64,000 nt of DNA from Streptomyces hyderabadensis (GTDB taxonomy: Bacteria > Actinomycetota > Actinomycetes > Streptomycetales > Streptomycetaceae). Positions within the stretch are counted from its first letter, which is position 1; each line of letters opens with the position of its first letter. The position numbers were made by a program, and so were the translations under genes. Positions 1 through 64,000 of the stretch are shown here, piece after piece. The notes under the pieces are model-generated. The model was given only the letters and a program-made list of their open reading frames with translations. It was not told where the DNA came from and searched no databases. The stretch lies in the NCBI RefSeq assembly GCF_020404845.1, contig NZ_JAIOJZ010000005.1:62001-126000 (forward strand), given 5' to 3'.

Positions 1-431
1 CGGGCGACGAGAACGCCGAGAAGGCGCCCTCCTCAGACGCCGCCGGATTCTTCGACGCCCCCTGGGCCAAGGACGCCGCCGGCAACGACGTGCCGACCGC
101 CTACAAGGTCGTGGGCGACAAACTGGTCCAGCACGTCGACTTCGACGCGGACAGCGCCTTCCCGATCGTGATCGACCCCTCCTGGTGGTCCACCACGAAG
201 AAGATCGCCAAGTGCGCGCTGGCGGTGTCGGGGTTCATCTTCACCTTCACGCCGGCGGGCAGCTCCAAGCGGGTCCTGACCGCGGTGAAGCTGGTGAAGA
301 AGATCGGGGTCAAGAAGACCGCGAAGCTGATCCAGACCTACGCCAAGCGCCGCAAGCTGACGTCGGCGCATCGCAAGGCGGTCGCGGCCCTGTTGGGCAT
401 CCCGGCCCTGAAGAAGGCATGCAAGTTCTGA
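1..431 (+). CDS. C-terminal part of a secreted hypothetical protein
   Basis: The reading frame is open from the left edge of the window (first complete codon at base 3), so the 5' end is missing. The visible 142 residues read through a segment of the type AKDAAGNDVPTAYKV and then VIDPSWW. I associate that pattern with large secreted Streptomyces proteins whose central part ends in a DPSWW motif followed by a basic tail. The last 80 residues are Lys/Arg rich with one hydrophobic stretch (AVSGFIFTF). The stop lies 13 bases before the next gene, which has a clear ribosome binding site, so the two are probably co-transcribed. No enzymatic motif is visible. The function is unknown, and only the C-terminal family resemblance is claimed. 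Confidence 0.7.
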   Translation, partial: GDENAEKAPSSDAAGFFDAPWAKDAAGNDVPTAYKVVGDKLVQHVDFDADSAFPIVIDPSWWSTTKKIAKCALAVSGFIFTFTPAGSSKRVLTAVKLVKKIGVKKTAKLIQTYAKRRKLTSAHRKAVAALLGIPALKKACKF

Positions 432-444
432 TCATGGAGGACCA

Positions 445-774
445 GTGATTGCGATAGCGGCGATCGTCGCGGACATCGTCCTGATCCTGACGCACCGCGT
501 ACGCGCCGTGCCGGACCCGGCGAAGTACACGCCGTGGCCGTACATGGCCGTGGGCCTCGCGGGATGCGCGGCGGGCTGGCTCGTCGTCGGCCGGCCGGAG
601 GCGGCCTGGGACGACCTGTTCCTGGCGCTGCTCTGCGGCGTGGTCGTCACCTCCGAGGCCGCGCACGCGGCCCGGGCCCTGTCCGGGCGCCCCTGGGTGG
701 GCTGGGCGACGGCCCTGGTGAGCGGAGCGGCGGCGGCCACCTGGCTCCTGCCGGACCCGCTGCCCTTCACCTGA
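445..774 (+). CDS. Small membrane protein of unknown function
   Basis: This 109-residue protein starts at a GTG preceded by GGAGG five bases upstream (436-440). Three hydrophobic stretches are visible: the N-terminus (IAIAAIVADIVLIL), the middle (YMAVGLAGCAAGWLVVG) and the C-terminal half (FLALLCGVVVTSEAA, then WATALVSGAAAATWLL). This suggests a small integral membrane protein. Its start is 13 bases after the stop of the upstream secreted-protein gene, so it may be a membrane partner made from the same transcript. I recognise no family. A strong hairpin at 827-866 follows the gene. Confidence 0.6.
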   Translation: MIAIAAIVADIVLILTHRVRAVPDPAKYTPWPYMAVGLAGCAAGWLVVGRPEAAWDDLFLALLCGVVVTSEAAHAARALSGRPWVGWATALVSGAAAATWLLPDPLPFT

Positions 775-826
775 CATCCCACCCCACTCCCGGCCATACG
801 GCTGTACGGCCGGACAAGCCCGCACG

Positions 827-866
827 GCGGCGGCCGACCACGGAGCACTCCGTGGCCGGCCGCCGC
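827..866. terminator. Bidirectional hairpin terminator between convergent genes
   Basis: A 10-bp arm GCGGCGGCCG and an 8-bp arm CCACGGAG pair with CTCCGTGG and CGGCCGCCGC. They are separated by one A/C mismatch and a two-base loop (846-847). It sits between genes ending at 774 (+) and 909 (-). There is no T-run, which is common for Streptomyces terminators. Confidence 0.75.
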
Positions 867-908
867 AGGCAAGGGCTCGGGGTCTGGGGGGGTGTCGACG
901 AAGCGGTA

Positions 909-1238
909 CTAGGGCTGGTGGGCGGCGGCGTCCTTGGTCAGCTTCACGGCCTGGCGCAGGCTGAGTCCCGGGGCCGCCTCGCGCAGGGTCTTGACCGCCC
1001 GGACGGAGTCGACGGGGCCCTCGTGGCCGGCCGCGGCGAGGCGTTCGTGCACCCAGCGGGCGAGCAGTGCGGCGTCGGGCTCCGCGGCGGCCTGCTCGAC
1101 CAGGGCGGCGGCACGCTCCAGGCCGGGCCGTTCCTCGGGCGTCGCCTCGGCGAGCGCCTGACGGACGCGGTGGGCGACGACGTCCGTGTCGCGCAGGACC
1201 AGGACGTTGAGTTCCGGTGGGGCGAGGCGTCCGAACAT
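909..1238 (-). CDS. Small protein with an L7/L12-like C-terminal helix motif
   Basis: This is a 109-residue protein. I chose the ATG at 1238 (MFGRLAPPELNVLV) because the longer reading frame would run into the divergent VOC gene and its extra N-terminus looks non-coding. No strong ribosome binding site precedes the ATG. The C-terminal part, with AVKTLREAAPGLSLRQAVKL, resembles the helix-loop-helix of the ribosomal L7/L12 C-terminal domain (pattern VKxLRxxxxGLxLxxA). Similar short proteins are common in actinobacteria. A role in translation is only suggested by that resemblance. Otherwise it is a conserved hypothetical protein. Confidence 0.6.
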   Translation of the reverse strand: MFGRLAPPELNVLVLRDTDVVAHRVRQALAEATPEERPGLERAAALVEQAAAEPDAALLARWVHERLAAAGHEGPVDSVRAVKTLREAAPGLSLRQAVKLTKDAAAHQP

Positions 1239-1360
1239 ACGGCCATGATCGTCGGGACACCCCGCCCCGTTCAACCGACTTGAGGAGCTTCTGAGGCGCC
1301 CGGCGGTCGGGTGTCCATTTTCTTCAAGACGGGATCGCGCACCCCGCCTACGGTGAGCCC

Positions 1361-1759
1361 ATGACCGCACGATTCGACGCCATCGGCCTCGTCGTCTCCG
1401 ACATGGCCGCCTCCGTGACCTTCTACCGCCGGCTCGGCTTCGCCTTCCCCGAGGGCTCCGAGGGGCAGCCGCACGCCGAGGCCGTTGTGCCGGGCGGCAT
1501 CCGACTGCTCCTGGACACCGAGGACTCCGTCCGCTCCTTCACTCCCGGCTGGCAGCCGCCGGCCGGGGGCGGGCGGCACTCCCTCGCCCTGCTGTGCGAC
1601 ACGCCCGAGGAGGTAGACGCCTGCTACGCCGACCTGACCGGTGCCGGGTGCAAGGGCGAGCGCGAGCCCTGGGACGCCCCCTGGGGGCAGCGGTACGCCG
1701 TCGTCAACGACCCGGACGGCCACGGCGTCGACCTCTTCGCGCCGCTAGCCGCGCAGTAG
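1361..1759 (+). CDS. VOC-family (glyoxalase/bleomycin resistance fold) protein
   Basis: This 132-residue protein is the usual length for a two-module VOC domain. The N-terminus ([20 protein letters not shown]) is the typical first beta-alpha unit with the FYxxLGF pattern. The C-terminal [14 protein letters not shown] supplies the second metal or substrate-binding strand (the NDPDGxxxxLF pattern). Members include glyoxalases, dioxygenases and drug-sequestering proteins, and nothing here fixes the substrate. The last 15 bases overlap tail-to-tail with the stop end of the AraC-type regulator on the opposite strand. Confidence 0.85.
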
Positions 1760-2428
1760 CTCGCCCGGCGTCGTACCCGCCAACTCGCGTACTTCACGCG
1801 TCAGATGGGCCTGGTCCGCGTAGCCGGTCAGGGCGGCCGTCTCGGCGAGCGGCGTGCCGTCCCTGGCCAGGGCGAGGGCGCGTTGCAGCCGCCGTACGCG
1901 GGCCAGCGTCTTGGGGCCGTAGCCGAAGGCGGCCAGCGAGCGGCGGTGCAGCGTGCGGGCTCCGATGCCGAGGGCGTCGGCGGTGGCGGCGACCGGGCGG
2001 CCCGCGTCGAGGGCGGCGACGATGCGACCCAGCAGCGGGTCGGGGGGCCCGGCCTCGGCGGCACGGGACAGCGCGGCGTCCTCCAGGCCCGTCGCCGGGT
2101 CGGGGGCCGCGTTCACCCGGGCGGTCAGGCGCCGTGCCTGGGTCGCGGGCCAGAGGTCGGCGAGGTCGACGCGCCGGTCGCGCAGTGCGTCGGCGGGGAC
2201 GCCGAGGAGGGCGGGGGCAGTGCCGGGGTAGAAGCGGACCCCGGCCCAGGGGCCCGGGGCGCCCTCGGTCACGTAGGCGTGGGTGTCGGGGCCCGCGACC
2301 AGCAACCGGCCGTCGTACCAGAGCAGATCCATGCACCCGTCGGGCAGCACCCGCCCGGGACCGGACCCGGTCGGGGTGTTGGTCCACACCACCGCACCGG
2401 TCAACCGTGACGCCCGCTCCGCATACAC
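1745..2428 (-). CDS. AraC-family transcriptional regulator with DUF6597-type N-terminal domain
   Basis: This is a 227-residue protein from the GTG at 2428 (V-Y-A-E-R-A-S-R). The longer upstream extension has poor coding character and overlaps a repeat, so it was not used. The N-terminal half contains [20 protein letters not shown], typical of the DUF6597 sensor domain found in front of AraC helix-turn-helix domains. The C-terminal half has two helix-turn-helix units: [21 protein letters not shown], with the conserved second-helix Arg residues, and [20 protein letters not shown]. It probably binds DNA and responds to an unknown small molecule. The target genes are unknown; the convergent VOC gene is the closest candidate. 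Confidence 0.85.
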
Positions 2429-2489
2429 GCCTGCCAGGCTACGCCGCAGCCCTATTGCTGCGGGCAGCCGCCGTAGCTGCGGGCAGTCG

Positions 2490-2537
2490 TGCCTCCCCCA
2501 GTGCCTGAACGGCCTGGGAGGTACCCCCAGGCGGCAC
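2490..2537. repeat. Palindromic intergenic repeat (Streptomyces CTCCCCCAG/GTACCCCCAG type)
   Basis: The segment contains CCTCCCCCAG at 2492-2501 and GGGAGGTACCCCCAGG at 2516-2531, bounded by GTGCC (2490-2494) and GGCAC (2533-2537). Copies of this C-rich and G-rich palindromic unit are, from memory, scattered through Streptomyces intergenic regions. It lies in the 178-base gap between two AraC-type genes on the same strand and could act as a transcript-end hairpin. Confidence 0.45.
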
Positions 2538-2606
2538 GGGTGGGCGCAGCGGCACCCCGCACCGCCGGGCAGCGCACCCCTTGCCCGCACCGACCCCGCA
2601 CCGGAG

Positions 2607-3539
2607 TCACACCCCGTTCCGGTACTCCTGCGGGCTGACCCCGTACTCCCGCTTGAACGCCGCGGACAGCGCGAACGCGCTGCCGTAGCCGACCCGGCGG
2701 GCGATCGCGCCGAGGGTGTCCTCTCCGTCCCGCAGCCGGTCGGCGGCCAGCGCGAGGCGCCAGCCGGTGAGGTAGGCCATGGGCGGTTCGCCGACCAGAT
2801 CGGTGAAGCGGCGGGCGAGCGCGGCGCGGGAGACGCCGGTCTTGGCGGCGAGGGACGCGACGGTCCACGGGTGCGCCGGATCGTCCTGGAGCAGCCGCAG
2901 CGCCCGGCCGACGACCGGGTCGCCCAGGGCCCGGTACCAGGCGGGGGCCTCGGCCGACGGACCGGCGAACCAGGCCCGCAGCGCGGCGATGACCAGCAGG
3001 TCCAGGAGCCGGTCCAGGACCACCTCCTGGCCCGGCTCGTCCCGCGTGACCTCCGTCATCAGCAGGGGGGTGAGGGGGTTGTCCCAGTCCTCGGAGGTGA
3101 GGGACAGCAGCGGGGGCAGCGCGTCGAGGAGCCGGCCGCCGATCTCGCCGCGGACCAGGTAGGTGCCGATGAGGAGGACCGCCTCGCCGTCGGCGCGGTC
3201 GCCCCAGGTGCGTACGCCGAGGTCCATCGAGCCGTTGAGGGGGCGTCCGTCGGGGTAACTGCACGCGCCGCCCGGCAGGATCACCGCCTGCGGGGCGGTG
3301 CCGGGGTCGTCGGCGCAGACGTACGGGTCGGGGCCGCGCGCGACGGCCAGATCCCCGGCCCGCAGCCGCAGCCGCTCCCCCGTGTCCGGCACGATCCAGG
3401 CGTCGCCGCGGACCATCAGCATCACGGTCAGCGGCGCCTCATCCTCGACGCGCACCGCCCAGGGCGGGTCGAAACAGGCGCGGATCATGAAGGCGCCACG
3501 GGCCCGGGGGCCCTCCAGCAGTCCGGCGAGTGCGTCCAC
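2607..3539 (-). CDS. AraC-family transcriptional regulator (cupin-type N-terminal domain)
   Basis: This 310-residue protein starts at GTG 3539 ([17 protein letters not shown]). A more upstream start would overlap the end of the preceding hydrolase gene. The N-terminal domain has the cupin-like strand series [20 protein letters not shown] ... [20 protein letters not shown] seen in the AraC-binding (cupin_6) family. The C-terminal 100 residues carry two helix-turn-helix units, [20 protein letters not shown] and [20 protein letters not shown] followed by the signature [12 protein letters not shown]. It probably regulates a neighbouring or catabolic gene. The alpha/beta hydrolase directly upstream on the same strand is a candidate target but this is not shown. 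Confidence 0.85.
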
Positions 3540-3598
3540 GCCGTCAGTGTCCCAGTGTTCCGGCCGACGGCCGCCCGGTGGGTCCGTACGTACCGGCC

Positions 3599-5152
3599 TC
3601 AGGACATGCTGCCCCGGCACACCGTCCCCACGGCCGGGGTGCGGCCCGTGCGGAGGTAGGTGTCGACCGCCTCCGTGACGCAGTCGTTCTGCGGGTACGT
3701 GCCGTGGCCCTCCTCCTCGGCCGTCAGGAGCACGCCGACACCGTCGCCCAGAGCGCGGGCCATGCGGCGGGCGCCGGGAAACGGGGTGGTCGGGTCGCCG
3801 GTGCCGCCGACCACGAGGATGGGGGCCGCACCGTCGGCGCCCACCTGGGGCGTGGCGCGCTCACCGTCGAACGGCCAGTCGTAGCAGAGGTAGACGCCGG
3901 TGGACCAGGCCTCGCCGAAGACGGGTGAGGCGGCCTCGATGCGGGCCGCGTCCCGGTCGAGGCGCTCGAAGCCGGGGCGCAGGCTGGAGTCCGCGCAGGT
4001 GATCGCGATCTGGGCGGCACGGCTGTCGTCCTGCGGACTCGACGCGCCGTCGGCGGAGCCGTTGTCGCCCGCGCCCTCGCTCAGCGGACCGGCGTCGTTG
4101 TGATCGATCAGCGCGGTCAGGGCCTTGGCGAGCGGCGGCCAGCCGTCCGTGCCGAGGTCGAGATAATCGCTGACGGCGTACGCGAGGTCGTCGGCGTCGA
4201 GTTTCCTCCCGCCGCCTGCCGGGGCGGGCTTCTTCGCCAAGCGGTCGGACAGTTGCGCCATGCGTCGCGCGGCCTCCTCGGGCCCGTCGCCGGTCGGGCA
4301 GTGGCGGATACGGGCCGCGCAGTGCGCGGCGAACCGGTCGAACGCCGCCTGGACCGCCTTGACCTGCGACAGCTGCTCCTCGCTGAGGTCCTCGGTCGGA
4401 TCGACGGGCGCTTCGAGGACGAGCCGTCCGACGTGCGACGGGTAGAGGTGGGCGTAGGTCGCGCCGAGCGCCGTTCCGTACGAGACGCCGAAGTAGTGCA
4501 GCCGCTCGTCGCCGAGGAGGTAGCGCATCAGGTCGAGGTCGCGCGCGGTGTGCGAGGTGCCGATGTACGGGACGAGCGCCCCGGAGTGCTCGGCGCAGGC
4601 CTCGGCCCCGTCGAAGCCGGTGTCGTCCGCGGTCTTCCCGCAGCGCACGGGGATGGTCCCGCCGACACCGCGCGGGTCGAAGGAGACCAGGTCGTAGCGG
4701 TCGAGGAGCGGCTCGTACTGGTCGAGGTACTCCGGCAGTCCGCGCACGCCGGACACGCCGGGACCGCCGAAGTTGAGGACGAGCGAGCCGATGCGCCGGG
4801 CGTTCGGGCCGGTGGCCTTGCGGCGGATCAGGGCGACGTCGATCGTCCTGCCGGCCGGTTTCCGGTAGTCGAGGGGGGTCTTCATGACGGCGCATTCGTA
4901 GGCCGTGCGCGCGGTCGGCGGCGAGGTGCAGCGGGACCAGTGGAGGTGCTGGCCGGTGGTGAGCGCGGCGGGCAGACCGGGGGGCGGGTTGTCCGCGGTG
5001 AACTCCGTACGCGGCTGCGCACTCCGGCCGGAGGCGTCGTGCTTGAGCCAGGCGCCGACGGCTCCGATCGCGACGAGGACGAGCACGCTGATGATCCGCA
5101 CACCGAGCGAGAGACCCGGTCTGCGGCTTCGTATCGGATGCACGTCACTCAT
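3599..5152 (-). CDS. Membrane-anchored alpha/beta hydrolase, tripeptidyl aminopeptidase (S33/TAP) type
   Basis: This 517-residue protein starts at ATG 5152, preceded by a G-rich ribosome binding site. Residues about 18-35 (VRIISVLVLVAIGAVGAW) form a signal anchor, so the catalytic part lies outside the membrane. NFGGPGVSG near residue 128 is the oxyanion-hole region. The nucleophile elbow GVSYG puts the catalytic Ser near residue 224. The C-terminal TAP-like domain supplies Asp (GGTGDPTTPF) and His (EEEGHGTY). Relatives are Streptomyces secreted tripeptidyl aminopeptidases and proline iminopeptidases that release short N-terminal peptides. The exact specificity is not deducible. A 95-base gap separates it from cutC upstream, so it may have its own promoter. 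Confidence 0.88.
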   Translation of the reverse strand: MSDVHPIRSRRPGLSLGVRIISVLVLVAIGAVGAWLKHDASGRSAQPRTEFTADNPPPGLPAALTTGQHLHWSRCTSPPTARTAYECAVMKTPLDYRKPAGRTIDVALIRRKATGPNARRIGSLVLNFGGPGVSGVRGLPEYLDQYEPLLDRYDLVSFDPRGVGGTIPVRCGKTADDTGFDGAEACAEHSGALVPYIGTSHTARDLDLMRYLLGDERLHYFGVSYGTALGATYAHLYPSHVGRLVLEAPVDPTEDLSEEQLSQVKAVQAAFDRFAAHCAARIRHCPTGDGPEEAARRMAQLSDRLAKKPAPAGGGRKLDADDLAYAVSDYLDLGTDGWPPLAKALTALIDHNDAGPLSEGAGDNGSADGASSPQDDSRAAQIAITCADSSLRPGFERLDRDAARIEAASPVFGEAWSTGVYLCYDWPFDGERATPQVGADGAAPILVVGGTGDPTTPFPGARRMARALGDGVGVLLTAEEEGHGTYPQNDCVTEAVDTYLRTGRTPAVGTVCRGSMS

Positions 5153-5247
5153 GGACACCCCCGTGATCGTCCGATCGTCGAATGAGTGCACAGTACAAGC
5201 CGCCTGCACGGTCCGGCCGGGCGCCGGTTGCGGCCCCGCTCCCGCCC

Positions 5248-6039
5248 TCAGCGTGTCGTGTCCAGCGCCCGCCTCGCCGCCGCGACGACCGTGCCGTCGG
5301 TGACGAAGTGGGTGTCGTCCTCGGCGGAGGTGCCGCCCGCGCCGAGGGGGACCCAGCCGGCCGCGCGCCGGGGCGTGGCCCGCGACTTGGCGGACAGGTG
5401 CACCGAGCCAGCGCCGTTCGCCAGCAGGCCGGGGATGTCGCCGGGTCGCACCCCGCCCCCGGCGGCCACGTCGACCCCGGGGGCCGCGGCGGCCATCGCG
5501 GTGAGCACGGCGGCGCCCTCGATCGCGGTGGGCGCTCCGCCGGAGGTCAGGACGCGGGTGATGCCGAGCCCCGGCAGCGCGGCGACGGCGGCCACCGGAT
5601 CGCTCGCCTGGTCCACCGCCCGGTGGAGCGTGACCTGTGCGGCGGGATCGGTGTCCCGGGCGGCGGCGACGAGCGCGGCGAGGGCCTTCGTGTCGAGGGC
5701 GCCGTCCGGCGTCAGCGCCCCGACGACGACCCCGCGGGCGCCCGCGCGCAGGGCGGCGCGCACCTCCGCGGTCATCAGGGCGACCTCCTCGCCGTCGTAC
5801 ACGAAGTCGCCGGGGCGGCAGCGGACCAGGACGTGGACGGGCGGCCCGGACTCGACGGCCGCCTCGACCGTCGCGGTCGAGGGGGTGAGGCCGCCCAGTT
5901 CCAGTCCGGTGCACAGTTCGACCCGGTCCGCGCCGTTCTCGCGGGCGGTGCGGGCTCCGGCCGGGGAGGTGACGGCGATCTCCAGGCTGGGACAGGCGTT
6001 CATGGCGCTCATGGCGCTCATGGCATTCGTGGCGCTCAT
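5248..6039 (-). CDS. cutC: CutC family TIM-barrel protein
   Basis: This 263-residue protein has the CutC core: LEIAVTSPAGARTARENGAD, RVELCTGLELGGLTPS, VHVLVRCRPGDFVYDGEE, VTLHRAVDQASDP and RVLTSGGAPTA. It starts by a 4-base ATGA overlap with the M81 gene upstream, implying translational coupling. The first codons are a micro-repeat (MSATNAMSAMSAMNA, a 9-base unit ATGAGCGCC repeated three times), so several ATG codons compete. CutC was named for copper tolerance in E. coli, but that phenotype was later traced to the small RNA MicL encoded within cutC, so a copper role should not be assumed. Here its operon is a peptide/sugar catabolic locus, which suggests a metabolic enzyme. Confidence 0.88.
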   Translation of the reverse strand: MSATNAMSAMSAMNACPSLEIAVTSPAGARTARENGADRVELCTGLELGGLTPSTATVEAAVESGPPVHVLVRCRPGDFVYDGEEVALMTAEVRAALRAGARGVVVGALTPDGALDTKALAALVAAARDTDPAAQVTLHRAVDQASDPVAAVAALPGLGITRVLTSGGAPTAIEGAAVLTAMAAAAPGVDVAAGGGVRPGDIPGLLANGAGSVHLSAKSRATPRRAAGWVPLGAGGTSAEDDTHFVTDGTVVAAARRALDTTR

Positions 6040-7571
6040 TCGTCGGCTCCGGTCAGCGGCTGGTCGGCCGCGGGGATCAGGCGGGCGGACAGGTCCGGGT
6101 CGGCCATGGCGGGGTCGAAGGGGAACATGGGGCGGCGGATGCGGTGGTGGCCGAGGCGGACCAGGTCCTGGTCGACGCCGCCCGGGGTGAGGGCCATCTT
6201 CCAGTCGGCGGCCATCGCGAACAGCTCGGGTTCCAGGTAGCCGATCTTCACGATCACGATGTCGGCGCCGCGCGGGTCGAGGTCCAGGTCGGTGAAGTCG
6301 TGCTCGTGGTGGTAGGGCTTGCGCAGCTCGGTGAGGATCACGTACGCGCTGCCGACGCGTATCACGACCTCGGTCCGCGCGTCGCGGTCGCCGTGCCGGA
6401 CGGCGTGCACGACGCCGGTGAGGGTGACGGGACCGGCGTGCCGGTCGTCGACCTCGGCGCCCGCCGTCACCGTGACCGTGGCCCCGACGCCCGCGGCGGC
6501 GGCCTGCCGGACGGCCTCCGGCCCCGGCACCGAGGCGTACAGGACGGTCGGCCCGTCCTCCTTCTGGAACTCGGGGCGGGCCAGCAGCCGCGTCAGGCCC
6601 CAGGTCACGTCACCGGCGCCGCCCGCGGTGGGGTTGTCGCCGGTGTCGCTGACGTAGTACGGGCGCCGCTCGCCGGCCAGGGCCTCGTCGAGGATGTCGT
6701 CGAAGGTGCCGGTCGGGGCGACGAAGTCGAAGTCGTGGCGGGCTGCCCAGAAGCCGCGGGCCAGCTTCTCGGCGCCTTCGGACACCGCCTGCTCGTCGTG
6801 TCCGGTGACGACGACCGCGGCCCGGTTGCGGGGTTCGTCCGCCCAGGCGTAGCCGACCCAGATCGCGGCGTCGATCACGCCGTCCTGGGCCTCGACCCCG
6901 GCGACGGCTCCGTACACGCTCTTCGCGGGCTCGATGCGGGTGGAGGTCTGCTCACCGGCGAGCAGGACGGGGACCGGCACCCATGCCTTCAGCGGGCGGG
7001 GGGCGCCGGAGGCGAGGTGCGTCAGCAGGTTCCGTACGGCCCGTTCCTTGGTCTCCATGTGGTCCTCGTGCGGGGCCATCCGGTAGCAGGTGATCAGGTC
7101 GCTGCGGTGGACGAGGGCGCGGGAGACGTTGCCGTGCAGGTCCATGGAGGTGGAGACGATCACGTCGTCGCCGACGACGGCGCGTACCTTCTCCAGGAGC
7201 AGGGCCTCGGCGTCGTCGACGCCCTCGACGGTCATGGCGCCGTGGATGTCGAACCAGAGGCCGTCCAGTGCGGGCAGCGCGGCGAGCCGGGTGAGGAGTT
7301 CCCCGGTGAGTTCCTCCCAGGCCGCGGCGGTGACGGTGCCGCCCGGCAGCGACTTGCCGACCAGGGCGCCGTGCCAGTCGGCCGCCTCGCGCAGTTCCTC
7401 GCCCGCGGCGAGGAAGGGGTAGCGGTCCAGGACCTCCTGGCCGCGGGAGGGGTGGAAGGCGGGCGCCTGGGTGCGGGCGGGCGAGAAGGTGGACGACTCG
7501 ATGCCGAGACCGGCGATGGCGACGACGGGGCGGCGGGAGCGGGTGGGGGCGGGGGTGCTGGGGTGCGACAT
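6036..7571 (-). CDS. M81 family metallopeptidase (MlrC-like)
   Basis: This 511-residue protein matches the M81/MlrC family over its length. The N-terminus has VVAIAGLGIESSTFSPARTQ. Metal-ligand candidates lie in FDIHGAMTVEGVDDAE and STSMDLHGNVS, together with RMAPHEDHMETKERA. The later segments SDTGDNPTAGGAGDVTW and VVIRVGSAYVILTELRKPYH are typical C-terminal domain motifs. MlrC was described as the last peptidase in microcystin degradation, but most homologues are of unknown substrate and commonly sit beside dipeptide ABC transporters, as here. Upstream, 50 bases away, is the ROK regulator; downstream, cutC overlaps by four bases. I infer cytoplasmic cleavage of the compound imported by the divergent ABC system. 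Confidence 0.87.
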   Translation of the reverse strand: MSHPSTPAPTRSRRPVVAIAGLGIESSTFSPARTQAPAFHPSRGQEVLDRYPFLAAGEELREAADWHGALVGKSLPGGTVTAAAWEELTGELLTRLAALPALDGLWFDIHGAMTVEGVDDAEALLLEKVRAVVGDDVIVSTSMDLHGNVSRALVHRSDLITCYRMAPHEDHMETKERAVRNLLTHLASGAPRPLKAWVPVPVLLAGEQTSTRIEPAKSVYGAVAGVEAQDGVIDAAIWVGYAWADEPRNRAAVVVTGHDEQAVSEGAEKLARGFWAARHDFDFVAPTGTFDDILDEALAGERRPYYVSDTGDNPTAGGAGDVTWGLTRLLARPEFQKEDGPTVLYASVPGPEAVRQAAAAGVGATVTVTAGAEVDDRHAGPVTLTGVVHAVRHGDRDARTEVVIRVGSAYVILTELRKPYHHEHDFTDLDLDPRGADIVIVKIGYLEPELFAMAADWKMALTPGGVDQDLVRLGHHRIRRPMFPFDPAMADPDLSARLIPAADQPLTGADE

Positions 7572-7621
7572 GGCTCCTCGTTCGTGCGGATGGTGCGGGA
7601 GGGGGTGCGGGTGGCGTCGGT

Positions 7622-8842
7622 TCAGGGGGCCGGGGTCTGGAACCGGTCCGGGTCCAGCTGGGCGCCGCCGACCTGGCGCAGGGCCTGGGCCAGCGCCCGC
7701 TGGAGGGCGAACTGCCCGGCGCCCAGCAGGCCGGCGTCGGCGCCGAGGACGGCGCGTTCGATGGCCAGGTGCTCGGTGACCAACGGGTGGCAGCTCTCGT
7801 AGAGCTGGCTGCGGACGGCGGCGACGAACGGTTCGACGGTGGAGAGGATGCCGCCCAGGTAGACGGCGTCCGGGTTGAAGAAGTTGACGTTCGCGGCGAG
7901 CACCTGGCCGAGGTAGTCCCCGGCCCTGCGCACCGCCCGGTTGGCCTCCGGGTGCGCGTCGGTGGCCAGCCGCACCACGTCCTCGGCGGTGGTGACGTCG
8001 ACGCCCTCGTCCCGCAGCACCCGGACGAGGGCGGCGCCGGAGGCGACCGTCTCCAGGCAGTCGGTGTTGCCGCAGGAGCAGGGCATGTGGTCGCCGCGGG
8101 CGATGCGGATGTGGGTGATCTCCCCCGCCGCGCCCGTGCCGCCGCGGTAGAGCCGGCCGTCGACGAGGGCGGCGGCGCCGATCGCGGTGCCCATCTTCAC
8201 CATGATCACCTGCTGGTGGCGTCCCCGGCGGGCGGTGTGCTCGCCCACGGCCATGCAGTTGGCGTCGTTGTCGGCGACGGCCGGGACGGCGAACCGCTCC
8301 CGGAGCCAGGACTCGACGGGGAAGCGGTTCCAGCCGGGCATGCGGGAGGGCTGCACGACGCTGCCCGTCGCGGTGTCGACCGGGCCGGGCAGGGAGAGGC
8401 CGACGCCGCGCAGCCGTGCCCTGCCGTGCCGTTCGACCAGCTCGTCCAGGGTGGTGGCGAGCCGGGCGAGGGAGGCCTCCGGGCCCTCCGCGATCACCAG
8501 GGGCACGGTGGAGACGTCGCGCAGCTCGCCGCCCGGCAAAACCACCCCGACGCGGGCGTGTCTGCCGCCCAGGTCGGCGGCGACGGCGAACTCGTCCTGG
8601 CCGCCGAGTCTGAGCACCTTGCGCGGGCGTCCGCCGGTGGAGGACTGGGTCCCTTCCTCGGCGACGAGGCCGTGCTCCACGAGCTGGCCCACGGCCACCG
8701 AGACGCTGGAGGCCGCGGCGCCGAGCAGCTCGGCGAGCTGGGCCCGGGAGGTCGCCCGGCCGGAGGCGATCAGTTCGAGGGCTCGCGCCGCCAGCGCCGA
8801 GGTGCCCGCCGCCTTCCGGCCCCGCGTACTTATTTCATTCAT
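7622..8842 (-). CDS. ROK-family transcriptional repressor
   Basis: This 406-residue protein has an N-terminal winged helix (ARALELIASGRATSRAQLAE and SVSVAVGQLVEHGLVAEEG), then a ROK sugar-kinase-like domain starting at FAVAADLGGRHARVGVVLPG. The ROK zinc motif is present as HMPCSCGNTDCLE (the CxCGxxxCxE pattern). Members such as NagC and XylR bind operators and are released by a sugar or sugar phosphate. It is the first gene of the operon with M81 and cutC and is divergent from the ABC importer, the usual place for a local repressor. A candidate operator is the inverted repeat at 8978-8999. Confidence 0.9.
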   Translation of the reverse strand: MNEISTRGRKAAGTSALAARALELIASGRATSRAQLAELLGAAASSVSVAVGQLVEHGLVAEEGTQSSTGGRPRKVLRLGGQDEFAVAADLGGRHARVGVVLPGGELRDVSTVPLVIAEGPEASLARLATTLDELVERHGRARLRGVGLSLPGPVDTATGSVVQPSRMPGWNRFPVESWLRERFAVPAVADNDANCMAVGEHTARRGRHQQVIMVKMGTAIGAAALVDGRLYRGGTGAAGEITHIRIARGDHMPCSCGNTDCLETVASGAALVRVLRDEGVDVTTAEDVVRLATDAHPEANRAVRRAGDYLGQVLAANVNFFNPDAVYLGGILSTVEPFVAAVRSQLYESCHPLVTEHLAIERAVLGADAGLLGAGQFALQRALAQALRQVGGAQLDPDRFQTPAP

Positions 8843-8977
8843 CTACGTGCTTACTTCCCCATGGTCGGTCCGATGCAGACAGTACGCCTCAATCGCCGCT
8901 GCGTGAATGGTGATCCACGCAGGAAATCGCCGTACGGGAGCCGCCCGGACTTTTTTCAGAACCGGAGATACTTACTT

Positions 8978-8999
8978 GTTACAGAACTTTGTTTGTAAC
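8978..8999. promoter_or_regulatory. Inverted repeat in the ROK/ABC divergent promoter region
   Basis: GTTACA (8978-8983) and TGTAAC (8994-8999) form a perfect 6-bp inverted repeat in an unusually AT-rich patch of the 211-base region between the divergent ROK regulator and the ABC importer. The motif ACTTACTT also overlaps its left edge, and a related CTTACTT lies near the ROK start codon. This placement fits an operator for the ROK repressor, but binding is inferred only. Confidence 0.4.
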
Positions 9000-9053
9000 C
9001 CGCACCGAGACAGGCGTTAGCTGACCTCCAGCCCACTCACCTGGAGGAGATAC

Positions 9054-10862
9054 ATGTCCCCTGCTCGCACAGCGACACGCCGACGCCGGGCGCTCGTCGT
9101 CGGCGCATGCGCGGCCGTGGGCGTGCTGCTCAGCGGCTGCACGGGCGGGGTGTCCGCCCCCTCCGGCTCGAAGAACGAGATCAACTACGCCCTCCCGGCG
9201 AACTTCACCCCCAACTGGATCGTGCCGATCGGAACGCCCGGTCACCTCAACACCAACAACGCCTCGATATCCCAGGTCCTGTGGGAGCCGCTGATCGCCT
9301 ACGACGGCTCGGCCGGCAAGATCGGCTGGAACAAGGACAACTCGCTGGCGACGGACGCGAAGTTCGCCGCGGACAACAAGAGCGTCACCATCACCCTCGG
9401 CGACCGCCACTGGAGCGACGGCGAGCCGGTCACCTCCCGCGACGTCGAGTTCTGGTTCAACCTGGTCCGTCAGAACAAGAAGTCGTGGGCCAGCTACAGC
9501 CCGGGCAAGGCCCCGGACGTCTGGACCTCCTTCAAGACCGTCGACGACCGGCACTTCACGCTCGACTTCGACCGCGCCTACAACCGGCAGTGGATGCTCG
9601 CCAACGAGCTGAGCATGATCCGTCCGATGCCGCAGCACGTGTGGGACAAGACCGGCGACTCGGGGGCCGTCTCCGACCTCGACCGCACCCCGGCCGGCGC
9701 CGAGAAGGTCTGGACGTACCTGATCGACGCCGGCAAGAAGATCTCCCACTACGCGAGCGACCCGCTGTGGAAGACGGTCAGCGGCCCGTACACGCTCAAG
9801 TCCTTCTCCACCTCCGGCCGGGTCGAGCTGATCGAGAACGAGAAGTACGACGGCGGGGGCGCGGCCCACGTCCGGCAGATCAACCTGCTGTCGTTCACCA
9901 CCGCGGCCGCAGAGGAGAACGCGCTGCGGGCCGGCACGGTCGACTACGGCTACATCAAGGCCTCCGACCTGGGCATCAAGAAGTCCTTCACGGACCTCGG
10001 CTACCACGTCGAGCGCTGGTCCGGCTGGGCCGTCACCTACATGCCGTACAACTTCAACAACCCCGAGATGGGCGCGGTCTTCAAGCAGTTGTACGCCCGG
10101 CAGGCCATCCAGATGTCCGTGGACCAGAAGACCCTGGCCAAGGTGCTCTACAACGGCACCGCCGTGCCCACCTACGGCCCCGTCCCGCAGGGGCAGGCGT
10201 CCGCCTTCCTCTCCGGCGAGCAGAAGGCCGAGCCGTACCCCTTCTCCAACTCCCGGGCGCGCAAGCTGCTGACGGACCACGGCTGGAGCCTGAAGGACGG
10301 CACCATGGTGTGCACCTCGCCGGGCGCGGGCGCGGGGCACTGCGGCGAGGGCGTCGAGGAGGGCACCGAGTTCCGGATGCGGGTGCTCTCCCAGTCCGGC
10401 TCCACGGAGACGGACAACATGATGAGCGCGCTGCAGTCCTCCTTCGAGGAGACCGGCATCGACTTCGACATCAAGACCGCGCCGGTCAACTCGGTCCTCT
10501 CGCAGACCGGTCAGTGCAAGCAGGACGACCCCGCCTGCAAGTGGCAGCTCTCCTTCTTCGGCAGCGCCGGCAGCTGGTACTTCCCCGCCTACCCGAGCGG
10601 CGACGCGCTGTTCGCCAGCGGCGGCGGCTCCAACTTCGGCAGCTACTCCAACCCCGAGGTGGACGAGCTGATCGACCGGACCACCACCTCCTCGTCCCCC
10701 GACGCCATGCTCGACTACAGCAAGGCGCTCGCCGAGGACCTGCCCGTGATCTGGCTCCCCGAGCCCGACTACCAGGTCTCCGTGATCAGGGACGGACTCG
10801 GCGGGTTCGCCCAGGACTCGCTCGCCAACTTCCACCCCGCCATGTGGGCGTGGACGAAGTGA
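9054..10862 (+). CDS. Family 5 extracellular peptide-binding lipoprotein of an ABC importer
   Basis: This 602-residue protein has a twin-Arg-like basic start followed by a hydrophobic stretch and the lipobox LLSGC, so it should be a lipoprotein on the outer face of the membrane. An excellent ribosome binding site (GGAGGAG) lies before the ATG. Family 5 solute-binding features include QVLWEPLIAYDG near the N-terminus, DRHWSDGEPVTSRDVEFWFN, YARQAIQMSVDQKTLAKVLY and the C-terminal LAEDLPVIWLPEPDY. Members bind di- and oligopeptides or other short compounds. It heads a five-gene operon with two permeases, a double ATPase and a ROK kinase. Confidence 0.92.
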   Translation: MSPARTATRRRRALVVGACAAVGVLLSGCTGGVSAPSGSKNEINYALPANFTPNWIVPIGTPGHLNTNNASISQVLWEPLIAYDGSAGKIGWNKDNSLATDAKFAADNKSVTITLGDRHWSDGEPVTSRDVEFWFNLVRQNKKSWASYSPGKAPDVWTSFKTVDDRHFTLDFDRAYNRQWMLANELSMIRPMPQHVWDKTGDSGAVSDLDRTPAGAEKVWTYLIDAGKKISHYASDPLWKTVSGPYTLKSFSTSGRVELIENEKYDGGGAAHVRQINLLSFTTAAAEENALRAGTVDYGYIKASDLGIKKSFTDLGYHVERWSGWAVTYMPYNFNNPEMGAVFKQLYARQAIQMSVDQKTLAKVLYNGTAVPTYGPVPQGQASAFLSGEQKAEPYPFSNSRARKLLTDHGWSLKDGTMVCTSPGAGAGHCGEGVEEGTEFRMRVLSQSGSTETDNMMSALQSSFEETGIDFDIKTAPVNSVLSQTGQCKQDDPACKWQLSFFGSAGSWYFPAYPSGDALFASGGGSNFGSYSNPEVDELIDRTTTSSSPDAMLDYSKALAEDLPVIWLPEPDYQVSVIRDGLGGFAQDSLANFHPAMWAWTK

Positions 10863-10923
10863 GGCCGCGCCCGGCCCCGCTCATCCGCAGCCTCCCCGTC
10901 CGCACCCAGTCACCCGGAAACCC

Positions 10924-11883
10924 ATGAGCACATACTCCTTCCTGATCAGGCGGGTCCTGCAGGCCCTGGCGGTGGTCCTCCTCGTGACCGTCGTGGTGTT
11001 CTGCCTGCTGCACGCCCTGCCCGGGGGCCCCGCCCGCGGCATCCTCGGCCCCCAGGCCACCGCCTCGCAGATCACCGCCTTCAACCACGAGCAGGGACTC
11101 GACAGGCCGCTGCCGGTCCAGTACGTGTACTACCTGAACCAGCTGATCCACGGCGATCTCGGCATGTCGTACACCCTCAACGAGCCCGTCTCCCAGCTGA
11201 TCACCGAACGGCTGCCGAAGACGCTGCTGCTGACCGTCCTGTCGGCGGTCGTCGGGCTGCTGGTCGCGGTGCCGCTCGGCGTGTGGCAGGCCGTCCGCCG
11301 CAACAAGCCGGTCGACTACGTCATCACCACGCTCAGCTTCATCGCCTACTCCACCCCCGTGTACTTCCTCGGCCTGATCCTGGTCCTGGTCTTCAGCCAG
11401 GTCCTGCCCTGGTTCCCGGCCCAGGCGCCGCAGGGCAACAGCGTCTGGGCCGTGCTCTCCCAGCCCCAGGGTCTGGTGCTGCCGGTGGTGGCCGGCGCGG
11501 CCACGATGGTCGCCGTCTTCAGCCGCTACATGCGCTCGGCCACCCTGGAGAACCTCACCGAGGACTACGTGCGCACGGCACGGGCCGGCGGCTCCCGCCC
11601 CCGGGCCATCCTGACCCGGCACGTCTTCCGCAACTCGCTGACTCCCGTGGTGGCCATGCTCGGCTACTACGTGCCGGTCCTCTTCGGCGGCGCGCTGGTG
11701 GTGGAGCAGCTCTTCAACTACCCGGGCATGGGCCTGCTGTTCTGGACCGCCGCCCAGTCCTCCGACTACCCCGTGCTGCTGGGCTGCGTGCTGGTCATCT
11801 CGATCGCGACGGTGACCGGCACCCTCCTGGCCGACGTCCTGCAGCGCGTCATCGACCCCCGAGTGAAGGCAGGTCGGTCATGA
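10924..11883 (+). CDS. Dipeptide-type ABC importer permease, DppB-like
   Basis: This 319-residue inner-membrane protein opens with FLIRRVLQALAVVLLVTVVV, typical of DppB/OppB. It contains a large extracellular segment after the first helix and the cytoplasmic EAA loop YVRTARAGGSRPRAILTRHV that contacts the ATPase, followed by FRNSLTPVVAMLGYYVPVLF and the conserved VVEQLFNYPGMGLL. It begins 61 bases after the binding-protein gene and overlaps the next permease by four bases (ATGA). With the DppC partner it forms the channel for the solute delivered by the lipoprotein. Confidence 0.92.
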   Translation: MSTYSFLIRRVLQALAVVLLVTVVVFCLLHALPGGPARGILGPQATASQITAFNHEQGLDRPLPVQYVYYLNQLIHGDLGMSYTLNEPVSQLITERLPKTLLLTVLSAVVGLLVAVPLGVWQAVRRNKPVDYVITTLSFIAYSTPVYFLGLILVLVFSQVLPWFPAQAPQGNSVWAVLSQPQGLVLPVVAGAATMVAVFSRYMRSATLENLTEDYVRTARAGGSRPRAILTRHVFRNSLTPVVAMLGYYVPVLFGGALVVEQLFNYPGMGLLFWTAAQSSDYPVLLGCVLVISIATVTGTLLADVLQRVIDPRVKAGRS

Positions 11884-12775
11884 GCAGTTCCCTCACCTCC
11901 CTGGACGGGCTCGCGGCGAAGCCCGAGCGTGCCGCCGCCTCCGGCACCCGGCTCGCGGTCCGCCGCTTCCTGCGCAACCGCCTCGCCGTGGTGGGGCTCG
12001 GCGTGGTGGTCTTCTTCGTCCTGTTCTGCTTCGTGGGCCCGCTGATCTACTCCACCGACCAGACGCACACGCTGCTCCAGCAGGTCAACCAGTCGCCCAG
12101 CGGCGACCACTGGCTCGGCACCGACGCGGTCGGCCACGACGAGCTGGGCCGGCTGATGTACGGCGGCAAGGTCTCCCTGATCGTCGGTCTGTCGGCCGGT
12201 GTCCTCGCCACCGTCATCGGCACCCTGTGGGGCGCCGCGGCCGGCTACGCGGGCGGCTGGATCGACGCGGTCATGATGCGCGTGGTGGACGCGGGCATCG
12301 CCATCCCCGCCCTGTTCATCCTGCTGGTGGTCTCCGCGATCACCACCCCCGACCTGACCGGCCTCGTCCTCATCCTCGGCCTCATCTCCTGGCTGGTGCC
12401 CTCGCGGCTGGTGCGGGCCGAGACCCTGACGCTGAAGAACCGGGACTTCGTCCTCACTCTGCGCGCGATCGGCGGCACCCACGGGCGCGCCATCGTCCGG
12501 CACATCCTGCCGAACTCGGTGTCGACCATCATCGTGGCGGCCACCTTCCAGGTCGCCGACGCGATCCTGCTGGTGGCCTACGTGTCCTACCTCGGGCTGG
12601 GCGTGCAGCCCCCGGCCACCGACTGGGGCGGCATGCTCTCGACCGGGATGACCGCCGCCTACTCGGGCTACTGGTGGCTGATCGTGCCACCCGGCCTCGC
12701 CATCATCCTGGTGGTGTGGGCGTTCAACGCGATCGGAGACGGACTCCGGGACGCATTCGACGTGAGGGGGCGGGC

Positions 12776-12779
<4 letters not shown>
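11880..12779 (+). CDS. Dipeptide-type ABC importer permease, DppC-like
   Basis: This 299-residue protein starts within the stop of the dppB-like gene (ATGA overlap). It has the N-terminal RRFLRNRLAVVGLGVVVFFV of the OppC/DppC family. The segment DHWLGTDAVGHDELGRLMYG follows the first membrane helix, and the EAA loop reads RDFVLTLRAIGGTHGRAIVR. It ends with VWAFNAIGDGLRDAFDVR, the standard DppC terminus. It overlaps the ATPase gene by four bases, so all subunits are translationally coupled. Confidence 0.92.
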
Positions 12780-14499
<1,720 letters not shown>

Positions 14500-14503
<4 letters not shown>

Positions 14504-15426
14504 GCGGTCCCGACACCCCCGTCTTCGCAGGGGTAGACATCGGGGGCACCACCACCCAGGTGGTGCTCTGCGACGCGGAACTGAAGGTGCTCGACCGCAC
14601 GGAGGTGGCCACCCCGGCCCGGTCCGGCGGCCGGGCGATGATCGCCGCGACCCTCGACGCGCTCGCCGTCGTGCGGGCCCGCACCCCCGGCCGGCTGGCC
14701 GCTGTGGGAGTGGGCGCGGCCGGGGTGGTCGACGCGGCCTCCGGTCACGTCCTGGTGGCGAGCGACTCGTTCACCGACTGGGCCGGTTTCCCGGTGACCG
14801 CCGCCCTGCGCACCGCGCTGGGCGTCCCGGCCTTCCTCGACAACGACGTCAACGCTTTCCTGCGCGGCGAGATCGCGTGCGGTGCGGCGGCGGGCGAGGA
14901 GGACGTCCTGGGCATGACCCTGGGCACCGGCGTCGGCGGGGCGCTGTGGACGGGGGGCGCGCTGCGCACCGGGGCCCACGGTGCGGCCGGCGAGATCGGC
15001 CACATCCCCGGCTTCGGCGACCTGCCGTGCACCTGCGGCGGCCGCGGCCACCTGGAGACGCTGGCCTCGGCCCGTTCCCTGCGGGCCCGCTACGGCGAGC
15101 GCACCGGGCGGGAGCTGACCGCCCGCGAGGTGGCCGAGGCGGCGCGGAACGGGGACGCCGACGCGCATGCCGTGTACGCGGCGGCGGGCGCCGGCATCGC
15201 CCGCGCGATCGTGATGACCGCGGGCCTGGTCGACATCGCCACGGTCGTGATCGGGGGCGGCGTCAGCGGCGCCTGGCCGCTGCTGGAACCGCTGATCCAG
15301 GAGGCTCTGACCGCCGAGCCGCCGATCAGCGGTCATCCCGTCAAGCTGCTGCGGGCCGCCTTGGGCGCCGACGCGGTGCCCCTGGGCGCGGCGGCCCGGG
15401 CACACGCCGAACTGACCGCCCGCTGA
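14500..15426 (+). CDS. ROK-family sugar kinase (glucokinase/N-acetylhexosamine kinase-like)
   Basis: This 308-residue protein starts at a GTG overlapping the stop of the ATPase gene (GTGA). The N-terminal phosphate loop reads FAGVDIGGTTTQVVLCD. The catalytic region is FLDNDVNAFLRGEIACGAAA (DN pair), followed by GMTLGTGVGGALW. The ROK zinc centre is present as EIGHIPGFGDLPCTCGGRGH. It lacks a DNA-binding domain, so it is an enzyme rather than a regulator. Placement as the last gene of a peptide ABC operon suggests that the imported compound carries a sugar or amino sugar that is phosphorylated after cleavage. The exact sugar is not predictable. Confidence 0.88.
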
Positions 15427-15440
15427 TCCCAGGCCCGGTA

Positions 15441-15474
15441 CGCCCGGCCCGCCGGGGCTCCGGCGGGCCGGGCG
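15441..15474. terminator. Strong bidirectional hairpin terminator
   Basis: A perfect 15-bp stem (left arm 15441-15455, right arm 15460-15474) with a 4-base loop GGCT lies between the convergent ROK kinase and the VCBS-repeat protein genes. It has no T-run but very high stability. Confidence 0.85.
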
Positions 15475-15480
15475 GGACGC

Positions 15481-16998
15481 CTACGGCGCGGGGCGCATGG
15501 CCACGCCCTTGTTCAGGGTGCCGGTGCCGGTCCCGGTGTACAGGAGCAGCGTGCCCTGACCGCCGACGGCGGCGATGTCGTCCTTGTTGTCGCCGTTGAA
15601 GTCACCGCCGACGATGCGCTTCATGGGGGTCCAGGTGTTGTCGGGCCACAGTTTGCGGGCCGGGTCGAGGCCCCCCGAGGAATTGCCCGCGTACCAGTTC
15701 AGACTGCCGTCGTCGCGCACCGCGACCAGGTCGTCGCGGCCGTCGGCGTTGATGTCGGCGGTGCCGGTGAGGCGGGTCTTGCCCCAGGTGGCGTCCGGCC
15801 ACATCTTGACCTTCTCGCCGGTCAGCACGCCGTCGGCGCCGGTGTAGTAGCCGTAGAGACTGCCGTTGCCCCACTGGGCGATCAGACCGTCACGGCCGTC
15901 GAACGTGAACCGGGAGACCTGCTCGATCGTCTTCCAGGACGTGTCGTGCCACATGGGCTTGCTCTTGTTGAGCATGCCGGTGGGGGTGCCCGTGTACAGG
16001 TTGAGGGTCCCGTCGCTGCGCACCGCGGCGATGTCGCCGTTGCCGTCGCTGTCGAAGTCGCCGCCGATGATCTGCACCATCGGGCCCCAGGTCTTGTCGT
16101 TCCACAGTTCGCGCCCGTACTCCAGCGTCCCGTCGGGCTTGGTGTAGAAGGCGTGCAGGGAACCGTCGTCCAGGACGGCGGCGATGTCCGTGCGGCCGTC
16201 GCGGTTGAAGTCGGCGGAGGCCACCAGGTCGCTCAGGTTGCCGGTGCCGAGATCGCGGTTGACGGTCTGTTCGACGAAGTCGGCGTCGCTCGCGGCCGCG
16301 ACGGCGTCCGTGCTGGTCGACTCCGACCCGAAGCAGCCGCCCTGCATCGAGCGGCTGTTGACGCCCACCAGCTCCAGGGCACCGTCCTGGTTCTGGAGCA
16401 GCGGGCCGCCGGCGTCACCGGCACACACCGCGTCGCCGTCCTGACCGGTGACGTCGATCGCGTCGGCGGTGACCGACGTGACCGTGAAGGCGCCCTGGTG
16501 ACGCTGGGTGGGCACCCATTCGTCCTTCGTCCGTCCGAAGCCCACGGCGGTGAGCGGCGCGCCGGGGGCCGGGGCGGCCGCCGCGAGGGGCACCGGCGCG
16601 ATGTCGGGGACGGCCTTGTCCAGCCGCGCGAGGAGCATGTCCCGGCCCGGGTGCGGGACGAGTTCGACGACCTCGCGCACATAGCCGTTGGCGATGCCGG
16701 AGTCGGCCCGGCCCACGGTGGCCCGGGTCGGTTCCCCGGGCTTGCCGGCTGCGACGGTGTCCGGCCGGCTGGGGTCGTCCGCGAAGCAGCTCGCCGCGGT
16801 GAGCACCCACTGAGCGTCCACCAGGGCACCCGAGCATGCGCGGTAGTCGGTGCCTATGGTCAGCCGGACGGCGAAGTCCAGCTTCGCTTCGGTGGCCGGG
16901 GCGCCGACGGTGGCATGGGCCGGGCTGGACGCCAGGGCCCCGGCGAGGAGGACGGCGGAGAGAGCGGCGAACCGGGCGGAACGCGGCACAGGAAACAT
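15481..16998 (-). CDS. Secreted trypsin-fold pseudo-protease with C-terminal FG-GAP/VCBS repeats
   Basis: This 505-residue protein starts at ATG 16998 with a GAAGGA ribosome binding site and a signal peptide ending near SSPAHA. The N-terminal half is a chymotrypsin-fold (S1) domain, but the active-site His is replaced: the block reads QWVLTAASCF where active enzymes have TAAHC. The nucleophile block reads GDAGGP instead of GDSGGP, so Ser is Ala. The Asp block (DMLLARL) is kept. Catalysis is therefore very unlikely. The C-terminal half holds about five FG-GAP/VCBS units (DFNRDGRTDIAAV, DFDSDGNGDIAAV, DINADGRDDLVAV, DFNGDNKDDIAAV) with Ca-binding Asp/Asn patterns, expected to form a beta-propeller. 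It is probably an extracellular binding protein. Confidence 0.88.
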   Translation of the reverse strand: MFPVPRSARFAALSAVLLAGALASSPAHATVGAPATEAKLDFAVRLTIGTDYRACSGALVDAQWVLTAASCFADDPSRPDTVAAGKPGEPTRATVGRADSGIANGYVREVVELVPHPGRDMLLARLDKAVPDIAPVPLAAAAPAPGAPLTAVGFGRTKDEWVPTQRHQGAFTVTSVTADAIDVTGQDGDAVCAGDAGGPLLQNQDGALELVGVNSRSMQGGCFGSESTSTDAVAAASDADFVEQTVNRDLGTGNLSDLVASADFNRDGRTDIAAVLDDGSLHAFYTKPDGTLEYGRELWNDKTWGPMVQIIGGDFDSDGNGDIAAVRSDGTLNLYTGTPTGMLNKSKPMWHDTSWKTIEQVSRFTFDGRDGLIAQWGNGSLYGYYTGADGVLTGEKVKMWPDATWGKTRLTGTADINADGRDDLVAVRDDGSLNWYAGNSSGGLDPARKLWPDNTWTPMKRIVGGDFNGDNKDDIAAVGGQGTLLLYTGTGTGTLNKGVAMRPAP

Positions 16999-17030
16999 GG
17001 AAGTCCTTCGTTCGGGAGTGTGCGGGAGGG

Positions 17031-18566
17031 TCAGAGAGTGATCATGAACGTGCCCTGGTCCCAATAGGTGCCGTGGTTGGTGCGGACGGCGACCCTCCCG
17101 TCCTTGGTGTGGACGAACATGTCGGCCTTGCCGTCTCCGGTGGCGTCGCCGAACTTGAGCGATCCCAGGTCGCTGCCGTCCACGAAGCGGCCCCAGCCGC
17201 CGGACCAGTGGGTGCCCTGGTCCCAGTAGGTGCCGCGGTTGAAACGGACCTCGATGTTGCCGTCGCTGGTGTGGACGACCATGTCCGCCTTGCCGTCGCC
17301 GTCGACGTCGGCGAAGTACAGCCGGCCCAGGTCCTTCCAGGTCACGAAGCGGCCCCAGCCGCCGGACCAGTGGGTGCCCTGGTCCCAGTAGGTGCCGCGG
17401 TTGAAACGGACCTCGATGTTGCCGTCGCTGGTGTGGACGATCATGTCCGCCTTGCGGTCACCGTCGACGTCGGCGAAGTACAGCCGGCCCAGGTCGCTGC
17501 CGTCGATGAAGCGGCCCCAGCCGCCGGACCAGTGGGTGCCCTGGTCCCAGTAGGTGCCGCGGTTGAAACGGACCTCGATGTTGCCGTCGCTGGTGTGGAC
17601 GATCATGTCCGCCTTGCGGTCACCGTCGACGTCGGCGAAGTACAGCCGGCCCAGGTCCTTCCAGGTCACGAAGCGGCCCCAGCCGCCGGACATGACCCGG
17701 CCGGGGGCGAAGCTGTCGCCCAGGTTGCGGTGGACGACGACGTCGCCGTTCGAGCGGAGGACGACCAGGTCGGCCTTGCCGTCGCCGTCGACGTCGGCCG
17801 AGTGGGTCCGGTCGCGGTTGCGGACGTCCTTCACCCAGTCCGCCAGGCCGTCGACCCTCGCGTCCACCGCGCCGGTCCGGGTCTCGGTCTCGGTCTCGCC
17901 GAAGCACCCGCCCTGCCAGGAGCGGCTGTGGACGGCGGCCAGCTCCACCTCACCGCCCGTACCGCGCAGGGCCGGGCCACCGGTGTCGCCCTTGCACACG
18001 GACACCCCGTCCTGACCGGTCAGCTCCACGGTGGTGTCGGTGACGGAGTCCACCCGGAACTCACCGGTGTGCAACTGGTCCGGGGCCCACTCCGTCCGGG
18101 TCCGCCCGAACCCGGCACCGAGCAGGGTCTCGGCCGCCACGGGGGCGTCCGCGGCCAGTTCCACGGGCGTGACCGTGGTGACGGGTTCGGCGAGCCGGAC
18201 CATGGCCACGTCCCGGTCGTCGCGCGGCACGACCTCGACTATGTCGAGGGTCTTGCCGCCCAGGGTCGCCGTGGACTTCAGCGCGGGCTTGCCGGACTCG
18301 ACCTCGCCCCCCGGGGTGGCGGCGAAACAACTGGCGGCGGTCAGCAGCCACTGCTGGTGCACCAGAGCGGCGGAACAGCCGCGCAGGGTATCGCCCTCGC
18401 CGATCTGCAGCCGGGCGGTGAAGGCATGGTCGGCTGCGGCCGCGGGCTCGCCGGAAATCGCCTGCGCGGCCGGCACCGCGGTGAGCAGGGCGGCGGCGGC
18501 CGTGAGGACCATGCCGCCGGCCAGGGCGCCGCGAGCCCGCCGGGTGCGGATTCCTTCGTTGAGCAA
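17031..18566 (-). CDS. Second secreted trypsin-fold pseudo-protease with near-identical VCBS repeats
   Basis: This 511-residue protein is read from a TTG at 18566 because AAGAAGGGAAG lies just upstream and the next residues form a normal signal peptide ending PAAQA. An ATG at 18644 would add an unlikely 26-residue front. The S1-like domain again lacks the catalytic residues: QWLLTAASCF replaces TAAHC and KGDTGGP replaces GDSGGP (Ser to Thr), while the Asp block DVAMVRL is kept. The C-terminal half has FG-GAP units with DVDGDGKADLVVL-type Ca loops and a 54-residue unit repeated almost identically. It is a tandem paralogue of the gene at 15481-16998, 32 bases upstream on the same strand, so both are likely co-expressed extracellular binding proteins. 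Confidence 0.85.
   Translation of the reverse strand: MLNEGIRTRRARGALAGGMVLTAAAALLTAVPAAQAISGEPAAAADHAFTARLQIGEGDTLRGCSAALVHQQWLLTAASCFAATPGGEVESGKPALKSTATLGGKTLDIVEVVPRDDRDVAMVRLAEPVTTVTPVELAADAPVAAETLLGAGFGRTRTEWAPDQLHTGEFRVDSVTDTTVELTGQDGVSVCKGDTGGPALRGTGGEVELAAVHSRSWQGGCFGETETETRTGAVDARVDGLADWVKDVRNRDRTHSADVDGDGKADLVVLRSNGDVVVHRNLGDSFAPGRVMSGGWGRFVTWKDLGRLYFADVDGDRKADMIVHTSDGNIEVRFNRGTYWDQGTHWSGGWGRFIDGSDLGRLYFADVDGDRKADMIVHTSDGNIEVRFNRGTYWDQGTHWSGGWGRFVTWKDLGRLYFADVDGDGKADMVVHTSDGNIEVRFNRGTYWDQGTHWSGGWGRFVDGSDLGSLKFGDATGDGKADMFVHTKDGRVAVRTNHGTYWDQGTFMITL
17181..17690 (-). repeat. Tandem 162-bp coding repeats in the VCBS domain
   Basis: The landmark GAAGCGGCCCCAGCCGCCGG recurs at exact 162-base steps (units beginning at 17181, 17343, 17505 and 17667). 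The units at 17343 and 17505 are nearly identical over about 140 bases. Differences cluster where the encoded linker alternates between VTWKDLG and DGSDLG, so a 324-base higher-order period is also visible. This indicates recent duplication or gene conversion. Confidence 0.9.
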
Positions 18567-18891
18567 CGCACTTCCCTTCTTCGGAATCGTTCCGGCCACA
18601 AGAGGACCTTCCGAATTGGCAGTGGAAATATCTGATGCGTGACGCATCGTACACAAGCCGTCCCGAACCGCTGCACAGCAAAGTCACCGGCAACCCGGAA
18701 TTTCTTCACGAAAACTTGCGTGGTATGTGAATGAAGTGCGGCACTACCACTGGAAGCGGACACAACGCCCAACGAGTTGCGCACTGCCGCATAGAGTATG
18801 ATCTTGGTCGCCGAATTCCCGGGAACCGCATTCCTCTATCGTCGAGAAATTGGCGTCGAACGAGCCGGCGCGTATTCCTGTTTCCTTTTCC
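18567..18891 (-). promoter_or_regulatory. Intergenic regulatory region with a perfect 15-base palindrome
   Basis: This 325-base region without a gene lies upstream of the pseudo-protease operon and downstream of the brkB-like gene. It is clearly more AT rich than its surroundings. It contains GATGCGTGACGCATC at 18634-18648, a perfect inverted repeat (7+1+7), 68 bases upstream of the chosen TTG start. A TACGAT element precedes it on the minus strand and could be a -10. It may hold the operon promoter and an operator. I see no further gene in it. Confidence 0.45.
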
Positions 18892-20046
18892 TCAGGAAGC
18901 GTCGTCGCGGTGGTTTTGGTTGTGGTTGTGCGCGTGGTTCGCGGGCGGCGCGTCCTTCGGGTGGGTGCGCAGGCGGGCCGTGACGTCCTCGGGGGGCAGG
19001 AAGCGGGACCAGCGCTCGGGGAACTCGGAGGGCATGTCGGGGTCGCCCCCGCCGTTCGCGGTGGTCCGGGCGACGTACTCGGCGACCTGGGCCTGGCGCA
19101 GCCGCTCGTTGGCCTCGCGGGCGGCGGCGGTGGCGGCGGCCGGCCACACCCGGTCGATGGCCGCGTTGACCGCGGCGCCGACGAGCACCGCGAACGCGGA
19201 CACGCCGATCCACAGCAGCACGGCGACGGGCGCGGCCAGGGAGCCGTAGATGGTGGGGCCCTCGACGGTGCTGGTGAGGTAGATGCGCAGCAGGAAGCTG
19301 CCGAGGACCCACATGGCCAGGGCGACCAGCGCGCCGGGGACGTCCTCGATCCACGGCGAGCGCACCGGCACCGACACGTGGTACAGCGTGGTCAGGAAGG
19401 CCACGGAGAGGATGATGACGACCGGCCAGTACAGCACCTGGACGACCGTCGTCGACCAGGGCACGACCCGCACCACGGCGTCCGGCCCCGCCACCATCAG
19501 CGGCAGCGCGATCGACCCGATCAGCAGGGCCACGATGAACAGCAGGAAGGCCATCAGGCGGGTCCTGACGATGCCCCGGACGCCGTCGAGGCCGTACATC
19601 ACGGTGATGGTGTCGATGAAGACGTTCACCGCGCGGGAGCCCGACCACAGGGCGAACAGGAATCCGATGGAGATGACGTCGGGCCGGCCGCCCTTCATCA
19701 CGTCGTCCAGGATCGGCTCGGTGATCTGCTTGACGCCCTTCTCGGAGAGCACCGCGCGGGAGGCGTCCAGGATGTTGTTGCGCAGGCTCTCGGTGGTGTC
19801 GGCACCGATCCAGGAGTCGACGTAGCCGAGCAGTCCGAGCAGGCTCAGCAGCAGGGGCGGCACCGAGAGCAGGGTGAAGAACGCGGCCTCGGCGGCCAGG
19901 CCGAGGATGCGGTACTCCATGCACGAGTTGACCGTGTCCTTGAGCAGCAGCCAGGCGGTCCTGCGTTTGGAGACATTCCGGTACAGGACCCGGGCGCGGT
20001 GGAGCCGGCCCGAGGGCCGTTCGGGGGAGTCACTTGCTGGCTGCAC
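18892..20046 (-). CDS. YihY/BrkB-family inner-membrane protein
   Basis: This 384-residue protein has the YihY/BrkB layout: a basic cytoplasmic N-terminus, the segment FFTLLSVPPLLLSLLGLLGY, then further membrane helices (LMAFLLFIVALLIGSIALPL, VLYWPVVIILSVAFLTTLYH, LAAPVAVLLWIGVSAFAVLV). The family was once called ribonuclease BN, but that activity was reassigned. These are membrane proteins of unclear transport role. The C-terminal 80 residues are hydrophilic and end in an Asn/His-rich tail (NHAHNHNQNHRDDAS). It is divergent from the acyl-CoA dehydrogenase gene, with a 100-base region between. Confidence 0.9.
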   Translation of the reverse strand: MQPASDSPERPSGRLHRARVLYRNVSKRRTAWLLLKDTVNSCMEYRILGLAAEAAFFTLLSVPPLLLSLLGLLGYVDSWIGADTTESLRNNILDASRAVLSEKGVKQITEPILDDVMKGGRPDVISIGFLFALWSGSRAVNVFIDTITVMYGLDGVRGIVRTRLMAFLLFIVALLIGSIALPLMVAGPDAVVRVVPWSTTVVQVLYWPVVIILSVAFLTTLYHVSVPVRSPWIEDVPGALVALAMWVLGSFLLRIYLTSTVEGPTIYGSLAAPVAVLLWIGVSAFAVLVGAAVNAAIDRVWPAAATAAAREANERLRQAQVAEYVARTTANGGGDPDMPSEFPERWSRFLPPEDVTARLRTHPKDAPPANHAHNHNQNHRDDAS

Positions 20047-20146
20047 GCCCTAAAGGTATCCGGCGCCGGGGGTGCCACTCATCCGCGGACGCCCGTCGTT
20101 CCCGTCCCGGCCCGCCGGGGTCCCGCGGCACGGTAGGTTCACGTCC

Positions 20147-21790
20147 ATGGCAGGCAGTACCCACACCGTGACGAATCAGGCGCCGCCGCTGACCGGCTAC
20201 GACGTCTTCACCTCCGACCGGGTTCTGACGGAGGCGGTCGGCCGGCATCTGGCGGACCGGCAGCGCGAGGAGGCGCTCGCCGAGCTGTCGGGGCTGGGCC
20301 TCGGCTGCGGGTCCCTCCAGACCCAGGAGTGGGGGGCGCAGGCCAACGACCACCCGCCGGTGCTGCGCACCCACGACCGCTACGGGCACCGGGTCGACGA
20401 GGTCGACTTCCACCCGGCCTGGCACCGGCTGCTCGGCAAGGGCGTCTCGGCGGGCCTGACCGACGCCTGGTCGCGGCCGGGCGGTCACGTGCGGCGCGCG
20501 GCGGGGTTCGTGATGTGGACCCAGGTGGAGGCGGGCAACTGCTGTCCGCTGTCGATGACCCACGCGGCGGTGCCGGCCCTGCGCGCCGATCCGGAGCTGG
20601 CCGCCGAGTGGGAGCCCCGGCTGACCTCCCGGGTCTACGACCGGGAGCTGCGGCCGGCCCACCTGAAGGCCGGGGTGCTGTTCGGGATGGGTATGACGGA
20701 GAAGCAGGGCGGCAGCGACGTACGGGCGAACACCACGTCGGCGCGGCCGCTGGCCGAGGACGGGGCGTACGAGCTGACCGGGCACAAGTGGTTCTGCTCG
20801 GCGCCGATGTCGGACGGCTTCCTGGTGCTGGCGCGGGCACCCGGGGGGCTGACCTGCTTCCTGGTGCCGCGCGTGCTGGCGGACGGCACCCGCAACGTGT
20901 TCCTGATCCAGCGGCTCAAGGACAAGCTGGGCAACCGGTCCAACGCCTCCGCCGAGGTCGAGTTCGCCGGGACCTGGGCGCGCCGGGTCGGTGCGGAGGG
21001 GCGCGGGGTGGCCACGATCATCGACATGGTGGCGGCGACCCGGCTGGACTGCGTGCTGGGCTCGGCGGGCCTGATGCGGCAGGCGGTGGCGCAGGCGGTG
21101 CACCACTGCGCCCATCGCGAGGCGTTCGGCGGGAAGCTGGTCGACAAGCCGCTGATGCGCAATGTCCTCGCGGACCTGGCGGTCGAGTCGGAGGCGGCCA
21201 CGACGCTCGGGCTGCGGCTCGCGGCGGCCTGCGACGCCGCCGAGGGCGGTGACGAGCGGGAGCGGGCGCTGCTGCGGCTGGCGGTGCCCGCGGCCAAGTA
21301 CTGGGTGACCAAGCGGTGTGCGCCGGTGGCGGTGGAGGCGGCCGAGTGCCTGGGCGGCAACGGGTACGTCGAGGAGTCCGGGCTGCCCCGGCTGGTGCGC
21401 GAGTCGCCGCTGAACTCGGTCTGGGAGGGCGCCGGGAACGTGCAGGCGCTGGACGTGCTGCGGGCGCTGGGGCGCGAACCGGCGGCGCTGGACGCGTATC
21501 TGACGGAGGTGGGCGCGGCGCGCGGGGCCGATCACCGGCTGGACGCGGCGATCCGGGGCGTGCTCACGGACCTGGCCGACCTGGCGGCCGCCGAGGGGCG
21601 GGCCCGGCTGCTGGCGGAGCGGCTGGCGCTGGTGCTGCAGGGCGCGCTGCTGGTGCGGTACGCGCCGGCGGAGGTGGCCGACGCGTTCTGCGCCTCGCGG
21701 CTGGGCGGCGACGGGGGCGCGGCCTTCGGCACGCTGCCGCCGACCCTGGACCTGGCGGCGGTGGTGGAGCGGGCGCGGCCGGTGGTCTGA
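20147..21790 (+). CDS. AidB-like acyl-CoA dehydrogenase family flavoprotein
   Basis: This 547-residue protein starts at ATG 20147 (MAGSTHTVTNQAPPLTGYDV), which gives the normal AidB N-terminus. Diagnostic blocks are GMGMTEKQGGSDVRANTTSA (AidB signature), HKWFCSAPMSDGFLVLARA, the FAD/active-site region and AECLGGNGYVEESGLPRLVR followed by NSVWEGAGNVQALD. In E. coli, AidB is an FAD protein of the adaptive response to alkylating agents with weak isovaleryl-CoA dehydrogenase activity. In actinobacteria such proteins may be ordinary acyl-CoA dehydrogenases. Its divergent partner is brkB-like, and a strong hairpin follows the stop. Confidence 0.88.
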   Translation: MAGSTHTVTNQAPPLTGYDVFTSDRVLTEAVGRHLADRQREEALAELSGLGLGCGSLQTQEWGAQANDHPPVLRTHDRYGHRVDEVDFHPAWHRLLGKGVSAGLTDAWSRPGGHVRRAAGFVMWTQVEAGNCCPLSMTHAAVPALRADPELAAEWEPRLTSRVYDRELRPAHLKAGVLFGMGMTEKQGGSDVRANTTSARPLAEDGAYELTGHKWFCSAPMSDGFLVLARAPGGLTCFLVPRVLADGTRNVFLIQRLKDKLGNRSNASAEVEFAGTWARRVGAEGRGVATIIDMVAATRLDCVLGSAGLMRQAVAQAVHHCAHREAFGGKLVDKPLMRNVLADLAVESEAATTLGLRLAAACDAAEGGDERERALLRLAVPAAKYWVTKRCAPVAVEAAECLGGNGYVEESGLPRLVRESPLNSVWEGAGNVQALDVLRALGREPAALDAYLTEVGAARGADHRLDAAIRGVLTDLADLAAAEGRARLLAERLALVLQGALLVRYAPAEVADAFCASRLGGDGGAAFGTLPPTLDLAAVVERARPVV

Positions 21791-21805
21791 TTCCGGCCGC
21801 GTGGC

Positions 21806-21843
21806 GCGGGGGTGGTGCTGCGCCGACACGGCACCACCCCCGC
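21806..21843 (+). terminator. Hairpin terminator after the aidB-like gene
   Basis: GCGGGGGTGGTGC (21806-21818) pairs perfectly with GCACCACCCCCGC (21831-21843), a 13-bp stem with a 12-base loop, 15 bases after the aidB-like stop. It separates this gene from the downstream GAF regulator. Confidence 0.8.
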
Positions 21844-22032
21844 CACACGGGCCTGTTCAGGCCGCGTACGCCGCTCGGGACGGCGTGGTTCAAGTTTGGA
21901 CACCCGCGTAGCCGTCCACCAGGGTTGCAGGGGGTTGCAACTTGCGGTCGGTTGTGTGCGGACTGTGCTCGCGGGGCGCGGGCAACCGGTCAGTATGAGA
22001 CGAACATTCGGCTTCCGGAAGGACGAGGTCCC

Positions 22033-23322
22033 GTGGCGCTCTCGCCCATGGACGTGACGCAGTTCGCCGCCGTCGACACGGCGCGTGCGGCCCGGATGCT
22101 CAGCGAGGTCCGCACCGCGAGACTCTCGGGCGGGCGGGCCCCGGTGGCGCCGCGCCCGGTGATCGAGCAGTCCTGGGACCGGATGCTGCGCAGCGGGGTC
22201 GACCCGGAGCACGACTTCCGCTCCGGGCTGCTGGCCCCGGAGGAGATCCGCCGCCGGCGCGAGGCCTCCGAGCTGCGGCATGTGCTGCCGGTGCTGCGGG
22301 AGTCGCTGCTGTCGGTCGCGGACGTGGCCCACCACATCATGGTGGTCGCGGACGAGGACGGGCGGGTGCTGTGGCGGGAGGGCAGCGCGCGGGTGCTGCG
22401 CCGGGCCGACGGGCTCGGCTTCGAACTGGGCGCGGACTGGCGGGAGGAGGTGGTCGGCACCAACGGCGTGGGCACACCGGCGGTCACCCGGCGGCCCGTA
22501 CAGGTCTTCGCCTCCGAGCACTTCGTGCGCTCCCAGGCGACCTGGACCTGCGCCGGGGCCCCGATAACCGACCCGCGCAGCGGGCGGCTGCTGGGGGTGG
22601 TCGACGTGAGCGGGCCGCTGGAGACGATGCACCCGGCGACGCTGGCGTGGGTGGACTCGGTGGCCAAGCTGGCCGAGGCCCGGCTGCGGGAGCTGCACTC
22701 GCAGTCGCTGGAGCGGCTGCGGGCGGTGGCGGCGCCGGTGCTGGCCCGGCTCGGCGGGCGGGCGCTGGTGGCGGACCGGGACGGCTGGACGGCGGCGGTG
22801 ACGGGGATGCCGTACCTGGACCGGGTGGTGCTGCCCAAGTCGCCGGAGGCGGGGGCGCGGTGGCTGCCGGCGCTCGGGGCGTGCACGGTGGAGCCGCTGG
22901 CCGAGGGCTGGCTGGTGCGGGCCGCGGCCGGGCCGGTGCCGCAGGGCGCCACCCGGATCGTGCTGGACCTCGGGCAGCCGCGCCGCTGGTCGGTCCGGGT
23001 GCTGGGCGGCGCGGAGGACTGGGCGCGGGAACTGAGCCCACGGCACGCGGAGTTGCTGTACCTGCTGGCGGTGCACCGGGGCGGCCGCAGTGCTGCCGGG
23101 CTGGCCGAGGACATGTTCGGCGACCGGGCCCGCACGGTGACGGTACGGGCCGAGATGTCGCGGGTGCGGAGGTACCTCGGGGCCTACCTGGAACACCGGC
23201 CGTATCGTTTCTGCGAAGACGCGGAGATCGAGGTCCTGCTCCCGGCCGACCCCCGCGACCTCCTGCCCCACTCCACGGCACCGGCGGTGACGGAGGCACG
23301 GGCGGCGAAGGGGGTGCCGTGA
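22033..23322 (+). CDS. GAF-domain transcriptional regulator with C-terminal winged helix
   Basis: This 429-residue protein begins at GTG 22033, directly after the purine-rich GGAAGGACGAGG. An ATG 15 bases later is less well placed. Residues around 80-215 form an AcoR-like GAF sensor (HIMVVADEDGRVLWREGSAR, then EVVGTNGVGTPAVTRRPVQV and SGPLETMHPATLAWVDSVAK). There is no AAA+ sigma-54 activator domain. Instead the C-terminus has a winged-helix-like segment (LSPRHAELLYLLAVHRGGRS, then RTVTVRAEMSRVRRYLGAYL). This is the common actinobacterial GAF regulator. Its target is unknown; the upstream aidB-like gene and the downstream secreted protein are candidates. Confidence 0.82.
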   Translation: MALSPMDVTQFAAVDTARAARMLSEVRTARLSGGRAPVAPRPVIEQSWDRMLRSGVDPEHDFRSGLLAPEEIRRRREASELRHVLPVLRESLLSVADVAHHIMVVADEDGRVLWREGSARVLRRADGLGFELGADWREEVVGTNGVGTPAVTRRPVQVFASEHFVRSQATWTCAGAPITDPRSGRLLGVVDVSGPLETMHPATLAWVDSVAKLAEARLRELHSQSLERLRAVAAPVLARLGGRALVADRDGWTAAVTGMPYLDRVVLPKSPEAGARWLPALGACTVEPLAEGWLVRAAAGPVPQGATRIVLDLGQPRRWSVRVLGGAEDWARELSPRHAELLYLLAVHRGGRSAAGLAEDMFGDRARTVTVRAEMSRVRRYLGAYLEHRPYRFCEDAEIEVLLPADPRDLLPHSTAPAVTEARAAKGVP

Positions 23323-23538
23323 CCCGGGGGGCCGGGAGGCTCGCGGGGCCCCGCCCCGGCCGGCGGCGACGAGTAGTACCCGGATGGCCGTAAAGGCAGG
23401 TTGTTTTCGCATATTTGCATCGTCTGCGTCCGCCGGACCGCCCGTCTGTCGTAGCATCCTTGGTGGACCGACCCATCCGCTCCTCGGTCAACGCGGGCAC
23501 CGTCGAGCGCAGTTGGTCCGGGTGTCCGTGGAGGTTCT
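23323..23538 (+). promoter_or_regulatory. Intergenic region upstream of the secreted protein gene
   Basis: This 216-base gap has an AT-rich core (GTTGTTTTCGCATATTTGC at 23402-23420) well upstream of the GTGGAGG ribosome binding site of the next gene. It probably contains the promoter of the gene at 23539. I could not assign a convincing -35/-10 pair and see no small gene. Confidence 0.3.
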
Positions 23539-24852
23539 ATGAAGCAGCGCGGCAGACACCGCCGGCGCAGACGGGGCAGGGCGCTGCGCGCGGCCCTGAC
23601 CGGTGCGGCGCTCGCCCTGACCGGTGCCGCCACGCTGATCAGCGCCTCGCAGGCCACGGTCGCCGACGACCCCGGCGCCCTCAAGCCGCTCACCTCGGCC
23701 GCCGAGACCGGCGCACTGCGCCTGACCGAGCACCGCGTGCCGGACGCCTGGCTCGACCGGCTGTCCACCGCGATGGGCGACCCGGTGGGCGTCGACACCG
23801 TCCTCGACTCCGCCGACCACACCCTGCGCGACGCCGCCGACTGCACGGCCGGGGAGCGCGAGGCACTGCCGGTCTCCCCCGCCGCCACCCGCGCCTACTG
23901 CTGGGACGAGGCCGACACCGACGGCTGGCGCCCCGGCGCGGTCACCACCTCCGGGGACGCCGACGAGGACGGCCGCTGGGGCGCCCACCGCGTCATCCTC
24001 TCCGCCTGGTCCCGCGACGACGGCACGCCCCAGGGCGGCCTCGCCCGGGTCTCCTTCGTCGACGCCGACGATCCGGGCCGGCTCGGCTACACCTCGGCGC
24101 TGCTCGCCGTCCCGGTCGACGGCGGCCACGACTACCGGGGGCTGGCCTCCCCCGTCACCGGCATGGTCTGGTACCAGGACAAGCTGCTGGTCACCACCGC
24201 CGCCGGGGACCGCGACGCGCTCTACGTGTACGACGTGGACCGTATCCAGCGCGCCACCACCGCGGCGGACGCCGTCGGACGGGTGCCCGGCGGCTGGGCG
24301 GCGGGCGGCCACCGGTACGTGCTGCCCGCCGTCGCCTCCTACCGGCTCCCCGACACCGACGACGCGGCCCGCCCCGGGGCGATCTCCCTGGACCGCGGCA
24401 CCTCCCCCGACAGCCTGGTGGCCACCGAGCACGTGGCCGCGGACGGTGACCGGCCCACCCGGCTGTGGCGCTACGCGCTGCGCACGACGACGGACCCGGA
24501 CCGCACCGGGCTGCCCGTCACCGACTCCGCCGGCCGGGTGGACGCGGTCGAGGCGTACGAGACCGGGGCGGCCGAGGTCGGCGGCGTGCTGTCGTACCGG
24601 CCGCCCGGAGCGAGCCGGTCCGACTGGTACCTGGGACGCGCGGCCGGCGGACAGGACGGGCGCGGGAGCCTGTGGCGCCAGGACACCGAGGGTGCCCGGG
24701 CCGCGGAGTGCGGGGCGGACCGGTCGCAGCAGTGCTGGAGCGGCCGGGCGGGCTCGATGTCGTACTGGGCGCGGACCGGCGAGGTCTGGTCCCAGTCGGA
24801 CCGGATGCTGTTCGCGCTGCCGCTGGCGTCGATCGAGGACGCGCTCGACTGA
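23539..24852 (+). CDS. Secreted protein of unknown function
   Basis: This 437-residue protein has a very basic N-terminus (MKQRGRHRRRRRGRALRAAL), a hydrophobic core and a likely signal-peptidase site near ISASQATVA. The GGAGG ribosome binding site is well spaced. The mature part contains several Cys residues (DCTA, YCWD, ECGADRSQQCW), probably as disulfides, and regularly spaced Trp/Tyr strands (GMVWYQDKLLVTTAAGDRDA, ALYVYDVDRI) suggesting a beta-propeller-like fold. No catalytic motif is recognised. It is likely exported to the cell surface or medium. Confidence 0.75.
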   Translation: MKQRGRHRRRRRGRALRAALTGAALALTGAATLISASQATVADDPGALKPLTSAAETGALRLTEHRVPDAWLDRLSTAMGDPVGVDTVLDSADHTLRDAADCTAGEREALPVSPAATRAYCWDEADTDGWRPGAVTTSGDADEDGRWGAHRVILSAWSRDDGTPQGGLARVSFVDADDPGRLGYTSALLAVPVDGGHDYRGLASPVTGMVWYQDKLLVTTAAGDRDALYVYDVDRIQRATTAADAVGRVPGGWAAGGHRYVLPAVASYRLPDTDDAARPGAISLDRGTSPDSLVATEHVAADGDRPTRLWRYALRTTTDPDRTGLPVTDSAGRVDAVEAYETGAAEVGGVLSYRPPGASRSDWYLGRAAGGQDGRGSLWRQDTEGARAAECGADRSQQCWSGRAGSMSYWARTGEVWSQSDRMLFALPLASIEDALD

Positions 24853-24919
24853 CCGCCCCGGCCGCCTCGCTCCGGGCCGGGATCGACAGATCCGCGCGGC
24901 GGATGATTCCCTGACCGGC

Positions 24920-25492
24920 ATGACCAACATCGCCGTGACCACGTGGTCCCTGGAGCAGACGGCGCCCACCGATCTGCTGCCGGCCGCCGCCCCGGAGGGG
25001 GACGTCCGGATCGTCCGCGCCGAGGTGCCCTCCCCCGAGTTCAGCCGCTTCCTCTACGCCTCGGTCGGCGGCGACATCCGCTGGACGGACCGGCTCGGCT
25101 GGAGCCACGCGCGGTGGCGGGAGCACCTGGAGCGGCCGGGCGTGGAGACCTGGGTCGCCTACGACCGCGGCACGCCCGCCGGATACGTGGAGCTGACGCC
25201 CGGCGACGACGGCGTGGTGGAGATCGAGTACTTCGGCCTGATCCCGGCCTTCCGCGGCCGCCGCATCGGCGGCCACCTCCTCTCCTGCGGCACCGCCCGC
25301 GCCTGGGACCTGGCGGAGCGCTGGCCGGGGCTGGCCACCACCAAGCGGGTGTGGCTGCACACCTGCAGCAAGGACGGCGCGTACGCCATGGACAACTACC
25401 AGCGGCGCGGCTTCCGCCTCTTCGACACCAAGGTGGAGGAGGAGCCGGAGGTGGCCACCCCCGGTCCGTGGCCCGGGGCTTTCCCAGCCTGA
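24920..25492 (+). CDS. GNAT-family N-acetyltransferase
   Basis: This 190-residue protein has the GNAT acetyl-CoA-binding motif A at EYFGLIPAFRGRRIGGHLLS (the R-x-x-G-x-G/A type loop) and motif B later at YAMDNYQRRGFRLFDT. The N-terminal strand VRIVRAEVPSPEFSRFLY starts the fold. The acceptor substrate cannot be predicted. It lies 67 bases after the secreted protein gene and could be read from the same transcript. The following 385 bases carry the sulfur-operon control region. Confidence 0.87.
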   Translation: MTNIAVTTWSLEQTAPTDLLPAAAPEGDVRIVRAEVPSPEFSRFLYASVGGDIRWTDRLGWSHARWREHLERPGVETWVAYDRGTPAGYVELTPGDDGVVEIEYFGLIPAFRGRRIGGHLLSCGTARAWDLAERWPGLATTKRVWLHTCSKDGAYAMDNYQRRGFRLFDTKVEEEPEVATPGPWPGAFPA

Positions 25493-25641
25493 CCTGCGCC
25501 GACACGTCTGTTTTCGGCCGACCGGCCGACCGGTCACGGACGGTGTGACCCACGACACCCATGTCTCGCCCTACGAGACAAGGGTGTCCACATTTCGGAT
25601 TAAGCTGGACCAGTCACAGATCGCCGTGCCACGCTTCCGTC
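25493..25641 (+). promoter_or_regulatory. Sulfur-operon upstream region with a 35-base inverted repeat
   Basis: GACACCC-A-TGTCTCG (25554-25568) pairs with CGAGACA-A-GGGTGTC (25574-25588), two 7-bp blocks with one central mismatch and a 5-base spacer. A likely -10 of the TTAAGCT type lies just downstream (around 25600-25606). The position fits an operator or activator site for the cys operon. No regulator gene is adjacent, so the binding protein is unknown. Confidence 0.5.
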
Positions 25642-25725
25642 ATGCCTGGAACTGGAATTGCCTTGGTGAGTCGGCGCCACGTCGACCTCGGCCGCATGTC
25701 CAGCGCCATCTGTCCGGGCCGCTGA
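25642..25725 (+). CDS. RRHVDL-type cysteine-responsive leader peptide
   Basis: This 27-residue ORF, too short for routine calling, contains SRRHVDLGRMSSAICPG. RRHVDL followed by SAxC with a Cys close to the end is the hallmark of the actinobacterial family annotated as putative leader peptide in front of sulfur genes. The single Cys codon (TGT) is four codons before the stop. By analogy with cysteine-codon attenuators in mycobacteria, ribosome stalling at the Cys codon when Cys-tRNA is scarce would switch on the downstream sulfite reductase operon. The following 152 bases contain a near palindrome at 25802-25819 (ATG-C-CCTACGTAGG-C-CAT) but no obvious U-tract terminator, so the coupling mechanism is open. 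Confidence 0.85.
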   Translation: MPGTGIALVSRRHVDLGRMSSAICPGR

Positions 25726-25877
25726 GAGCACCCTCCAGCACCTCCGGATTCCCCGCGTTCCCCCTCGCTCCCGCGCAATGACGCGCACGCGTGTCTCACG
25801 TATGCCCTACGTAGGCCATGCGCCATGCGCGCAGGTCAGAGCCGCATTTCGCCTGTCTCCAAAAGGACGTGTCAACC
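25726..25877 (+). promoter_or_regulatory. 5' untranslated spacer between leader peptide and sulfite reductase
   Basis: This spacer contains CCTACGTAGG (25806-25815), a perfect 10-bp palindrome flanked by ATG/CAT arms. It also repeats the words TGTCTC and CCCTACG that occur in the upstream inverted repeat (25562-25575 versus 25792-25811). AAAAGGA near 25860 is the ribosome binding site. It is a plausible switch region for the leader peptide. Confidence 0.45.
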
Positions 25878-27575
25878 ATGGCCGCCACCCCGCCGAAGCC
25901 CGCTGCCGCGACCCCGCGCCGCAAGGTGAGCCGTCACCGCGGCGAGGGCCAGTGGGCGGCCGGGCACTTCACCCCGCTCAACGGCAACGAGCAGACCAAG
26001 AAGGACGACGACGGTCTCAATGTGCGGACACGTATTGAGACGATCTACTCCAAGCGCGGCTTCGACTCGATCGACCCGGGCGACCTGCGCGGCCGTATGC
26101 GCTGGTGGGGGCTGTACACCCAGCGCCGCCAGGGCATCGACGGCGGCAAGACGGCGATCCTGGAGCCGGAGGAGCTGGACGACCGGTACTTCATGCTGCG
26201 GGTCCGCATCGACGGCGGCGCGCTGACCACCGCGCAGCTGCGGGTCATCGGCGAGATCTCGCAGGAGTTCGCGCGCGGCACGGCCGACATCACCGACCGG
26301 CAGAACGTCCAGTACCACTGGATCCGGATCGAGGACGTGCCGGAGATCTGGAACCGCCTGGAGGGCGTCGGCCTGTCCACGGTGACCGCCTGCGGCGACA
26401 CCCCCCGCGTGATGATCGGCTCCCCGGTGGCGGGCATCGCCGAGGACGAGATCATCGACGGCACACCGGCGCTGGAGGAGATGAAGCGCCGGGTCCTGAA
26501 CAACCCGGCGTACTCGAACCTCCCCCGCAAGTTCAAGACCGCGATCTCCGGGTCGCCGGTCCTCGACGTGGTGCACGAGATCAATGACGTGGCGTTCGTC
26601 GGCGTGGAGCACCCCGAGCACGGGCCCGGCTTCGACCTGTGGGTCGGCGGCGGCCTGTCCACCAACCCCAAGCTGGGCGTGCGGCTGAACGCCTGGGTGC
26701 CCATCGAGGACGTGCCCGACGTCTACGAGGGCGTCATCTCCATCTTCCGCGACTACGGCTACCGGCGGCTGCGCAACCGTGCCCGGCTGAAGTTCCTGGT
26801 CGCCGACTGGGGCGCGGAGAAGTTCCGCCAGGTCCTGGAGGACGAGTACCTGAAGCGGAAGCTGACCGACGGCCCGGCGCCGGCCGAGCCCACCAGCCGC
26901 TGGCGCGACCACATCGGCGTGCACCGGCAGAAGGACGGCCGCTACTACGTCGGCTTCGCCCCGCGCGTGGGCCGCGTCGACGGCACGATCCTCACCAAGG
27001 TCGCCGACCTGGCCGAGGCGCACGGCTCGGGCCGGGTGCGCACCACGGTCGAGCAGAAGATGATCGTCCTCGACGTCGAGGAGGCGCGGGTCGACTCGCT
27101 GGTCGAGTCCCTGGAAGCGCTGGACCTCACCGCCCGGCCCTCCACCTTCCGGCGGGGCACCATGGCCTGCACCGGCATCGAGTTCTGCAAGCTCGCCATC
27201 GTCGAGACCAAGGCGCGCGGCGCCTCGCTCATCGACGAGCTGGAGCGCCGCCTCCCGGACTTCGACGAGCCCCTCACCATCAACCTCAACGGCTGCCCGA
27301 ACGCCTGCGCCCGCATCCAGACCGCGGACATCGGTCTCAAGGGCCAGCTCGTGCTCGACGAGCACGGCGAGCAGGTCGAGGGCTACCAGGTGCACCTGGG
27401 CGGCGCCCTCGGCCTGGAGCCGGGCTTCGGCCGCAAGGTGCGCGGCCTCAAGGTCACGGCCCAGGAACTGCCCGACTACGTGGAGCGCGTCCTCAAGCGG
27501 TTCCAGGCCGAGCGCGAGGACGGCGAGCGCTTCGCCTCCTGGGCGGCCCGGGCCTCGGAGGAGGCCCTGTCGTGA
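25878..27575 (+). CDS. Ferredoxin-dependent sulfite reductase (siroheme/4Fe-4S)
   Basis: This 565-residue enzyme reduces sulfite to sulfide in the cytoplasm. The ATG at 25878 follows AAAAGGA, while a more upstream ATG has no good ribosome binding site. It carries the siroheme and iron-sulfur ligands in two pairs: CTGIEFC (Cys about 431 and 437) and CPNAC (Cys about 473 and 477). The parallel half domains RFIGEIS-like and DITDRQNVQYHWIRIEDVPE are standard for the nitrite/sulfite reductase family. Sitting in an operon with cysH, cysC, cysD and cysN supports sulfite over nitrite. It overlaps the zinc-ribbon gene by four bases (GTGA). Confidence 0.93.
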   Translation: MAATPPKPAAATPRRKVSRHRGEGQWAAGHFTPLNGNEQTKKDDDGLNVRTRIETIYSKRGFDSIDPGDLRGRMRWWGLYTQRRQGIDGGKTAILEPEELDDRYFMLRVRIDGGALTTAQLRVIGEISQEFARGTADITDRQNVQYHWIRIEDVPEIWNRLEGVGLSTVTACGDTPRVMIGSPVAGIAEDEIIDGTPALEEMKRRVLNNPAYSNLPRKFKTAISGSPVLDVVHEINDVAFVGVEHPEHGPGFDLWVGGGLSTNPKLGVRLNAWVPIEDVPDVYEGVISIFRDYGYRRLRNRARLKFLVADWGAEKFRQVLEDEYLKRKLTDGPAPAEPTSRWRDHIGVHRQKDGRYYVGFAPRVGRVDGTILTKVADLAEAHGSGRVRTTVEQKMIVLDVEEARVDSLVESLEALDLTARPSTFRRGTMACTGIEFCKLAIVETKARGASLIDELERRLPDFDEPLTINLNGCPNACARIQTADIGLKGQLVLDEHGEQVEGYQVHLGGALGLEPGFGRKVRGLKVTAQELPDYVERVLKRFQAEREDGERFASWAARASEEALS

Positions 27576-27751
27576 GCGAGCGCGCCGCACCCTTCTACTG
27601 CCCCTACTGCGGCGACGAGGACCTGCGTCCGGGTGAGCAGGGCCACGGCGCCTGGGAATGCGGGGCGTGCAACCGCGCCTTCCAGCTGAAGTTCCTCGGG
27701 CTGCTCGCCCGGGGTCTGCAGCCCGACTCCACCGGAGGGGGACCGACATGA
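27572..27751 (+). CDS. Small zinc-ribbon protein of the sulfur operon
   Basis: This 59-residue protein starts at a GTG overlapping the sulfite reductase stop and itself overlaps cysH by four bases. Four cysteines in two CxxC pairs (C10/C13 in YCPYC and C30/C33 in ECGAC) form a zinc-ribbon or rubredoxin-like knuckle. Short homologues lie next to the sulfite reductase gene in other actinobacteria, so it is probably a conserved accessory to sulfite reduction. Electron carrier, assembly factor and regulator are all possible. The function is not established. Confidence 0.85.
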   Translation: MSERAAPFYCPYCGDEDLRPGEQGHGAWECGACNRAFQLKFLGLLARGLQPDSTGGGPT

Positions 27752-28458
27752 CGGCGGTTCAGGAAGAACGTACGACCGACGAACTCAGGGCGCTCGCCGA
27801 GCGGGCGGGCCGCGAGCTGGAGGACGCCACCGCGCTGGAGATCCTCCAGTGGGCGGCCGAGACCTTCGGCAACCGGTTCTGCGTGACCTCCTCCATGGAG
27901 GACGCGGTCGTCGCCCACCTGGCCTCCCGCGCCCTGCCCGGCGTGGACGTGGTGTTCCTCGACACCGGCTACCACTTCCCGGAGACCATCGGCACCCGCG
28001 ACGCGGTCGAGGCCGTGATGGACGTGAACGTCATCACGCTCACCCCGCGCCAGACGGTCGCCGAGCAGGACGCCGAGTACGGCCCGCGGCTGCACGACCG
28101 CGACCCCGACCTGTGCTGCGCGCTGCGCAAGGTGAAGCCGCTGGAGCAGGGCCTCAAGGGCTACCAGGCCTGGGCGACCGGGCTGCGCCGGGACGAGTCG
28201 GAGACCCGGGCAAACACTCCGGTCGTCGGCTGGGACGAGAAGCGGGGCAAGGTGAAGATCTCGCCCATCGCGAAGTGGTCACAGGAAGATGTGCAAACGT
28301 ACGTCACCGAGCACGGCGTCCTCACCAACCCGCTGCTGATGGACGGCTATGCCTCCGTGGGCTGCGCGCCCTGCACCCGCCGTGTGCTGGAGGGCGAGGA
28401 CGCCCGCGCCGGACGCTGGGCGGGCCGCTCCAAGACCGAGTGCGGACTGCACGGCTGA
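27748..28458 (+). CDS. cysH: Phosphoadenylyl/adenylyl-sulfate reductase, iron-sulfur type
   Basis: This 236-residue enzyme reduces activated sulfate (APS or PAPS) to sulfite using thioredoxin. The catalytic C-terminus ECGLHG (Cys 232) is present. The extra cysteine pairs CC (123-124) and CAPC (206 and 209) are the ligands of a 4Fe-4S cluster, a feature of APS-using enzymes. The substrate loop TSSMEDAVVAHLA and LDTGYHFPET are conserved. An APS kinase gene lies immediately downstream, so either APS or PAPS could be used; the Fe-S ligands favour APS. Confidence 0.93.
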   Translation: MTAVQEERTTDELRALAERAGRELEDATALEILQWAAETFGNRFCVTSSMEDAVVAHLASRALPGVDVVFLDTGYHFPETIGTRDAVEAVMDVNVITLTPRQTVAEQDAEYGPRLHDRDPDLCCALRKVKPLEQGLKGYQAWATGLRRDESETRANTPVVGWDEKRGKVKISPIAKWSQEDVQTYVTEHGVLTNPLLMDGYASVGCAPCTRRVLEGEDARAGRWAGRSKTECGLHG

Positions 28459-28516
28459 CATGACGACGACCACCGGACCGGCGACGACCGGACCATCGAC
28501 ATCCAGGGAGAACCAC

Positions 28517-29053
28517 GTGACGACCGGAGCCACCGTCTGGCTCACGGGGCTGCCCAGCGCCGGCAAGACCACCATCGCCCGCGAGCTGGCCGACCGCCTG
28601 CGTGAGGAGGGCCGGCGCGTCGAGCTGCTCGACGGCGACGAGATCCGCGAGTTCCTCTCCGCGGGCCTCGGCTTCGACCGCGCGGACCGGCACACCAACG
28701 TGCAGCGCATCGGCTTCGTCGCCGAACTGCTGGCCCGCAACGGCGTCACGGCCCTGGTCCCGGTGATCGCGCCGTACGCGGACAGCCGCGACGCGGTGCG
28801 CGAGCGTCACGAGGCGAACGGCACGGCGTACGTCGAGGTGCACGTGGCCACGCCCGTCGAGGTGTGCTCGGTGCGCGACGTGAAGGGCCTGTACGCCAAG
28901 CAGGCCGCCGGCGAGCTGACGGGGCTCACCGGGGTGGACGACCCGTACGAGGAGCCCGTCAAGCCCGACCTGCGCATCGAGTCGCAGGACCAGACCGTTC
29001 AGGAGTCCGCCGCGGCGGTCCACGCCCTGCTCACCGAAAGGGGACTGGCATGA
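28517..29053 (+). CDS. cysC: Adenylyl-sulfate kinase
   Basis: This 178-residue kinase converts APS to PAPS. I chose GTG 28517 because AGGGAG lies seven bases upstream and the protein then starts directly at the fold (TTGATVWLTGLPSAGKTTIA). An ATG at 28460 would add a Thr/Pro-rich front of 19 residues. The Walker A motif GLPSAGKT is at about residues 11-18. ELLDGDEIREFLSAGLGFDR and ADRHTNVQRIGFVAELL are the APS-binding region, and later EVHVATPVEVCSVRDVKGLY matches the family. It overlaps cysD by four bases. Confidence 0.92.
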   Translation: MTTGATVWLTGLPSAGKTTIARELADRLREEGRRVELLDGDEIREFLSAGLGFDRADRHTNVQRIGFVAELLARNGVTALVPVIAPYADSRDAVRERHEANGTAYVEVHVATPVEVCSVRDVKGLYAKQAAGELTGLTGVDDPYEEPVKPDLRIESQDQTVQESAAAVHALLTERGLA

Positions 29054-29988
29054 CGACGACCGCCGAAGCGGCGCGGGAGGGTACGGCGGGCCCGTACGCC
29101 CTCTCCCACCTCGACGCCCTCGAATCGGAGGCCGTGCACATCTTCCGCGAGGTGGCGGGCGAGTTCGAGCGGCCGGTGATCCTCTTCTCCGGCGGCAAGG
29201 ACTCCATCGTCATGCTGCACCTGGCGCTGAAGGCGTTCGCCCCCGCGCCGGTCCCCTTCTCGCTGCTGCACGTGGACACCGGGCACAACTTCCCCGAGGT
29301 GCTGGACTACCGCGACCGCGCGGTGGAGCGGCACGGGCTGCGGCTGCACGTCGCCTCGGTGCAGGACTACATCGACCGCGGGGTGCTCAAGGAGCGCCCG
29401 GACGGCACCCGCAACCCCCTCCAGACGCTGCCGCTGACCGAGAAGATCCAGGCGGAGAAGTTCGACGCGGTCTTCGGCGGCGGGCGCCGCGACGAGGAGA
29501 AGGCCCGGGCCAAGGAGCGGGTGTTCTCGCTGCGCGACGAGTTCTCCCAGTGGGACCCGCGCCGCCAGCGCCCCGAGCTGTGGAACCTGTACAACGGCCG
29601 GCACGCCCCCGGCGAGCACGTCCGCGTCTTCCCGCTGTCCAACTGGACCGAGCTGGACGTGTGGCAGTACATCGCCCGCGAGGACATCGAGCTGCCGCAG
29701 ATCTACTACGCCCACGAGCGCGAGGTCTTCGCCCGCTCCGGCATGTGGCTGACGGCCGGCGAGTGGGGCGGCCCGAAGGAGGGCGAGACGGTCGAGAAGC
29801 GGCGGGTGCGCTACCGCACCGTCGGCGACATGTCCTGCACCGGCGCCGTCGACTCCGACGCCGACACCATCGAGAAGGTCATCGCCGAGATCGCCGTCAC
29901 CCGGCTCACCGAACGCGGCGCCACCCGCGCCGACGACAAGATGTCCGAGGCGGCGATGGAAGACCGCAAGCGCGAGGGGTACTTCTAG
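29050..29988 (+). CDS. cysD: Sulfate adenylyltransferase subunit 2
   Basis: This 312-residue protein is the catalytic subunit of ATP sulfurylase, forming APS from sulfate and ATP with GTP-driven help from CysN. The PP-loop SGGKDS is at about residues 47-52 (VILFSGGKDSIVMLHLA). Further conserved blocks are LLHVDTGHNFPEVLDYRD, FDAVFGGGRRDEEKARAKER and FPLSNWTELDVWQYI. The C-terminus with YRTVGDMSCTGAV and the terminal KREGYF is standard. It starts on an ATGA overlap with cysC and is two bases from cysN. Confidence 0.95.
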   Translation: MTTTAEAAREGTAGPYALSHLDALESEAVHIFREVAGEFERPVILFSGGKDSIVMLHLALKAFAPAPVPFSLLHVDTGHNFPEVLDYRDRAVERHGLRLHVASVQDYIDRGVLKERPDGTRNPLQTLPLTEKIQAEKFDAVFGGGRRDEEKARAKERVFSLRDEFSQWDPRRQRPELWNLYNGRHAPGEHVRVFPLSNWTELDVWQYIAREDIELPQIYYAHEREVFARSGMWLTAGEWGGPKEGETVEKRRVRYRTVGDMSCTGAVDSDADTIEKVIAEIAVTRLTERGATRADDKMSEAAMEDRKREGYF

Positions 29989-29990
29989 AC

Positions 29991-31346
29991 ATGACCAGCA
30001 CCACGGAACCCGTCGAGCCGCTGTCGGTCTGGCAGCTGTCGGAGACGACCCTGCTGCGCTTCGCCACCGCCGGCTCGGTGGACGACGGCAAGTCCACGCT
30101 GGTGGGCCGGCTCCTGCACGACTCCAAGTCGGTCCTCACCGACCAGCTGGAGGCCGTCGAGCGCGCCTCCGCGAGCCGCGGCCAGGACGCCCCGGACCTC
30201 GCGCTGCTCACCGACGGCCTCAGGGCCGAGCGCGAGCAGGGCATCACCATCGACGTGGCCTACCGCTACTTCGCCACCCCGCGCCGCCGGTTCATCCTGG
30301 CCGACACCCCCGGGCACGTGCAGTACACCCGGAACATGGTCACCGGCGCCTCCACGGCCGAGCTGACGGTGATCCTGGTCGACGCGCGCAACGGCGTCGT
30401 CGAGCAGACCCGCCGGCACGCCGCGATCGCCGCCCTGCTGCGCGTCCCGCACGTCGTCCTCGCCGTCAACAAGATGGACCTGGTCGACTACCAGGAGTCC
30501 GTGTTCGCGGCGATCGCCGAGGAGTTCACGGCGTACGCCACCGAACTGGGCGTCCCCGAGGTCACCGCGATCCCCATCTCGGCCCTGGAGGGCGACAACG
30601 TGGTGGACGCCTCGGCGGTCATGGACTGGTACGGCGGCCCGACCGTCCTGGAGCACCTGGAGACCGTCCCGGTCAGCCACGACCTGGCGCACTGCCACGC
30701 CCGGCTGCCCGTGCAGTACGTGATCCGGCCGCAGACCGCCGAGCACCCCGACTACCGGGGCTATGCGGGGCAGATCGCCGCAGGCACCTTCCGGGTGGGC
30801 GACGAGGTCACCGTGCTGCCCTCGGGCCGCACCTCGAAGGTGTCCGCCATCGACGTGCTCGGCGAGCCGGCCGACGCCGCCTGGACGCCGCAGTCGGTGA
30901 CGCTGCTCCTCGAGGACGACATCGACGTCTCGCGCGGCGACCTGATCGTGCCCAGCGAGGACGCCCCGGCCACCAGCCAGGACGTCGAGGCCACCGTCTG
31001 CCACGTCGCCGACGCGCCGCTCACCGTGGGCCACCGGGTGCTGCTCAAGCACGGCACCCGCACCGTCAAGGCGATCGTCAAGGACATCCCGGCCCGGCTC
31101 ACGCTGGACGACCTGTCCCTGCACCCGCACCCCGGGCAGCTCGTCGCCAACGACATCGGCCGGGTGAAGATCCGCACCGCCGAGCCGCTGCCCGCCGACT
31201 CCTACGCCGACTCCCGGCGCACCGGCTCGTTCATCCTGATCGACCCCAGCGACGGCACCACGCTCACCGCCGGCATGGTCGGCGAGTCCTTCGCCGCCCC
31301 GGAGCCGGTCAAGGACCCGGCCGACGACGACGGGTGGGACTTCTGA
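29991..31346 (+). CDS. cysN: Sulfate adenylyltransferase subunit 1 (GTPase)
   Basis: This 451-residue GTPase activates CysD. The G1 loop GSVDDGKST (about 28-36), EREQGITIDVAYRYF (switch I), DTPGHVQYTRNM (G3) and NKMDLVD (G4) are all present, followed by two EF-Tu-like beta-barrel domains. There is no C-terminal APS kinase fusion, consistent with a separate cysC. It begins two bases after cysD. A possible 34-residue ORF starts two bases after its stop. Confidence 0.95.
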   Translation: MTSTTEPVEPLSVWQLSETTLLRFATAGSVDDGKSTLVGRLLHDSKSVLTDQLEAVERASASRGQDAPDLALLTDGLRAEREQGITIDVAYRYFATPRRRFILADTPGHVQYTRNMVTGASTAELTVILVDARNGVVEQTRRHAAIAALLRVPHVVLAVNKMDLVDYQESVFAAIAEEFTAYATELGVPEVTAIPISALEGDNVVDASAVMDWYGGPTVLEHLETVPVSHDLAHCHARLPVQYVIRPQTAEHPDYRGYAGQIAAGTFRVGDEVTVLPSGRTSKVSAIDVLGEPADAAWTPQSVTLLLEDDIDVSRGDLIVPSEDAPATSQDVEATVCHVADAPLTVGHRVLLKHGTRTVKAIVKDIPARLTLDDLSLHPHPGQLVANDIGRVKIRTAEPLPADSYADSRRTGSFILIDPSDGTTLTAGMVGESFAAPEPVKDPADDDGWDF

Positions 31347-31348
31347 GC

Positions 31349-31453
31349 ATGTCCTCCCCCGACTTCTACTCCACGTTCGCCAAGGAGGGCGGCCGCGTCG
31401 GCAGCGGCTTCCTCGGCAGCGGGCAGGGCGGAGTGGCGCGATGTGCGCGCTGA
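31349..31453 (+). CDS. Candidate 34-residue ORF immediately after cysN
   Basis: This ORF opens with ATG two bases after the cysN stop and encodes a Gly/Ser-rich peptide beginning MSSPDFYSTFAKEGG and ending VARCAR. Nearly every codon has G or C at the third position, as in neighbouring genes, which argues for real coding sequence. No ribosome binding site is needed if translation is re-initiated from cysN. The penultimate region carries one Cys. No family is recognised. It could be a micro-protein, a regulatory ORF before the transporter genes, or a remnant. Confidence 0.4.
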   Translation: MSSPDFYSTFAKEGGRVGSGFLGSGQGGVARCAR

Positions 31454-31585
31454 CGTACGCGCACCGCTCGCGCGCCCTCACCCCCCACCCGCACAGCCGA
31501 AGACCTGCCGACCTCCCGGCCACGACCTGACACCTCGGACCATCCGACAGGCGTGCGTGCCGGACCAACGAGAGGAACACCTCCC

Positions 31586-32689
31586 GTGCCAGCCACCACC
31601 GCCCTGCGCCGCACCCTGGCGGTCATAGCCGCCCTTCCGCTCCTGACGTTGGCCGCCTGCGGGTACGGCTCCGAGGCGAAGGACGACGACACCGCCAAGG
31701 TCGCCGAGGGCGCCGAGAAGATCGACGGTCTCGACTCCGTCCGGATCGGCTACTTCGGCAACATCACCCACGCCACCCCGCTGGTCGCCAACCAGAAGGG
31801 CTTCTTCCAGAAGGCGCTGGGCGCGACCGAGGCCAAGTACGCGGTCTTCAACGCGGGCCCGTCCGAGATCGAGGCGCTGAACTCGGGCTCCATCGACATC
31901 GGCTGGATCGGACCGTCCCCGGCGATCAACGGTTACGCCAAGTCCGACGGCAAGAACCTGCGGATCATCGGCGGTTCGGCCTCGGGCGGCGTGAAGCTGG
32001 TGGTGAACCCGGACAAGATCAAGTCCCTGAAGGACGTCAAGGGCAAGCGCATCGCCACCCCGCAGCTGGGCAACACGCAGGACGTGGCGTTCCTCAACTG
32101 GATCGCCGAGCAGGGCTGGAAGGTCGACGCGCAGAGCGGCAAGGGCGACGTGACGGTCGTCCGCAGCGACAACAAGGTCACCCCCGACGCCTACAAGTCC
32201 GGCTCTCTGGACGGCGCCTGGGTGCCCGAGCCCACCGCGTCCAAGCTGGTGGCCGAGGGCGGCAAGGTGCTCCTGGACGAGTCGACGCTGTGGCCCGACG
32301 AGAAGTTCGTGATCACGAACATCATCGTGTCGCAGAAGTTCCTCAAGGAGCACCCGAAGGCCGTGGAGGCGGTGCTCGAGGCGTCGGTGGACACCAACGA
32401 GTGGATCACGGCCCACCCGGACGAGGCGAAGACCGCGGCGAACGCTCAGTTGGAGAAGGACTCGGGCAAGGCACTGTCCGCCGACGTGCTGGACCCGGCC
32501 TGGGAGTCGATCAAGCTGACCGACGACCCGCTGGCCGCCACCCTGGACGCCCAGGCGGAGCACGCCGTCAAGGCCGGTCTGCTGGAGAAGCCCGACCTGA
32601 ACGGCATCTACGACCTCACGCTGCTGAACAAGGTCCTCAAGGCCAAGGGCAAGCCCGCGGTCGACGACGCCGGGCTCGGCGTCGAGTAG
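31586..32689 (+). CDS. ssuA: Sulfonate/nitrate-type substrate-binding lipoprotein
   Basis: This 367-residue protein starts at GTG 31586 after the GAGAGGA ribosome binding site. The lipobox LAAC puts the lipid-modified Cys at about residue 25. The mature part has the SsuA/TauA fold: VRIGYFGNITHATPLVANQK, SIDIGWIGPSPAINGYAKSD, KGKRIATPQLGNTQDVAFLN and PEPTASKLVAEGGKVLLDE. These proteins capture aliphatic sulfonates, taurine or sulfate esters outside the membrane. No SsuD monooxygenase is encoded nearby, so sulfate-like ligands are also possible. The symbol reflects family only. Confidence 0.85.
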   Translation: MPATTALRRTLAVIAALPLLTLAACGYGSEAKDDDTAKVAEGAEKIDGLDSVRIGYFGNITHATPLVANQKGFFQKALGATEAKYAVFNAGPSEIEALNSGSIDIGWIGPSPAINGYAKSDGKNLRIIGGSASGGVKLVVNPDKIKSLKDVKGKRIATPQLGNTQDVAFLNWIAEQGWKVDAQSGKGDVTVVRSDNKVTPDAYKSGSLDGAWVPEPTASKLVAEGGKVLLDESTLWPDEKFVITNIIVSQKFLKEHPKAVEAVLEASVDTNEWITAHPDEAKTAANAQLEKDSGKALSADVLDPAWESIKLTDDPLAATLDAQAEHAVKAGLLEKPDLNGIYDLTLLNKVLKAKGKPAVDDAGLGVE

Positions 32690-32722
32690 AGCCCGGACAC
32701 GACCACCCAGGAGGTGACGACC

Positions 32723-33517
32723 ATGGCCACGACCACGACCCTCGCCAAGGCCGCCGAAGGCACCGAGCCGGCCGCGTACGCCGCCCGGATCGAGCACGTC
32801 TCGAAGTCCTTCGCGGGCCCCGCCGGGCAGCAGCTCGTCCTGGACGACATCACCCTCGATGTCGCGCCCGGCGAGTTCGTCACCCTCCTGGGCGCCTCCG
32901 GCTGCGGCAAGTCCACGCTGCTGAACCTGGTGGCCGGCCTGGACAAGCCCAGCGCCGGCGGCATCAGCACGGACGGGCGGCCCGCCCTGATGTTCCAGGA
33001 GCACGCCCTGTTCCCGTGGCTGACCGCGGGCAAGAACATCGAACTGGCCCTCAGGCTGCGGGGCGTGCCCAAGTCCGAGCGCCGCGACAAGGCGGAGGAG
33101 CTGCTCGAACTCGTCCGCCTGAAGGGGGCGTACGGCAAGCGGGTGCACGAGCTGTCGGGCGGTATGCGCCAGCGGGTCGCGATGGCGCGGGCGCTGGCCC
33201 AGGAGAGCAAGCTGCTGCTGATGGACGAGCCGTTCGCGGCGCTGGACGCCATCACCCGGGACGTGCTGCACGACGAGCTGACCCGCATCTGGCGCGAGAC
33301 GAAGGTGTCCGTGCTGTTCGTGACGCACAACGTCCGCGAGGCCGTGCGGCTGGCCGAGCGGGTGGTGCTGCTGTCCTCCCGTCCCGGGCGGGTGGCACGC
33401 GAGTGGACGGTCGGCATCCCGCAGCCGCGCCGCATCGAGGACACCGCCGTGGCGGAGCTGTCCGTCGAGATCACCGAAGAACTGCGTGGGGAGATCCGCC
33501 GACATGGCCAGCACTGA
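32723..33517 (+). CDS. ssuB: Sulfonate-type ABC importer ATPase
   Basis: This 264-residue ATPase starts at ATG 32723, eight bases after AGGAGG. Walker A reads GASGCGKSTLLNLVAGLDKP, the signature LSGGMRQRVAMARALAQ, Walker B LLLMDEPFAALDAITR and the H-loop VLFVTHNVREAVRLA. The compact single domain and the sequence LFPWLTAGKNIELAL fit the SsuB/TauB group. It lies between the binding lipoprotein and the permease and overlaps the latter by 14 bases. Confidence 0.9.
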   Translation: MATTTTLAKAAEGTEPAAYAARIEHVSKSFAGPAGQQLVLDDITLDVAPGEFVTLLGASGCGKSTLLNLVAGLDKPSAGGISTDGRPALMFQEHALFPWLTAGKNIELALRLRGVPKSERRDKAEELLELVRLKGAYGKRVHELSGGMRQRVAMARALAQESKLLLMDEPFAALDAITRDVLHDELTRIWRETKVSVLFVTHNVREAVRLAERVVLLSSRPGRVAREWTVGIPQPRRIEDTAVAELSVEITEELRGEIRRHGQH

Positions 33518-34415
33518 CACGAAGCGTCCCGCCGGGGACCGAGACGCGCAGGACGGCGGCGACCTCGCCGGTCTGGAGGCGGGCCTGGACGCACTGGAGT
33601 CGGTGCAGCAGGGGCGCAAGCCCTTCCGGCAGACCTTCGTGGAGAAGATCCTGCCCCCGGCCGTCGCCGTGCTGCTGGTGCTGGCGGTGTGGCAGGCGCT
33701 GGTCTCCTTCGAGATCGTCGACGACCCGACCAAGCTGCCCGCCCCGTCCGACGTGTGGGACGTGCTGCACCAGGCCTGGCTCCAGGGCGAACTGCTCGGC
33801 TACATCTGGACCAGCGTCTCGCGCGGCCTGCTCGGCTTCTGCTTCGCGCTGCTGATCGGCACCCCGCTGGGGCTGCTGGTGGCGCGGGTGAAGTTCGTGC
33901 GGGCGGCGATCGGCCCGATCCTGTCCGGCCTCCAGTCGCTGCCGTCGGTGGCCTGGGTGCCCCCGGCCGTGATCTGGCTGGGCCTGAACAACTCGATGAT
34001 GTACGCCGTCATCCTGCTCGGCGCGGTGCCCTCCATCGCCAACGGCCTGGTCTCCGGCGTCGACCAGGTCTCCCCGATCTTCCTGCGCGCGGGCCGCACG
34101 CTGGGCGCGACGGGTCTGAAGGGCACCTGGCACATCGTGCTGCCGGCCGCGCTGCCCGGCTATGTCGCCGGTCTCAAGCAGGGCTGGGCGTTCTCCTGGC
34201 GCTCGCTGATGGCCGCCGAGATCATCGCCTCCTTCCCCGACCTCGGGGTGGGGCTGGGGCAGTTGCTGGAGAACGGCCGCAACGCCAGCGACATGGCCAT
34301 GGTCTTCGAGGCCATCCTGCTCATCCTGGTCGTCGGCATCGCCATCGACCTGCTGATCTTCAGCCCGCTGGAGCGCTGGGTGCTGCGCAGCCGCGGTCTG
34401 CTGGTGAAGGGCTGA
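33504..34415 (+). CDS. ssuC: Sulfonate-type ABC importer permease
   Basis: This 303-residue membrane protein has a roughly 50-residue hydrophilic front, then six helices. Typical blocks are LPAPSDVWDVLHQAWLQGEL, SVSRGLLGFCFALLIGTPLG, LQSLPSVAWVPPAVIWLGLN and the EAA loop RAGRTLGATGLKGTWHIVLP. The end includes the usual LISSFP-like segment IIASFPDLGVGLGQLLENGR. I took ATG 33504 (MASTDTKRPAG). It ends five bases before the chelatase gene, so the latter belongs to the operon. Confidence 0.9.
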   Translation: MASTDTKRPAGDRDAQDGGDLAGLEAGLDALESVQQGRKPFRQTFVEKILPPAVAVLLVLAVWQALVSFEIVDDPTKLPAPSDVWDVLHQAWLQGELLGYIWTSVSRGLLGFCFALLIGTPLGLLVARVKFVRAAIGPILSGLQSLPSVAWVPPAVIWLGLNNSMMYAVILLGAVPSIANGLVSGVDQVSPIFLRAGRTLGATGLKGTWHIVLPAALPGYVAGLKQGWAFSWRSLMAAEIIASFPDLGVGLGQLLENGRNASDMAMVFEAILLILVVGIAIDLLIFSPLERWVLRSRGLLVKG

Positions 34416-34420
34416 GGTAC

Positions 34421-35158
34421 ATGTCCGCGCCGGTGCTCCTCGTCATCGCCCACGGCAGCCGCGACCCCCGGCACGCCGCGACCGTGCACGCCCTGGTCCG
34501 CCGGGTCCGGGCGCTGCGCCCGGACGTGCGGGTGGAGACCGGCTTCCTGGACTTCAACGTCCCCTCGGTGCAGGGGGTCCTGGAGTCCCTGGAGACGGAG
34601 GGCGTGCGCGACGTGGTGGCGCTCCCGCTGCTGCTGACCCGCGCCTTCCACGCCAAGGCGGACATCCCCGCGGTGCTCGCGGCGGCGCCGCCGCGCCTCA
34701 GGATCCGGCAGGCCGAGGTGCTCGGCCCCTCGCCGCTGCTGCTGTCGGCGCTGGAACGGCGGCTGTACGAGGCGGGTCTCACGCCCGCCGACAAGTCCTC
34801 GACCGGGGTCGTGCTGGCCTCGGCGGGGTCCTCCGACCCGGAGGCGATCGCAGTGATCGCTGAAATCGCGCGGGAGTGGCGGCACACCGGCTGGTGCGCC
34901 GTGCGGCCTGCGTTCGCCTCCGCATCCCTTCCCCGCACCGAGGACGCGGTGCGGCAGTTGCGCGAGCTGGGCTGTGCGCGCGTCGCCGTCGCCCCGTACG
35001 TGCTGGCACCCGGCTTCCTGCCGGACCGCATCGCGCGGGGCGCGGCCGGGGCGGACGTGCTGGCCGACGTGCTGGGCCCCGCACCGGAGGTGGCGCGGGT
35101 CCTGCTGGAGCGGTACGACGCGGCGCGGGTGCCGGTGGCGCTGGCGGTCGGGGCCTGA
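34421..35158 (+). CDS. CbiX-type sirohydrochlorin chelatase
   Basis: This 245-residue protein has two tandem CbiX-type half domains. The first has the metal-site region VLLVIAHGSRDPRHAATVHA and the histidine in LLLTRAFHAKADIPAVLAA; the second half begins near GVVLASAGSSDPEAIAVIAE. Such proteins insert Fe or Co into sirohydrochlorin. In this operon, iron insertion to make siroheme for the upstream sulfite reductase is the obvious role. It begins five bases after the permease stop, completing the sulfur operon. Confidence 0.88.
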   Translation: MSAPVLLVIAHGSRDPRHAATVHALVRRVRALRPDVRVETGFLDFNVPSVQGVLESLETEGVRDVVALPLLLTRAFHAKADIPAVLAAAPPRLRIRQAEVLGPSPLLLSALERRLYEAGLTPADKSSTGVVLASAGSSDPEAIAVIAEIAREWRHTGWCAVRPAFASASLPRTEDAVRQLRELGCARVAVAPYVLAPGFLPDRIARGAAGADVLADVLGPAPEVARVLLERYDAARVPVALAVGA

Positions 35159-35173
35159 GGGCTTTGACGCCCG

Positions 35174-35722
35174 TCAGGGGCTGGTCAGCTCCACGAGTTT
35201 GGTGACCGTGTTCCAGTTGCGGCTGGTGGCGATCAGGCCCTTGTTGACGCGGGGTCTGGCGAGCGCCTCGGCGAGCTTGGAGCGGCCGAGGCCGTCCGGT
35301 GCGTAGAGGTACAGGGCACGGTCGCCGAGGCGGAACTCCTCGGGCCGGAAGGCCGGTGCGTCGATCGCCGCGAAGCGGTCCGCGTCGACGGGCGCGGAGA
35401 AGTAGGTGACGTGCAGCTGCCTGGCCGCCAGCTCGGCGGCCGGGAAGGGGCACGCCTCGACGATCCCCTTCAGGTAGGCGTGGTCGCGCACGATCACGTC
35501 GACCGGGAAGCCGAACCGCTCCTGGACCGCCTCCGCCAGCTCGGCGGCCAGCACGTCCTCGTCGCCGCGACCGGAGGCGAAGACGGCCTGTCCGCTCTGC
35601 AGATGGGTGCGTACGGCGTCGTGGCCGAGGGAGGTCAGCAGCGCGCGCAGGTCGGCCATCGGGACCTTCCGGCTGCCGCCCACGTTGATCCCGCGCAGCA
35701 GGGCCGCGTACATCGTCGTCAT
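35174..35722 (-). CDS. DUF1697 family protein
   Basis: This 182-residue protein starts at ATG 35722. MYAALLRGINVGGSRKVPMA near the N-terminus is the DUF1697 signature, followed by ALLTSLGHDAVRTHLQSGQA and the C-terminal ALARPRVNKGLIATSRNWNT. The family is widespread and uncharacterised, with a ferredoxin-like fold in solved members. It is convergent with the sulfur operon (16 bases between stops). A 14-bp hairpin begins 16 bases upstream of its start codon, which is unusual. Confidence 0.88.
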   Translation of the reverse strand: MTTMYAALLRGINVGGSRKVPMADLRALLTSLGHDAVRTHLQSGQAVFASGRGDEDVLAAELAEAVQERFGFPVDVIVRDHAYLKGIVEACPFPAAELAARQLHVTYFSAPVDADRFAAIDAPAFRPEEFRLGDRALYLYAPDGLGRSKLAEALARPRVNKGLIATSRNWNTVTKLVELTSP

Positions 35723-35737
35723 CCGCACACCATAGGA

Positions 35738-35774
35738 CGGCCGTCGTGCCCCGTGGGGGCGGGCACGACGGCCG
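35738..35774. promoter_or_regulatory. 14-bp perfect hairpin just upstream of the DUF1697 start
   Basis: CGGCCGTCGTGCCC (35738-35751) pairs with GGGCACGACGGCCG (35761-35774), with a 9-base loop. It resembles a terminator but lies between divergent genes, 16 bases before the DUF1697 start codon, so it may control that gene's mRNA or end an unseen transcript. Confidence 0.6.
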
Positions 35775-36085
35775 GGTCCGCGCCGGGCGGACGTGCGCGC
35801 CACTCTCGCCGATCCGGTGCGCGGGGTTCAACCACTACACACGCCTGTGACTTAATCAACAACTTTTCAGAAGCGGCTTCCCAAGAGCGATCAGTGGCCC
35901 GGTGTCCCCGGTAGATGTAAGGGGCCGGGGTCCTCCTCAGCGGTGAGTGCGGCGATACGGAGGGATGAGGACGGGCCGCCGCACCTCACCGGGGAGCACG
36001 ACGCGGCGTCCTTACCCGGCCCATACCTTCGAAGCGCAAGGTGGCGGCAGGGGGCCGGCACCGCTCACGAGGGGGCAGGCCGGTC
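35775..36085. promoter_or_regulatory. Divergent intergenic region upstream of the MMPL gene
   Basis: This 311-base stretch has no convincing gene. An AT-rich core (GTGACTTAATCAACAACTTT at 35847-35866) is a likely promoter element for one of the flanking genes, and CCCCGG...CCGGGG forms a weak hairpin about 60 bases further on. A GAGGGGG ribosome binding site for the MMPL gene closes it. Confidence 0.35.
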
Positions 36086-38350
36086 ATGCGGAACCGAGAG
36101 ACACGGGTACGGGGCATAGCCGCCCGGGCGGGCGGCTGGAGCGCCCGGCACCGATGGGCCGCCGTCGGGATCTGGGTGTTGTTCGTGGTCCTGGCCATGG
36201 GGCTCGGTTCGGCGGCCGGCCGGGTCGACGTCAAGGACAGCGACCAGATGGGCGGCGAGACGCACACCGCCGCCCGGATCGTCGAGGACGCCGGGATCGA
36301 CGAACCGGCCGGTGAGACGGTCCTGGTCCAGACGAGGTCCGGTGGTCTGAAGGCCACGGACGCCGAGTTCCGGGCCGCGGTCGACGCGGTCGTCCAGGCG
36401 GTGGAGGGCACCGGGAAGGTCACCGGCGTGACCTCGCCGTACGACTCGAAGACGATCTCGAAGGACGGCCGCAGCGCGCTGGTGCAGTTCGACATGCGCG
36501 GCGAGGCGGACACCGCGGGCGAGCGGGTCGAGCCGGTGCTGAAGGCCGTCGAGGGGGTCCAGCAGGAGCACGGGTCGCTGCGGATCGAGGAGATCGGCGG
36601 CGCCAGCATGATGAAGACCTTCGACGACGCGTTCGGCGACGACTTCAAGAAGGCCGAGTACTCGGCGGTGCCGGTGGCCCTCGGCATCCTGCTGGTCGCG
36701 TTCGGCGCACTGGTGGCGGCGCTGGTCCCGGTGGCGCTGGCGATCACCGCGATCATCGCGACGATGGGTCTGATGGGCCTGGTCAGCCACTTCCAGCCGA
36801 TGAGCGAGACCGCCAACTCGGTGATGCTGCTGGTCGGTCTGGCCGTCGGCGTCGACTACTGCCTGTTCTACCTGCGCCGCGAGCGCGAGGAGCGGGCCGC
36901 CGGACGGGACGCGCAGACGGCGCTCGGGATCGCCGCCGCCACCAGTGGCCGGGCGATCGTGGTCTCCGGCGTCACGGTGTGCGTGGCGATGGCGGGCATG
37001 CTGTTCACCGGCATCGCCGAGTTCGAGGCGATGGGCCTGGCCTCGCTGATGGTGGTCGCGGTCGCCATGGTCGGCTCGGTGACGGTGCTGCCGGCGCTGC
37101 TGTCCCTGCTGGGCGAGCGGGTGGAGAAGGGGCGCGTGCCGTTCCTGCGCCGGCGCCGGCCGAGCGGCTCCGCGGGTGAGGGCAGCCGGTTCTGGACGGC
37201 CGTGCTGAAGCGGGTGCTGGCCCGGCCGACGCTGGCCGCGGTGGTGGCCGTCGGCGGGCTGCTGGCGGTGGCCGCGCCCGCCCTGGGCATGAAGACGCAG
37301 AACCTCACGCTGGACCAGGAGTTCGGCGACTCGCTGCCCATCGTGCAGACCTACAACCGGGTCAACGAGGCCTTCCCCGGCGGGTCCGACCCGGCCGAGG
37401 TGGTGGTCAAGGCCGCCGACATCAACGCGCCCGAGGTGCGGGCCGCGCTCGCCGACTTCCGCGAGCGGGCGATCAGTTCCGGGGCCTCGCGCGGTCCCGT
37501 GGACATCACGATGCACGACGAGCAGAACGTCGCCCTGGTGTACGTCCCGCTGGTCGGCGGCTCCGACCAGGACAGGGCGGGCGAGAGCCTGGACAAGCTG
37601 CGGGACGACGTGCGTCCCGCGACGCTGGGCAAGGTCGACGGCGTCGAGGCCCCGATCACCGGTCAGGTGGCCGGCAACAAGGACTTCAACGACCAGCTCG
37701 TCGGATCGGTCCTGCCGGTCTTCGCCTTCGTCGTGGTCTTCGCCTTCCTGCTGATGCTGCTGTCCTTCCGCTCGCTGACGATCGCGCTCACCTCGATCGT
37801 GCTCAACCTGCTGTCGGTGGGCGCGGCGTACGGCATCCTGGTCGCCGTCTTCCAGCACGGCTGGGGCGCCTCGCTGGTGGGCGCGGAGGGCGTGGGCGCC
37901 ATCATCACGTGGCTGCCGCTGTTCCTCTTCGTGATCCTGTTCGGCCTGTCGATGGACTACCACGTGTTCGTGGTCTCCCGGATCCGCGAGGCCCGGCTGC
38001 GCGGGCGCTCCACCCGGGACGCGATCCAGCACGGCGTGGTCACCACGGCGGGGGTCGTCACCAGCGCCGCCGTCATCATGGTCGCGGTGTTCGCCATCTT
38101 CGGCACGCTGTCCATGCAGTCCATGAAGCAGATGGGCGTGGGCCTGGCGGCGGCGGTGCTGATCGACGCCACGATCATCCGGGGCGTCCTGCTGCCGGCC
38201 GTGATGTCGCTGCTCGGCGAGCGCAACTGGTACCTGCCGAAGTGGCTGCACCGGCTGCCGGACCTGACCCACGACGAGTCGCCCGAGGCGATCGCGCCGA
38301 CGGAGCGGGACGGCGAGCGCGGCGAGCGGGGAGAGCCGGTCGGCGTCTGA
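36086..38350 (+). CDS. MMPL-family RND transporter
   Basis: This 754-residue membrane protein has the MMPL layout: an N-terminal helix (AVGIWVLFVVLAMGLGSAAG), a large extracytoplasmic domain, a five-helix block, then a repeat of the same pattern. The conserved membrane region GLAVGVDYCLFYLRREREER in the first half and ILFGLSMDYHVFVVSRIREA in the second carries the Asp-Tyr proton-relay pair typical of the family. The C-terminus is short and charged. MMPL proteins export lipids, siderophores or drugs. No lipid-synthesis cluster or regulator is adjacent, so the cargo is unknown. Confidence 0.92.
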   Translation: MRNRETRVRGIAARAGGWSARHRWAAVGIWVLFVVLAMGLGSAAGRVDVKDSDQMGGETHTAARIVEDAGIDEPAGETVLVQTRSGGLKATDAEFRAAVDAVVQAVEGTGKVTGVTSPYDSKTISKDGRSALVQFDMRGEADTAGERVEPVLKAVEGVQQEHGSLRIEEIGGASMMKTFDDAFGDDFKKAEYSAVPVALGILLVAFGALVAALVPVALAITAIIATMGLMGLVSHFQPMSETANSVMLLVGLAVGVDYCLFYLRREREERAAGRDAQTALGIAAATSGRAIVVSGVTVCVAMAGMLFTGIAEFEAMGLASLMVVAVAMVGSVTVLPALLSLLGERVEKGRVPFLRRRRPSGSAGEGSRFWTAVLKRVLARPTLAAVVAVGGLLAVAAPALGMKTQNLTLDQEFGDSLPIVQTYNRVNEAFPGGSDPAEVVVKAADINAPEVRAALADFRERAISSGASRGPVDITMHDEQNVALVYVPLVGGSDQDRAGESLDKLRDDVRPATLGKVDGVEAPITGQVAGNKDFNDQLVGSVLPVFAFVVVFAFLLMLLSFRSLTIALTSIVLNLLSVGAAYGILVAVFQHGWGASLVGAEGVGAIITWLPLFLFVILFGLSMDYHVFVVSRIREARLRGRSTRDAIQHGVVTTAGVVTSAAVIMVAVFAIFGTLSMQSMKQMGVGLAAAVLIDATIIRGVLLPAVMSLLGERNWYLPKWLHRLPDLTHDESPEAIAPTERDGERGERGEPVGV

Positions 38351-38382
38351 CCGGTCCCGGCCGGCACGCCACCGAGGCAGCA

Positions 38383-38415
38383 GGGCCCGTCGGTTCCGGG
38401 GGAACCGGCGGGCCC
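38383..38415. terminator. Bidirectional hairpin between MMPL and glycosyltransferase genes
   Basis: GGGCCCG-T-CGGTTCC pairs with GGAACCG-G-CGGGCCC (a single T/G position, which can pair as U-G) around a 3-base GGG loop. It lies between genes ending at 38350 (+) and 38467 (-). Confidence 0.8.
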
Positions 38416-38466
38416 TTCGCCGTGCCGTGCCGGGGCGTGCGCCGGTCCGGCCGCGGGTGGCCCGGG

Positions 38467-39672
38467 TCAGCCGCGCGCCGCGGCCAGTTCGGCCTCGATG
38501 AGGTCGGCGGCCCGCCGGGTGCCGCCCTCCTGGGCCATCTGCGCCTGGATCTCCGTCAGCCGCCCGGCCACCTCCGGGTCGTCGACCAGGGCGAGGGCCG
38601 CGGTGCGCAGCGCCTCGGCGGTGGCCTCCTCGGTCGCGAGGGTACGGGCGACGCCGAGGCCCTGGAGCATGCCGGCGTTGCCGAACTGGTCCGCGGCCTG
38701 GGGTACGGCGATCATCGGCGTGGCGGTGGCCAGGCCCTCCTGGCTGCCGCCCGCGCCCGCGTGGGTGACGAACAGGTCGGCCTGCTGGAGGATCGCCAAC
38801 TGCGGCACCCAGCTGCGCACTTCCACGGTGTCCGGTACGTCGCCCAGCTCGGCCGGGTCGACGTGCCGGCCGACCTGGAGCACGGTGTGCCAGCCGGGCA
38901 GCCCGCCGAAGGCCTCGACGCACTCCCGGTAGAACGCGGGCTGCTTGGTGAAGGCGGACCCGAGGGAGACGAGGACGACCTTCTCCGCGCCCTCGGGGCG
39001 GGTCCACTCGCCCTCGGCGCTGCGGTCCCCCTGGCAGGCGCCGACGAAGGTGTACGCCTTCTCGTCCACCCGGTCGGCGTTGGGCTGCAGCGCCTTGGGG
39101 ATCAGCACCAGGGAGCGGTCGGGGCGGCCGACGAACGGGTCGGGGTGGTCGGTGATCCCGTTCTCCTCCAGCCAGGCGTGGAAGCGGGCGTAGTACGCCT
39201 GTCCGCGCTCGGTCTTCAGCGGCTCCTCCCACATCGGCTCGCCGACCTCCTTCTCGTACCCCTCCCAGGCGACCATGCAGGGCGACAGGGAGATCACCGG
39301 CACGTCCCAGCGGCGGCCCAGGACACGGGCGGCGTAGGAGGCGATGTCGTGCAGGACCAGGTCCGGCTCGTCCCCGGCGTAGGCCTCGGCGAGCTGCGGG
39401 AGCGACTGGATCGCGTCGTCGAGGAAGGGCTCCACGTTGTCGAGGAGGGTGCTCCCCCACGCCTCCGGGTCGGCGTCGGGGCCGGGCAGGGTGCTGTCCC
39501 ACAGCTTGGGCTCGGCGCCGGCCCCGGCGACCTTGTCCGCGAGGAGCGGCGGGATCGCGTACGTCACCCGGTGCCCCCGCGCGACGAGCTCGCGGATCAC
39601 CTCCAGGCTGGGGTTCACGTGGCCGTGGGCGGCGATGGAGAACATGGCGATGTGCGCGGGGCGACTGGTCAT
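38467..39672 (-). CDS. mgt: Macrolide glycosyltransferase (MgtA/OleD family)
   Basis: This 401-residue GT-B enzyme transfers glucose from UDP-glucose to the desosamine hydroxyl of macrolides, inactivating them in the cytoplasm. The N-terminal acceptor domain has [20 protein letters not shown], including the catalytic His of the AAHGH motif, and [20 protein letters not shown]. The donor domain has [40 protein letters not shown] and [10 protein letters not shown], very close to OleD. An ATG at 39723 overlaps the erm stop as ATGA and would add 17 residues; the conserved start is 39672. S. lividans is known to carry an adjacent lrm-mgt pair, as here. Confidence 0.92.
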
Positions 39673-39690
39673 GCGACGACCGTATGCGAG

Positions 39691-39704
39691 ACGAGACGTC
39701 TCGT
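39691..39704. promoter_or_regulatory. Perfect 14-bp palindrome between erm and mgt
   Basis: ACGAGACGTCTCGT is a perfect palindrome in the 47-base gap between the methyltransferase stop and the glycosyltransferase ATG. It could be an operator or a short RNA hairpin that tunes mgt translation. Confidence 0.5.
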
Positions 39705-39719
39705 GCAACTGATTTCGCT

Positions 39720-40502
39720 TCATGCCGCCAGCTCCTCGTACAACCGCAGCCAGCGCTCGGGCGCGACCTCGCCGACGAGGACACCGGGGTCGAGCCGCGC
39801 GGCCCGGAACGCCGCGTCCACCCGGCGCCGCGGGTGAGCGCGGCGCAGGGAGGCGTGCAGCGAGCCGCCGACTCCGGAGAAGCCCAGCTCGACCAGGCCG
39901 GCCCAGCCACGGCGGGCACCGGTGCCGGTGAGCAGCGGGGTAGGGCGCCGTGCGATGCGCAGGATGCCGGCGTCGACGCGCGGCGCCGGGCGGAAGCGGT
40001 GGCGGCCCACCCGGCCCAGCAGCCGCCACTCGTGGTGCGGCCAGGTCAGGACCGTGAGCAGGGTCCAGCGGCCGTAGTCGCCGGTGCGTTTGCGGGCGTA
40101 CTCCAGCTGAGTGATGAGGGTGGCGTCGGTGAGGCCGGGTGCGGACAGGCACCAGCCGACGATGTCGGCGGTGCGCGAGAAGGGCACGTTCCCGGCGACC
40201 GAGAACGGTGTGCGCGGGGGCCGGGCGGCGAGGAAGTCACCGGCGACGACGTGGACGTGCGGGCTGCGGGCGAAGCGGGCCCGGAGCCCGGGGACCAGCC
40301 GGGGGTCGATCTCGTAGGCGTGCAGCTCACGGCTGCGGCGGGCGAGCGGCTCGGTCAGGGCGCCGTGGCCGGCGCCCACTTCGAGCAGCAGGGGCGGGCG
40401 CCGTCGGTCGGGGGCGGCGAGGCGCGCGACGTGCTCGGCGGTGGCGCGGTCGGCGAGGAAGTTCTGCGAGAGCGTGCGGGCACGCTGGGTGGGGCGGGCC
40501 AT
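39720..40502 (-). CDS. erm(O): 23S rRNA (adenine-N6) methyltransferase, Erm(O)/Lrm type
   Basis: This 260-residue Rossmann-fold methyltransferase should modify A2058 of 23S rRNA and protect against lincosamides and macrolides. The N-terminus [20 protein letters not shown] is the Erm signature, the S-adenosylmethionine loop is [14 protein letters not shown] (about 40-53), the acidic residues follow as AYEIDP and AGDFLA, and the catalytic motif is NVPF (about 105-108). Lrm of S. lividans, a monomethylating lincosamide-resistance enzyme, has this size and is followed by mgt, matching the order here. Expression appears to be controlled by an upstream leader peptide and two terminator-like hairpins. 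Confidence 0.9.
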
Positions 40503-40536
40503 GGCCTGCGGTCCTTGTCTTCCGTGACTGGAGGGG

Positions 40537-40624
40537 AAAAGGGCAGCCGAAGGCCCTGACCGGAAGACGAAGGCGAAAAAGGGGATGCGGAGGCTCAGCC
40601 CCGCCGCACACGCGTCGGGCGTGT
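40537..40624 (-). terminator. Attenuator: hairpin and two terminator-like structures before erm
   Basis: Reading the minus strand after the leader-peptide stop, ACACGC-CCGAC-GCGTGT (40608-40624) forms a 6-bp stem. Next, GGGG...CCCC with an inner stem is followed directly by five T (40576-40602). Then AGGGC-CUUCGGCU-GCCCU is followed by a T-run (about 40537-40557). Both later hairpins look like intrinsic terminators inside the 5' untranslated region, the arrangement expected for transcription attenuation by a stalled ribosome. Confidence 0.55.
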
Positions 40625-40641
40625 CGAACGCGTCGGGCGCG

Positions 40642-40755
40642 TCAGCGGCGGGGGGACCCCGGGCCGGTCAGGGCTCCGGGGCCACGACGCATCCTGATGG
40701 CGTACGTGCAGCCCCGGCCGAGACCGGAGTTGAAGATCGCGTTGAAAGCTGCCAC
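40642..40755 (-). CDS. Leader peptide of the erm-mgt operon
   Basis: This 37-residue ORF starts at GTG 40755, six bases after a TAGCGT -10, so it should be the first codon of a leaderless transcript. The peptide begins VAAFNAIFNSGLGRG, then CTYAIRMRRGPG, and ends GSPRR. The R-M-R stretch fits the Arg-x-Arg (+X+) pattern at which macrolide-bound ribosomes arrest. Codons keep G/C third positions with few exceptions. It precedes the attenuator hairpins and the methyltransferase, so it is the likely drug sensor. Size and position match other erm leader peptides. Confidence 0.65.
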   Translation of the reverse strand: MAAFNAIFNSGLGRGCTYAIRMRRGPGALTGPGSPRR

Positions 40756-40761
40756 GGGGCG

Positions 40762-40799
40762 ACGCTAGGCGGGCGGGCGCCCGGCGGGCAAACCGTTTT
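40762..40799 (-). promoter_or_regulatory. Promoter of the erm leader with an A-tract (possible WblC/WhiB7 site)
   Basis: On the minus strand, TTGCCC (40791-40786) and TAGCGT (40767-40762) are spaced by 18 bases. AAAACGG (40799-40793) abuts the -35. An A/T-rich patch directly upstream of the -35 is the hallmark of WhiB7/WblC-dependent promoters of translation-targeting resistance genes. The -10 is six bases from the GTG of the leader peptide, giving a leaderless mRNA. Confidence 0.6.
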
Positions 40800-40861
40800 C
40801 GCGCGGTCGCCGCCCGTGCGTGGCGGCGTCAGCGCATGGCGGCGTCAGCGCGTGGCGGCCG

Positions 40862-42154
40862 TCAGCGCTGGTAGCGGGCGAGTACCAGGTTGCCGTCCTC
40901 CTCCAGTCTGTGGCGCAGTTCGTCCATGCCGATCGCTCCGCTGTAGTACTCCTGGAGCGCCGGTGTCGCCACCTTGTCCTTCCACTCGGCGTAGCCCCGC
41001 ACGGACTGCGCGGGCGCCGAGCGCAGGTGGGCGGCGAGTGCGGTGCCGGTGGCCCAGCCGTGCTCGGCGGTGTGCAGGGCGGGGTCCTGCAGGGCCTGCT
41101 CGCCGGTGGGCAGCATCCAGTCGCCGAGGGCCAGGCGCACCATGTTGTCCGGCTGGAGGAGGAAGTCGACGAAGGCCGCCGCCTCCTTCTTGTGCGGGCT
41201 GTCCTCGGCGACGGACAGGGTCTGCGGGCTGACCCCCTGGGCGAGCCCGTCGGCGCCGGCCGGGGCGGGCAGCACCTGCCAGTCGAAGCCCTCGGGTGCC
41301 TGCTGCTCGATCTGCTGGCGGTAGGAGAAGCCGAGCGGCACCATCGCGTACTTGCCCGCGAAGAAGCCGGGCAGGGTGTCGGAGCCGCCGCTGCCCAGGG
41401 TGGTCGGCGAGGCGCTGCGGTCGGTGTCGACCTGGTCGTGGACGGTGCGCGGCACCACCTGGTCGCCCTCCTCGAAGCGGACCGTCACCTTGCCGTCGGC
41501 GCCCCGGTGGAACAGCTTGCCGCCGGTGGACAGGGAGAGGTTGAGGGTGGCGGAGACGGGCTCCTTGAGCGGCCAGGCCACCCCGTACGTACCCGCCCCG
41601 CTCAGCTCCTTGGTCACCTGCCGGAACTCCGCCCAGGTCCAGGGGTGTTCCGGCGTCGGAATGCGGACGCCGGCCTTCTCCAGCAGGGTGGCGTTGGCGA
41701 TCAGCACCCGCGGTTCCTGGAGGAACGGCACTCCGTAGACGCCGTCGCCGAAGGTGACCGTCTCCCAGCTGCGTTGCGGTATGTCCGACTTCAGCCGCGC
41801 GGGCAGCAGTTCGGTGAGGTCGGCGAGGTAGCCGCCGTAGGCGAAGTCGGCGAGGTCGTCGGAGGCGTCGTGGATGATGTCGGGCGCCTCGCCGCCCTCG
41901 AAGGAGGTGAGGAGCTGGTCGTGGACGCTGTCCCAGCTGCCCTGGACGTACTCGACGCGCACGTCCGGGTGGGTGGCGTTCCACTCCCGCACCAGCTCCT
42001 TGTTGACCTTGACCGACTCGTCCTGCCAGGCCAGGGACTGGAAGCGCAGGGTGATCCGGCCGTCGTCCGCCCCGTCGCCGCCGCCCGAGCAGCCCGCGAT
42101 CAGCAGGACGGCACAGGCGAACAGGGTGAGGATCCGCGCAGGCGTCCGCGTCAT
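40862..42154 (-). CDS. Family 1 sugar-binding lipoprotein of an ABC importer
   Basis: This 430-residue lipoprotein has the lipobox LIAGC after MTRTPARILTLFACAVL. Family 1 features are ITLRFQSLAWQDESVKVNKE, WNATHPDVRVEYVQGSW, GGEAPDIIHDASDDLADFAY and the C-terminal AAAFVDFLLQPDNMVRLAL. It captures an oligosaccharide or glycoside outside the cell. The ATG overlaps the permease stop by one base (TGATG). The upstream extension in the same frame runs antisense-free through the permease gene and was rejected as a start. The substrate is not predictable. Confidence 0.9.
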   Translation of the reverse strand: MTRTPARILTLFACAVLLIAGCSGGGDGADDGRITLRFQSLAWQDESVKVNKELVREWNATHPDVRVEYVQGSWDSVHDQLLTSFEGGEAPDIIHDASDDLADFAYGGYLADLTELLPARLKSDIPQRSWETVTFGDGVYGVPFLQEPRVLIANATLLEKAGVRIPTPEHPWTWAEFRQVTKELSGAGTYGVAWPLKEPVSATLNLSLSTGGKLFHRGADGKVTVRFEEGDQVVPRTVHDQVDTDRSASPTTLGSGGSDTLPGFFAGKYAMVPLGFSYRQQIEQQAPEGFDWQVLPAPAGADGLAQGVSPQTLSVAEDSPHKKEAAAFVDFLLQPDNMVRLALGDWMLPTGEQALQDPALHTAEHGWATGTALAAHLRSAPAQSVRGYAEWKDKVATPALQEYYSGAIGMDELRHRLEEDGNLVLARYQR

Positions 42155-42987
42155 CAGCTCTTCACCGCCCCGGCGAGCATGCCGCCCGTGATCCGCCGCT
42201 GGATGAGGGCGAAGACCACCAGCGAGGGCAGGGTGGCGAGGAAGGCCGCCGCGGCGAGCGGTCCGAGGTCGGCGACGCCCTCGGCGCCGATGAAGTGGGT
42301 GAGGATCACGGGCAGCGTCTGTCTCTCCGGTGTCTTCAGCAGCACCAGCGCGAAGAAGAACTCGTTCCACGCGGTGATGAACGCGAACAGGGCCGTGGCC
42401 ACGATCCCCGGCGCGAGCAGCGGCGCGGTCACCGAGACCAGGGTCCGCAGCCGCCCGGCGCCGTCGACGGCGGCCGCCTCCTCCAGCTCGCGCGGTACGG
42501 CGCGGACGTACCCGGCGAGCATCCACAGCGCGAACGGCAGCGACCACACGACGTACACCATCACGAGGCCGGGCACGGAGTTGATCAGGCCGAGGTTCTT
42601 GAGGACCAGGAACAGCGGGATGATCAGCAGCACGAAGGGGAAGGCCTGGCTGACCACGACCCACCCGGTGGCCGCCTTGGCGAGCCGGCCGCGGCGGCGG
42701 GCCATGACGTACGCCATGGGGGTGGCGATGAGCACCGCGATCACGGCGGCGCCGAGCGCGGCGAGCAGGGAGTTGAGCCCGGCGCGCAGCAGCGGCTGTT
42801 CGTCGAAGGCCTGCCGGAAGTTGTCGAGGGTGGGGTCCTGCGGGATCCAGGTGGGGTGCAGACTCGCCAGCTCGCGCGGGGGTTTGAAGGCGATGGAGAT
42901 CAGCCACAGGAACGGGAAGGCCAGGAAGACCAGATAGGCGAGCAGCGCCGCGTACTGGCCGGTGCGGGCCGCGGTCGAGGTCCTCAC
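42154..42987 (-). CDS. Sugar ABC importer permease, MalG-like
   Basis: This 277-residue protein has six membrane helices. It opens with AALLAYLVFLAFPFLWLISI and FKPPRE, the MalG-type N-terminus, and the EAA loop is PRELEEAAAVDGAGRLRTLV. Other blocks are SQAFPFVLLIIPLFLVLKNL and FAFITAWNEFFFALVLLKTP. It overlaps the MalF-like gene by four bases and the binding-protein gene by one. No ATPase gene is present in the operon. Confidence 0.92.
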   Translation of the reverse strand: MRTSTAARTGQYAALLAYLVFLAFPFLWLISIAFKPPRELASLHPTWIPQDPTLDNFRQAFDEQPLLRAGLNSLLAALGAAVIAVLIATPMAYVMARRRGRLAKAATGWVVVSQAFPFVLLIIPLFLVLKNLGLINSVPGLVMVYVVWSLPFALWMLAGYVRAVPRELEEAAAVDGAGRLRTLVSVTAPLLAPGIVATALFAFITAWNEFFFALVLLKTPERQTLPVILTHFIGAEGVADLGPLAAAAFLATLPSLVVFALIQRRITGGMLAGAVKS

Positions 42988-43931
42988 GCCGCGTCACCTC
43001 CCTTGGCCTCGCCCCGGAGTCGGCCGACCAGAAAGACCGCCAGCAGGATCGAGATCAGGGCGACCATGACGCAGCCCATCGCCGCCGCGTAGCCGAACTG
43101 GCCGTAGCGGAAGGCCTCCTCGTAGGCGAAGAGCATGGGCAGCCGGGTGCGGCCGCCGGGGCCGCCGTTGGTCAGCACGTAGACCAGGGCGAAGGAGTTG
43201 AAGTTCCAGATGAGGTTGAGCGCGGTGATGGCGAGCGCGACCGGCCTGAGGGCCGGCCAGGTGACCGTGCGGAAGCGGCGCCAGGCTCCCGCGCCGTCCA
43301 CCGCTGCCGCCTCGTGCAGCTCGCGCGGGGTGTTCTGGAGTCCGGCGAGCAGCGCGACCGTCGTCTGCGGCATCCCGGCCCAGACGCCGACGACGATGAC
43401 GGCGGGCAGGGCGGTGCCCAGGCCGCTGAGCCAGTCGCGGCCGTCGCCGAGGCCGAGGTCGCGCAGGGTCTCGTTGAGGATGCCCGCGTCCGTGTTGTAG
43501 ACCAGCCGCCACATGATGCCGACGACGACCTCGGGCATCGCCCAGGGGATGATCGCCAGGGCCCGGGCCAGCCAGCGCATCCGGAGGTTCTGGTTGAGCA
43601 GCAGGGCGAGACCGAGGGCGAGCAGGAACTGCGGCACGGTCACCCCGACGGCCCACACCAGGCCGATCCGGAACGACTCCCAGAACAGCGTGTCGTGCAG
43701 CAGGTCCTGGAAGTTCAGGGTGCCGATCCACCGGGTGGGCTCGGTGCGGCCCGACTGGGCGTCGGTGAAGGCCAGCAGGATGCCGTAGAGCAGCGGCCCC
43801 ACGCTGAGGACCAGGATCGGGATCAGCGCGGGCAGAACCAGGAACCAGGCGCCGTGGTCCGGCGCGCCCCGCGGGGCGTCCGGGCCGGGCGCACGGCGCG
43901 CCGGTCTGCTCGACTCGGTCACCGATGTCAC
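42984..43931 (-). CDS. Sugar ABC importer permease, MalF-like
   Basis: This 315-residue protein has a hydrophilic front and a first helix WFLVLPALIPILVLSVGPLL. The conserved segment FWESFRIGLVWAVGVTVPQF, the EAA loop PRELHEAAAVDGAGAWRRFR and LIWNFNSFALVYVLTNGGPG are typical of MalF/UgpA permeases. It is the first gene of the three-gene operon. In Streptomyces such operons usually borrow the shared ATPase MsiK, so the missing ATPase is expected. A 151-base region separates it from the divergent APH-fold gene. Confidence 0.92.
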   Translation of the reverse strand: MTSVTESSRPARRAPGPDAPRGAPDHGAWFLVLPALIPILVLSVGPLLYGILLAFTDAQSGRTEPTRWIGTLNFQDLLHDTLFWESFRIGLVWAVGVTVPQFLLALGLALLLNQNLRMRWLARALAIIPWAMPEVVVGIMWRLVYNTDAGILNETLRDLGLGDGRDWLSGLGTALPAVIVVGVWAGMPQTTVALLAGLQNTPRELHEAAAVDGAGAWRRFRTVTWPALRPVALAITALNLIWNFNSFALVYVLTNGGPGGRTRLPMLFAYEEAFRYGQFGYAAAMGCVMVALISILLAVFLVGRLRGEAKGGDAA

Positions 43932-44082
43932 GTAATCAACCCCTGTGCGCGGCTCGGACGGGCCTGGTCATGGTCGTGAAGTGACCGCGTCCCGTCAAGG
44001 GCCCCGGACATGCTCCCACCTGTGCGAATGGGACACTGACCGACGGATGGCGGGAACCGCACGGACACGGAGGCACGGGACG

Positions 44083-44949
44083 ATGGACGAGGCACGGGCG
44101 CGGGAGGTGCTGGCCGCGGCGGGGGTGCTGCCCGGCCCGGCGTCGGAGGCGCGGCTGCTGGCGCTCGGCGAGAACGCGGTGTTCGCCGCCGGTGACCTGG
44201 CGGTCAAGGTGGGCCGCGACGCCGAACTCCTGGAGCGGGCGCGCCGGGAGCTGGCCGTCGCGCTCTGGCTGGAGGATGCGGGCGTCCCCGCGGTGCGGGC
44301 GGCCGAGCCGGCGGCGCTGTTCGTCGACGGGCACCCGGTGACCGTGTGGCGGCGGCTGCCCGAACCGGTGCGGCCCACCGAGCCCCGGGACGTGGCGGTG
44401 CTGCTCCGTCTCGTGCACGAGCTGTCCCTCCCCTCCTCCTTCGAGCTGCCGCCCCGCGAGCTGCTGGGCGGGGTGGAACGCTGGCTGCGTCTGGCGGGCG
44501 ACGTGATCGACCCGGCGGACGCCGCGTATCTGCGCGAGCGCCGGGACGGCTTCGCGTCGGCCGCCGCCGCGCTCACCCCGCACCTGGCGCCGGGCCCGAT
44601 CCACGGGGACGCGCTGCCCCGCAACGTGCACGTCGGTCCCGACGGGCCGGTCCTGATCGACCTGGAGACCTTCTCCGCCGACCTGCGCGAGCACGACCTC
44701 GTGGTGATGGCGCTCAGCCGGGACCGCTACGGGCTGCCCGCCGAGGCGTACGACGCCTTCACCGCGGCCTACGGCTGGGACGTGCGGGAGTGGGACGGCT
44801 GCGCGGTGCTGCGCGGCGCCCGGGAGACCGCGAGCTGCGCCTGGGTGGCCCAGCACGCGCCGAGCAACCCCAAGGCACTGGCCGAGTTCGAACGCCGGGT
44901 GGCGTCGCTGCGGGACGGGGACCCGACCGTGCGGTGGTATCCCTTCTGA
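44083..44949 (+). CDS. Aminoglycoside phosphotransferase-family kinase
   Basis: This 288-residue protein starts at ATG 44083 behind GGAGG. The kinase-like fold has the catalytic loop IHGDALPRNVHVGPDGPVLI, in which HGD and the downstream N match the Brenner motif, followed by DLETFSADLREHDLVVM with the Mg-binding Asp. The N-lobe has NAVFAAGDLAVKVGRDAELL with a likely ATP-binding Lys. Substrates range from antibiotics to choline and sugars. Its divergence from the sugar importer operon hints at a sugar or small-alcohol substrate, which is inference only. Confidence 0.82.
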   Translation: MDEARAREVLAAAGVLPGPASEARLLALGENAVFAAGDLAVKVGRDAELLERARRELAVALWLEDAGVPAVRAAEPAALFVDGHPVTVWRRLPEPVRPTEPRDVAVLLRLVHELSLPSSFELPPRELLGGVERWLRLAGDVIDPADAAYLRERRDGFASAAAALTPHLAPGPIHGDALPRNVHVGPDGPVLIDLETFSADLREHDLVVMALSRDRYGLPAEAYDAFTAAYGWDVREWDGCAVLRGARETASCAWVAQHAPSNPKALAEFERRVASLRDGDPTVRWYPF

Positions 44950-44964
44950 CGTGAGGTCCCTCGG

Positions 44965-44985
44965 CCCGGGAGGGCTGCTCCCGGG
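44965..44985. terminator. Hairpin terminator between convergent genes
   Basis: CCCGGGAG (44965-44972) pairs perfectly with CTCCCGGG (44978-44985) around a 5-base loop, between the kinase stop and the exonuclease stop. Confidence 0.75.
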
Positions 44986-44994
44986 AAGGGCGGC

Positions 44995-45717
44995 TCAGAC
45001 CCGCTCGTCGGCCGGCTCCCGCAGCGGCCAGGTCCCGTCGACGACGGCCGTGGCGTCGCCCTTGCGGCGCAGGAAGCTCTGGAAGTCCGCCGCCCACTCG
45101 GCGTACCACTCGATCTGACGGCGGTGCAGGTCCGCCGGGCCGAGGGCCGCGACCTTGGGGTGGCGGCCGGCTATCGCGCAGGCCAGGCGGGCCGCGGCGA
45201 GGGCGTCGGCCGCGGCGTCGTGGGCGGCGTCGAGCGGCACCCCGTACTCCCGGCAGACCGCTTCGAGATTGCGCTTGCCCCGGCGGTAGCGGTCGACGGA
45301 GCGGTCGATGGTGTACGGGTCGACGACCGGGGCGGGGTCCGTGCCGCCCAGGCGCTCGCGCAGGGAAGGCAGTCCGTGGCGCCGCAGCTCGGCGGAGAGC
45401 AGGGTGAGGTCGAAGGCCGCGTTGTAGGCGACGACCGGGACGCCCGCCTTCCAGTGGTCCACCAGGACTGCGGCGATGGCGTCCGCGACCCGGTCGGCGG
45501 GCCGGCCCTCGCTCGCCGCGCGCTCGTTGCTGATGCCGTGCACCGCGACCGCGTCCGCCGGGATCGGCACGCCGGGGTCGGCCAGCCACTCCCGCCGCCC
45601 GAGCGGCTCTCCGGCCCTGACCTCGATCACGGCTCCCGTGACGATGCGCGCCTCGCGCGGATCGGTGCCCGTCGTCTCCAGGTCGAAGCCGATCAGAAGC
45701 TCCCGGTGCCAGCCCAT
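44995..45717 (-). CDS. DnaQ-like 3'-5' exonuclease
   Basis: This 240-residue protein starts at ATG 45717 with a GAAGGGGGA ribosome binding site. The DEDDh exonuclease motifs are visible: FDLETTGTDPREARIVT (ExoI, D-x-E), VPVVAYNAAFDLTLLSAELR (ExoII) and LDAAHDAAADALAAARLA (ExoIII, H-x4-D). It lacks extra domains. It is probably a stand-alone proofreading or RNA/DNA-trimming nuclease. It lies downstream of, and separated by 128 bases from, the HEPN protein gene on the same strand. Confidence 0.9.
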   Translation of the reverse strand: MGWHRELLIGFDLETTGTDPREARIVTGAVIEVRAGEPLGRREWLADPGVPIPADAVAVHGISNERAASEGRPADRVADAIAAVLVDHWKAGVPVVAYNAAFDLTLLSAELRRHGLPSLRERLGGTDPAPVVDPYTIDRSVDRYRRGKRNLEAVCREYGVPLDAAHDAAADALAAARLACAIAGRHPKVAALGPADLHRRQIEWYAEWAADFQSFLRRKGDATAVVDGTWPLREPADERV

Positions 45718-45845
45718 GGGCGGTCCCCCTTCTTGGTGGTGCTTTCCCCCAGTGGTCTCCACCTTCCCACGGGCCACTGACAATCAGAGGATCGCATTCC
45801 GCTTACCCCCGCACCGGCCCCGGGGGGTGACGCTTTCACGGCCTT

Positions 45846-47093
45846 TCACGACACCGGACGCGAATCCGCCCACATCAGCTCGAACTCCTCACGGTAGGTG
45901 GGGAAGAGTCCGCCTTCGTCGAGCCGGTCCCCCTTCACGACCTTTCCTCCGTTGCGCCCGTTGCGCAGGACCAGGACCGGTGCCTCCATGCCCCGCGTGC
46001 GGCGCAGGTAGGACTGCACGACCGCGATGCCGTCGGCGCCGTCCCCGTCGACGAGGTAGGCCGTGAAGCGGGGCGTCTCGTCGAAGACCTGGATCTCGAA
46101 GGCGCCCGGGTCCCGCAGCCGGGCCCGCACCCGGCGCATGTGCAGGATGTTCATCTCCACGGCGCGGCTCAGCTCGCCACGCTTGATGCCCAGTTCCCGC
46201 TCGCGGCGTTTGATGGCGCTGGAGGCCGGGTTCAGGAAGAGCAGCCGCACCCGGCCGCCCGCCTCGGCCATCCGCAGCAGGCGGCGGCCGGAGAAGTTCT
46301 GCACCAGCAGGTTGAGGCCGATGCCGAGGGCGTCCACCCGGCGGGCGCTGCCGAACAGGTCCTCGGCGGGGAACTGGCGCAGCAGCCGCACCCGGTCCGG
46401 GTGCACGGCGACCACGTCGGCGTAGCGGTCCCCGACCAGGTCCTCCACCGCGTCCACGGGCAGCCGGCGGGCGGACGGCACGTCGCTGCCGGCGCCGAGC
46501 ACCTCGAGCAGCCGCGCCGAGGCGCGCTCGGCCTGGTTCAGGACCGCCTCGGACAGCGCGCGGTTGCGGGAGACGACGTTGCGGGTGACCTCCAGCTCGT
46601 CCAGGGCGAGTTCGACGTCGCGGCGCTCGTCCACGTAGGGCTCGAAGCAGGGCCAGTGCTGCACCATCAGCTCGCGCAACTGGGGCAGGGTGAGGAAGCT
46701 GAGGACGTTGTCGTCGGCCGGGTCGAGCAGATAGCCCTTGCGGCGGCTGACCTCGCGCACCGCGACGGCGCGCTGCACCCACTCCTGGCCGGCCGGTCCG
46801 GCCGCCGCGACCACCCAGTCGTCGCCGTGGACCGGTTCGTACACCGGCCGCAGCACGGCGGCCACGACCGCGCGCAGCCGCTGCTCGACCAGGTTCAGCC
46901 AGATGTAGGCCCGGCCCGCCCGCTGCGCCCGCGTGCGCACCTCGTGCCAGGCGCCGGCGTCCCAGTCCAGCTCCGGACCGATCGCGCCCGCGTTCATGGG
47001 CCGCGCCAGGGACACCGCACCGGGCGGGACGTCCGTGGAGTTCCCCTGGTGACCGTCGTCACCAGGAGGCAGCTCCAGCCCTCCCGAGCCCAC
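45846..47093 (-). CDS. SAV2148-type HEPN domain protein
   Basis: This 415-residue protein starts at GTG 47093 (VGSGGLELPPGDDGHQG), which restores the N-terminus usual for the Streptomyces SAV2148 HEPN family. It contains RAYIWLNLVEQRLRAVVAAV, WVVAAAGPAGQEWVQRAVAV and the alpha-helical block VTRNVVSRNRALSEAVLNQ, with a basic DNA/RNA-binding-like centre (RELGIKRGELSRAVEMN). Classical HEPN RNases use an R-x4-6-H motif, and I do not see one clearly here. The function is unknown. It is highly conserved and apparently chromosomal core. Confidence 0.85.
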   Translation of the reverse strand: MGSGGLELPPGDDGHQGNSTDVPPGAVSLARPMNAGAIGPELDWDAGAWHEVRTRAQRAGRAYIWLNLVEQRLRAVVAAVLRPVYEPVHGDDWVVAAAGPAGQEWVQRAVAVREVSRRKGYLLDPADDNVLSFLTLPQLRELMVQHWPCFEPYVDERRDVELALDELEVTRNVVSRNRALSEAVLNQAERASARLLEVLGAGSDVPSARRLPVDAVEDLVGDRYADVVAVHPDRVRLLRQFPAEDLFGSARRVDALGIGLNLLVQNFSGRRLLRMAEAGGRVRLLFLNPASSAIKRRERELGIKRGELSRAVEMNILHMRRVRARLRDPGAFEIQVFDETPRFTAYLVDGDGADGIAVVQSYLRRTRGMEAPVLVLRNGRNGGKVVKGDRLDEGGLFPTYREEFELMWADSRPVS

Positions 47094-47459
47094 CCGAGTA
47101 CCGCCTTCCGCTCCCCCGGACCCTGCCGGGGACACCCCGTCCCAACGATCAAGGAAGGGTACTCCGCGAGCGGTCCGCGGTGCAGCCCGATGGACCGGCC
47201 GGTTTTGCCAACCTCCTTGATCCGCGCGGGCGTTCCGGTCACGCTCACACCGGGGAGTGAGCGGTTTCACGGCGGTGACGTGGCCGGGTGCCGCGAGCAC
47301 GGCCCCGCACCCCTCCCGGAGTCCGGTACGGAGACAACGCCGCCGGGGTGGGTAGGAGGACGTACGTGCTAGGTGGTCGCCTCACTTTCGGGGAGACTTC
47401 CGGGGGACTCGGAGCCAAGGCGTCCGCACCGGCGCCCCACACCTGAAAGAGTCGTGTTC
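47094..47459. promoter_or_regulatory. Divergent region between HEPN gene and glgX, with a small upstream ORF
   Basis: This 366-base region holds a 9-bp inverted repeat GATCAAGGA (47147-47155) and TCCTTGATC (47214-47222), 58 bases apart. AGGAGGA at 47354-47360 is a perfect ribosome binding site for a GTG at 47366 that opens a 26-codon ORF. The rest is GC-rich and shows no other gene. The promoter of glgX must lie here. Confidence 0.4.
47366..47446 (+). CDS. Candidate 26-residue upstream ORF of glgX
   Basis: The GTG start is five bases after AGGAGGA, and the stop is 13 bases before glgX. The peptide reads VLGGRLTFGETSGGLGAK, then ASAPAPHT. Third-position GC is only moderate, so protein function is doubtful. 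It may instead be a translational control ORF. The strong ribosome binding site is the main evidence. Confidence 0.3.
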   Translation: MLGGRLTFGETSGGLGAKASAPAPHT

Positions 47460-49568
<2,109 letters not shown>

Positions 49569-49588
49569 GGCGGTCGGGCCGGTGAGGC

Positions 49589-49617
49589 CCGTCCCCCTGC
49601 ACCCGTCAGGGGGACGG
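49589..49617 (+). terminator. Hairpin terminator after glgX
   Basis: CCGTCCCCCTG (49589-49599) pairs with CAGGGGGACGG (49607-49617), an 11-bp perfect stem with a 7-base loop in the glgX-treY gap. It suggests that treY has its own promoter or is only partly read through. Confidence 0.75.
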
Positions 49618-49654
49618 TGACAGGAAAGGCGGCGGGACGGGTACGTAGGTTTCC

Positions 49655-52093
49655 ATGACCCCTGAGCGCGCCGCCTCCCCCGCCTCCGTCCCCACGGCCA
49701 CCTACCGGCTCCAGCTGCAGCCGTCGTTCCCCTTCAAGGCCGCGGCGGCGGCCGTGCCGTACCTGGCCGCGCTCGGCGTGTCGCACCTGCACCTGTCCCC
49801 CGTCCTGGAGGCGGTGCCGGGCTCGCCGCACGGCTACGACGTCGTCGACCACGCGCGCGTACGCGCCGAACTGGGCGGCGAGGAGGGGCTGCGGGCGCTG
49901 TCGCGCACCGCGCGGGAGCACGGTCTGGGCCTGGTGGTGGACATCGTGCCCAACCACATGGCGATGTCCCCGCGCCACAACCGGGCCCTGTGGGAGGTAC
50001 TGCGCGAGGGGCCCCACTCGCCCTTCGCGCGGTGGTTCGACATCGACTGGCAGGCGCAGGACGGCCGCCTGCTGCTGCCGGTGCTGGGCGCCCCGGTCGG
50101 CGAGGTGCTGGCCGACCTCCGGGTCGACGGCGACGTGCTGCGCTACCACGAGCACGCCTTCCCGCTGCGGCACGGCACCGCGGACCTGCCGCTGCCGCGG
50201 CTCCTGGACGCGCAGTGGTACCGCCCGGTGTGGTGGCGGCTGGCCCGCACCGAGCTGAACTACCGGCGCTTCTTCAGCATCTCGGAGCTGATCGGCGTGC
50301 GCGTGGAGGACCCGGAGGTGTTCGAGGCGACGCACGGCACCATCCTGCGGCTGCTGGACGAGGGCGTGGTCGACGGACTGCGCGTCGACCATCCCGACGG
50401 CCTCGCCGACCCCGGCGCGTACCTGGAACGGCTGCACCGGGCGAGCGGCGGCCGGTGGACGGTGGTGGAGAAGATCCTCGCCGACGGGGAGCGGCTGCCC
50501 GCCGCCTGGCCGGTGGCCGGCACCACCGGCTACGACGCCCTGCGGCACGTCGACGGGCTCTTCACGGACCCGGCGGGGTACGGGGAACTGCTCGAACTCT
50601 ACCGCCGGTTCGCCGCCCCGCGGGCGGACCTGGGCGGGGACTGGGCGGCGACGGTGCGGCGCGCCGCGTACGAGGTGCTCACGCACGAGCTGGCCGCCGA
50701 GCTGGACCGGCTGACCCGGGTGGCGCACCGCCTGTGCGTCGGCGCGCCGGACCCGGCGCTGCGCGACCGGGCGCCCTGGGCGCTGCGCACGGCGTTGCGG
50801 GAGCTGCTGGTGCGGCTGGAGGTGTACCGGCCGTACACGACGGCGGACGCGGCGGCGGTCGTCACTGAGGAGGCGGCGGCCGAGGCCCGGCTCGCCTTCG
50901 CGGTGCCGGAGGAGGCCGGCGCGGTGGACGTGGTACGGGGACTGGTCCTGGGGCGGTACGGGGACGGTCCGGAGCACGTGGAGTTCCGCACCCGGTTCGC
51001 GCAGACCGCGTCGGCGCTGCGCGCCAAGTCCGTCGAGGACACGGCCTTCTACCGCTGGGTGCCGCTGCTGTCGGCGACCGAGGTGGGCGGCGAGCCCGGC
51101 CGTCCGGCGGTGGGGCCCGAGGAGTTCCACGCCTACTGCGCGCGCGTGCAGCGCGACTGGCCCGCCACCGGCACGGTCGTCTCGACCCACGACACCAAGC
51201 GCAGCGCCGACGTGCGCGCCGCGCTCGCGGTGCTCACCGAGTGCCCCGCGCGGTGGGCGGACGTACTGGCGGAGGTCATGGAGGTCACTGAGGCCGCCGG
51301 CACGGGCGAGGGGCTGCCGGACGGGCAGCTGGTGTGGGCCGCCTGGCAGACGGTGTTCGGTCTGGGCCCGGCGGACGGGGAGCGGGTGCGGGAGGCGCTG
51401 CTGAAGCATGCGCGCGAGGCCGGGACGCACACCAGCTGGACGGAGCAGGAGCCCGGGTACGAGGAGGCGGTGGCGCGGTTCGTGGCGGCGGGGCCGTGCG
51501 GCGCGCCGGGCGGGCGGGTGGCCGCCCTCCGGGAGGCGCTGGCGCCGCACGTCCGGGCCAACGTCCTCGGTACGGCCCTGGTCCACCTGACGATGCCGGG
51601 CGTACCGGACCTCTACCAGGGCACCGAGCGCGAGTACCGGGCGCTGGTGGACCCGGACAACCGCCGCGCGGTGGACTTCCCCGCCGCCGGGGACGAGGGC
51701 TGGGCCGGGGGCGCCGGAGAGAAGGCGGCGGTGACCCGGGCGGCGCTGGCCCTGCGGGCCCGGCGGCCCGGCGCCTTCGGCGTGGCGGGGGCGTACGAGC
51801 CGCTGCCCGCCGAGGGTCCGGCGGCGGGGCACTGCGCGGCGTTCGTCCGCTCCGGCCGGGCGGTGACCGCCGTGACCCGGCTGTCGGTGCGGCTGGCGGA
51901 GGAGGGGGGCTGGCGCGGCACGACGCTGCCGCTGCCGCCCGGCCGGTGGGCCGACGCGCTGGCGCCCGGCCGGGAATTCACGGGGCACGCGCGCGTGGCG
52001 GACCTGTTCGCGGACACGCCGGTGGCCCTGCTGGAGCGGGTGGAGACGGCGGGGCGGGCGGGGACCACGGAGACGGCGGGTGACGGAGGCTGA
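49655..52093 (+). CDS. treY: Maltooligosyl trehalose synthase
   Basis: This 812-residue GH13 enzyme converts the reducing-end alpha-1,4 bond of maltodextrins to the alpha,alpha-1,1 bond of trehalose. It has the TreY opening ATYRLQLQPSFPFKAAAAAV, then SPVLEAVPGSPHGYDVVDH and DIVPNHMAMSPRHNRALWEV. The nucleophile region is VVDGLRVDHPDGLADPGAYL, the acid/base Glu lies in WTVVEKILADGERLP, and TVVSTHDTKRSADVRAA gives the last catalytic Asp. It works with treZ (54409-56154) and glgX. The stop lies seven bases before the M14 gene on the opposite strand. Confidence 0.94.
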   Translation: MTPERAASPASVPTATYRLQLQPSFPFKAAAAAVPYLAALGVSHLHLSPVLEAVPGSPHGYDVVDHARVRAELGGEEGLRALSRTAREHGLGLVVDIVPNHMAMSPRHNRALWEVLREGPHSPFARWFDIDWQAQDGRLLLPVLGAPVGEVLADLRVDGDVLRYHEHAFPLRHGTADLPLPRLLDAQWYRPVWWRLARTELNYRRFFSISELIGVRVEDPEVFEATHGTILRLLDEGVVDGLRVDHPDGLADPGAYLERLHRASGGRWTVVEKILADGERLPAAWPVAGTTGYDALRHVDGLFTDPAGYGELLELYRRFAAPRADLGGDWAATVRRAAYEVLTHELAAELDRLTRVAHRLCVGAPDPALRDRAPWALRTALRELLVRLEVYRPYTTADAAAVVTEEAAAEARLAFAVPEEAGAVDVVRGLVLGRYGDGPEHVEFRTRFAQTASALRAKSVEDTAFYRWVPLLSATEVGGEPGRPAVGPEEFHAYCARVQRDWPATGTVVSTHDTKRSADVRAALAVLTECPARWADVLAEVMEVTEAAGTGEGLPDGQLVWAAWQTVFGLGPADGERVREALLKHAREAGTHTSWTEQEPGYEEAVARFVAAGPCGAPGGRVAALREALAPHVRANVLGTALVHLTMPGVPDLYQGTEREYRALVDPDNRRAVDFPAAGDEGWAGGAGEKAAVTRAALALRARRPGAFGVAGAYEPLPAEGPAAGHCAAFVRSGRAVTAVTRLSVRLAEEGGWRGTTLPLPPGRWADALAPGREFTGHARVADLFADTPVALLERVETAGRAGTTETAGDGG

Positions 52094-52100
52094 TCGGGGG

Positions 52101-53486
52101 TCAGTCGCGGTGCATCGGCACCGCGGCCTGGGAGCCGCGGCCGGGCTCCCCCGCGCGGGCGTCCGCGCCGGACCGCCGTCCGGCCAGTTCGAACGCGGCG
52201 AGCACGACCCGGGTCTGGTACTCCACCTGGCGCCCGACCGGTATCCAGTGCGCCGCGCAGCCGTCGCGGTAGTCGGCGCAGCCCTCGTCGACGAGCCGGT
52301 CCAGCTCGGACAGGACGCCCGCCGGATCGCCCCCGGTACGGGTGACCAGCTGGTGCAGCAGCCCCGCGGTGCGCAGCGACAGGCGCCGTCCGGCCAGCCG
52401 CAGCGCGACCAGGTGGGAGGTGTTCATCGGCGGCAGTGAGCGACCCGTCCCGTCGTCGGTGTCCGGGTCCCACGCGTCGGCGAGCCGGGGACAGACCAGC
52501 AGGTAGTCGTCGACCGGTGCGAGCAGGTGCGCCGCCTCCGGCACATCGGCGAGATGGGGCCGGAGCCGGGCGAGGACGCGGTGCAGCCGCCGGGTGTCGT
52601 GGCGCAGGGTGCGGCTCACCGCGCGCAGCACCCCGTCGCGGTCGGCCGGGGGCGAGGCGTCCGCCACGGCCGCCACTCCCCACATGGGCGCCTCCACGAC
52701 CGCGGTGACGGTGCCGTGGCGCCGCGGGTGGCACCAGGTCGAGTCGACGGCCGCCTCGGTGATGGCGGCGGTGAGGTCGCCGCGGCGGGGCGGCGGGATG
52801 CGGTAGACCGCGGGTCCGAGGTCGGGCCAGTACAGGGTGTCGTAGGCGCCGAGTTCGCGGGGTATGCCGAGCCGGGCCGCGGTGTGGGCGATGCGCTGGG
52901 CGAGGCCGGGCAGGTCGTGGGTCAGCTCGACGAAGCCGCCGCCGACGTCCACGCCGTGCAGGGAGCACTGCAGGAAGGGCCGCAGTTCGTCCTGGAGCGC
53001 GACCAGGGCGCGGGTCTCGGGCAGGGTGGCGCGGTCCGGACCGTCGGGCAGCCACTCGGGCTGCTCCAGGAAGCCGGGCCGGAAGAAGTTCCGGGCGTAG
53101 CGGCCCAGAGTGTACGGGCCGGTGAGCCAGCCCTCGTTGCGGCGCAGGCCGTCGGGGTCGACGCACAGCAGCAGGTTCCAGGTGGCGTCGGCGCCCTCGG
53201 TGAGCCGGGGGTCGGCGAGGGCCCGCTCGGCGAGCCGCAGGGCGGTGGCGCCGCCCACGGGCTCGTTCGCGTGCGGTCCGGCGACGACGAGGACCTGGCG
53301 GCTGCCGTGGCCGACGGAGAGCAGCAGCAGCGGGGCGCCGGCGCGGGAGGTGCCCACGCGACGCAGCCGGGCGTGTCGGGGATGCCGGGCGGCGAGGGCG
53401 GCGGCCCGGGCGCCCAGCTCGTCCACGGTCGGGTAGCGCAGGAGGGGCGGCAGGGCACACCTCCACGAAGCGAGCCGTCGATTCAC
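52101..53486 (-). CDS. M14-family zinc carboxypeptidase-like protein
   Basis: This 461-residue protein has no clear signal peptide. The M14 zinc site is VVAGPHANEPVGGATALRL (H-x-x-E) plus the His in CSLHGVDVGGGFVELTHDL. The substrate-binding NP-like segment and the catalytic Glu (VTAVVEAPMWG) follow. The C-terminal 180 residues are extra and helical (SHLVALRLAGRRLSLRTAGL). It is annotated as an M14 zinc carboxypeptidase in related genomes. The lack of an export signal suggests an intracellular peptide or small-molecule substrate. It sits between treY and treZ with no obvious pathway link. Confidence 0.85.
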   Translation of the reverse strand: MNRRLASWRCALPPLLRYPTVDELGARAAALAARHPRHARLRRVGTSRAGAPLLLLSVGHGSRQVLVVAGPHANEPVGGATALRLAERALADPRLTEGADATWNLLLCVDPDGLRRNEGWLTGPYTLGRYARNFFRPGFLEQPEWLPDGPDRATLPETRALVALQDELRPFLQCSLHGVDVGGGFVELTHDLPGLAQRIAHTAARLGIPRELGAYDTLYWPDLGPAVYRIPPPRRGDLTAAITEAAVDSTWCHPRRHGTVTAVVEAPMWGVAAVADASPPADRDGVLRAVSRTLRHDTRRLHRVLARLRPHLADVPEAAHLLAPVDDYLLVCPRLADAWDPDTDDGTGRSLPPMNTSHLVALRLAGRRLSLRTAGLLHQLVTRTGGDPAGVLSELDRLVDEGCADYRDGCAAHWIPVGRQVEYQTRVVLAAFELAGRRSGADARAGEPGRGSQAAVPMHRD

Positions 53487-53679
53487 CTGGTGTGCGCGGT
53501 GTACGCACAGTCAGTCACGACTTGCGGGGTACGTCAACACCACGAGGAGCAAAGGGGTTTGCGCCACCGGACCGGGCACGGCTCCGCCACCGTCCGCCCA
53601 TGGTTCCGCCACGGACCAGCCATGAGCCCCGAGTGAAGCGCGGGCCATGGATCTCCCCGGGGAGCGGCCTCCGGTCGGG

Positions 53680-54231
53680 TCAGTTCGCCGCCAGGCGGAA
53701 GGTCATCTGGCCGAAGCCGATCTGGTCGCCCTCGCGGACGACGGCCGCGCCGATCACCCGCCGGCCGTTGACCGTGGTGCCGTTGGTGGAGCCCAGGTCG
53801 CGCAGCACCCACATACCGCCCTGGAGGGTGAGTTCCGCGTGCACCCGGGAGACCGTCTCGTGGCTCAGCCGCAGCCCGCTCGCCGGGTCGCGCCCTATGC
53901 GCAGCGCCGGACCGGCACCGGGGTGGGGCAGCAGCAGCTTGGGCAGCCGCTCGGCCCGCCACGCCCGGCCGAGCCGTACGCCGAAGCCGGACACCGCCTC
54001 GACGGTGCCGAACACCAGCCGGGACAACCGGCTCTCGGTGGGCAGGTCGGCGGTGAGCGCGGCCAGCTCCTCCAGGCGGCGGGCGGCGAGTGCCAGCTCC
54101 ATCCGGCGGACGAACGTGTCGTGCGACAGGCGCCCCATGGCGACGCCGTCCCGGAGCACGCTCAGCGCCTTGTCGCGCTCCGCGTCGGACAGCCGCGCGG
54201 GGTACGTGTGGAACTCGAAGGACGACGTCAC
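53680..54231 (-). CDS. DUF1707 and FHA domain protein
   Basis: This 183-residue protein has an N-terminal DUF1707 SHOCT-like helical segment (YPARLSDAERDKALSVLRDG, then RLSHDTFVRRMELALAARR). It is followed by a C-terminal FHA domain with all landmark residues: LRIGRDPASGLRLSHETVSR, VHAELTLQGGMWVLRDLGST and NGTTVNGRRVIG. FHA domains bind phosphothreonine, so it is likely a docking partner of a Ser/Thr kinase. It is divergent from treZ. No kinase gene is nearby. Confidence 0.92.
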   Translation of the reverse strand: MTSSFEFHTYPARLSDAERDKALSVLRDGVAMGRLSHDTFVRRMELALAARRLEELAALTADLPTESRLSRLVFGTVEAVSGFGVRLGRAWRAERLPKLLLPHPGAGPALRIGRDPASGLRLSHETVSRVHAELTLQGGMWVLRDLGSTNGTTVNGRRVIGAAVVREGDQIGFGQMTFRLAAN

Positions 54232-54408
54232 GCAGCTGATTGTCGGTCAGCGCGGCCGGGGTGTCCAGAAAACGGGGAAACGGCGGCCGCCCCGCGCGCG
54301 AGCGCCACGACACCGGCGACGAGCGGGGGCAATCCCCGGCGGAATGATCCCCGCGTGCTGGAACATGGAGCTGCTACATCACGGTGAGCAGACGAAGGGG
54401 AACCGTCC

Positions 54409-56154
54409 GTGCAGTTCGAGGTGTGGGCACCGCAGGCCGGCCGAGTGACGTTGGAGTGCGACGGCGCCACGCGCGCGCTGGAGCGCGATCCGGAGCGGCG
54501 GGGGTGGTGGTGCGGCCAGGCTCAGGCGCGGGACGGTTCGCGCTACGGCTTCGCGGTGGACGACGGGCCGGTGCTGCCGGACCCGCGCTCGCGCCGCCAG
54601 CCGGACGGCCCCGACGGGCTGAGCGCGGTCGTCGACCACGGGCGGTACGCCTGGCGTGCCCCGTGGGCGGGGCGTCCGCTGCCCGGCGGGGTCCTGTACG
54701 AGCTGCACGTGGGCACGTACACGCCCGAGGGCACGCTCGACGCCGCGGCCGAACGCCTCGAACACCTGGTGGAACTGGGCGTCACCCACGTCGAGTTGAT
54801 GCCGCTGTGCCCCTTCCCCGGGCGGCACGGCTGGGGGTACGAGGGGGTGTCGCTGTGGGCGGTGCACGAGCCGTACGGCGGGCCCGAGGCGCTGAAACGG
54901 TTCGTCGACCGGGCCCACGAACTGGGTCTGGGCGTGGTCCTGGACGTGGTGCACAACCACCTGGGCCCGTCCGGCAACTACCTGCCCGCCTTCGGCCCGT
55001 ACTTCACCGACACCCACCACACGCCCTGGGGCGTCGCCGTGAACCTGGACGCGCCCGGCTCGGACGAGGTGCGGGCGTACCTGGTGTACAGCGCGCTGGC
55101 GTGGCTGCGGGACTACCGGATCGACGGGCTGCGCCTGGACGCGGTGCACGCGCTGGCCGACACGCGCGCGTGCCACTTCCTGGAGCAGTTGTCGACCGCC
55201 GTGGACGACCTCGCGGCCGCGCTGGACCGGCCGCTCTTCCTGATCGCCGAGTCCGACCTGAACGATCCCCGGATCATCACCCCGCGCGCGGAGGGCGGCC
55301 TGGGGGTGCACGCGCAGTGGAACGACGACTTCCACCACGCGCTGCACGCCGCGCTGACCGGGGAGTCGCAGGGCTACTACGCCGACTTCGCGCGCGATCC
55401 GCTGGCCGCGCTCGCCAAGACGCTGACCCGGGGGTACTTCCACGACGGCACCTACTCCAGCTTCCGGGGCCGCTCGCACGGCCGTGCGCTGGACCGCGGC
55501 CGGGTCGCCGCGCACCGGCTGACCGGTTACAGCCAGACCCACGACCAGGTCGGCAACCGCGCCCGGGGGGACCGTCTGGCGTCCCTGGTCTCCCCCGGGC
55601 TCGCCGCCTGCGCGGCCACCCTGACGCTGACCGCACCGTTCACGCCGATGCTGTTCATGGGCGAGGAGTGGGCGGCGGGCACCCCGTGGCAGTTCTTCAC
55701 CGACCACACCGATCCGCAGCTCGCCGAGGCGGTACGCAGCGGCAGGCGGCGGGAGTTCGCGGCGCACGGCTGGCGGGCGGAGGACGTGCCCGACCCGCAG
55801 GACCCGGCGACGCGCGAGCGCTCCTGCCTCGACTGGTCGGAGCCGGAACGCGAGCCGCACGCGCGCGTACTGGACTGGTACCGGCGGCTGATCGCCCTGC
55901 GCGCCGAGCAGCCGGACCTCACCGACCCGGACCTGGGCGACACCAGGGTGGCGTACGACGGCACGGCGCGCTGGCTGGCCTTCCGGCGGGGCGACATCCG
56001 GGTGGCCGTCAACCTGGGCTCCGAACCGGCGGCCATCCCCCTGGGCACCCGCCCCGCGCGCGTGCTCGCGGCCTGGGAACCGGTCGAGGGTCCGGGCCCG
56101 GACGGCATGCTGCGGGTGCCGGGCGAGTCGAGCGTGGTGCTGGTGCAGGAGTGA
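54409..56154 (+). CDS. treZ: Malto-oligosyltrehalose trehalohydrolase
   Basis: This 581-residue GH13 enzyme releases trehalose from maltooligosyl trehalose made by TreY. It starts at GTG 54409 behind AGGGG. The CBM48-like front is FEVWAPQAGRVTLECDGATR. The catalytic barrel has GVLYELHVGTYTPEGTLDAA, VVLDVVHNHLGPSGNYLPAF, the nucleophile Asp in RIDGLRLDAVHALADTRA, the acid/base Glu in LFLIAESDLNDPRII and the third Asp in GYSQTHDQVGNRARG. It is separated from treY by two unrelated minus-strand genes. Confidence 0.94.
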   Translation: MQFEVWAPQAGRVTLECDGATRALERDPERRGWWCGQAQARDGSRYGFAVDDGPVLPDPRSRRQPDGPDGLSAVVDHGRYAWRAPWAGRPLPGGVLYELHVGTYTPEGTLDAAAERLEHLVELGVTHVELMPLCPFPGRHGWGYEGVSLWAVHEPYGGPEALKRFVDRAHELGLGVVLDVVHNHLGPSGNYLPAFGPYFTDTHHTPWGVAVNLDAPGSDEVRAYLVYSALAWLRDYRIDGLRLDAVHALADTRACHFLEQLSTAVDDLAAALDRPLFLIAESDLNDPRIITPRAEGGLGVHAQWNDDFHHALHAALTGESQGYYADFARDPLAALAKTLTRGYFHDGTYSSFRGRSHGRALDRGRVAAHRLTGYSQTHDQVGNRARGDRLASLVSPGLAACAATLTLTAPFTPMLFMGEEWAAGTPWQFFTDHTDPQLAEAVRSGRRREFAAHGWRAEDVPDPQDPATRERSCLDWSEPEREPHARVLDWYRRLIALRAEQPDLTDPDLGDTRVAYDGTARWLAFRRGDIRVAVNLGSEPAAIPLGTRPARVLAAWEPVEGPGPDGMLRVPGESSVVLVQE

Positions 56155-56201
56155 GTGCCGGGCCCGCGCGGGCCGAGGCCGCTCCGGTGCCTGGCGCGGG
56201 C

Positions 56202-57146
56202 TCAGGTGGCGTCGTCCGGGTCGTCCTCGCGCAGTTCCGTCACGCGTTCCAGCAGGATCGGTTCCCAGGCGCGTCGCAGTCGTGTCCTGAGCAGCGACGG
56301 GGGCGGGGCCGGCGGCGCGCCGGAGCGGGCGGCGAGCGCCTCCGCGAGGTGCACGACCGCGTCGCACCGGGCCAGCCACAGGCCGCGCAGGCAGGGCCGG
56401 GCACCGTATCCGGCGAGGGTGGCCGCGCGGACGGCGGCCGGTGCGCCCACGGAGAGGGCGAGCCCGGCGATGTCCTCGGCCGGGTCGCCGAGGACCGCGT
56501 CGCTCCAGCCGAGGACGCCGCGCACCCGCCCGTCGGCGCTGACCACGAGGTGCCCGCCGGTCAGCCCGTGGTGGACGAGGACCGCCGCGCCCGGCTGGGC
56601 GCCGAGCTGGGCCGTCGCCTCCCGGGTGAGCCGCTCCGGACGCGCGGCGTCGAACTCGTCGGCCGCGGCGAGGCCGTGGACGGCACGCTCGGCCGACTGC
56701 CGCAGGTTCTCCAGGGAGCGCGGGGCCACCCGCGGCACACCGAGCGTCTCGGCCTGCCGGACCGGCACCTCGCGCAGACCGGTGAGCAGCGCCGCGAGGT
56801 CCGCCTCGCCCAGTGCGGACACGTCGTGGTCCTCGCCCGACCCGCCGGCCAGCCGGGCGTCCAGCGTGTAGCCGAGGCCGGGTGCCCACTCGCCGTGCGC
56901 CACGCTGGTCGGCAGCGTGACCGGGACGTGCGGCCGCACCAGTTCCCGCAGGCGCAGTTCCCGGCGTCTGCGCACCGCGCTCTCCCGGTCGGTGGCCAGC
57001 CGCAGCACGTGCCGGGTGCCGACCCACCAGGTGCCGGGGTCGACGCCCTCGGCCACCGGCCGGACCTCGGGTTCCGTGCTCCCGCCCAGCAGGGAGCGGA
57101 CCAGTCGGCGGACGGTGTCCGCGGTGGGTGTCGGTGCCTGGGTCAT
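56202..57146 (-). CDS. APH-fold protein with degenerate catalytic motifs
   Basis: This 314-residue protein has the aminoglycoside phosphotransferase fold. The catalytic loop reads AVLVHHGLTGGHLVVSADGR where active members have HxDxxxxN (in close relatives HHDLTGEHL), so the catalytic Asp is Gly. The next motif is VLGWSDAVLGDPAEDIAG, lacking the usual Mg-binding Asp of the D-W-x-D pattern. The structural AED segment and a basic N-lobe are retained. It may be a pseudo-kinase or a kinase with altered chemistry. It starts after a 55-base gap downstream of the M24 gene on the same strand. Confidence 0.8.
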   Translation of the reverse strand: MTQAPTPTADTVRRLVRSLLGGSTEPEVRPVAEGVDPGTWWVGTRHVLRLATDRESAVRRRRELRLRELVRPHVPVTLPTSVAHGEWAPGLGYTLDARLAGGSGEDHDVSALGEADLAALLTGLREVPVRQAETLGVPRVAPRSLENLRQSAERAVHGLAAADEFDAARPERLTREATAQLGAQPGAAVLVHHGLTGGHLVVSADGRVRGVLGWSDAVLGDPAEDIAGLALSVGAPAAVRAATLAGYGARPCLRGLWLARCDAVVHLAEALAARSGAPPAPPPSLLRTRLRRAWEPILLERVTELREDDPDDAT

Positions 57147-57201
57147 GTCGCGCCGTCGTCTTCCGGGTCTGCCGGGGCGTGCGGGGGCCGTGCGTCACCG
57201 G

Positions 57202-58332
57202 TCACTCGACGACGACCATCTCCCGGGTGGTGTCGTTGAGGCGTCGGCCGCCGTCCGCGGTGACGGTGACGATGTCCTCGATGCGTACCCCGAACCGGCC
57301 GGGCAGATAGACGCCGGGCTCGACCGAGAAGCACATGCCGGGCACCAGGGGCTGCTCCTCGCCCTCGATCATGTACGGCGGCTCGTGGGTGGTGACGCCG
57401 ATGCCGTGCCCGGTGCGGTGGATGAAGTACTCGCCGTACCCGGCTTCGGCGATGACCGCGCGGGCGGCCCGGTCGACGTCCTGGCAGGCGGCGCCGGGCC
57501 GCACCGCGCCGAAGCCGGCCTCCTGCGCCTCGCGGACCAGGTCGTGCACCCGGCGCTCCTCGTCGGTCGCCTCGCCCACGTGCACGGTGCGGGAGGTGTC
57601 GGAGCCGTAGCCGTCCTTGAGCCCGCCGAAGTCGAGGACGATCATGTCGCCGTCCTCGATGACGCGGTCGCCGACCTCGTGGTGCGGATTGGCGCCGTTG
57701 GGGCCCGAGGCGACGATGGTGAAGTCGACCTGGGAGTGCCCGAACCGGCGCAGCAGATCGGCGAGGTCGGCGGCGACCTCGGACTCCCGGCGGCCGCCGA
57801 AGCGGACCTTCCGGATCTCCTCGAAGGCGGCGTCCGCGGCCGCGCCCGCCGCCGCCAGCAGCTCCAGCTCCGCGGCGTCCTTCACCGCGCGGAGCATCGG
57901 CAGCGCCTCGGTGAGGGAGGCGTACGAGGTGTCGGGCAGGGTGCGCTGGAGCGCCAGCAGGTGCATGGCCCAGGCGTTGTCGCTGATGCCGAAGCGTCCG
58001 GTGCCGTCGAGGAGGGCGGCGGTGGCCGCGTAGGGGTCCTTGCCGTCGGTCCAGTCCCGCAGGGTCAGCACCGGCGCGCCGGCCGCCTTCGCGGCGTCGG
58101 GGGCCTCCAGGGCCGGGACGACGAGCACGGGGTCGCGGTCCGGGGCGAGGACGAGCAGGGTGAGCCGTTCGGTGTCCGCCGTGGGCGCGTAGCCGGTGAG
58201 CCACACCAGGTCGGGGCCCGGGGCCACCAGCAGACCGGCCAGCCCGGCGTCGGCGGCCGCACGCGCGGCGCGCTCCATCCGGGTCCGGTAGTCGTCGGCG
58301 GTGAACGCAGCGGCGGGCCTGCTGCCGGTCAT
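57202..58332 (-). CDS. M24-family metallopeptidase (Xaa-Pro aminopeptidase-like)
   Basis: This 376-residue protein has a creatinase-like N-terminal domain (LAGLLVAPGPDLVWLTGYAP) and a pita-bread catalytic domain. Metal ligands are visible: Asp in MIVLDFGGLKDGYGSDTSRT (two Asp), His in GHGIGVTTHEPP, Glu in SVEPGVYLPG and Glu in RIEDIVTVTADG. Such enzymes remove N-terminal residues before proline. It is cytosolic, lacking a signal. Its promoter is probably shared with the divergent metallophosphoesterase, where a 29-base inverted repeat lies. Confidence 0.92.
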   Translation of the reverse strand: MTGSRPAAAFTADDYRTRMERAARAAADAGLAGLLVAPGPDLVWLTGYAPTADTERLTLLVLAPDRDPVLVVPALEAPDAAKAAGAPVLTLRDWTDGKDPYAATAALLDGTGRFGISDNAWAMHLLALQRTLPDTSYASLTEALPMLRAVKDAAELELLAAAGAAADAAFEEIRKVRFGGRRESEVAADLADLLRRFGHSQVDFTIVASGPNGANPHHEVGDRVIEDGDMIVLDFGGLKDGYGSDTSRTVHVGEATDEERRVHDLVREAQEAGFGAVRPGAACQDVDRAARAVIAEAGYGEYFIHRTGHGIGVTTHEPPYMIEGEEQPLVPGMCFSVEPGVYLPGRFGVRIEDIVTVTADGGRRLNDTTREMVVVE

Positions 58333-58431
58333 CCGAACCTCCCAGGGCGCAAGGGTGAAGGGACCACGGGCAGCATCCTGCCCCCAGCGCGGGGGCGACG
58401 CGAGCCGATTGGCGTGGAGCGACCCCGGCTA

Positions 58432-58460
58432 CTAATGATTGGATGCCTTCCAAGCATTAG
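58432..58460. promoter_or_regulatory. Imperfect 29-base inverted repeat in a divergent promoter
   Basis: CTAATGATTGG (58432-58442) and CCAAGCATTAG (58450-58460) form an 11-bp stem with one mismatch and a 7-base spacer, in the 173-base gap between the M24 gene and the metallophosphoesterase gene. TAGCAT-like elements nearby could be -10 sites, so the repeat would overlap a promoter. It is likely an operator. Confidence 0.6.
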
Positions 58461-58505
58461 CATCGGGGGTGTCCGGGTACCGGGCGCCCGGAGGAGGCCG
58501 ACACC

Positions 58506-59261
58506 GTGCTCGTACTCGCGCACATCAGCGATCTGCACCTGGACGGAAGCCCGCGGGCCACCGAGCGCGCCGAGCGGGTGCGCGACCGGCTGTGGCGGCT
58601 GCCGGGCCGGGTGGACGCGCTCCTGGTCACCGGGGACGTCGCGGACCACGGGACGGAGGCGGAGTACGAGGAGGCGGCCCGCATCCTGGGGCTGCGCGAC
58701 GGTTCCGCGCCGTTTCCCGTGCTCACCTGTCCGGGCAACCACGACAGCCGGGCGCCCTACCGCAAGGCGCTGCTCGGCCGCCCGGCCGCCGACGGCCCGG
58801 TCAACGAGCTGCACGTCCTCGACGGCGGCGCGGTGCTGATGTGCGACTCCAGCATCCCGGGCAGCGACGAGGGCGAGCTGGACGAGGAGACGTACGGCTG
58901 GATCGAGGAGTCGCTCGACGGACTCGACGGCGACCGCCCGGCCCTGCTCGCCTTCCACCACCCGCCCACGGCCGTGCACCACCCGCTGCCCGACTCCTGC
59001 CGGCTGCGCCGCCCCGAGCGCCTCGCGGCACTGCTGGAACGCAGGCCTGCGGTGGCCGGGCTGATCACGGGTCACGCCCACTCGCCCGCCGCCACGGTGT
59101 TCGCCGGACGGCCGCTGGTGGTCGGCCCCGGGGTGACGTGGACGCTGCGGCTGCCCTGGGAGGGCGAGGAGATCGCGGACCGGGACGCGCCGGTCGGGCT
59201 CGCCTTCCACGTGCTGGACGACGCCGGACGGCTCACCAGCCACTTCCGCACGGTCACGTGA
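58506..59261 (+). CDS. Cyclic-nucleotide-type metallophosphoesterase
   Basis: This 251-residue protein starts at a GTG (VLVLAHISDLHLDGSPRATE). The calcineurin-like metal motifs are complete: ISDLHLD (D-x-H), LLVTGDVADHG (GD), CPGNHDSR (GNHD), LAFHHPPT (H) and GHAHSPAATVFAGRPL (GHxH). It is similar to CpdA-type 3',5'-cyclic AMP phosphodiesterases, though the substrate is not certain. The last eight bases overlap tail-to-tail with the PDZ protein gene. Confidence 0.9.
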   Translation: MLVLAHISDLHLDGSPRATERAERVRDRLWRLPGRVDALLVTGDVADHGTEAEYEEAARILGLRDGSAPFPVLTCPGNHDSRAPYRKALLGRPAADGPVNELHVLDGGAVLMCDSSIPGSDEGELDEETYGWIEESLDGLDGDRPALLAFHHPPTAVHHPLPDSCRLRRPERLAALLERRPAVAGLITGHAHSPAATVFAGRPLVVGPGVTWTLRLPWEGEEIADRDAPVGLAFHVLDDAGRLTSHFRTVT

Positions 59262-59892
59262 CGACGCCCGGTACGGCCGTCAGCTGCTGGTAGCCGCCGC
59301 TGCGGTGGCGCACCGTGAGCTTGACCTCCTTGCCGGGGCGGGCGCGGGCCACGGCGTGTGCGAGGTCGGCGGCCGAGTCGACGCGGGTCCGGCCGACGGC
59401 CAGCAGTACGTCGCCCCGCACCAGGCCCGCCGCGTACCCGGGCCCCGGCACGTGGACGCCCACGATCCGGGCCCCGGGCCTCTCGTCGTCCACGGCCTCC
59501 ACGCCGAGCGTCGCGCCGGCCGGTGCCGGGGAGGGGGACGCAGCGGCCGAGGAACCGGCCGACGGGTGCGCGGGGGCGGCCCGGGTGCCCGTCGCCGCTC
59601 CGGCGCCCCCGCCCGCTCCTCCCGCCCCGCCCGGTCCCGCCGCCCCGGCCTGCTGCTGCATCTCGGCCAGCTTGCTCATGCCGATCACCGTGGCGCCGAC
59701 CGTGCCCAGCCCCACGCCCGCGAGGAGCAGGACCGCCGCGGCGAGCACGCCGAGCAGCACGGTGGTGAGCCGCCTGCGGCGCCGGCGCCCGGGGTACGGA
59801 CGCCGGACGCCGTCGGACTCGGTGTGGGACTCGGTGCCGGGTCCCGGGTCCCGGCCGGGCATCGGCTTGGGACGCAACGCTGTCTGTTCCAT
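59254..59892 (-). CDS. Membrane-anchored PDZ domain protein
   Basis: This 212-residue protein has a basic cytoplasmic front, a single membrane helix (TTVLLGVLAAAVLLLAGVGL), a low-complexity Ala/Gly/Pro linker and a C-terminal PDZ domain. The PDZ core shows VHVPGPGYAAGLVRGDVLLA and VGRTRVDSAADLAHAV. There is no protease domain. It may act as a scaffold or substrate tether for an extracytoplasmic protease. It is tail-to-tail with the phosphoesterase and 93 bases downstream of the geosmin synthase stop. Confidence 0.88.
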   Translation of the reverse strand: MEQTALRPKPMPGRDPGPGTESHTESDGVRRPYPGRRRRRRLTTVLLGVLAAAVLLLAGVGLGTVGATVIGMSKLAEMQQQAGAAGPGGAGGAGGGAGAATGTRAAPAHPSAGSSAAASPSPAPAGATLGVEAVDDERPGARIVGVHVPGPGYAAGLVRGDVLLAVGRTRVDSAADLAHAVARARPGKEVKLTVRHRSGGYQQLTAVPGVVT

Positions 59893-59985
59893 GGATCGCC
59901 TCCGGCAAGTGCTCTACCCGGCGCACCGGCGCGTGACGAGCCACGAAAGAGTGAGACTGAACTTCGGTCAGGGCGTTTCGGGAGT

Positions 59986-62205
<2,220 letters not shown>

Positions 62206-62302
62206 CTACCCACGGCCCTTCGGACGCATCCGCCGGGCGACACATGATCACACCATCGCGTGAATCAGCCCGGAATGCGGGAACTTCTCCCCCGGTGCTC
62301 CC

Positions 62303-63520
62303 TCAGCACCTGACCTGGACCAGGGCGTGCGTCCCGCTGGTGCGCCAGCCGCGCTCGCCGCTCGCCTCCAGCGCGGCCTCGGTCTTCGCGTCGAGTCCGG
62401 TGACCACGTCGGACTTCAGGGTGCGCAGCGCGGCGACGGCGCCGGGGAAGTACCCGGTGACGTCCGCGAAGGAGGTGGTCGGCGGCCACCACCGGTCGCC
62501 CACCAGGCGCCGGTAGTTGAGGTCGCCCTTGAGGACGGTGACGGTGGCCGCGGCGAAGTCCGCGCGCAGGTCGCCGGGCATGTCCGCGTACGGCAGCGGG
62601 GCGCAGGAGAAGGGGTGGGCGCGGACGGTGACCCGGCCGTCGGTCAGCGCCGCCCAGAGCCGCTCGCCGTGGGCCGCCGCCGCGCCGCCCGCCGTGACCA
62701 GCCGCCGCAGGGCGTCGAGCACGTCGGTGGGCGTGGCGTCCGAGACGTAGTACGGGTACGGCTTGACGTGCAGGACGGCCCGGTCCACGCGGCCCTCGGC
62801 GAGGAGGTGCGAGACCAGGAGCAGGTCCGGGACGAGTTCCCGGCCGGCGTTGTCCGCGACGAGGCACAGGGTGGCCGGGCCCCCGTCCGGGGTGCCCGCC
62901 CCGGGGACCGGGAGCAGGGACCACAGGGCGTCGCTGTCGTCGGCGACGAGCGCCGCCGCCTCGTCCCCGGTGCCGGTGCCCCGGTCGGAGAGGCGGAAGC
63001 CGAGGTCGGCGCGGTTGCCCCAGAGCGAGCCGTGCAGCAGTGCCCGCCCCCGCTCGTCGGCCGGCATCCGGTCCAGGTCTTCGAGGGCGGCGAGTTCCTG
63101 GTCCGTCTCCGGCGCGTCGAGTTCGGCGAGCTTGGCGGGCCGGAAGGGGTCGACGCCCTGCCATGCGCCGGGGCCGAAGTAGCCGACGGCGTCGAGGAGC
63201 CGGCGGTAGAAGTGGCTCTCGGCCCACAGCCAGGGCACGTCGTACCAGGAGCGGCCGGCGTACGCGTCCATGCCCCACCGCGCCCAGCGGTCCCGGTCCC
63301 GCCCGGTGGGGTCCGCGTCGGCGGGCAGCGGCTCGACCACGCCGTCGGCGCAGCTCGCGAGCAGCGCGTCCAGCGCGTGGCGCCGCGGCGGATCGAGGGG
63401 GAAGGCGTCCCGCACCTGTCGCACGATGGCGGGGTGCCGCTCGGCCAGCACGCCGTGCGGGAAGGAGCCGGGCTCGTCGCCGACGATGACGGGCGCGGGC
63501 ACGAACGGGGTGTCGGGCAT
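62303..63520 (-). CDS. DUF89/ARMT1-family protein
   Basis: This 405-residue protein is read from ATG 63520 (MPDTPFVPAPVIVGDEPGSF); a GTG nine bases upstream is an alternative. The DUF89 metal-dependent phosphatase motifs are LVADNAGRELVPDLLLVSHL (DN) and VLKGDLNYRRLVGDRWWPP (KGDLNYR), with SFADVTGYFPGAVAALRTLK after them. In eukaryotes these are damage-control phosphatases acting on sugar phosphates. The bacterial role is unclear. It lies between geosmin synthase and the cprB-like gene on the same strand. Confidence 0.9.
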   Translation of the reverse strand: MPDTPFVPAPVIVGDEPGSFPHGVLAERHPAIVRQVRDAFPLDPPRRHALDALLASCADGVVEPLPADADPTGRDRDRWARWGMDAYAGRSWYDVPWLWAESHFYRRLLDAVGYFGPGAWQGVDPFRPAKLAELDAPETDQELAALEDLDRMPADERGRALLHGSLWGNRADLGFRLSDRGTGTGDEAAALVADDSDALWSLLPVPGAGTPDGGPATLCLVADNAGRELVPDLLLVSHLLAEGRVDRAVLHVKPYPYYVSDATPTDVLDALRRLVTAGGAAAAHGERLWAALTDGRVTVRAHPFSCAPLPYADMPGDLRADFAAATVTVLKGDLNYRRLVGDRWWPPTTSFADVTGYFPGAVAALRTLKSDVVTGLDAKTEAALEASGERGWRTSGTHALVQVRC

Positions 63521-63563
63521 GCCCGTCACCGTACCGGTCGGTGCGGGTCCGCCACCGTACCGG

Positions 63564-64000
63564 TCAGGGCGTGCCCGTCTCCCGTTCCAGGCGGGCCGCG
63601 AGGGTGAGATAGCGGGCGCGGCGGGTCACCGGGACCATGCCGCGGATCAGGATGTACCACATCTCGGCGAGGCGGCGCGGCTGGCGCCCGGCCGGTTCGA
63701 GAGTGCCGCTCACCACGCGGGTGCCGACGACGGAGCAGACGAGGGTGTGGGCGACCGAGTCGACGTCGATGTCCGGATGCACGTCGGACTGGCGTACGGC
63801 GTTCAGCAGCCGGGACGTGGCTATCTCCCGCCACTCGGTGAAGGGGTGCGGCAGCGGCGGCCGCACCGGCACCCCCGCGGTGGCGAGCCGCAGCCCGGCC
63901 CGCAGCACCGGCCCCTCCTCGCAGAGCCGGGCCATGCCGAAGGTGAGGCGCATCAGCGCCTCCAGCGAGGAGTAGCCCCGCCCGTCCAGGTCCTGCGCCA
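63564..64000 (-). CDS. cprB: Gamma-butyrolactone receptor-type TetR regulator, C-terminal part (CprB-like)
   Basis: The frame is open to the right edge, so the N-terminal DNA-binding domain is outside the window. The visible 145 residues are the ligand-binding C-terminus. AQDLDGRGYSSLEALMRLTF, RAGLRLATAGVPVRPPLPHP, FTEWREIATSRLLNAVRQSD, SVVGTRVVSGTLEP and RLAEMWYILIRGMVPVTRRA match CprB of S. coelicolor as I remember it, with only a few differences. CprB is a TetR-type homologue of gamma-butyrolactone receptors that influences antibiotic production and sporulation. The identification is strong for the visible part. Confidence 0.85.
   Translation of the reverse strand, partial: AQDLDGRGYSSLEALMRLTFGMARLCEEGPVLRAGLRLATAGVPVRPPLPHPFTEWREIATSRLLNAVRQSDVHPDIDVDSVAHTLVCSVVGTRVVSGTLEPAGRQPRRLAEMWYILIRGMVPVTRRARYLTLAARLERETGTP

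What the first reader, a model, noticed from the sequence alone, without database searches (positions are those of the whole stretch)
15481..18566. Two tandem secreted trypsin-fold proteins have lost the catalytic His and Ser
In both proteins the His block reads TAASC instead of TAAHC. The nucleophile block reads GDAGGP in the first and GDTGGP in the second instead of GDSGGP, while the Asp block is kept. The same His change and two different Ser replacements in neighbouring paralogues suggest selection for a non-proteolytic fold joined to an FG-GAP/VCBS propeller. The pair may be secreted ligand-binding or inhibitor proteins rather than proteases.
Basis: partly seen in the sequence, partly recalled or inferred. 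Interest (0 to 1): 0.72.

Follow-up and report, generated by a model that had tools for sequence, protein, structure and literature searches.

The report
Umbrella-toxin lectins with dead trypsin domains
Two neighbouring Streptomyces genes encode secreted proteins whose dead trypsin domain most likely docks a carbohydrate-binding propeller onto antibacterial "umbrella" particles, and one of the two is a protein that databases call the fusidic acid esterase FusH.

Summary
In detail: both minus-strand genes encode a trypsin (S1) fold plus a five-repeat FG-GAP propeller, with TAASC for TAAHC and GDTGGP (gene A, 17031-18599) or GDAGGP (gene B, 15481-16998) for GDSGGP. These are not recent losses in the pair: none of 85 relatives with position 57 aligned has both His57 and Ser195 (sample biased towards FusH-like hits).

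The family is UmbA, the lectin subunit of Streptomyces umbrella toxin particles, published in 2024 and 2025. Its dead trypsin cleft holds the N-terminus of UmbB, which sits on the toxin UmbC; the propeller chooses the target cell. Gene B is 86% identical to the UmbA1 chain of structure 8W20 and is the UmbA6 type. Gene A passes the NCBIfam cut-off for FusH, a reported fusidic acid esterase, and by residue numbering, elimination and synteny it is probably UmbA5. The genome holds a umbC-umbB-umbA locus on another contig, and its UmbB carries the docking motif AVED.

A link between FusH and UmbA appeared in no paper I searched; it leaves the reported esterase activity without a visible triad.

The parts
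17031..18599 (-). Gene A: FusH / probable UmbA5-type protein, 522 aa from GTG 18599 (mature part guessed to begin at 18458); in the place of SCO6108
   Evidence: NCBIfam NF000157 1101.2 bits against cut-off 999; 93% identical (mature part) to the copies in G245 and G118; start inferred from the published RokB site
15481..16998 (-). Gene B: UmbA6-type protein, 505 aa from ATG 16998 (mature part guessed to begin at 16911); in the place of SCO6109
   Evidence: PDB 8w20_C 939.8 bits; 85.9% identical over 475 residues
17820..18458 (-). Gene A trypsin-like domain
   Evidence: Pfam PF00089; Foldseek hits to 9oee and 8w20
18327..18341 (-). Gene A His block TAASC (Ser at position 57)
   Evidence: sequence
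17973..17990 (-). Gene A nucleophile block GDTGGP (Thr at position 195)
   Evidence: sequence
18102..18104 (-). Gene A Arg166, at the number of the UmbA5 Arg reported to pair with the Glu of UmbB's AVED motif
   Evidence: index 166 from the GTG start; paper passage
17034..17810 (-). Gene A FG-GAP propeller, five repeats (predicted lectin)
   Evidence: Pfam FG-GAP_3; five motifs; model of lower confidence here
16273..16911 (-). Gene B trypsin-like domain
   Evidence: Pfam PF00089; Foldseek 8w20_G, 82% identity, rmsd 2.4
16786..16800 (-). Gene B His block TAASC
   Evidence: sequence
16402..16419 (-). Gene B nucleophile block GDAGGP (Ala at position 195)
   Evidence: sequence
16531..16533 (-). 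Gene B Arg156, at the number of the UmbB-contacting Arg156 of UmbA1
   Evidence: index 156 from the ATG start; paper passage
15484..16236 (-). Gene B FG-GAP propeller, five repeats (predicted lectin)
   Evidence: Pfam; five motifs; 89.2% identical to the lectin part of 8w20_C
18553..18582 (-). RokB binding-site-like stretch at the start of gene A
   Evidence: 28 of 30 bases equal to the published Psco6108 site
7622..8842 (-). ROK-family regulator-like gene, in the place of RokB (SCO6115)
   Evidence: Pfam ROK, plus a MarR_2 match below Pfam's cut-off
14587..15426 (+). ROK-family kinase-like gene, in the place of SCO6110 (5' end not defined)
   Evidence: Pfam ROK; order as in PMC4856308

Best explanation
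The two genes are orphan umbA genes. Each protein is probably secreted. Its trypsin-like domain has no catalytic triad and is a docking module: the cleft that held substrate in a protease binds the extended N-terminus (AVED motif) of the adaptor UmbB without cutting it, through a conserved Arg (166 in gene A, 156 in gene B). UmbB sits on the ring of the toxin protein UmbC, so the C-terminal propeller is displayed on a spoke of the particle and selects which competitor's surface carbohydrate is bound. Gene A probably corresponds to UmbA5 and gene B to UmbA6 of S. coelicolor. Shown here: sequence, fold match, the contact Arg, and a umbC/umbB/umbA locus elsewhere in the same genome. Shown in the literature for relatives: binding, lack of casein cleavage, particle structure, target selection. 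Inferred: that these two proteins load onto this strain's particle, and which cells they bind.
For: Gene B is 85.9% identical (82% trypsin part, 89% lectin part) to 8w20_C; 8W20 is the Umb1 particle, in which UmbA1 was modelled. Gene A's best sequence and fold matches are 9oee (UmbA4) and 8w20. The G245 copy of gene B has 87.3% lectin identity to 8w20_C (G118 copy 88.4%); the paper gives 87% for UmbA1/UmbA6. Gene A's Arg is residue 166 from the GTG start, as the paper's text gives for UmbA5. In relative G245 the three strong UmbA matches away from ALF genes are a UmbA4 orthologue (1522 bits to 9oee), gene A's and gene B's orthologues; the published orphans are UmbA4-6. The own genome has a umb locus on C111: UmbA, an 8-ALF UmbC matching 8w20_A (277.6 bits) and a UmbB matching 8w20_B (74.8 bits) with AVEDFNYP. 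In Streptomyces sp. NRRL S-340 (L003) a FusH-like gene (82% in the trypsin part) stands beside umbB and umbC matches. UmbA and ALF matches co-occur: 40 of 42 UmbA genomes against 25 of 79 others, Fisher 1.8e-12, not corrected for relatedness. Position 194 is Asp in 87 of 87 and 102 is Asp in 86 of 87.
Against: No binding was tested. The window's genes are not next to umbB or umbC. UmbA5 = SCO6108 is inferred: the accession tables (supplements) could not be read; the same paper's Extended Data legend calls the mutated UmbA5 residue R176, not 166, and residue 176 of gene A is Leu; and my trypsin-domain identity to 8w20_C is 48-50% over aligned residues against a published 43% for UmbA1/UmbA5. 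G245 has two ALF loci where S. coelicolor has three UmbC proteins, so it is not S. coelicolor itself. Two genomes (G010, G060) have UmbA without an ALF match. The gene A model is only moderate (pLDDT 75.4). FusH has been reported as an esterase, which docking alone does not explain.
Confidence: 0.92

Rival explanations
1. Gene A is first of all a secreted fusidic acid esterase (FusH) that works with a non-canonical active site, and gene B is its paralogue.
For: NCBIfam equivalog above cut-off. Literature passages state that FusH removes acetyl, thioacetyl or formyl groups from fusidic acid or its derivatives and gives resistance. The casein assay on UmbA5 would not be expected to see an esterase.
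Against: No His57 and no Ser195 in the FusH-like copies printed. Position 195 is Thr or Ala among FusH-like proteins 84-85% identical to gene A. A scan for FusH-only conserved polar residues shows no obvious new triad. A FusH-like gene sits in a umb locus. The 1997 paper could not be read.
Confidence: 0.2
2. Both functions are real: a particle lectin that also carries a weak or specific ester-cleaving site.
For: Both claims are published for what appears to be the same protein; purifying selection acts on the FusH trypsin part (dN/dS 0.22 and 0.26 against G245 and G118).
Against: No site can be named. Conservation in the cleft is already explained by UmbB binding.
Confidence: 0.2
3. They are ordinary trypsin-like proteases with unusual residues.
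For: Pfam Trypsin hits; the RokB paper calls SCO6109 a putative trypsin-like protease.
Against: Triad incomplete in every relative of the sample with position 57 aligned; published trypsin domains of UmbA1 and UmbA5 showed no activity on casein.
Confidence: 0.02
4. They are decaying pseudogenes or protease inhibitors.
For: Loss of the triad alone.
Against: Intact frames, dN/dS 0.20-0.42 over all comparisons made, invariant cleft residues.
Confidence: 0.02

Closest known systems
UmbA1 / UmbA6 of the Streptomyces coelicolor umbrella toxin particles (PDB 8W20, 8W22)
   Same: Gene B: same two domains, TAASC, 86% identity to 8w20_C, Arg156
   Different: Ala instead of Thr at position 195 (8w20_C has GDTGGP); orphan location; particle membership not tested
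UmbA5 of S. coelicolor
   Same: Gene A: Arg at number 166, five-repeat propeller (paper: 5-bladed), orphan location
   Different: Identity with UmbA5 is inferred; the paper's legend uses R176
FusH (SCO6108; SLI6108 in S. lividans), fusidic acid esterase, NCBIfam NF000157
   Same: Gene A passes the equivalog cut-off; same neighbours SCO6109, ROK kinase, oligopeptide transporter, RokB
   Different: Activity not tested here; 1997 paper not seen
UmbA4 (PDB 9OEE)
   Same: Trypsin-like domain of the same family
   Different: UmbA4 has an additional bulb lectin (paper passage); genes A and B have one propeller
Streptomyces griseus trypsin (1OS8)
   Same: Fold
   Different: Active protease (recalled); triad absent here; no propeller there

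Membership tests
UmbA (umbrella particle lectin) | Trypsin-like domain without a complete His-Asp-Ser triad, in a secreted protein | tested here: met
   secretion only guessed from the N-terminus by eye
UmbA (umbrella particle lectin) | C-terminal lectin-type domain such as a propeller | tested here: met
   FG-GAP repeats in both; carbohydrate binding not tested
UmbA (umbrella particle lectin) | Conserved Arg that contacts the Glu of UmbB's AVED motif | tested here: met
   Residues 166 and 156; motif in own UmbB; the contact itself not tested
UmbA (umbrella particle lectin) | UmbB and UmbC present in the same genome | tested here: met
   Contig C111
UmbA (umbrella particle lectin) | Co-purifies with UmbC or UmbB | not testable with these tools
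   Needs an experiment
FusH (NF000157) | Score above the equivalog cut-off | tested here: met
   Gene A 1101.2 against 999; gene B 172.2, not met
FusH (NF000157) | Hydrolyses the acetyl ester of fusidic acid | not testable with these tools
   Literature statements only
Active S1 serine protease | His57, Asp102 and Ser195 | tested here: not met
   Only Asp102 kept

The most novel reading that the evidence does not exclude
FusH and UmbA5 are one protein, and it does both jobs: it is a lectin spoke of an antibacterial particle and an acetyl-esterase that works in a trypsin fold without His57 or Ser195. Its natural ester might be an O-acetyl group on a competitor's surface glycopolymer, with fusidic acid as a by-substrate: the umbrella receptors of two target species are reported to be O-acetylated at the chain end. 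Against this last step, those receptors belong to other UmbAs, and the species that UmbA5 targets is said to lack a recognizable gene cluster for that polymer.
Probability: 0.15. Interest if true: 0.75.

Novelty: new member of a known kind. Interest (0 to 1): 0.42.

Why it matters
It joins two literatures that I found joined in no searched text: a resistance-gene model (FusH) and the umbrella particle lectins. If they are the same protein, labels such as "Secreted esterase" on UmbA chains (PDB names both 8w20_C and 9oee_A so) and fusidic acid resistance calls in Streptomyces need review, or an unexplained esterase needs a mechanism. A deletion strain that could help decide is published (umbA5).

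Tried and rejected

Limits of the counts: the 93 non-redundant sequences come from 142 hits of a model seeded mostly with TAASC sequences, on loci chosen mostly as best FusH-like hits, so they are not a random sample. Six were set aside for lacking the exact GxGRT string: two canonical trypsins (L017, L018) and four family-like ones (L021, L104, L108 with GRS, L046 with GQT). In one search only 24 candidates and only 54 candidates per genome were scored, so both tallies are lower bounds, and the thresholds differ (1e-20 and 0.001). In one search, of 91 stretches with a UmbA match (stretches over 4.4 kb, and the window), 52 had umbB and umbC matches, 14 umbB only, 2 umbC only, 23 neither (the window among them); flanks are short and several stretches repeat one genome.
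Full report
WHAT IS THERE. Two genes lie head to tail on the minus strand: gene A (17031-18599) and gene B (15481-16998), 32 bases apart. Each protein has a signal-peptide-like start (by eye), a trypsin-like domain and an FG-GAP propeller with five evenly spaced repeats. Both have TAASC where an active trypsin has TAAHC. The nucleophile block is GDTGGP in A and GDAGGP in B. The Asp block is intact. In both proteins the guessed mature N-terminus (AQA-ISG, AHA-TVG) resembles the I/V-V-G-G start of an activated trypsin, and Asp194, its usual partner, is kept (inference from sequence and recalled knowledge of trypsins).

FIRST IDENTIFICATION: FUSH. NCBIfam names gene A "fusidic acid esterase FusH" as an equivalog (1101.2 bits, cut-off 999); gene B scores 172.2. 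In S. coelicolor fusH is SCO6108 and forms a possible operon with SCO6109, next to a ROK kinase (SCO6110), an oligopeptide transporter (SCO6111-6114) and rokB (SCO6115), according to passages of PMC4856308. The window has the same order: ROK-family gene 7622-8842(-), an ABC transporter at about 9.1-14.5 kb, ROK kinase to 15426(+), gene B, gene A (the binding-protein position, 9107-10927, gave no Pfam hit). The published RokB site inside sco6108 is present in two relatives, G245 and G118, at 30 of 30 bases and in the window at 28 of 30. Other passages say that FusH cleaves acetyl, thioacetyl or formyl groups from fusidic acid or its derivatives and gives resistance (PMC4476819; PMC12493156; PMC10644348). 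The original 1997 paper is not held, so I have not seen its evidence.

FUSH ITSELF LACKS THE TRIAD. The two copies that score higher than the window's against the FusH model, in G245 (1195.8 bits) and G118 (1155.5 bits; window 1118.9) (392 genomes, three over the cut-off), read TATSC and GDTGGP; L001 and L003 read GDAGGP. The state is general among the relatives sampled. Of 87 non-redundant relatives with the GxGRT string, position 57 is Ser in 80, Thr in 2, His in 2, Gly in 1 and unaligned in 2; position 195 is Thr in 56, Ala in 28, Ser in 2, Gly in 1; none of the 85 with position 57 aligned has both His57 and Ser195. Asp102 is kept in 86 of 87, Gly193 and Asp194 in 87 of 87 (biased sample, see Tried and rejected).

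SECOND IDENTIFICATION: UMBA. The best PDB match of gene B is 8w20_C (939.8 bits), 85.9% identical, 82% in the trypsin part and 89% in the lectin part; gene A's best matches are 9oee_A and 8w20_C. PDB labels both chains "Secreted esterase"; the entries are the Umb1 umbrella toxin particle and UmbA4 bound to its receptor. AlphaFold models of A (pLDDT 75.4, pTM 0.60) and B (85.2, 0.70) give the same two entries as top hits by Foldseek; TM-scores over the whole models are low (0.40-0.44), perhaps because the two domains are placed differently, and the trypsin parts fit chains 8w20_E and 8w20_G well (TM by target 0.85 for A, 0.91 for B). Passages of PMC11062931 say: UmbA proteins have a trypsin-like domain and one or more lectin domains; none of S. 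coelicolor's six has a complete triad; [quoted passage not shown] in models the N-terminus of UmbB (Ala-Val-Glu-Asp) lies in the cleft and its Glu pairs with Arg156 of UmbA1 or Arg166 of UmbA5; substitutions at these positions in UmbB1 and UmbA5 abolished binding. PMC13274773 (passages) adds that different UmbAs select different target species, and that it found 9,455 sequences with this inactive trypsin domain in Streptomycetaceae genomes.

WHICH UMBA. Gene A's Arg is residue 166 when counted from GTG 18599, and the same holds in G245 and G118; gene B's is 156 from its ATG. In G245 five strong UmbA matches exist (a sixth, E 8.7e-4, is left out): two near ALF genes, and three elsewhere, which are gene A's and gene B's orthologues and a UmbA4 orthologue (1522 bits to 9oee). 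The published orphans are UmbA4, UmbA5 and UmbA6, and UmbA6's lectin is 87% identical to UmbA1's; G245's gene B copy gives 87.3% to 8w20_C, G118's 88.4%. So gene B is UmbA6-type and gene A probably UmbA5. This is inference; the papers' held text names neither SCO6108 nor FusH. Against it: an Extended Data legend calls the mutated UmbA5 residue R176 instead of 166, which in gene A is Leu; and my trypsin-domain identity to 8w20_C is 48-50% over aligned residues, while 43% is published for UmbA1/UmbA5, perhaps from a different count.

PARTNERS. The own genome has one ALF-repeat gene, on contig C111, with 8 repeats. It matches the UmbC chain 8w20_A (277.6 bits). Beside it lie a third UmbA (with GRS in place of GRT) and a 182-aa protein matching the UmbB chain 8w20_B (74.8 bits) that carries APGYAVEDFNYP. 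In Streptomyces sp. NRRL S-340 (L003) the FusH-like gene itself, 82% identical in the trypsin part, sits beside umbB and umbC matches; its propeller looks broken or misassembled, with one repeat motif readable. L001 and L002 show no umbB or umbC match within their short flanks. Among 121 genomes of the window's genus, 42 have UmbA (E <= 1e-20) and 65 have ALF repeats; 40 have both, 2 UmbA only, 25 ALF only, 54 neither (Fisher 1.8e-12). With 7 or more repeats: 36 genomes, 35 of them with UmbA. Shared ancestry was not corrected for.

HOW IT LIKELY WORKS. Reported for relatives: docking of UmbB in the dead cleft, display of the propeller on a spoke, choice of target cell by the UmbA. Inferred here: that genes A and B load onto this strain's C111 particle and widen its target range, as orphan UmbAs do in S. 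coelicolor. A reason for lacking the triad then suggests itself: a cleft that must hold its partner's N-terminus should not cut it.

WHAT REMAINS OPEN. If FusH is UmbA5, an esterase activity is claimed for a protein without a visible triad. Neither umbrella paper's held text contains FusH, fusidic acid or esterase. A search pairing umbrella toxin, UmbA, FusH, fusidic acid and SCO6108 found 62 papers with at least two terms, 20 listed; among those listed none holds both "umbrella toxin" and a FusH or fusidic acid term. Subscription papers and preprints were not searchable. FusH-only conserved polar residues exist but suggest no triad. I cannot decide between a wrong label, a second active site, or both functions.

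VERDICT. Observation confirmed; interpretation partly supported; family known; the bridge between FusH and UmbA is the part worth a specialist's time.

Noticed in passing
L161 (own genome, C111:30000-46000), UmbA 4626-7085(-), UmbC 7107-10640(-), UmbB 11107-11655(+): An umbrella toxin locus elsewhere in the same genome; its UmbA has GRS in place of GRT.
   Followed up: partly
L003 (Streptomyces sp. NRRL S-340), about 1500-5550: FusH-like umbA next to umbB and umbC matches, with a propeller that looks broken or misassembled.
   Followed up: partly
PDB 8w20_C and 9oee_A: Both UmbA chains carry the depositor name 'Secreted esterase', possibly a label spread from FusH.
   Followed up: no
window 18553-18582: RokB-site-like stretch inside the start of gene A, suggesting the pair is under a ROK regulator as proposed in S. 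coelicolor.
   Followed up: partly
L062 and L089; L100 and L126: Two UmbA relatives keep His57 (TAKHC) but have Ala195; two others keep Ser195 with Ser57.
   Followed up: no
G010 and G060: Two genomes with UmbA matches but no ALF-repeat match.
   Followed up: no
window 18069-18071(-), His130 of the mature gene A protein: Invariant His (alignment A3) in the GRTxxxWxPxxxH stretch of the family; its role is not explained by the published Arg-Glu contact.
   Followed up: no
window 6036-7571(-): M81 family (MlrC-like) metallopeptidase gene beside the ROK-family gene.
   Followed up: no
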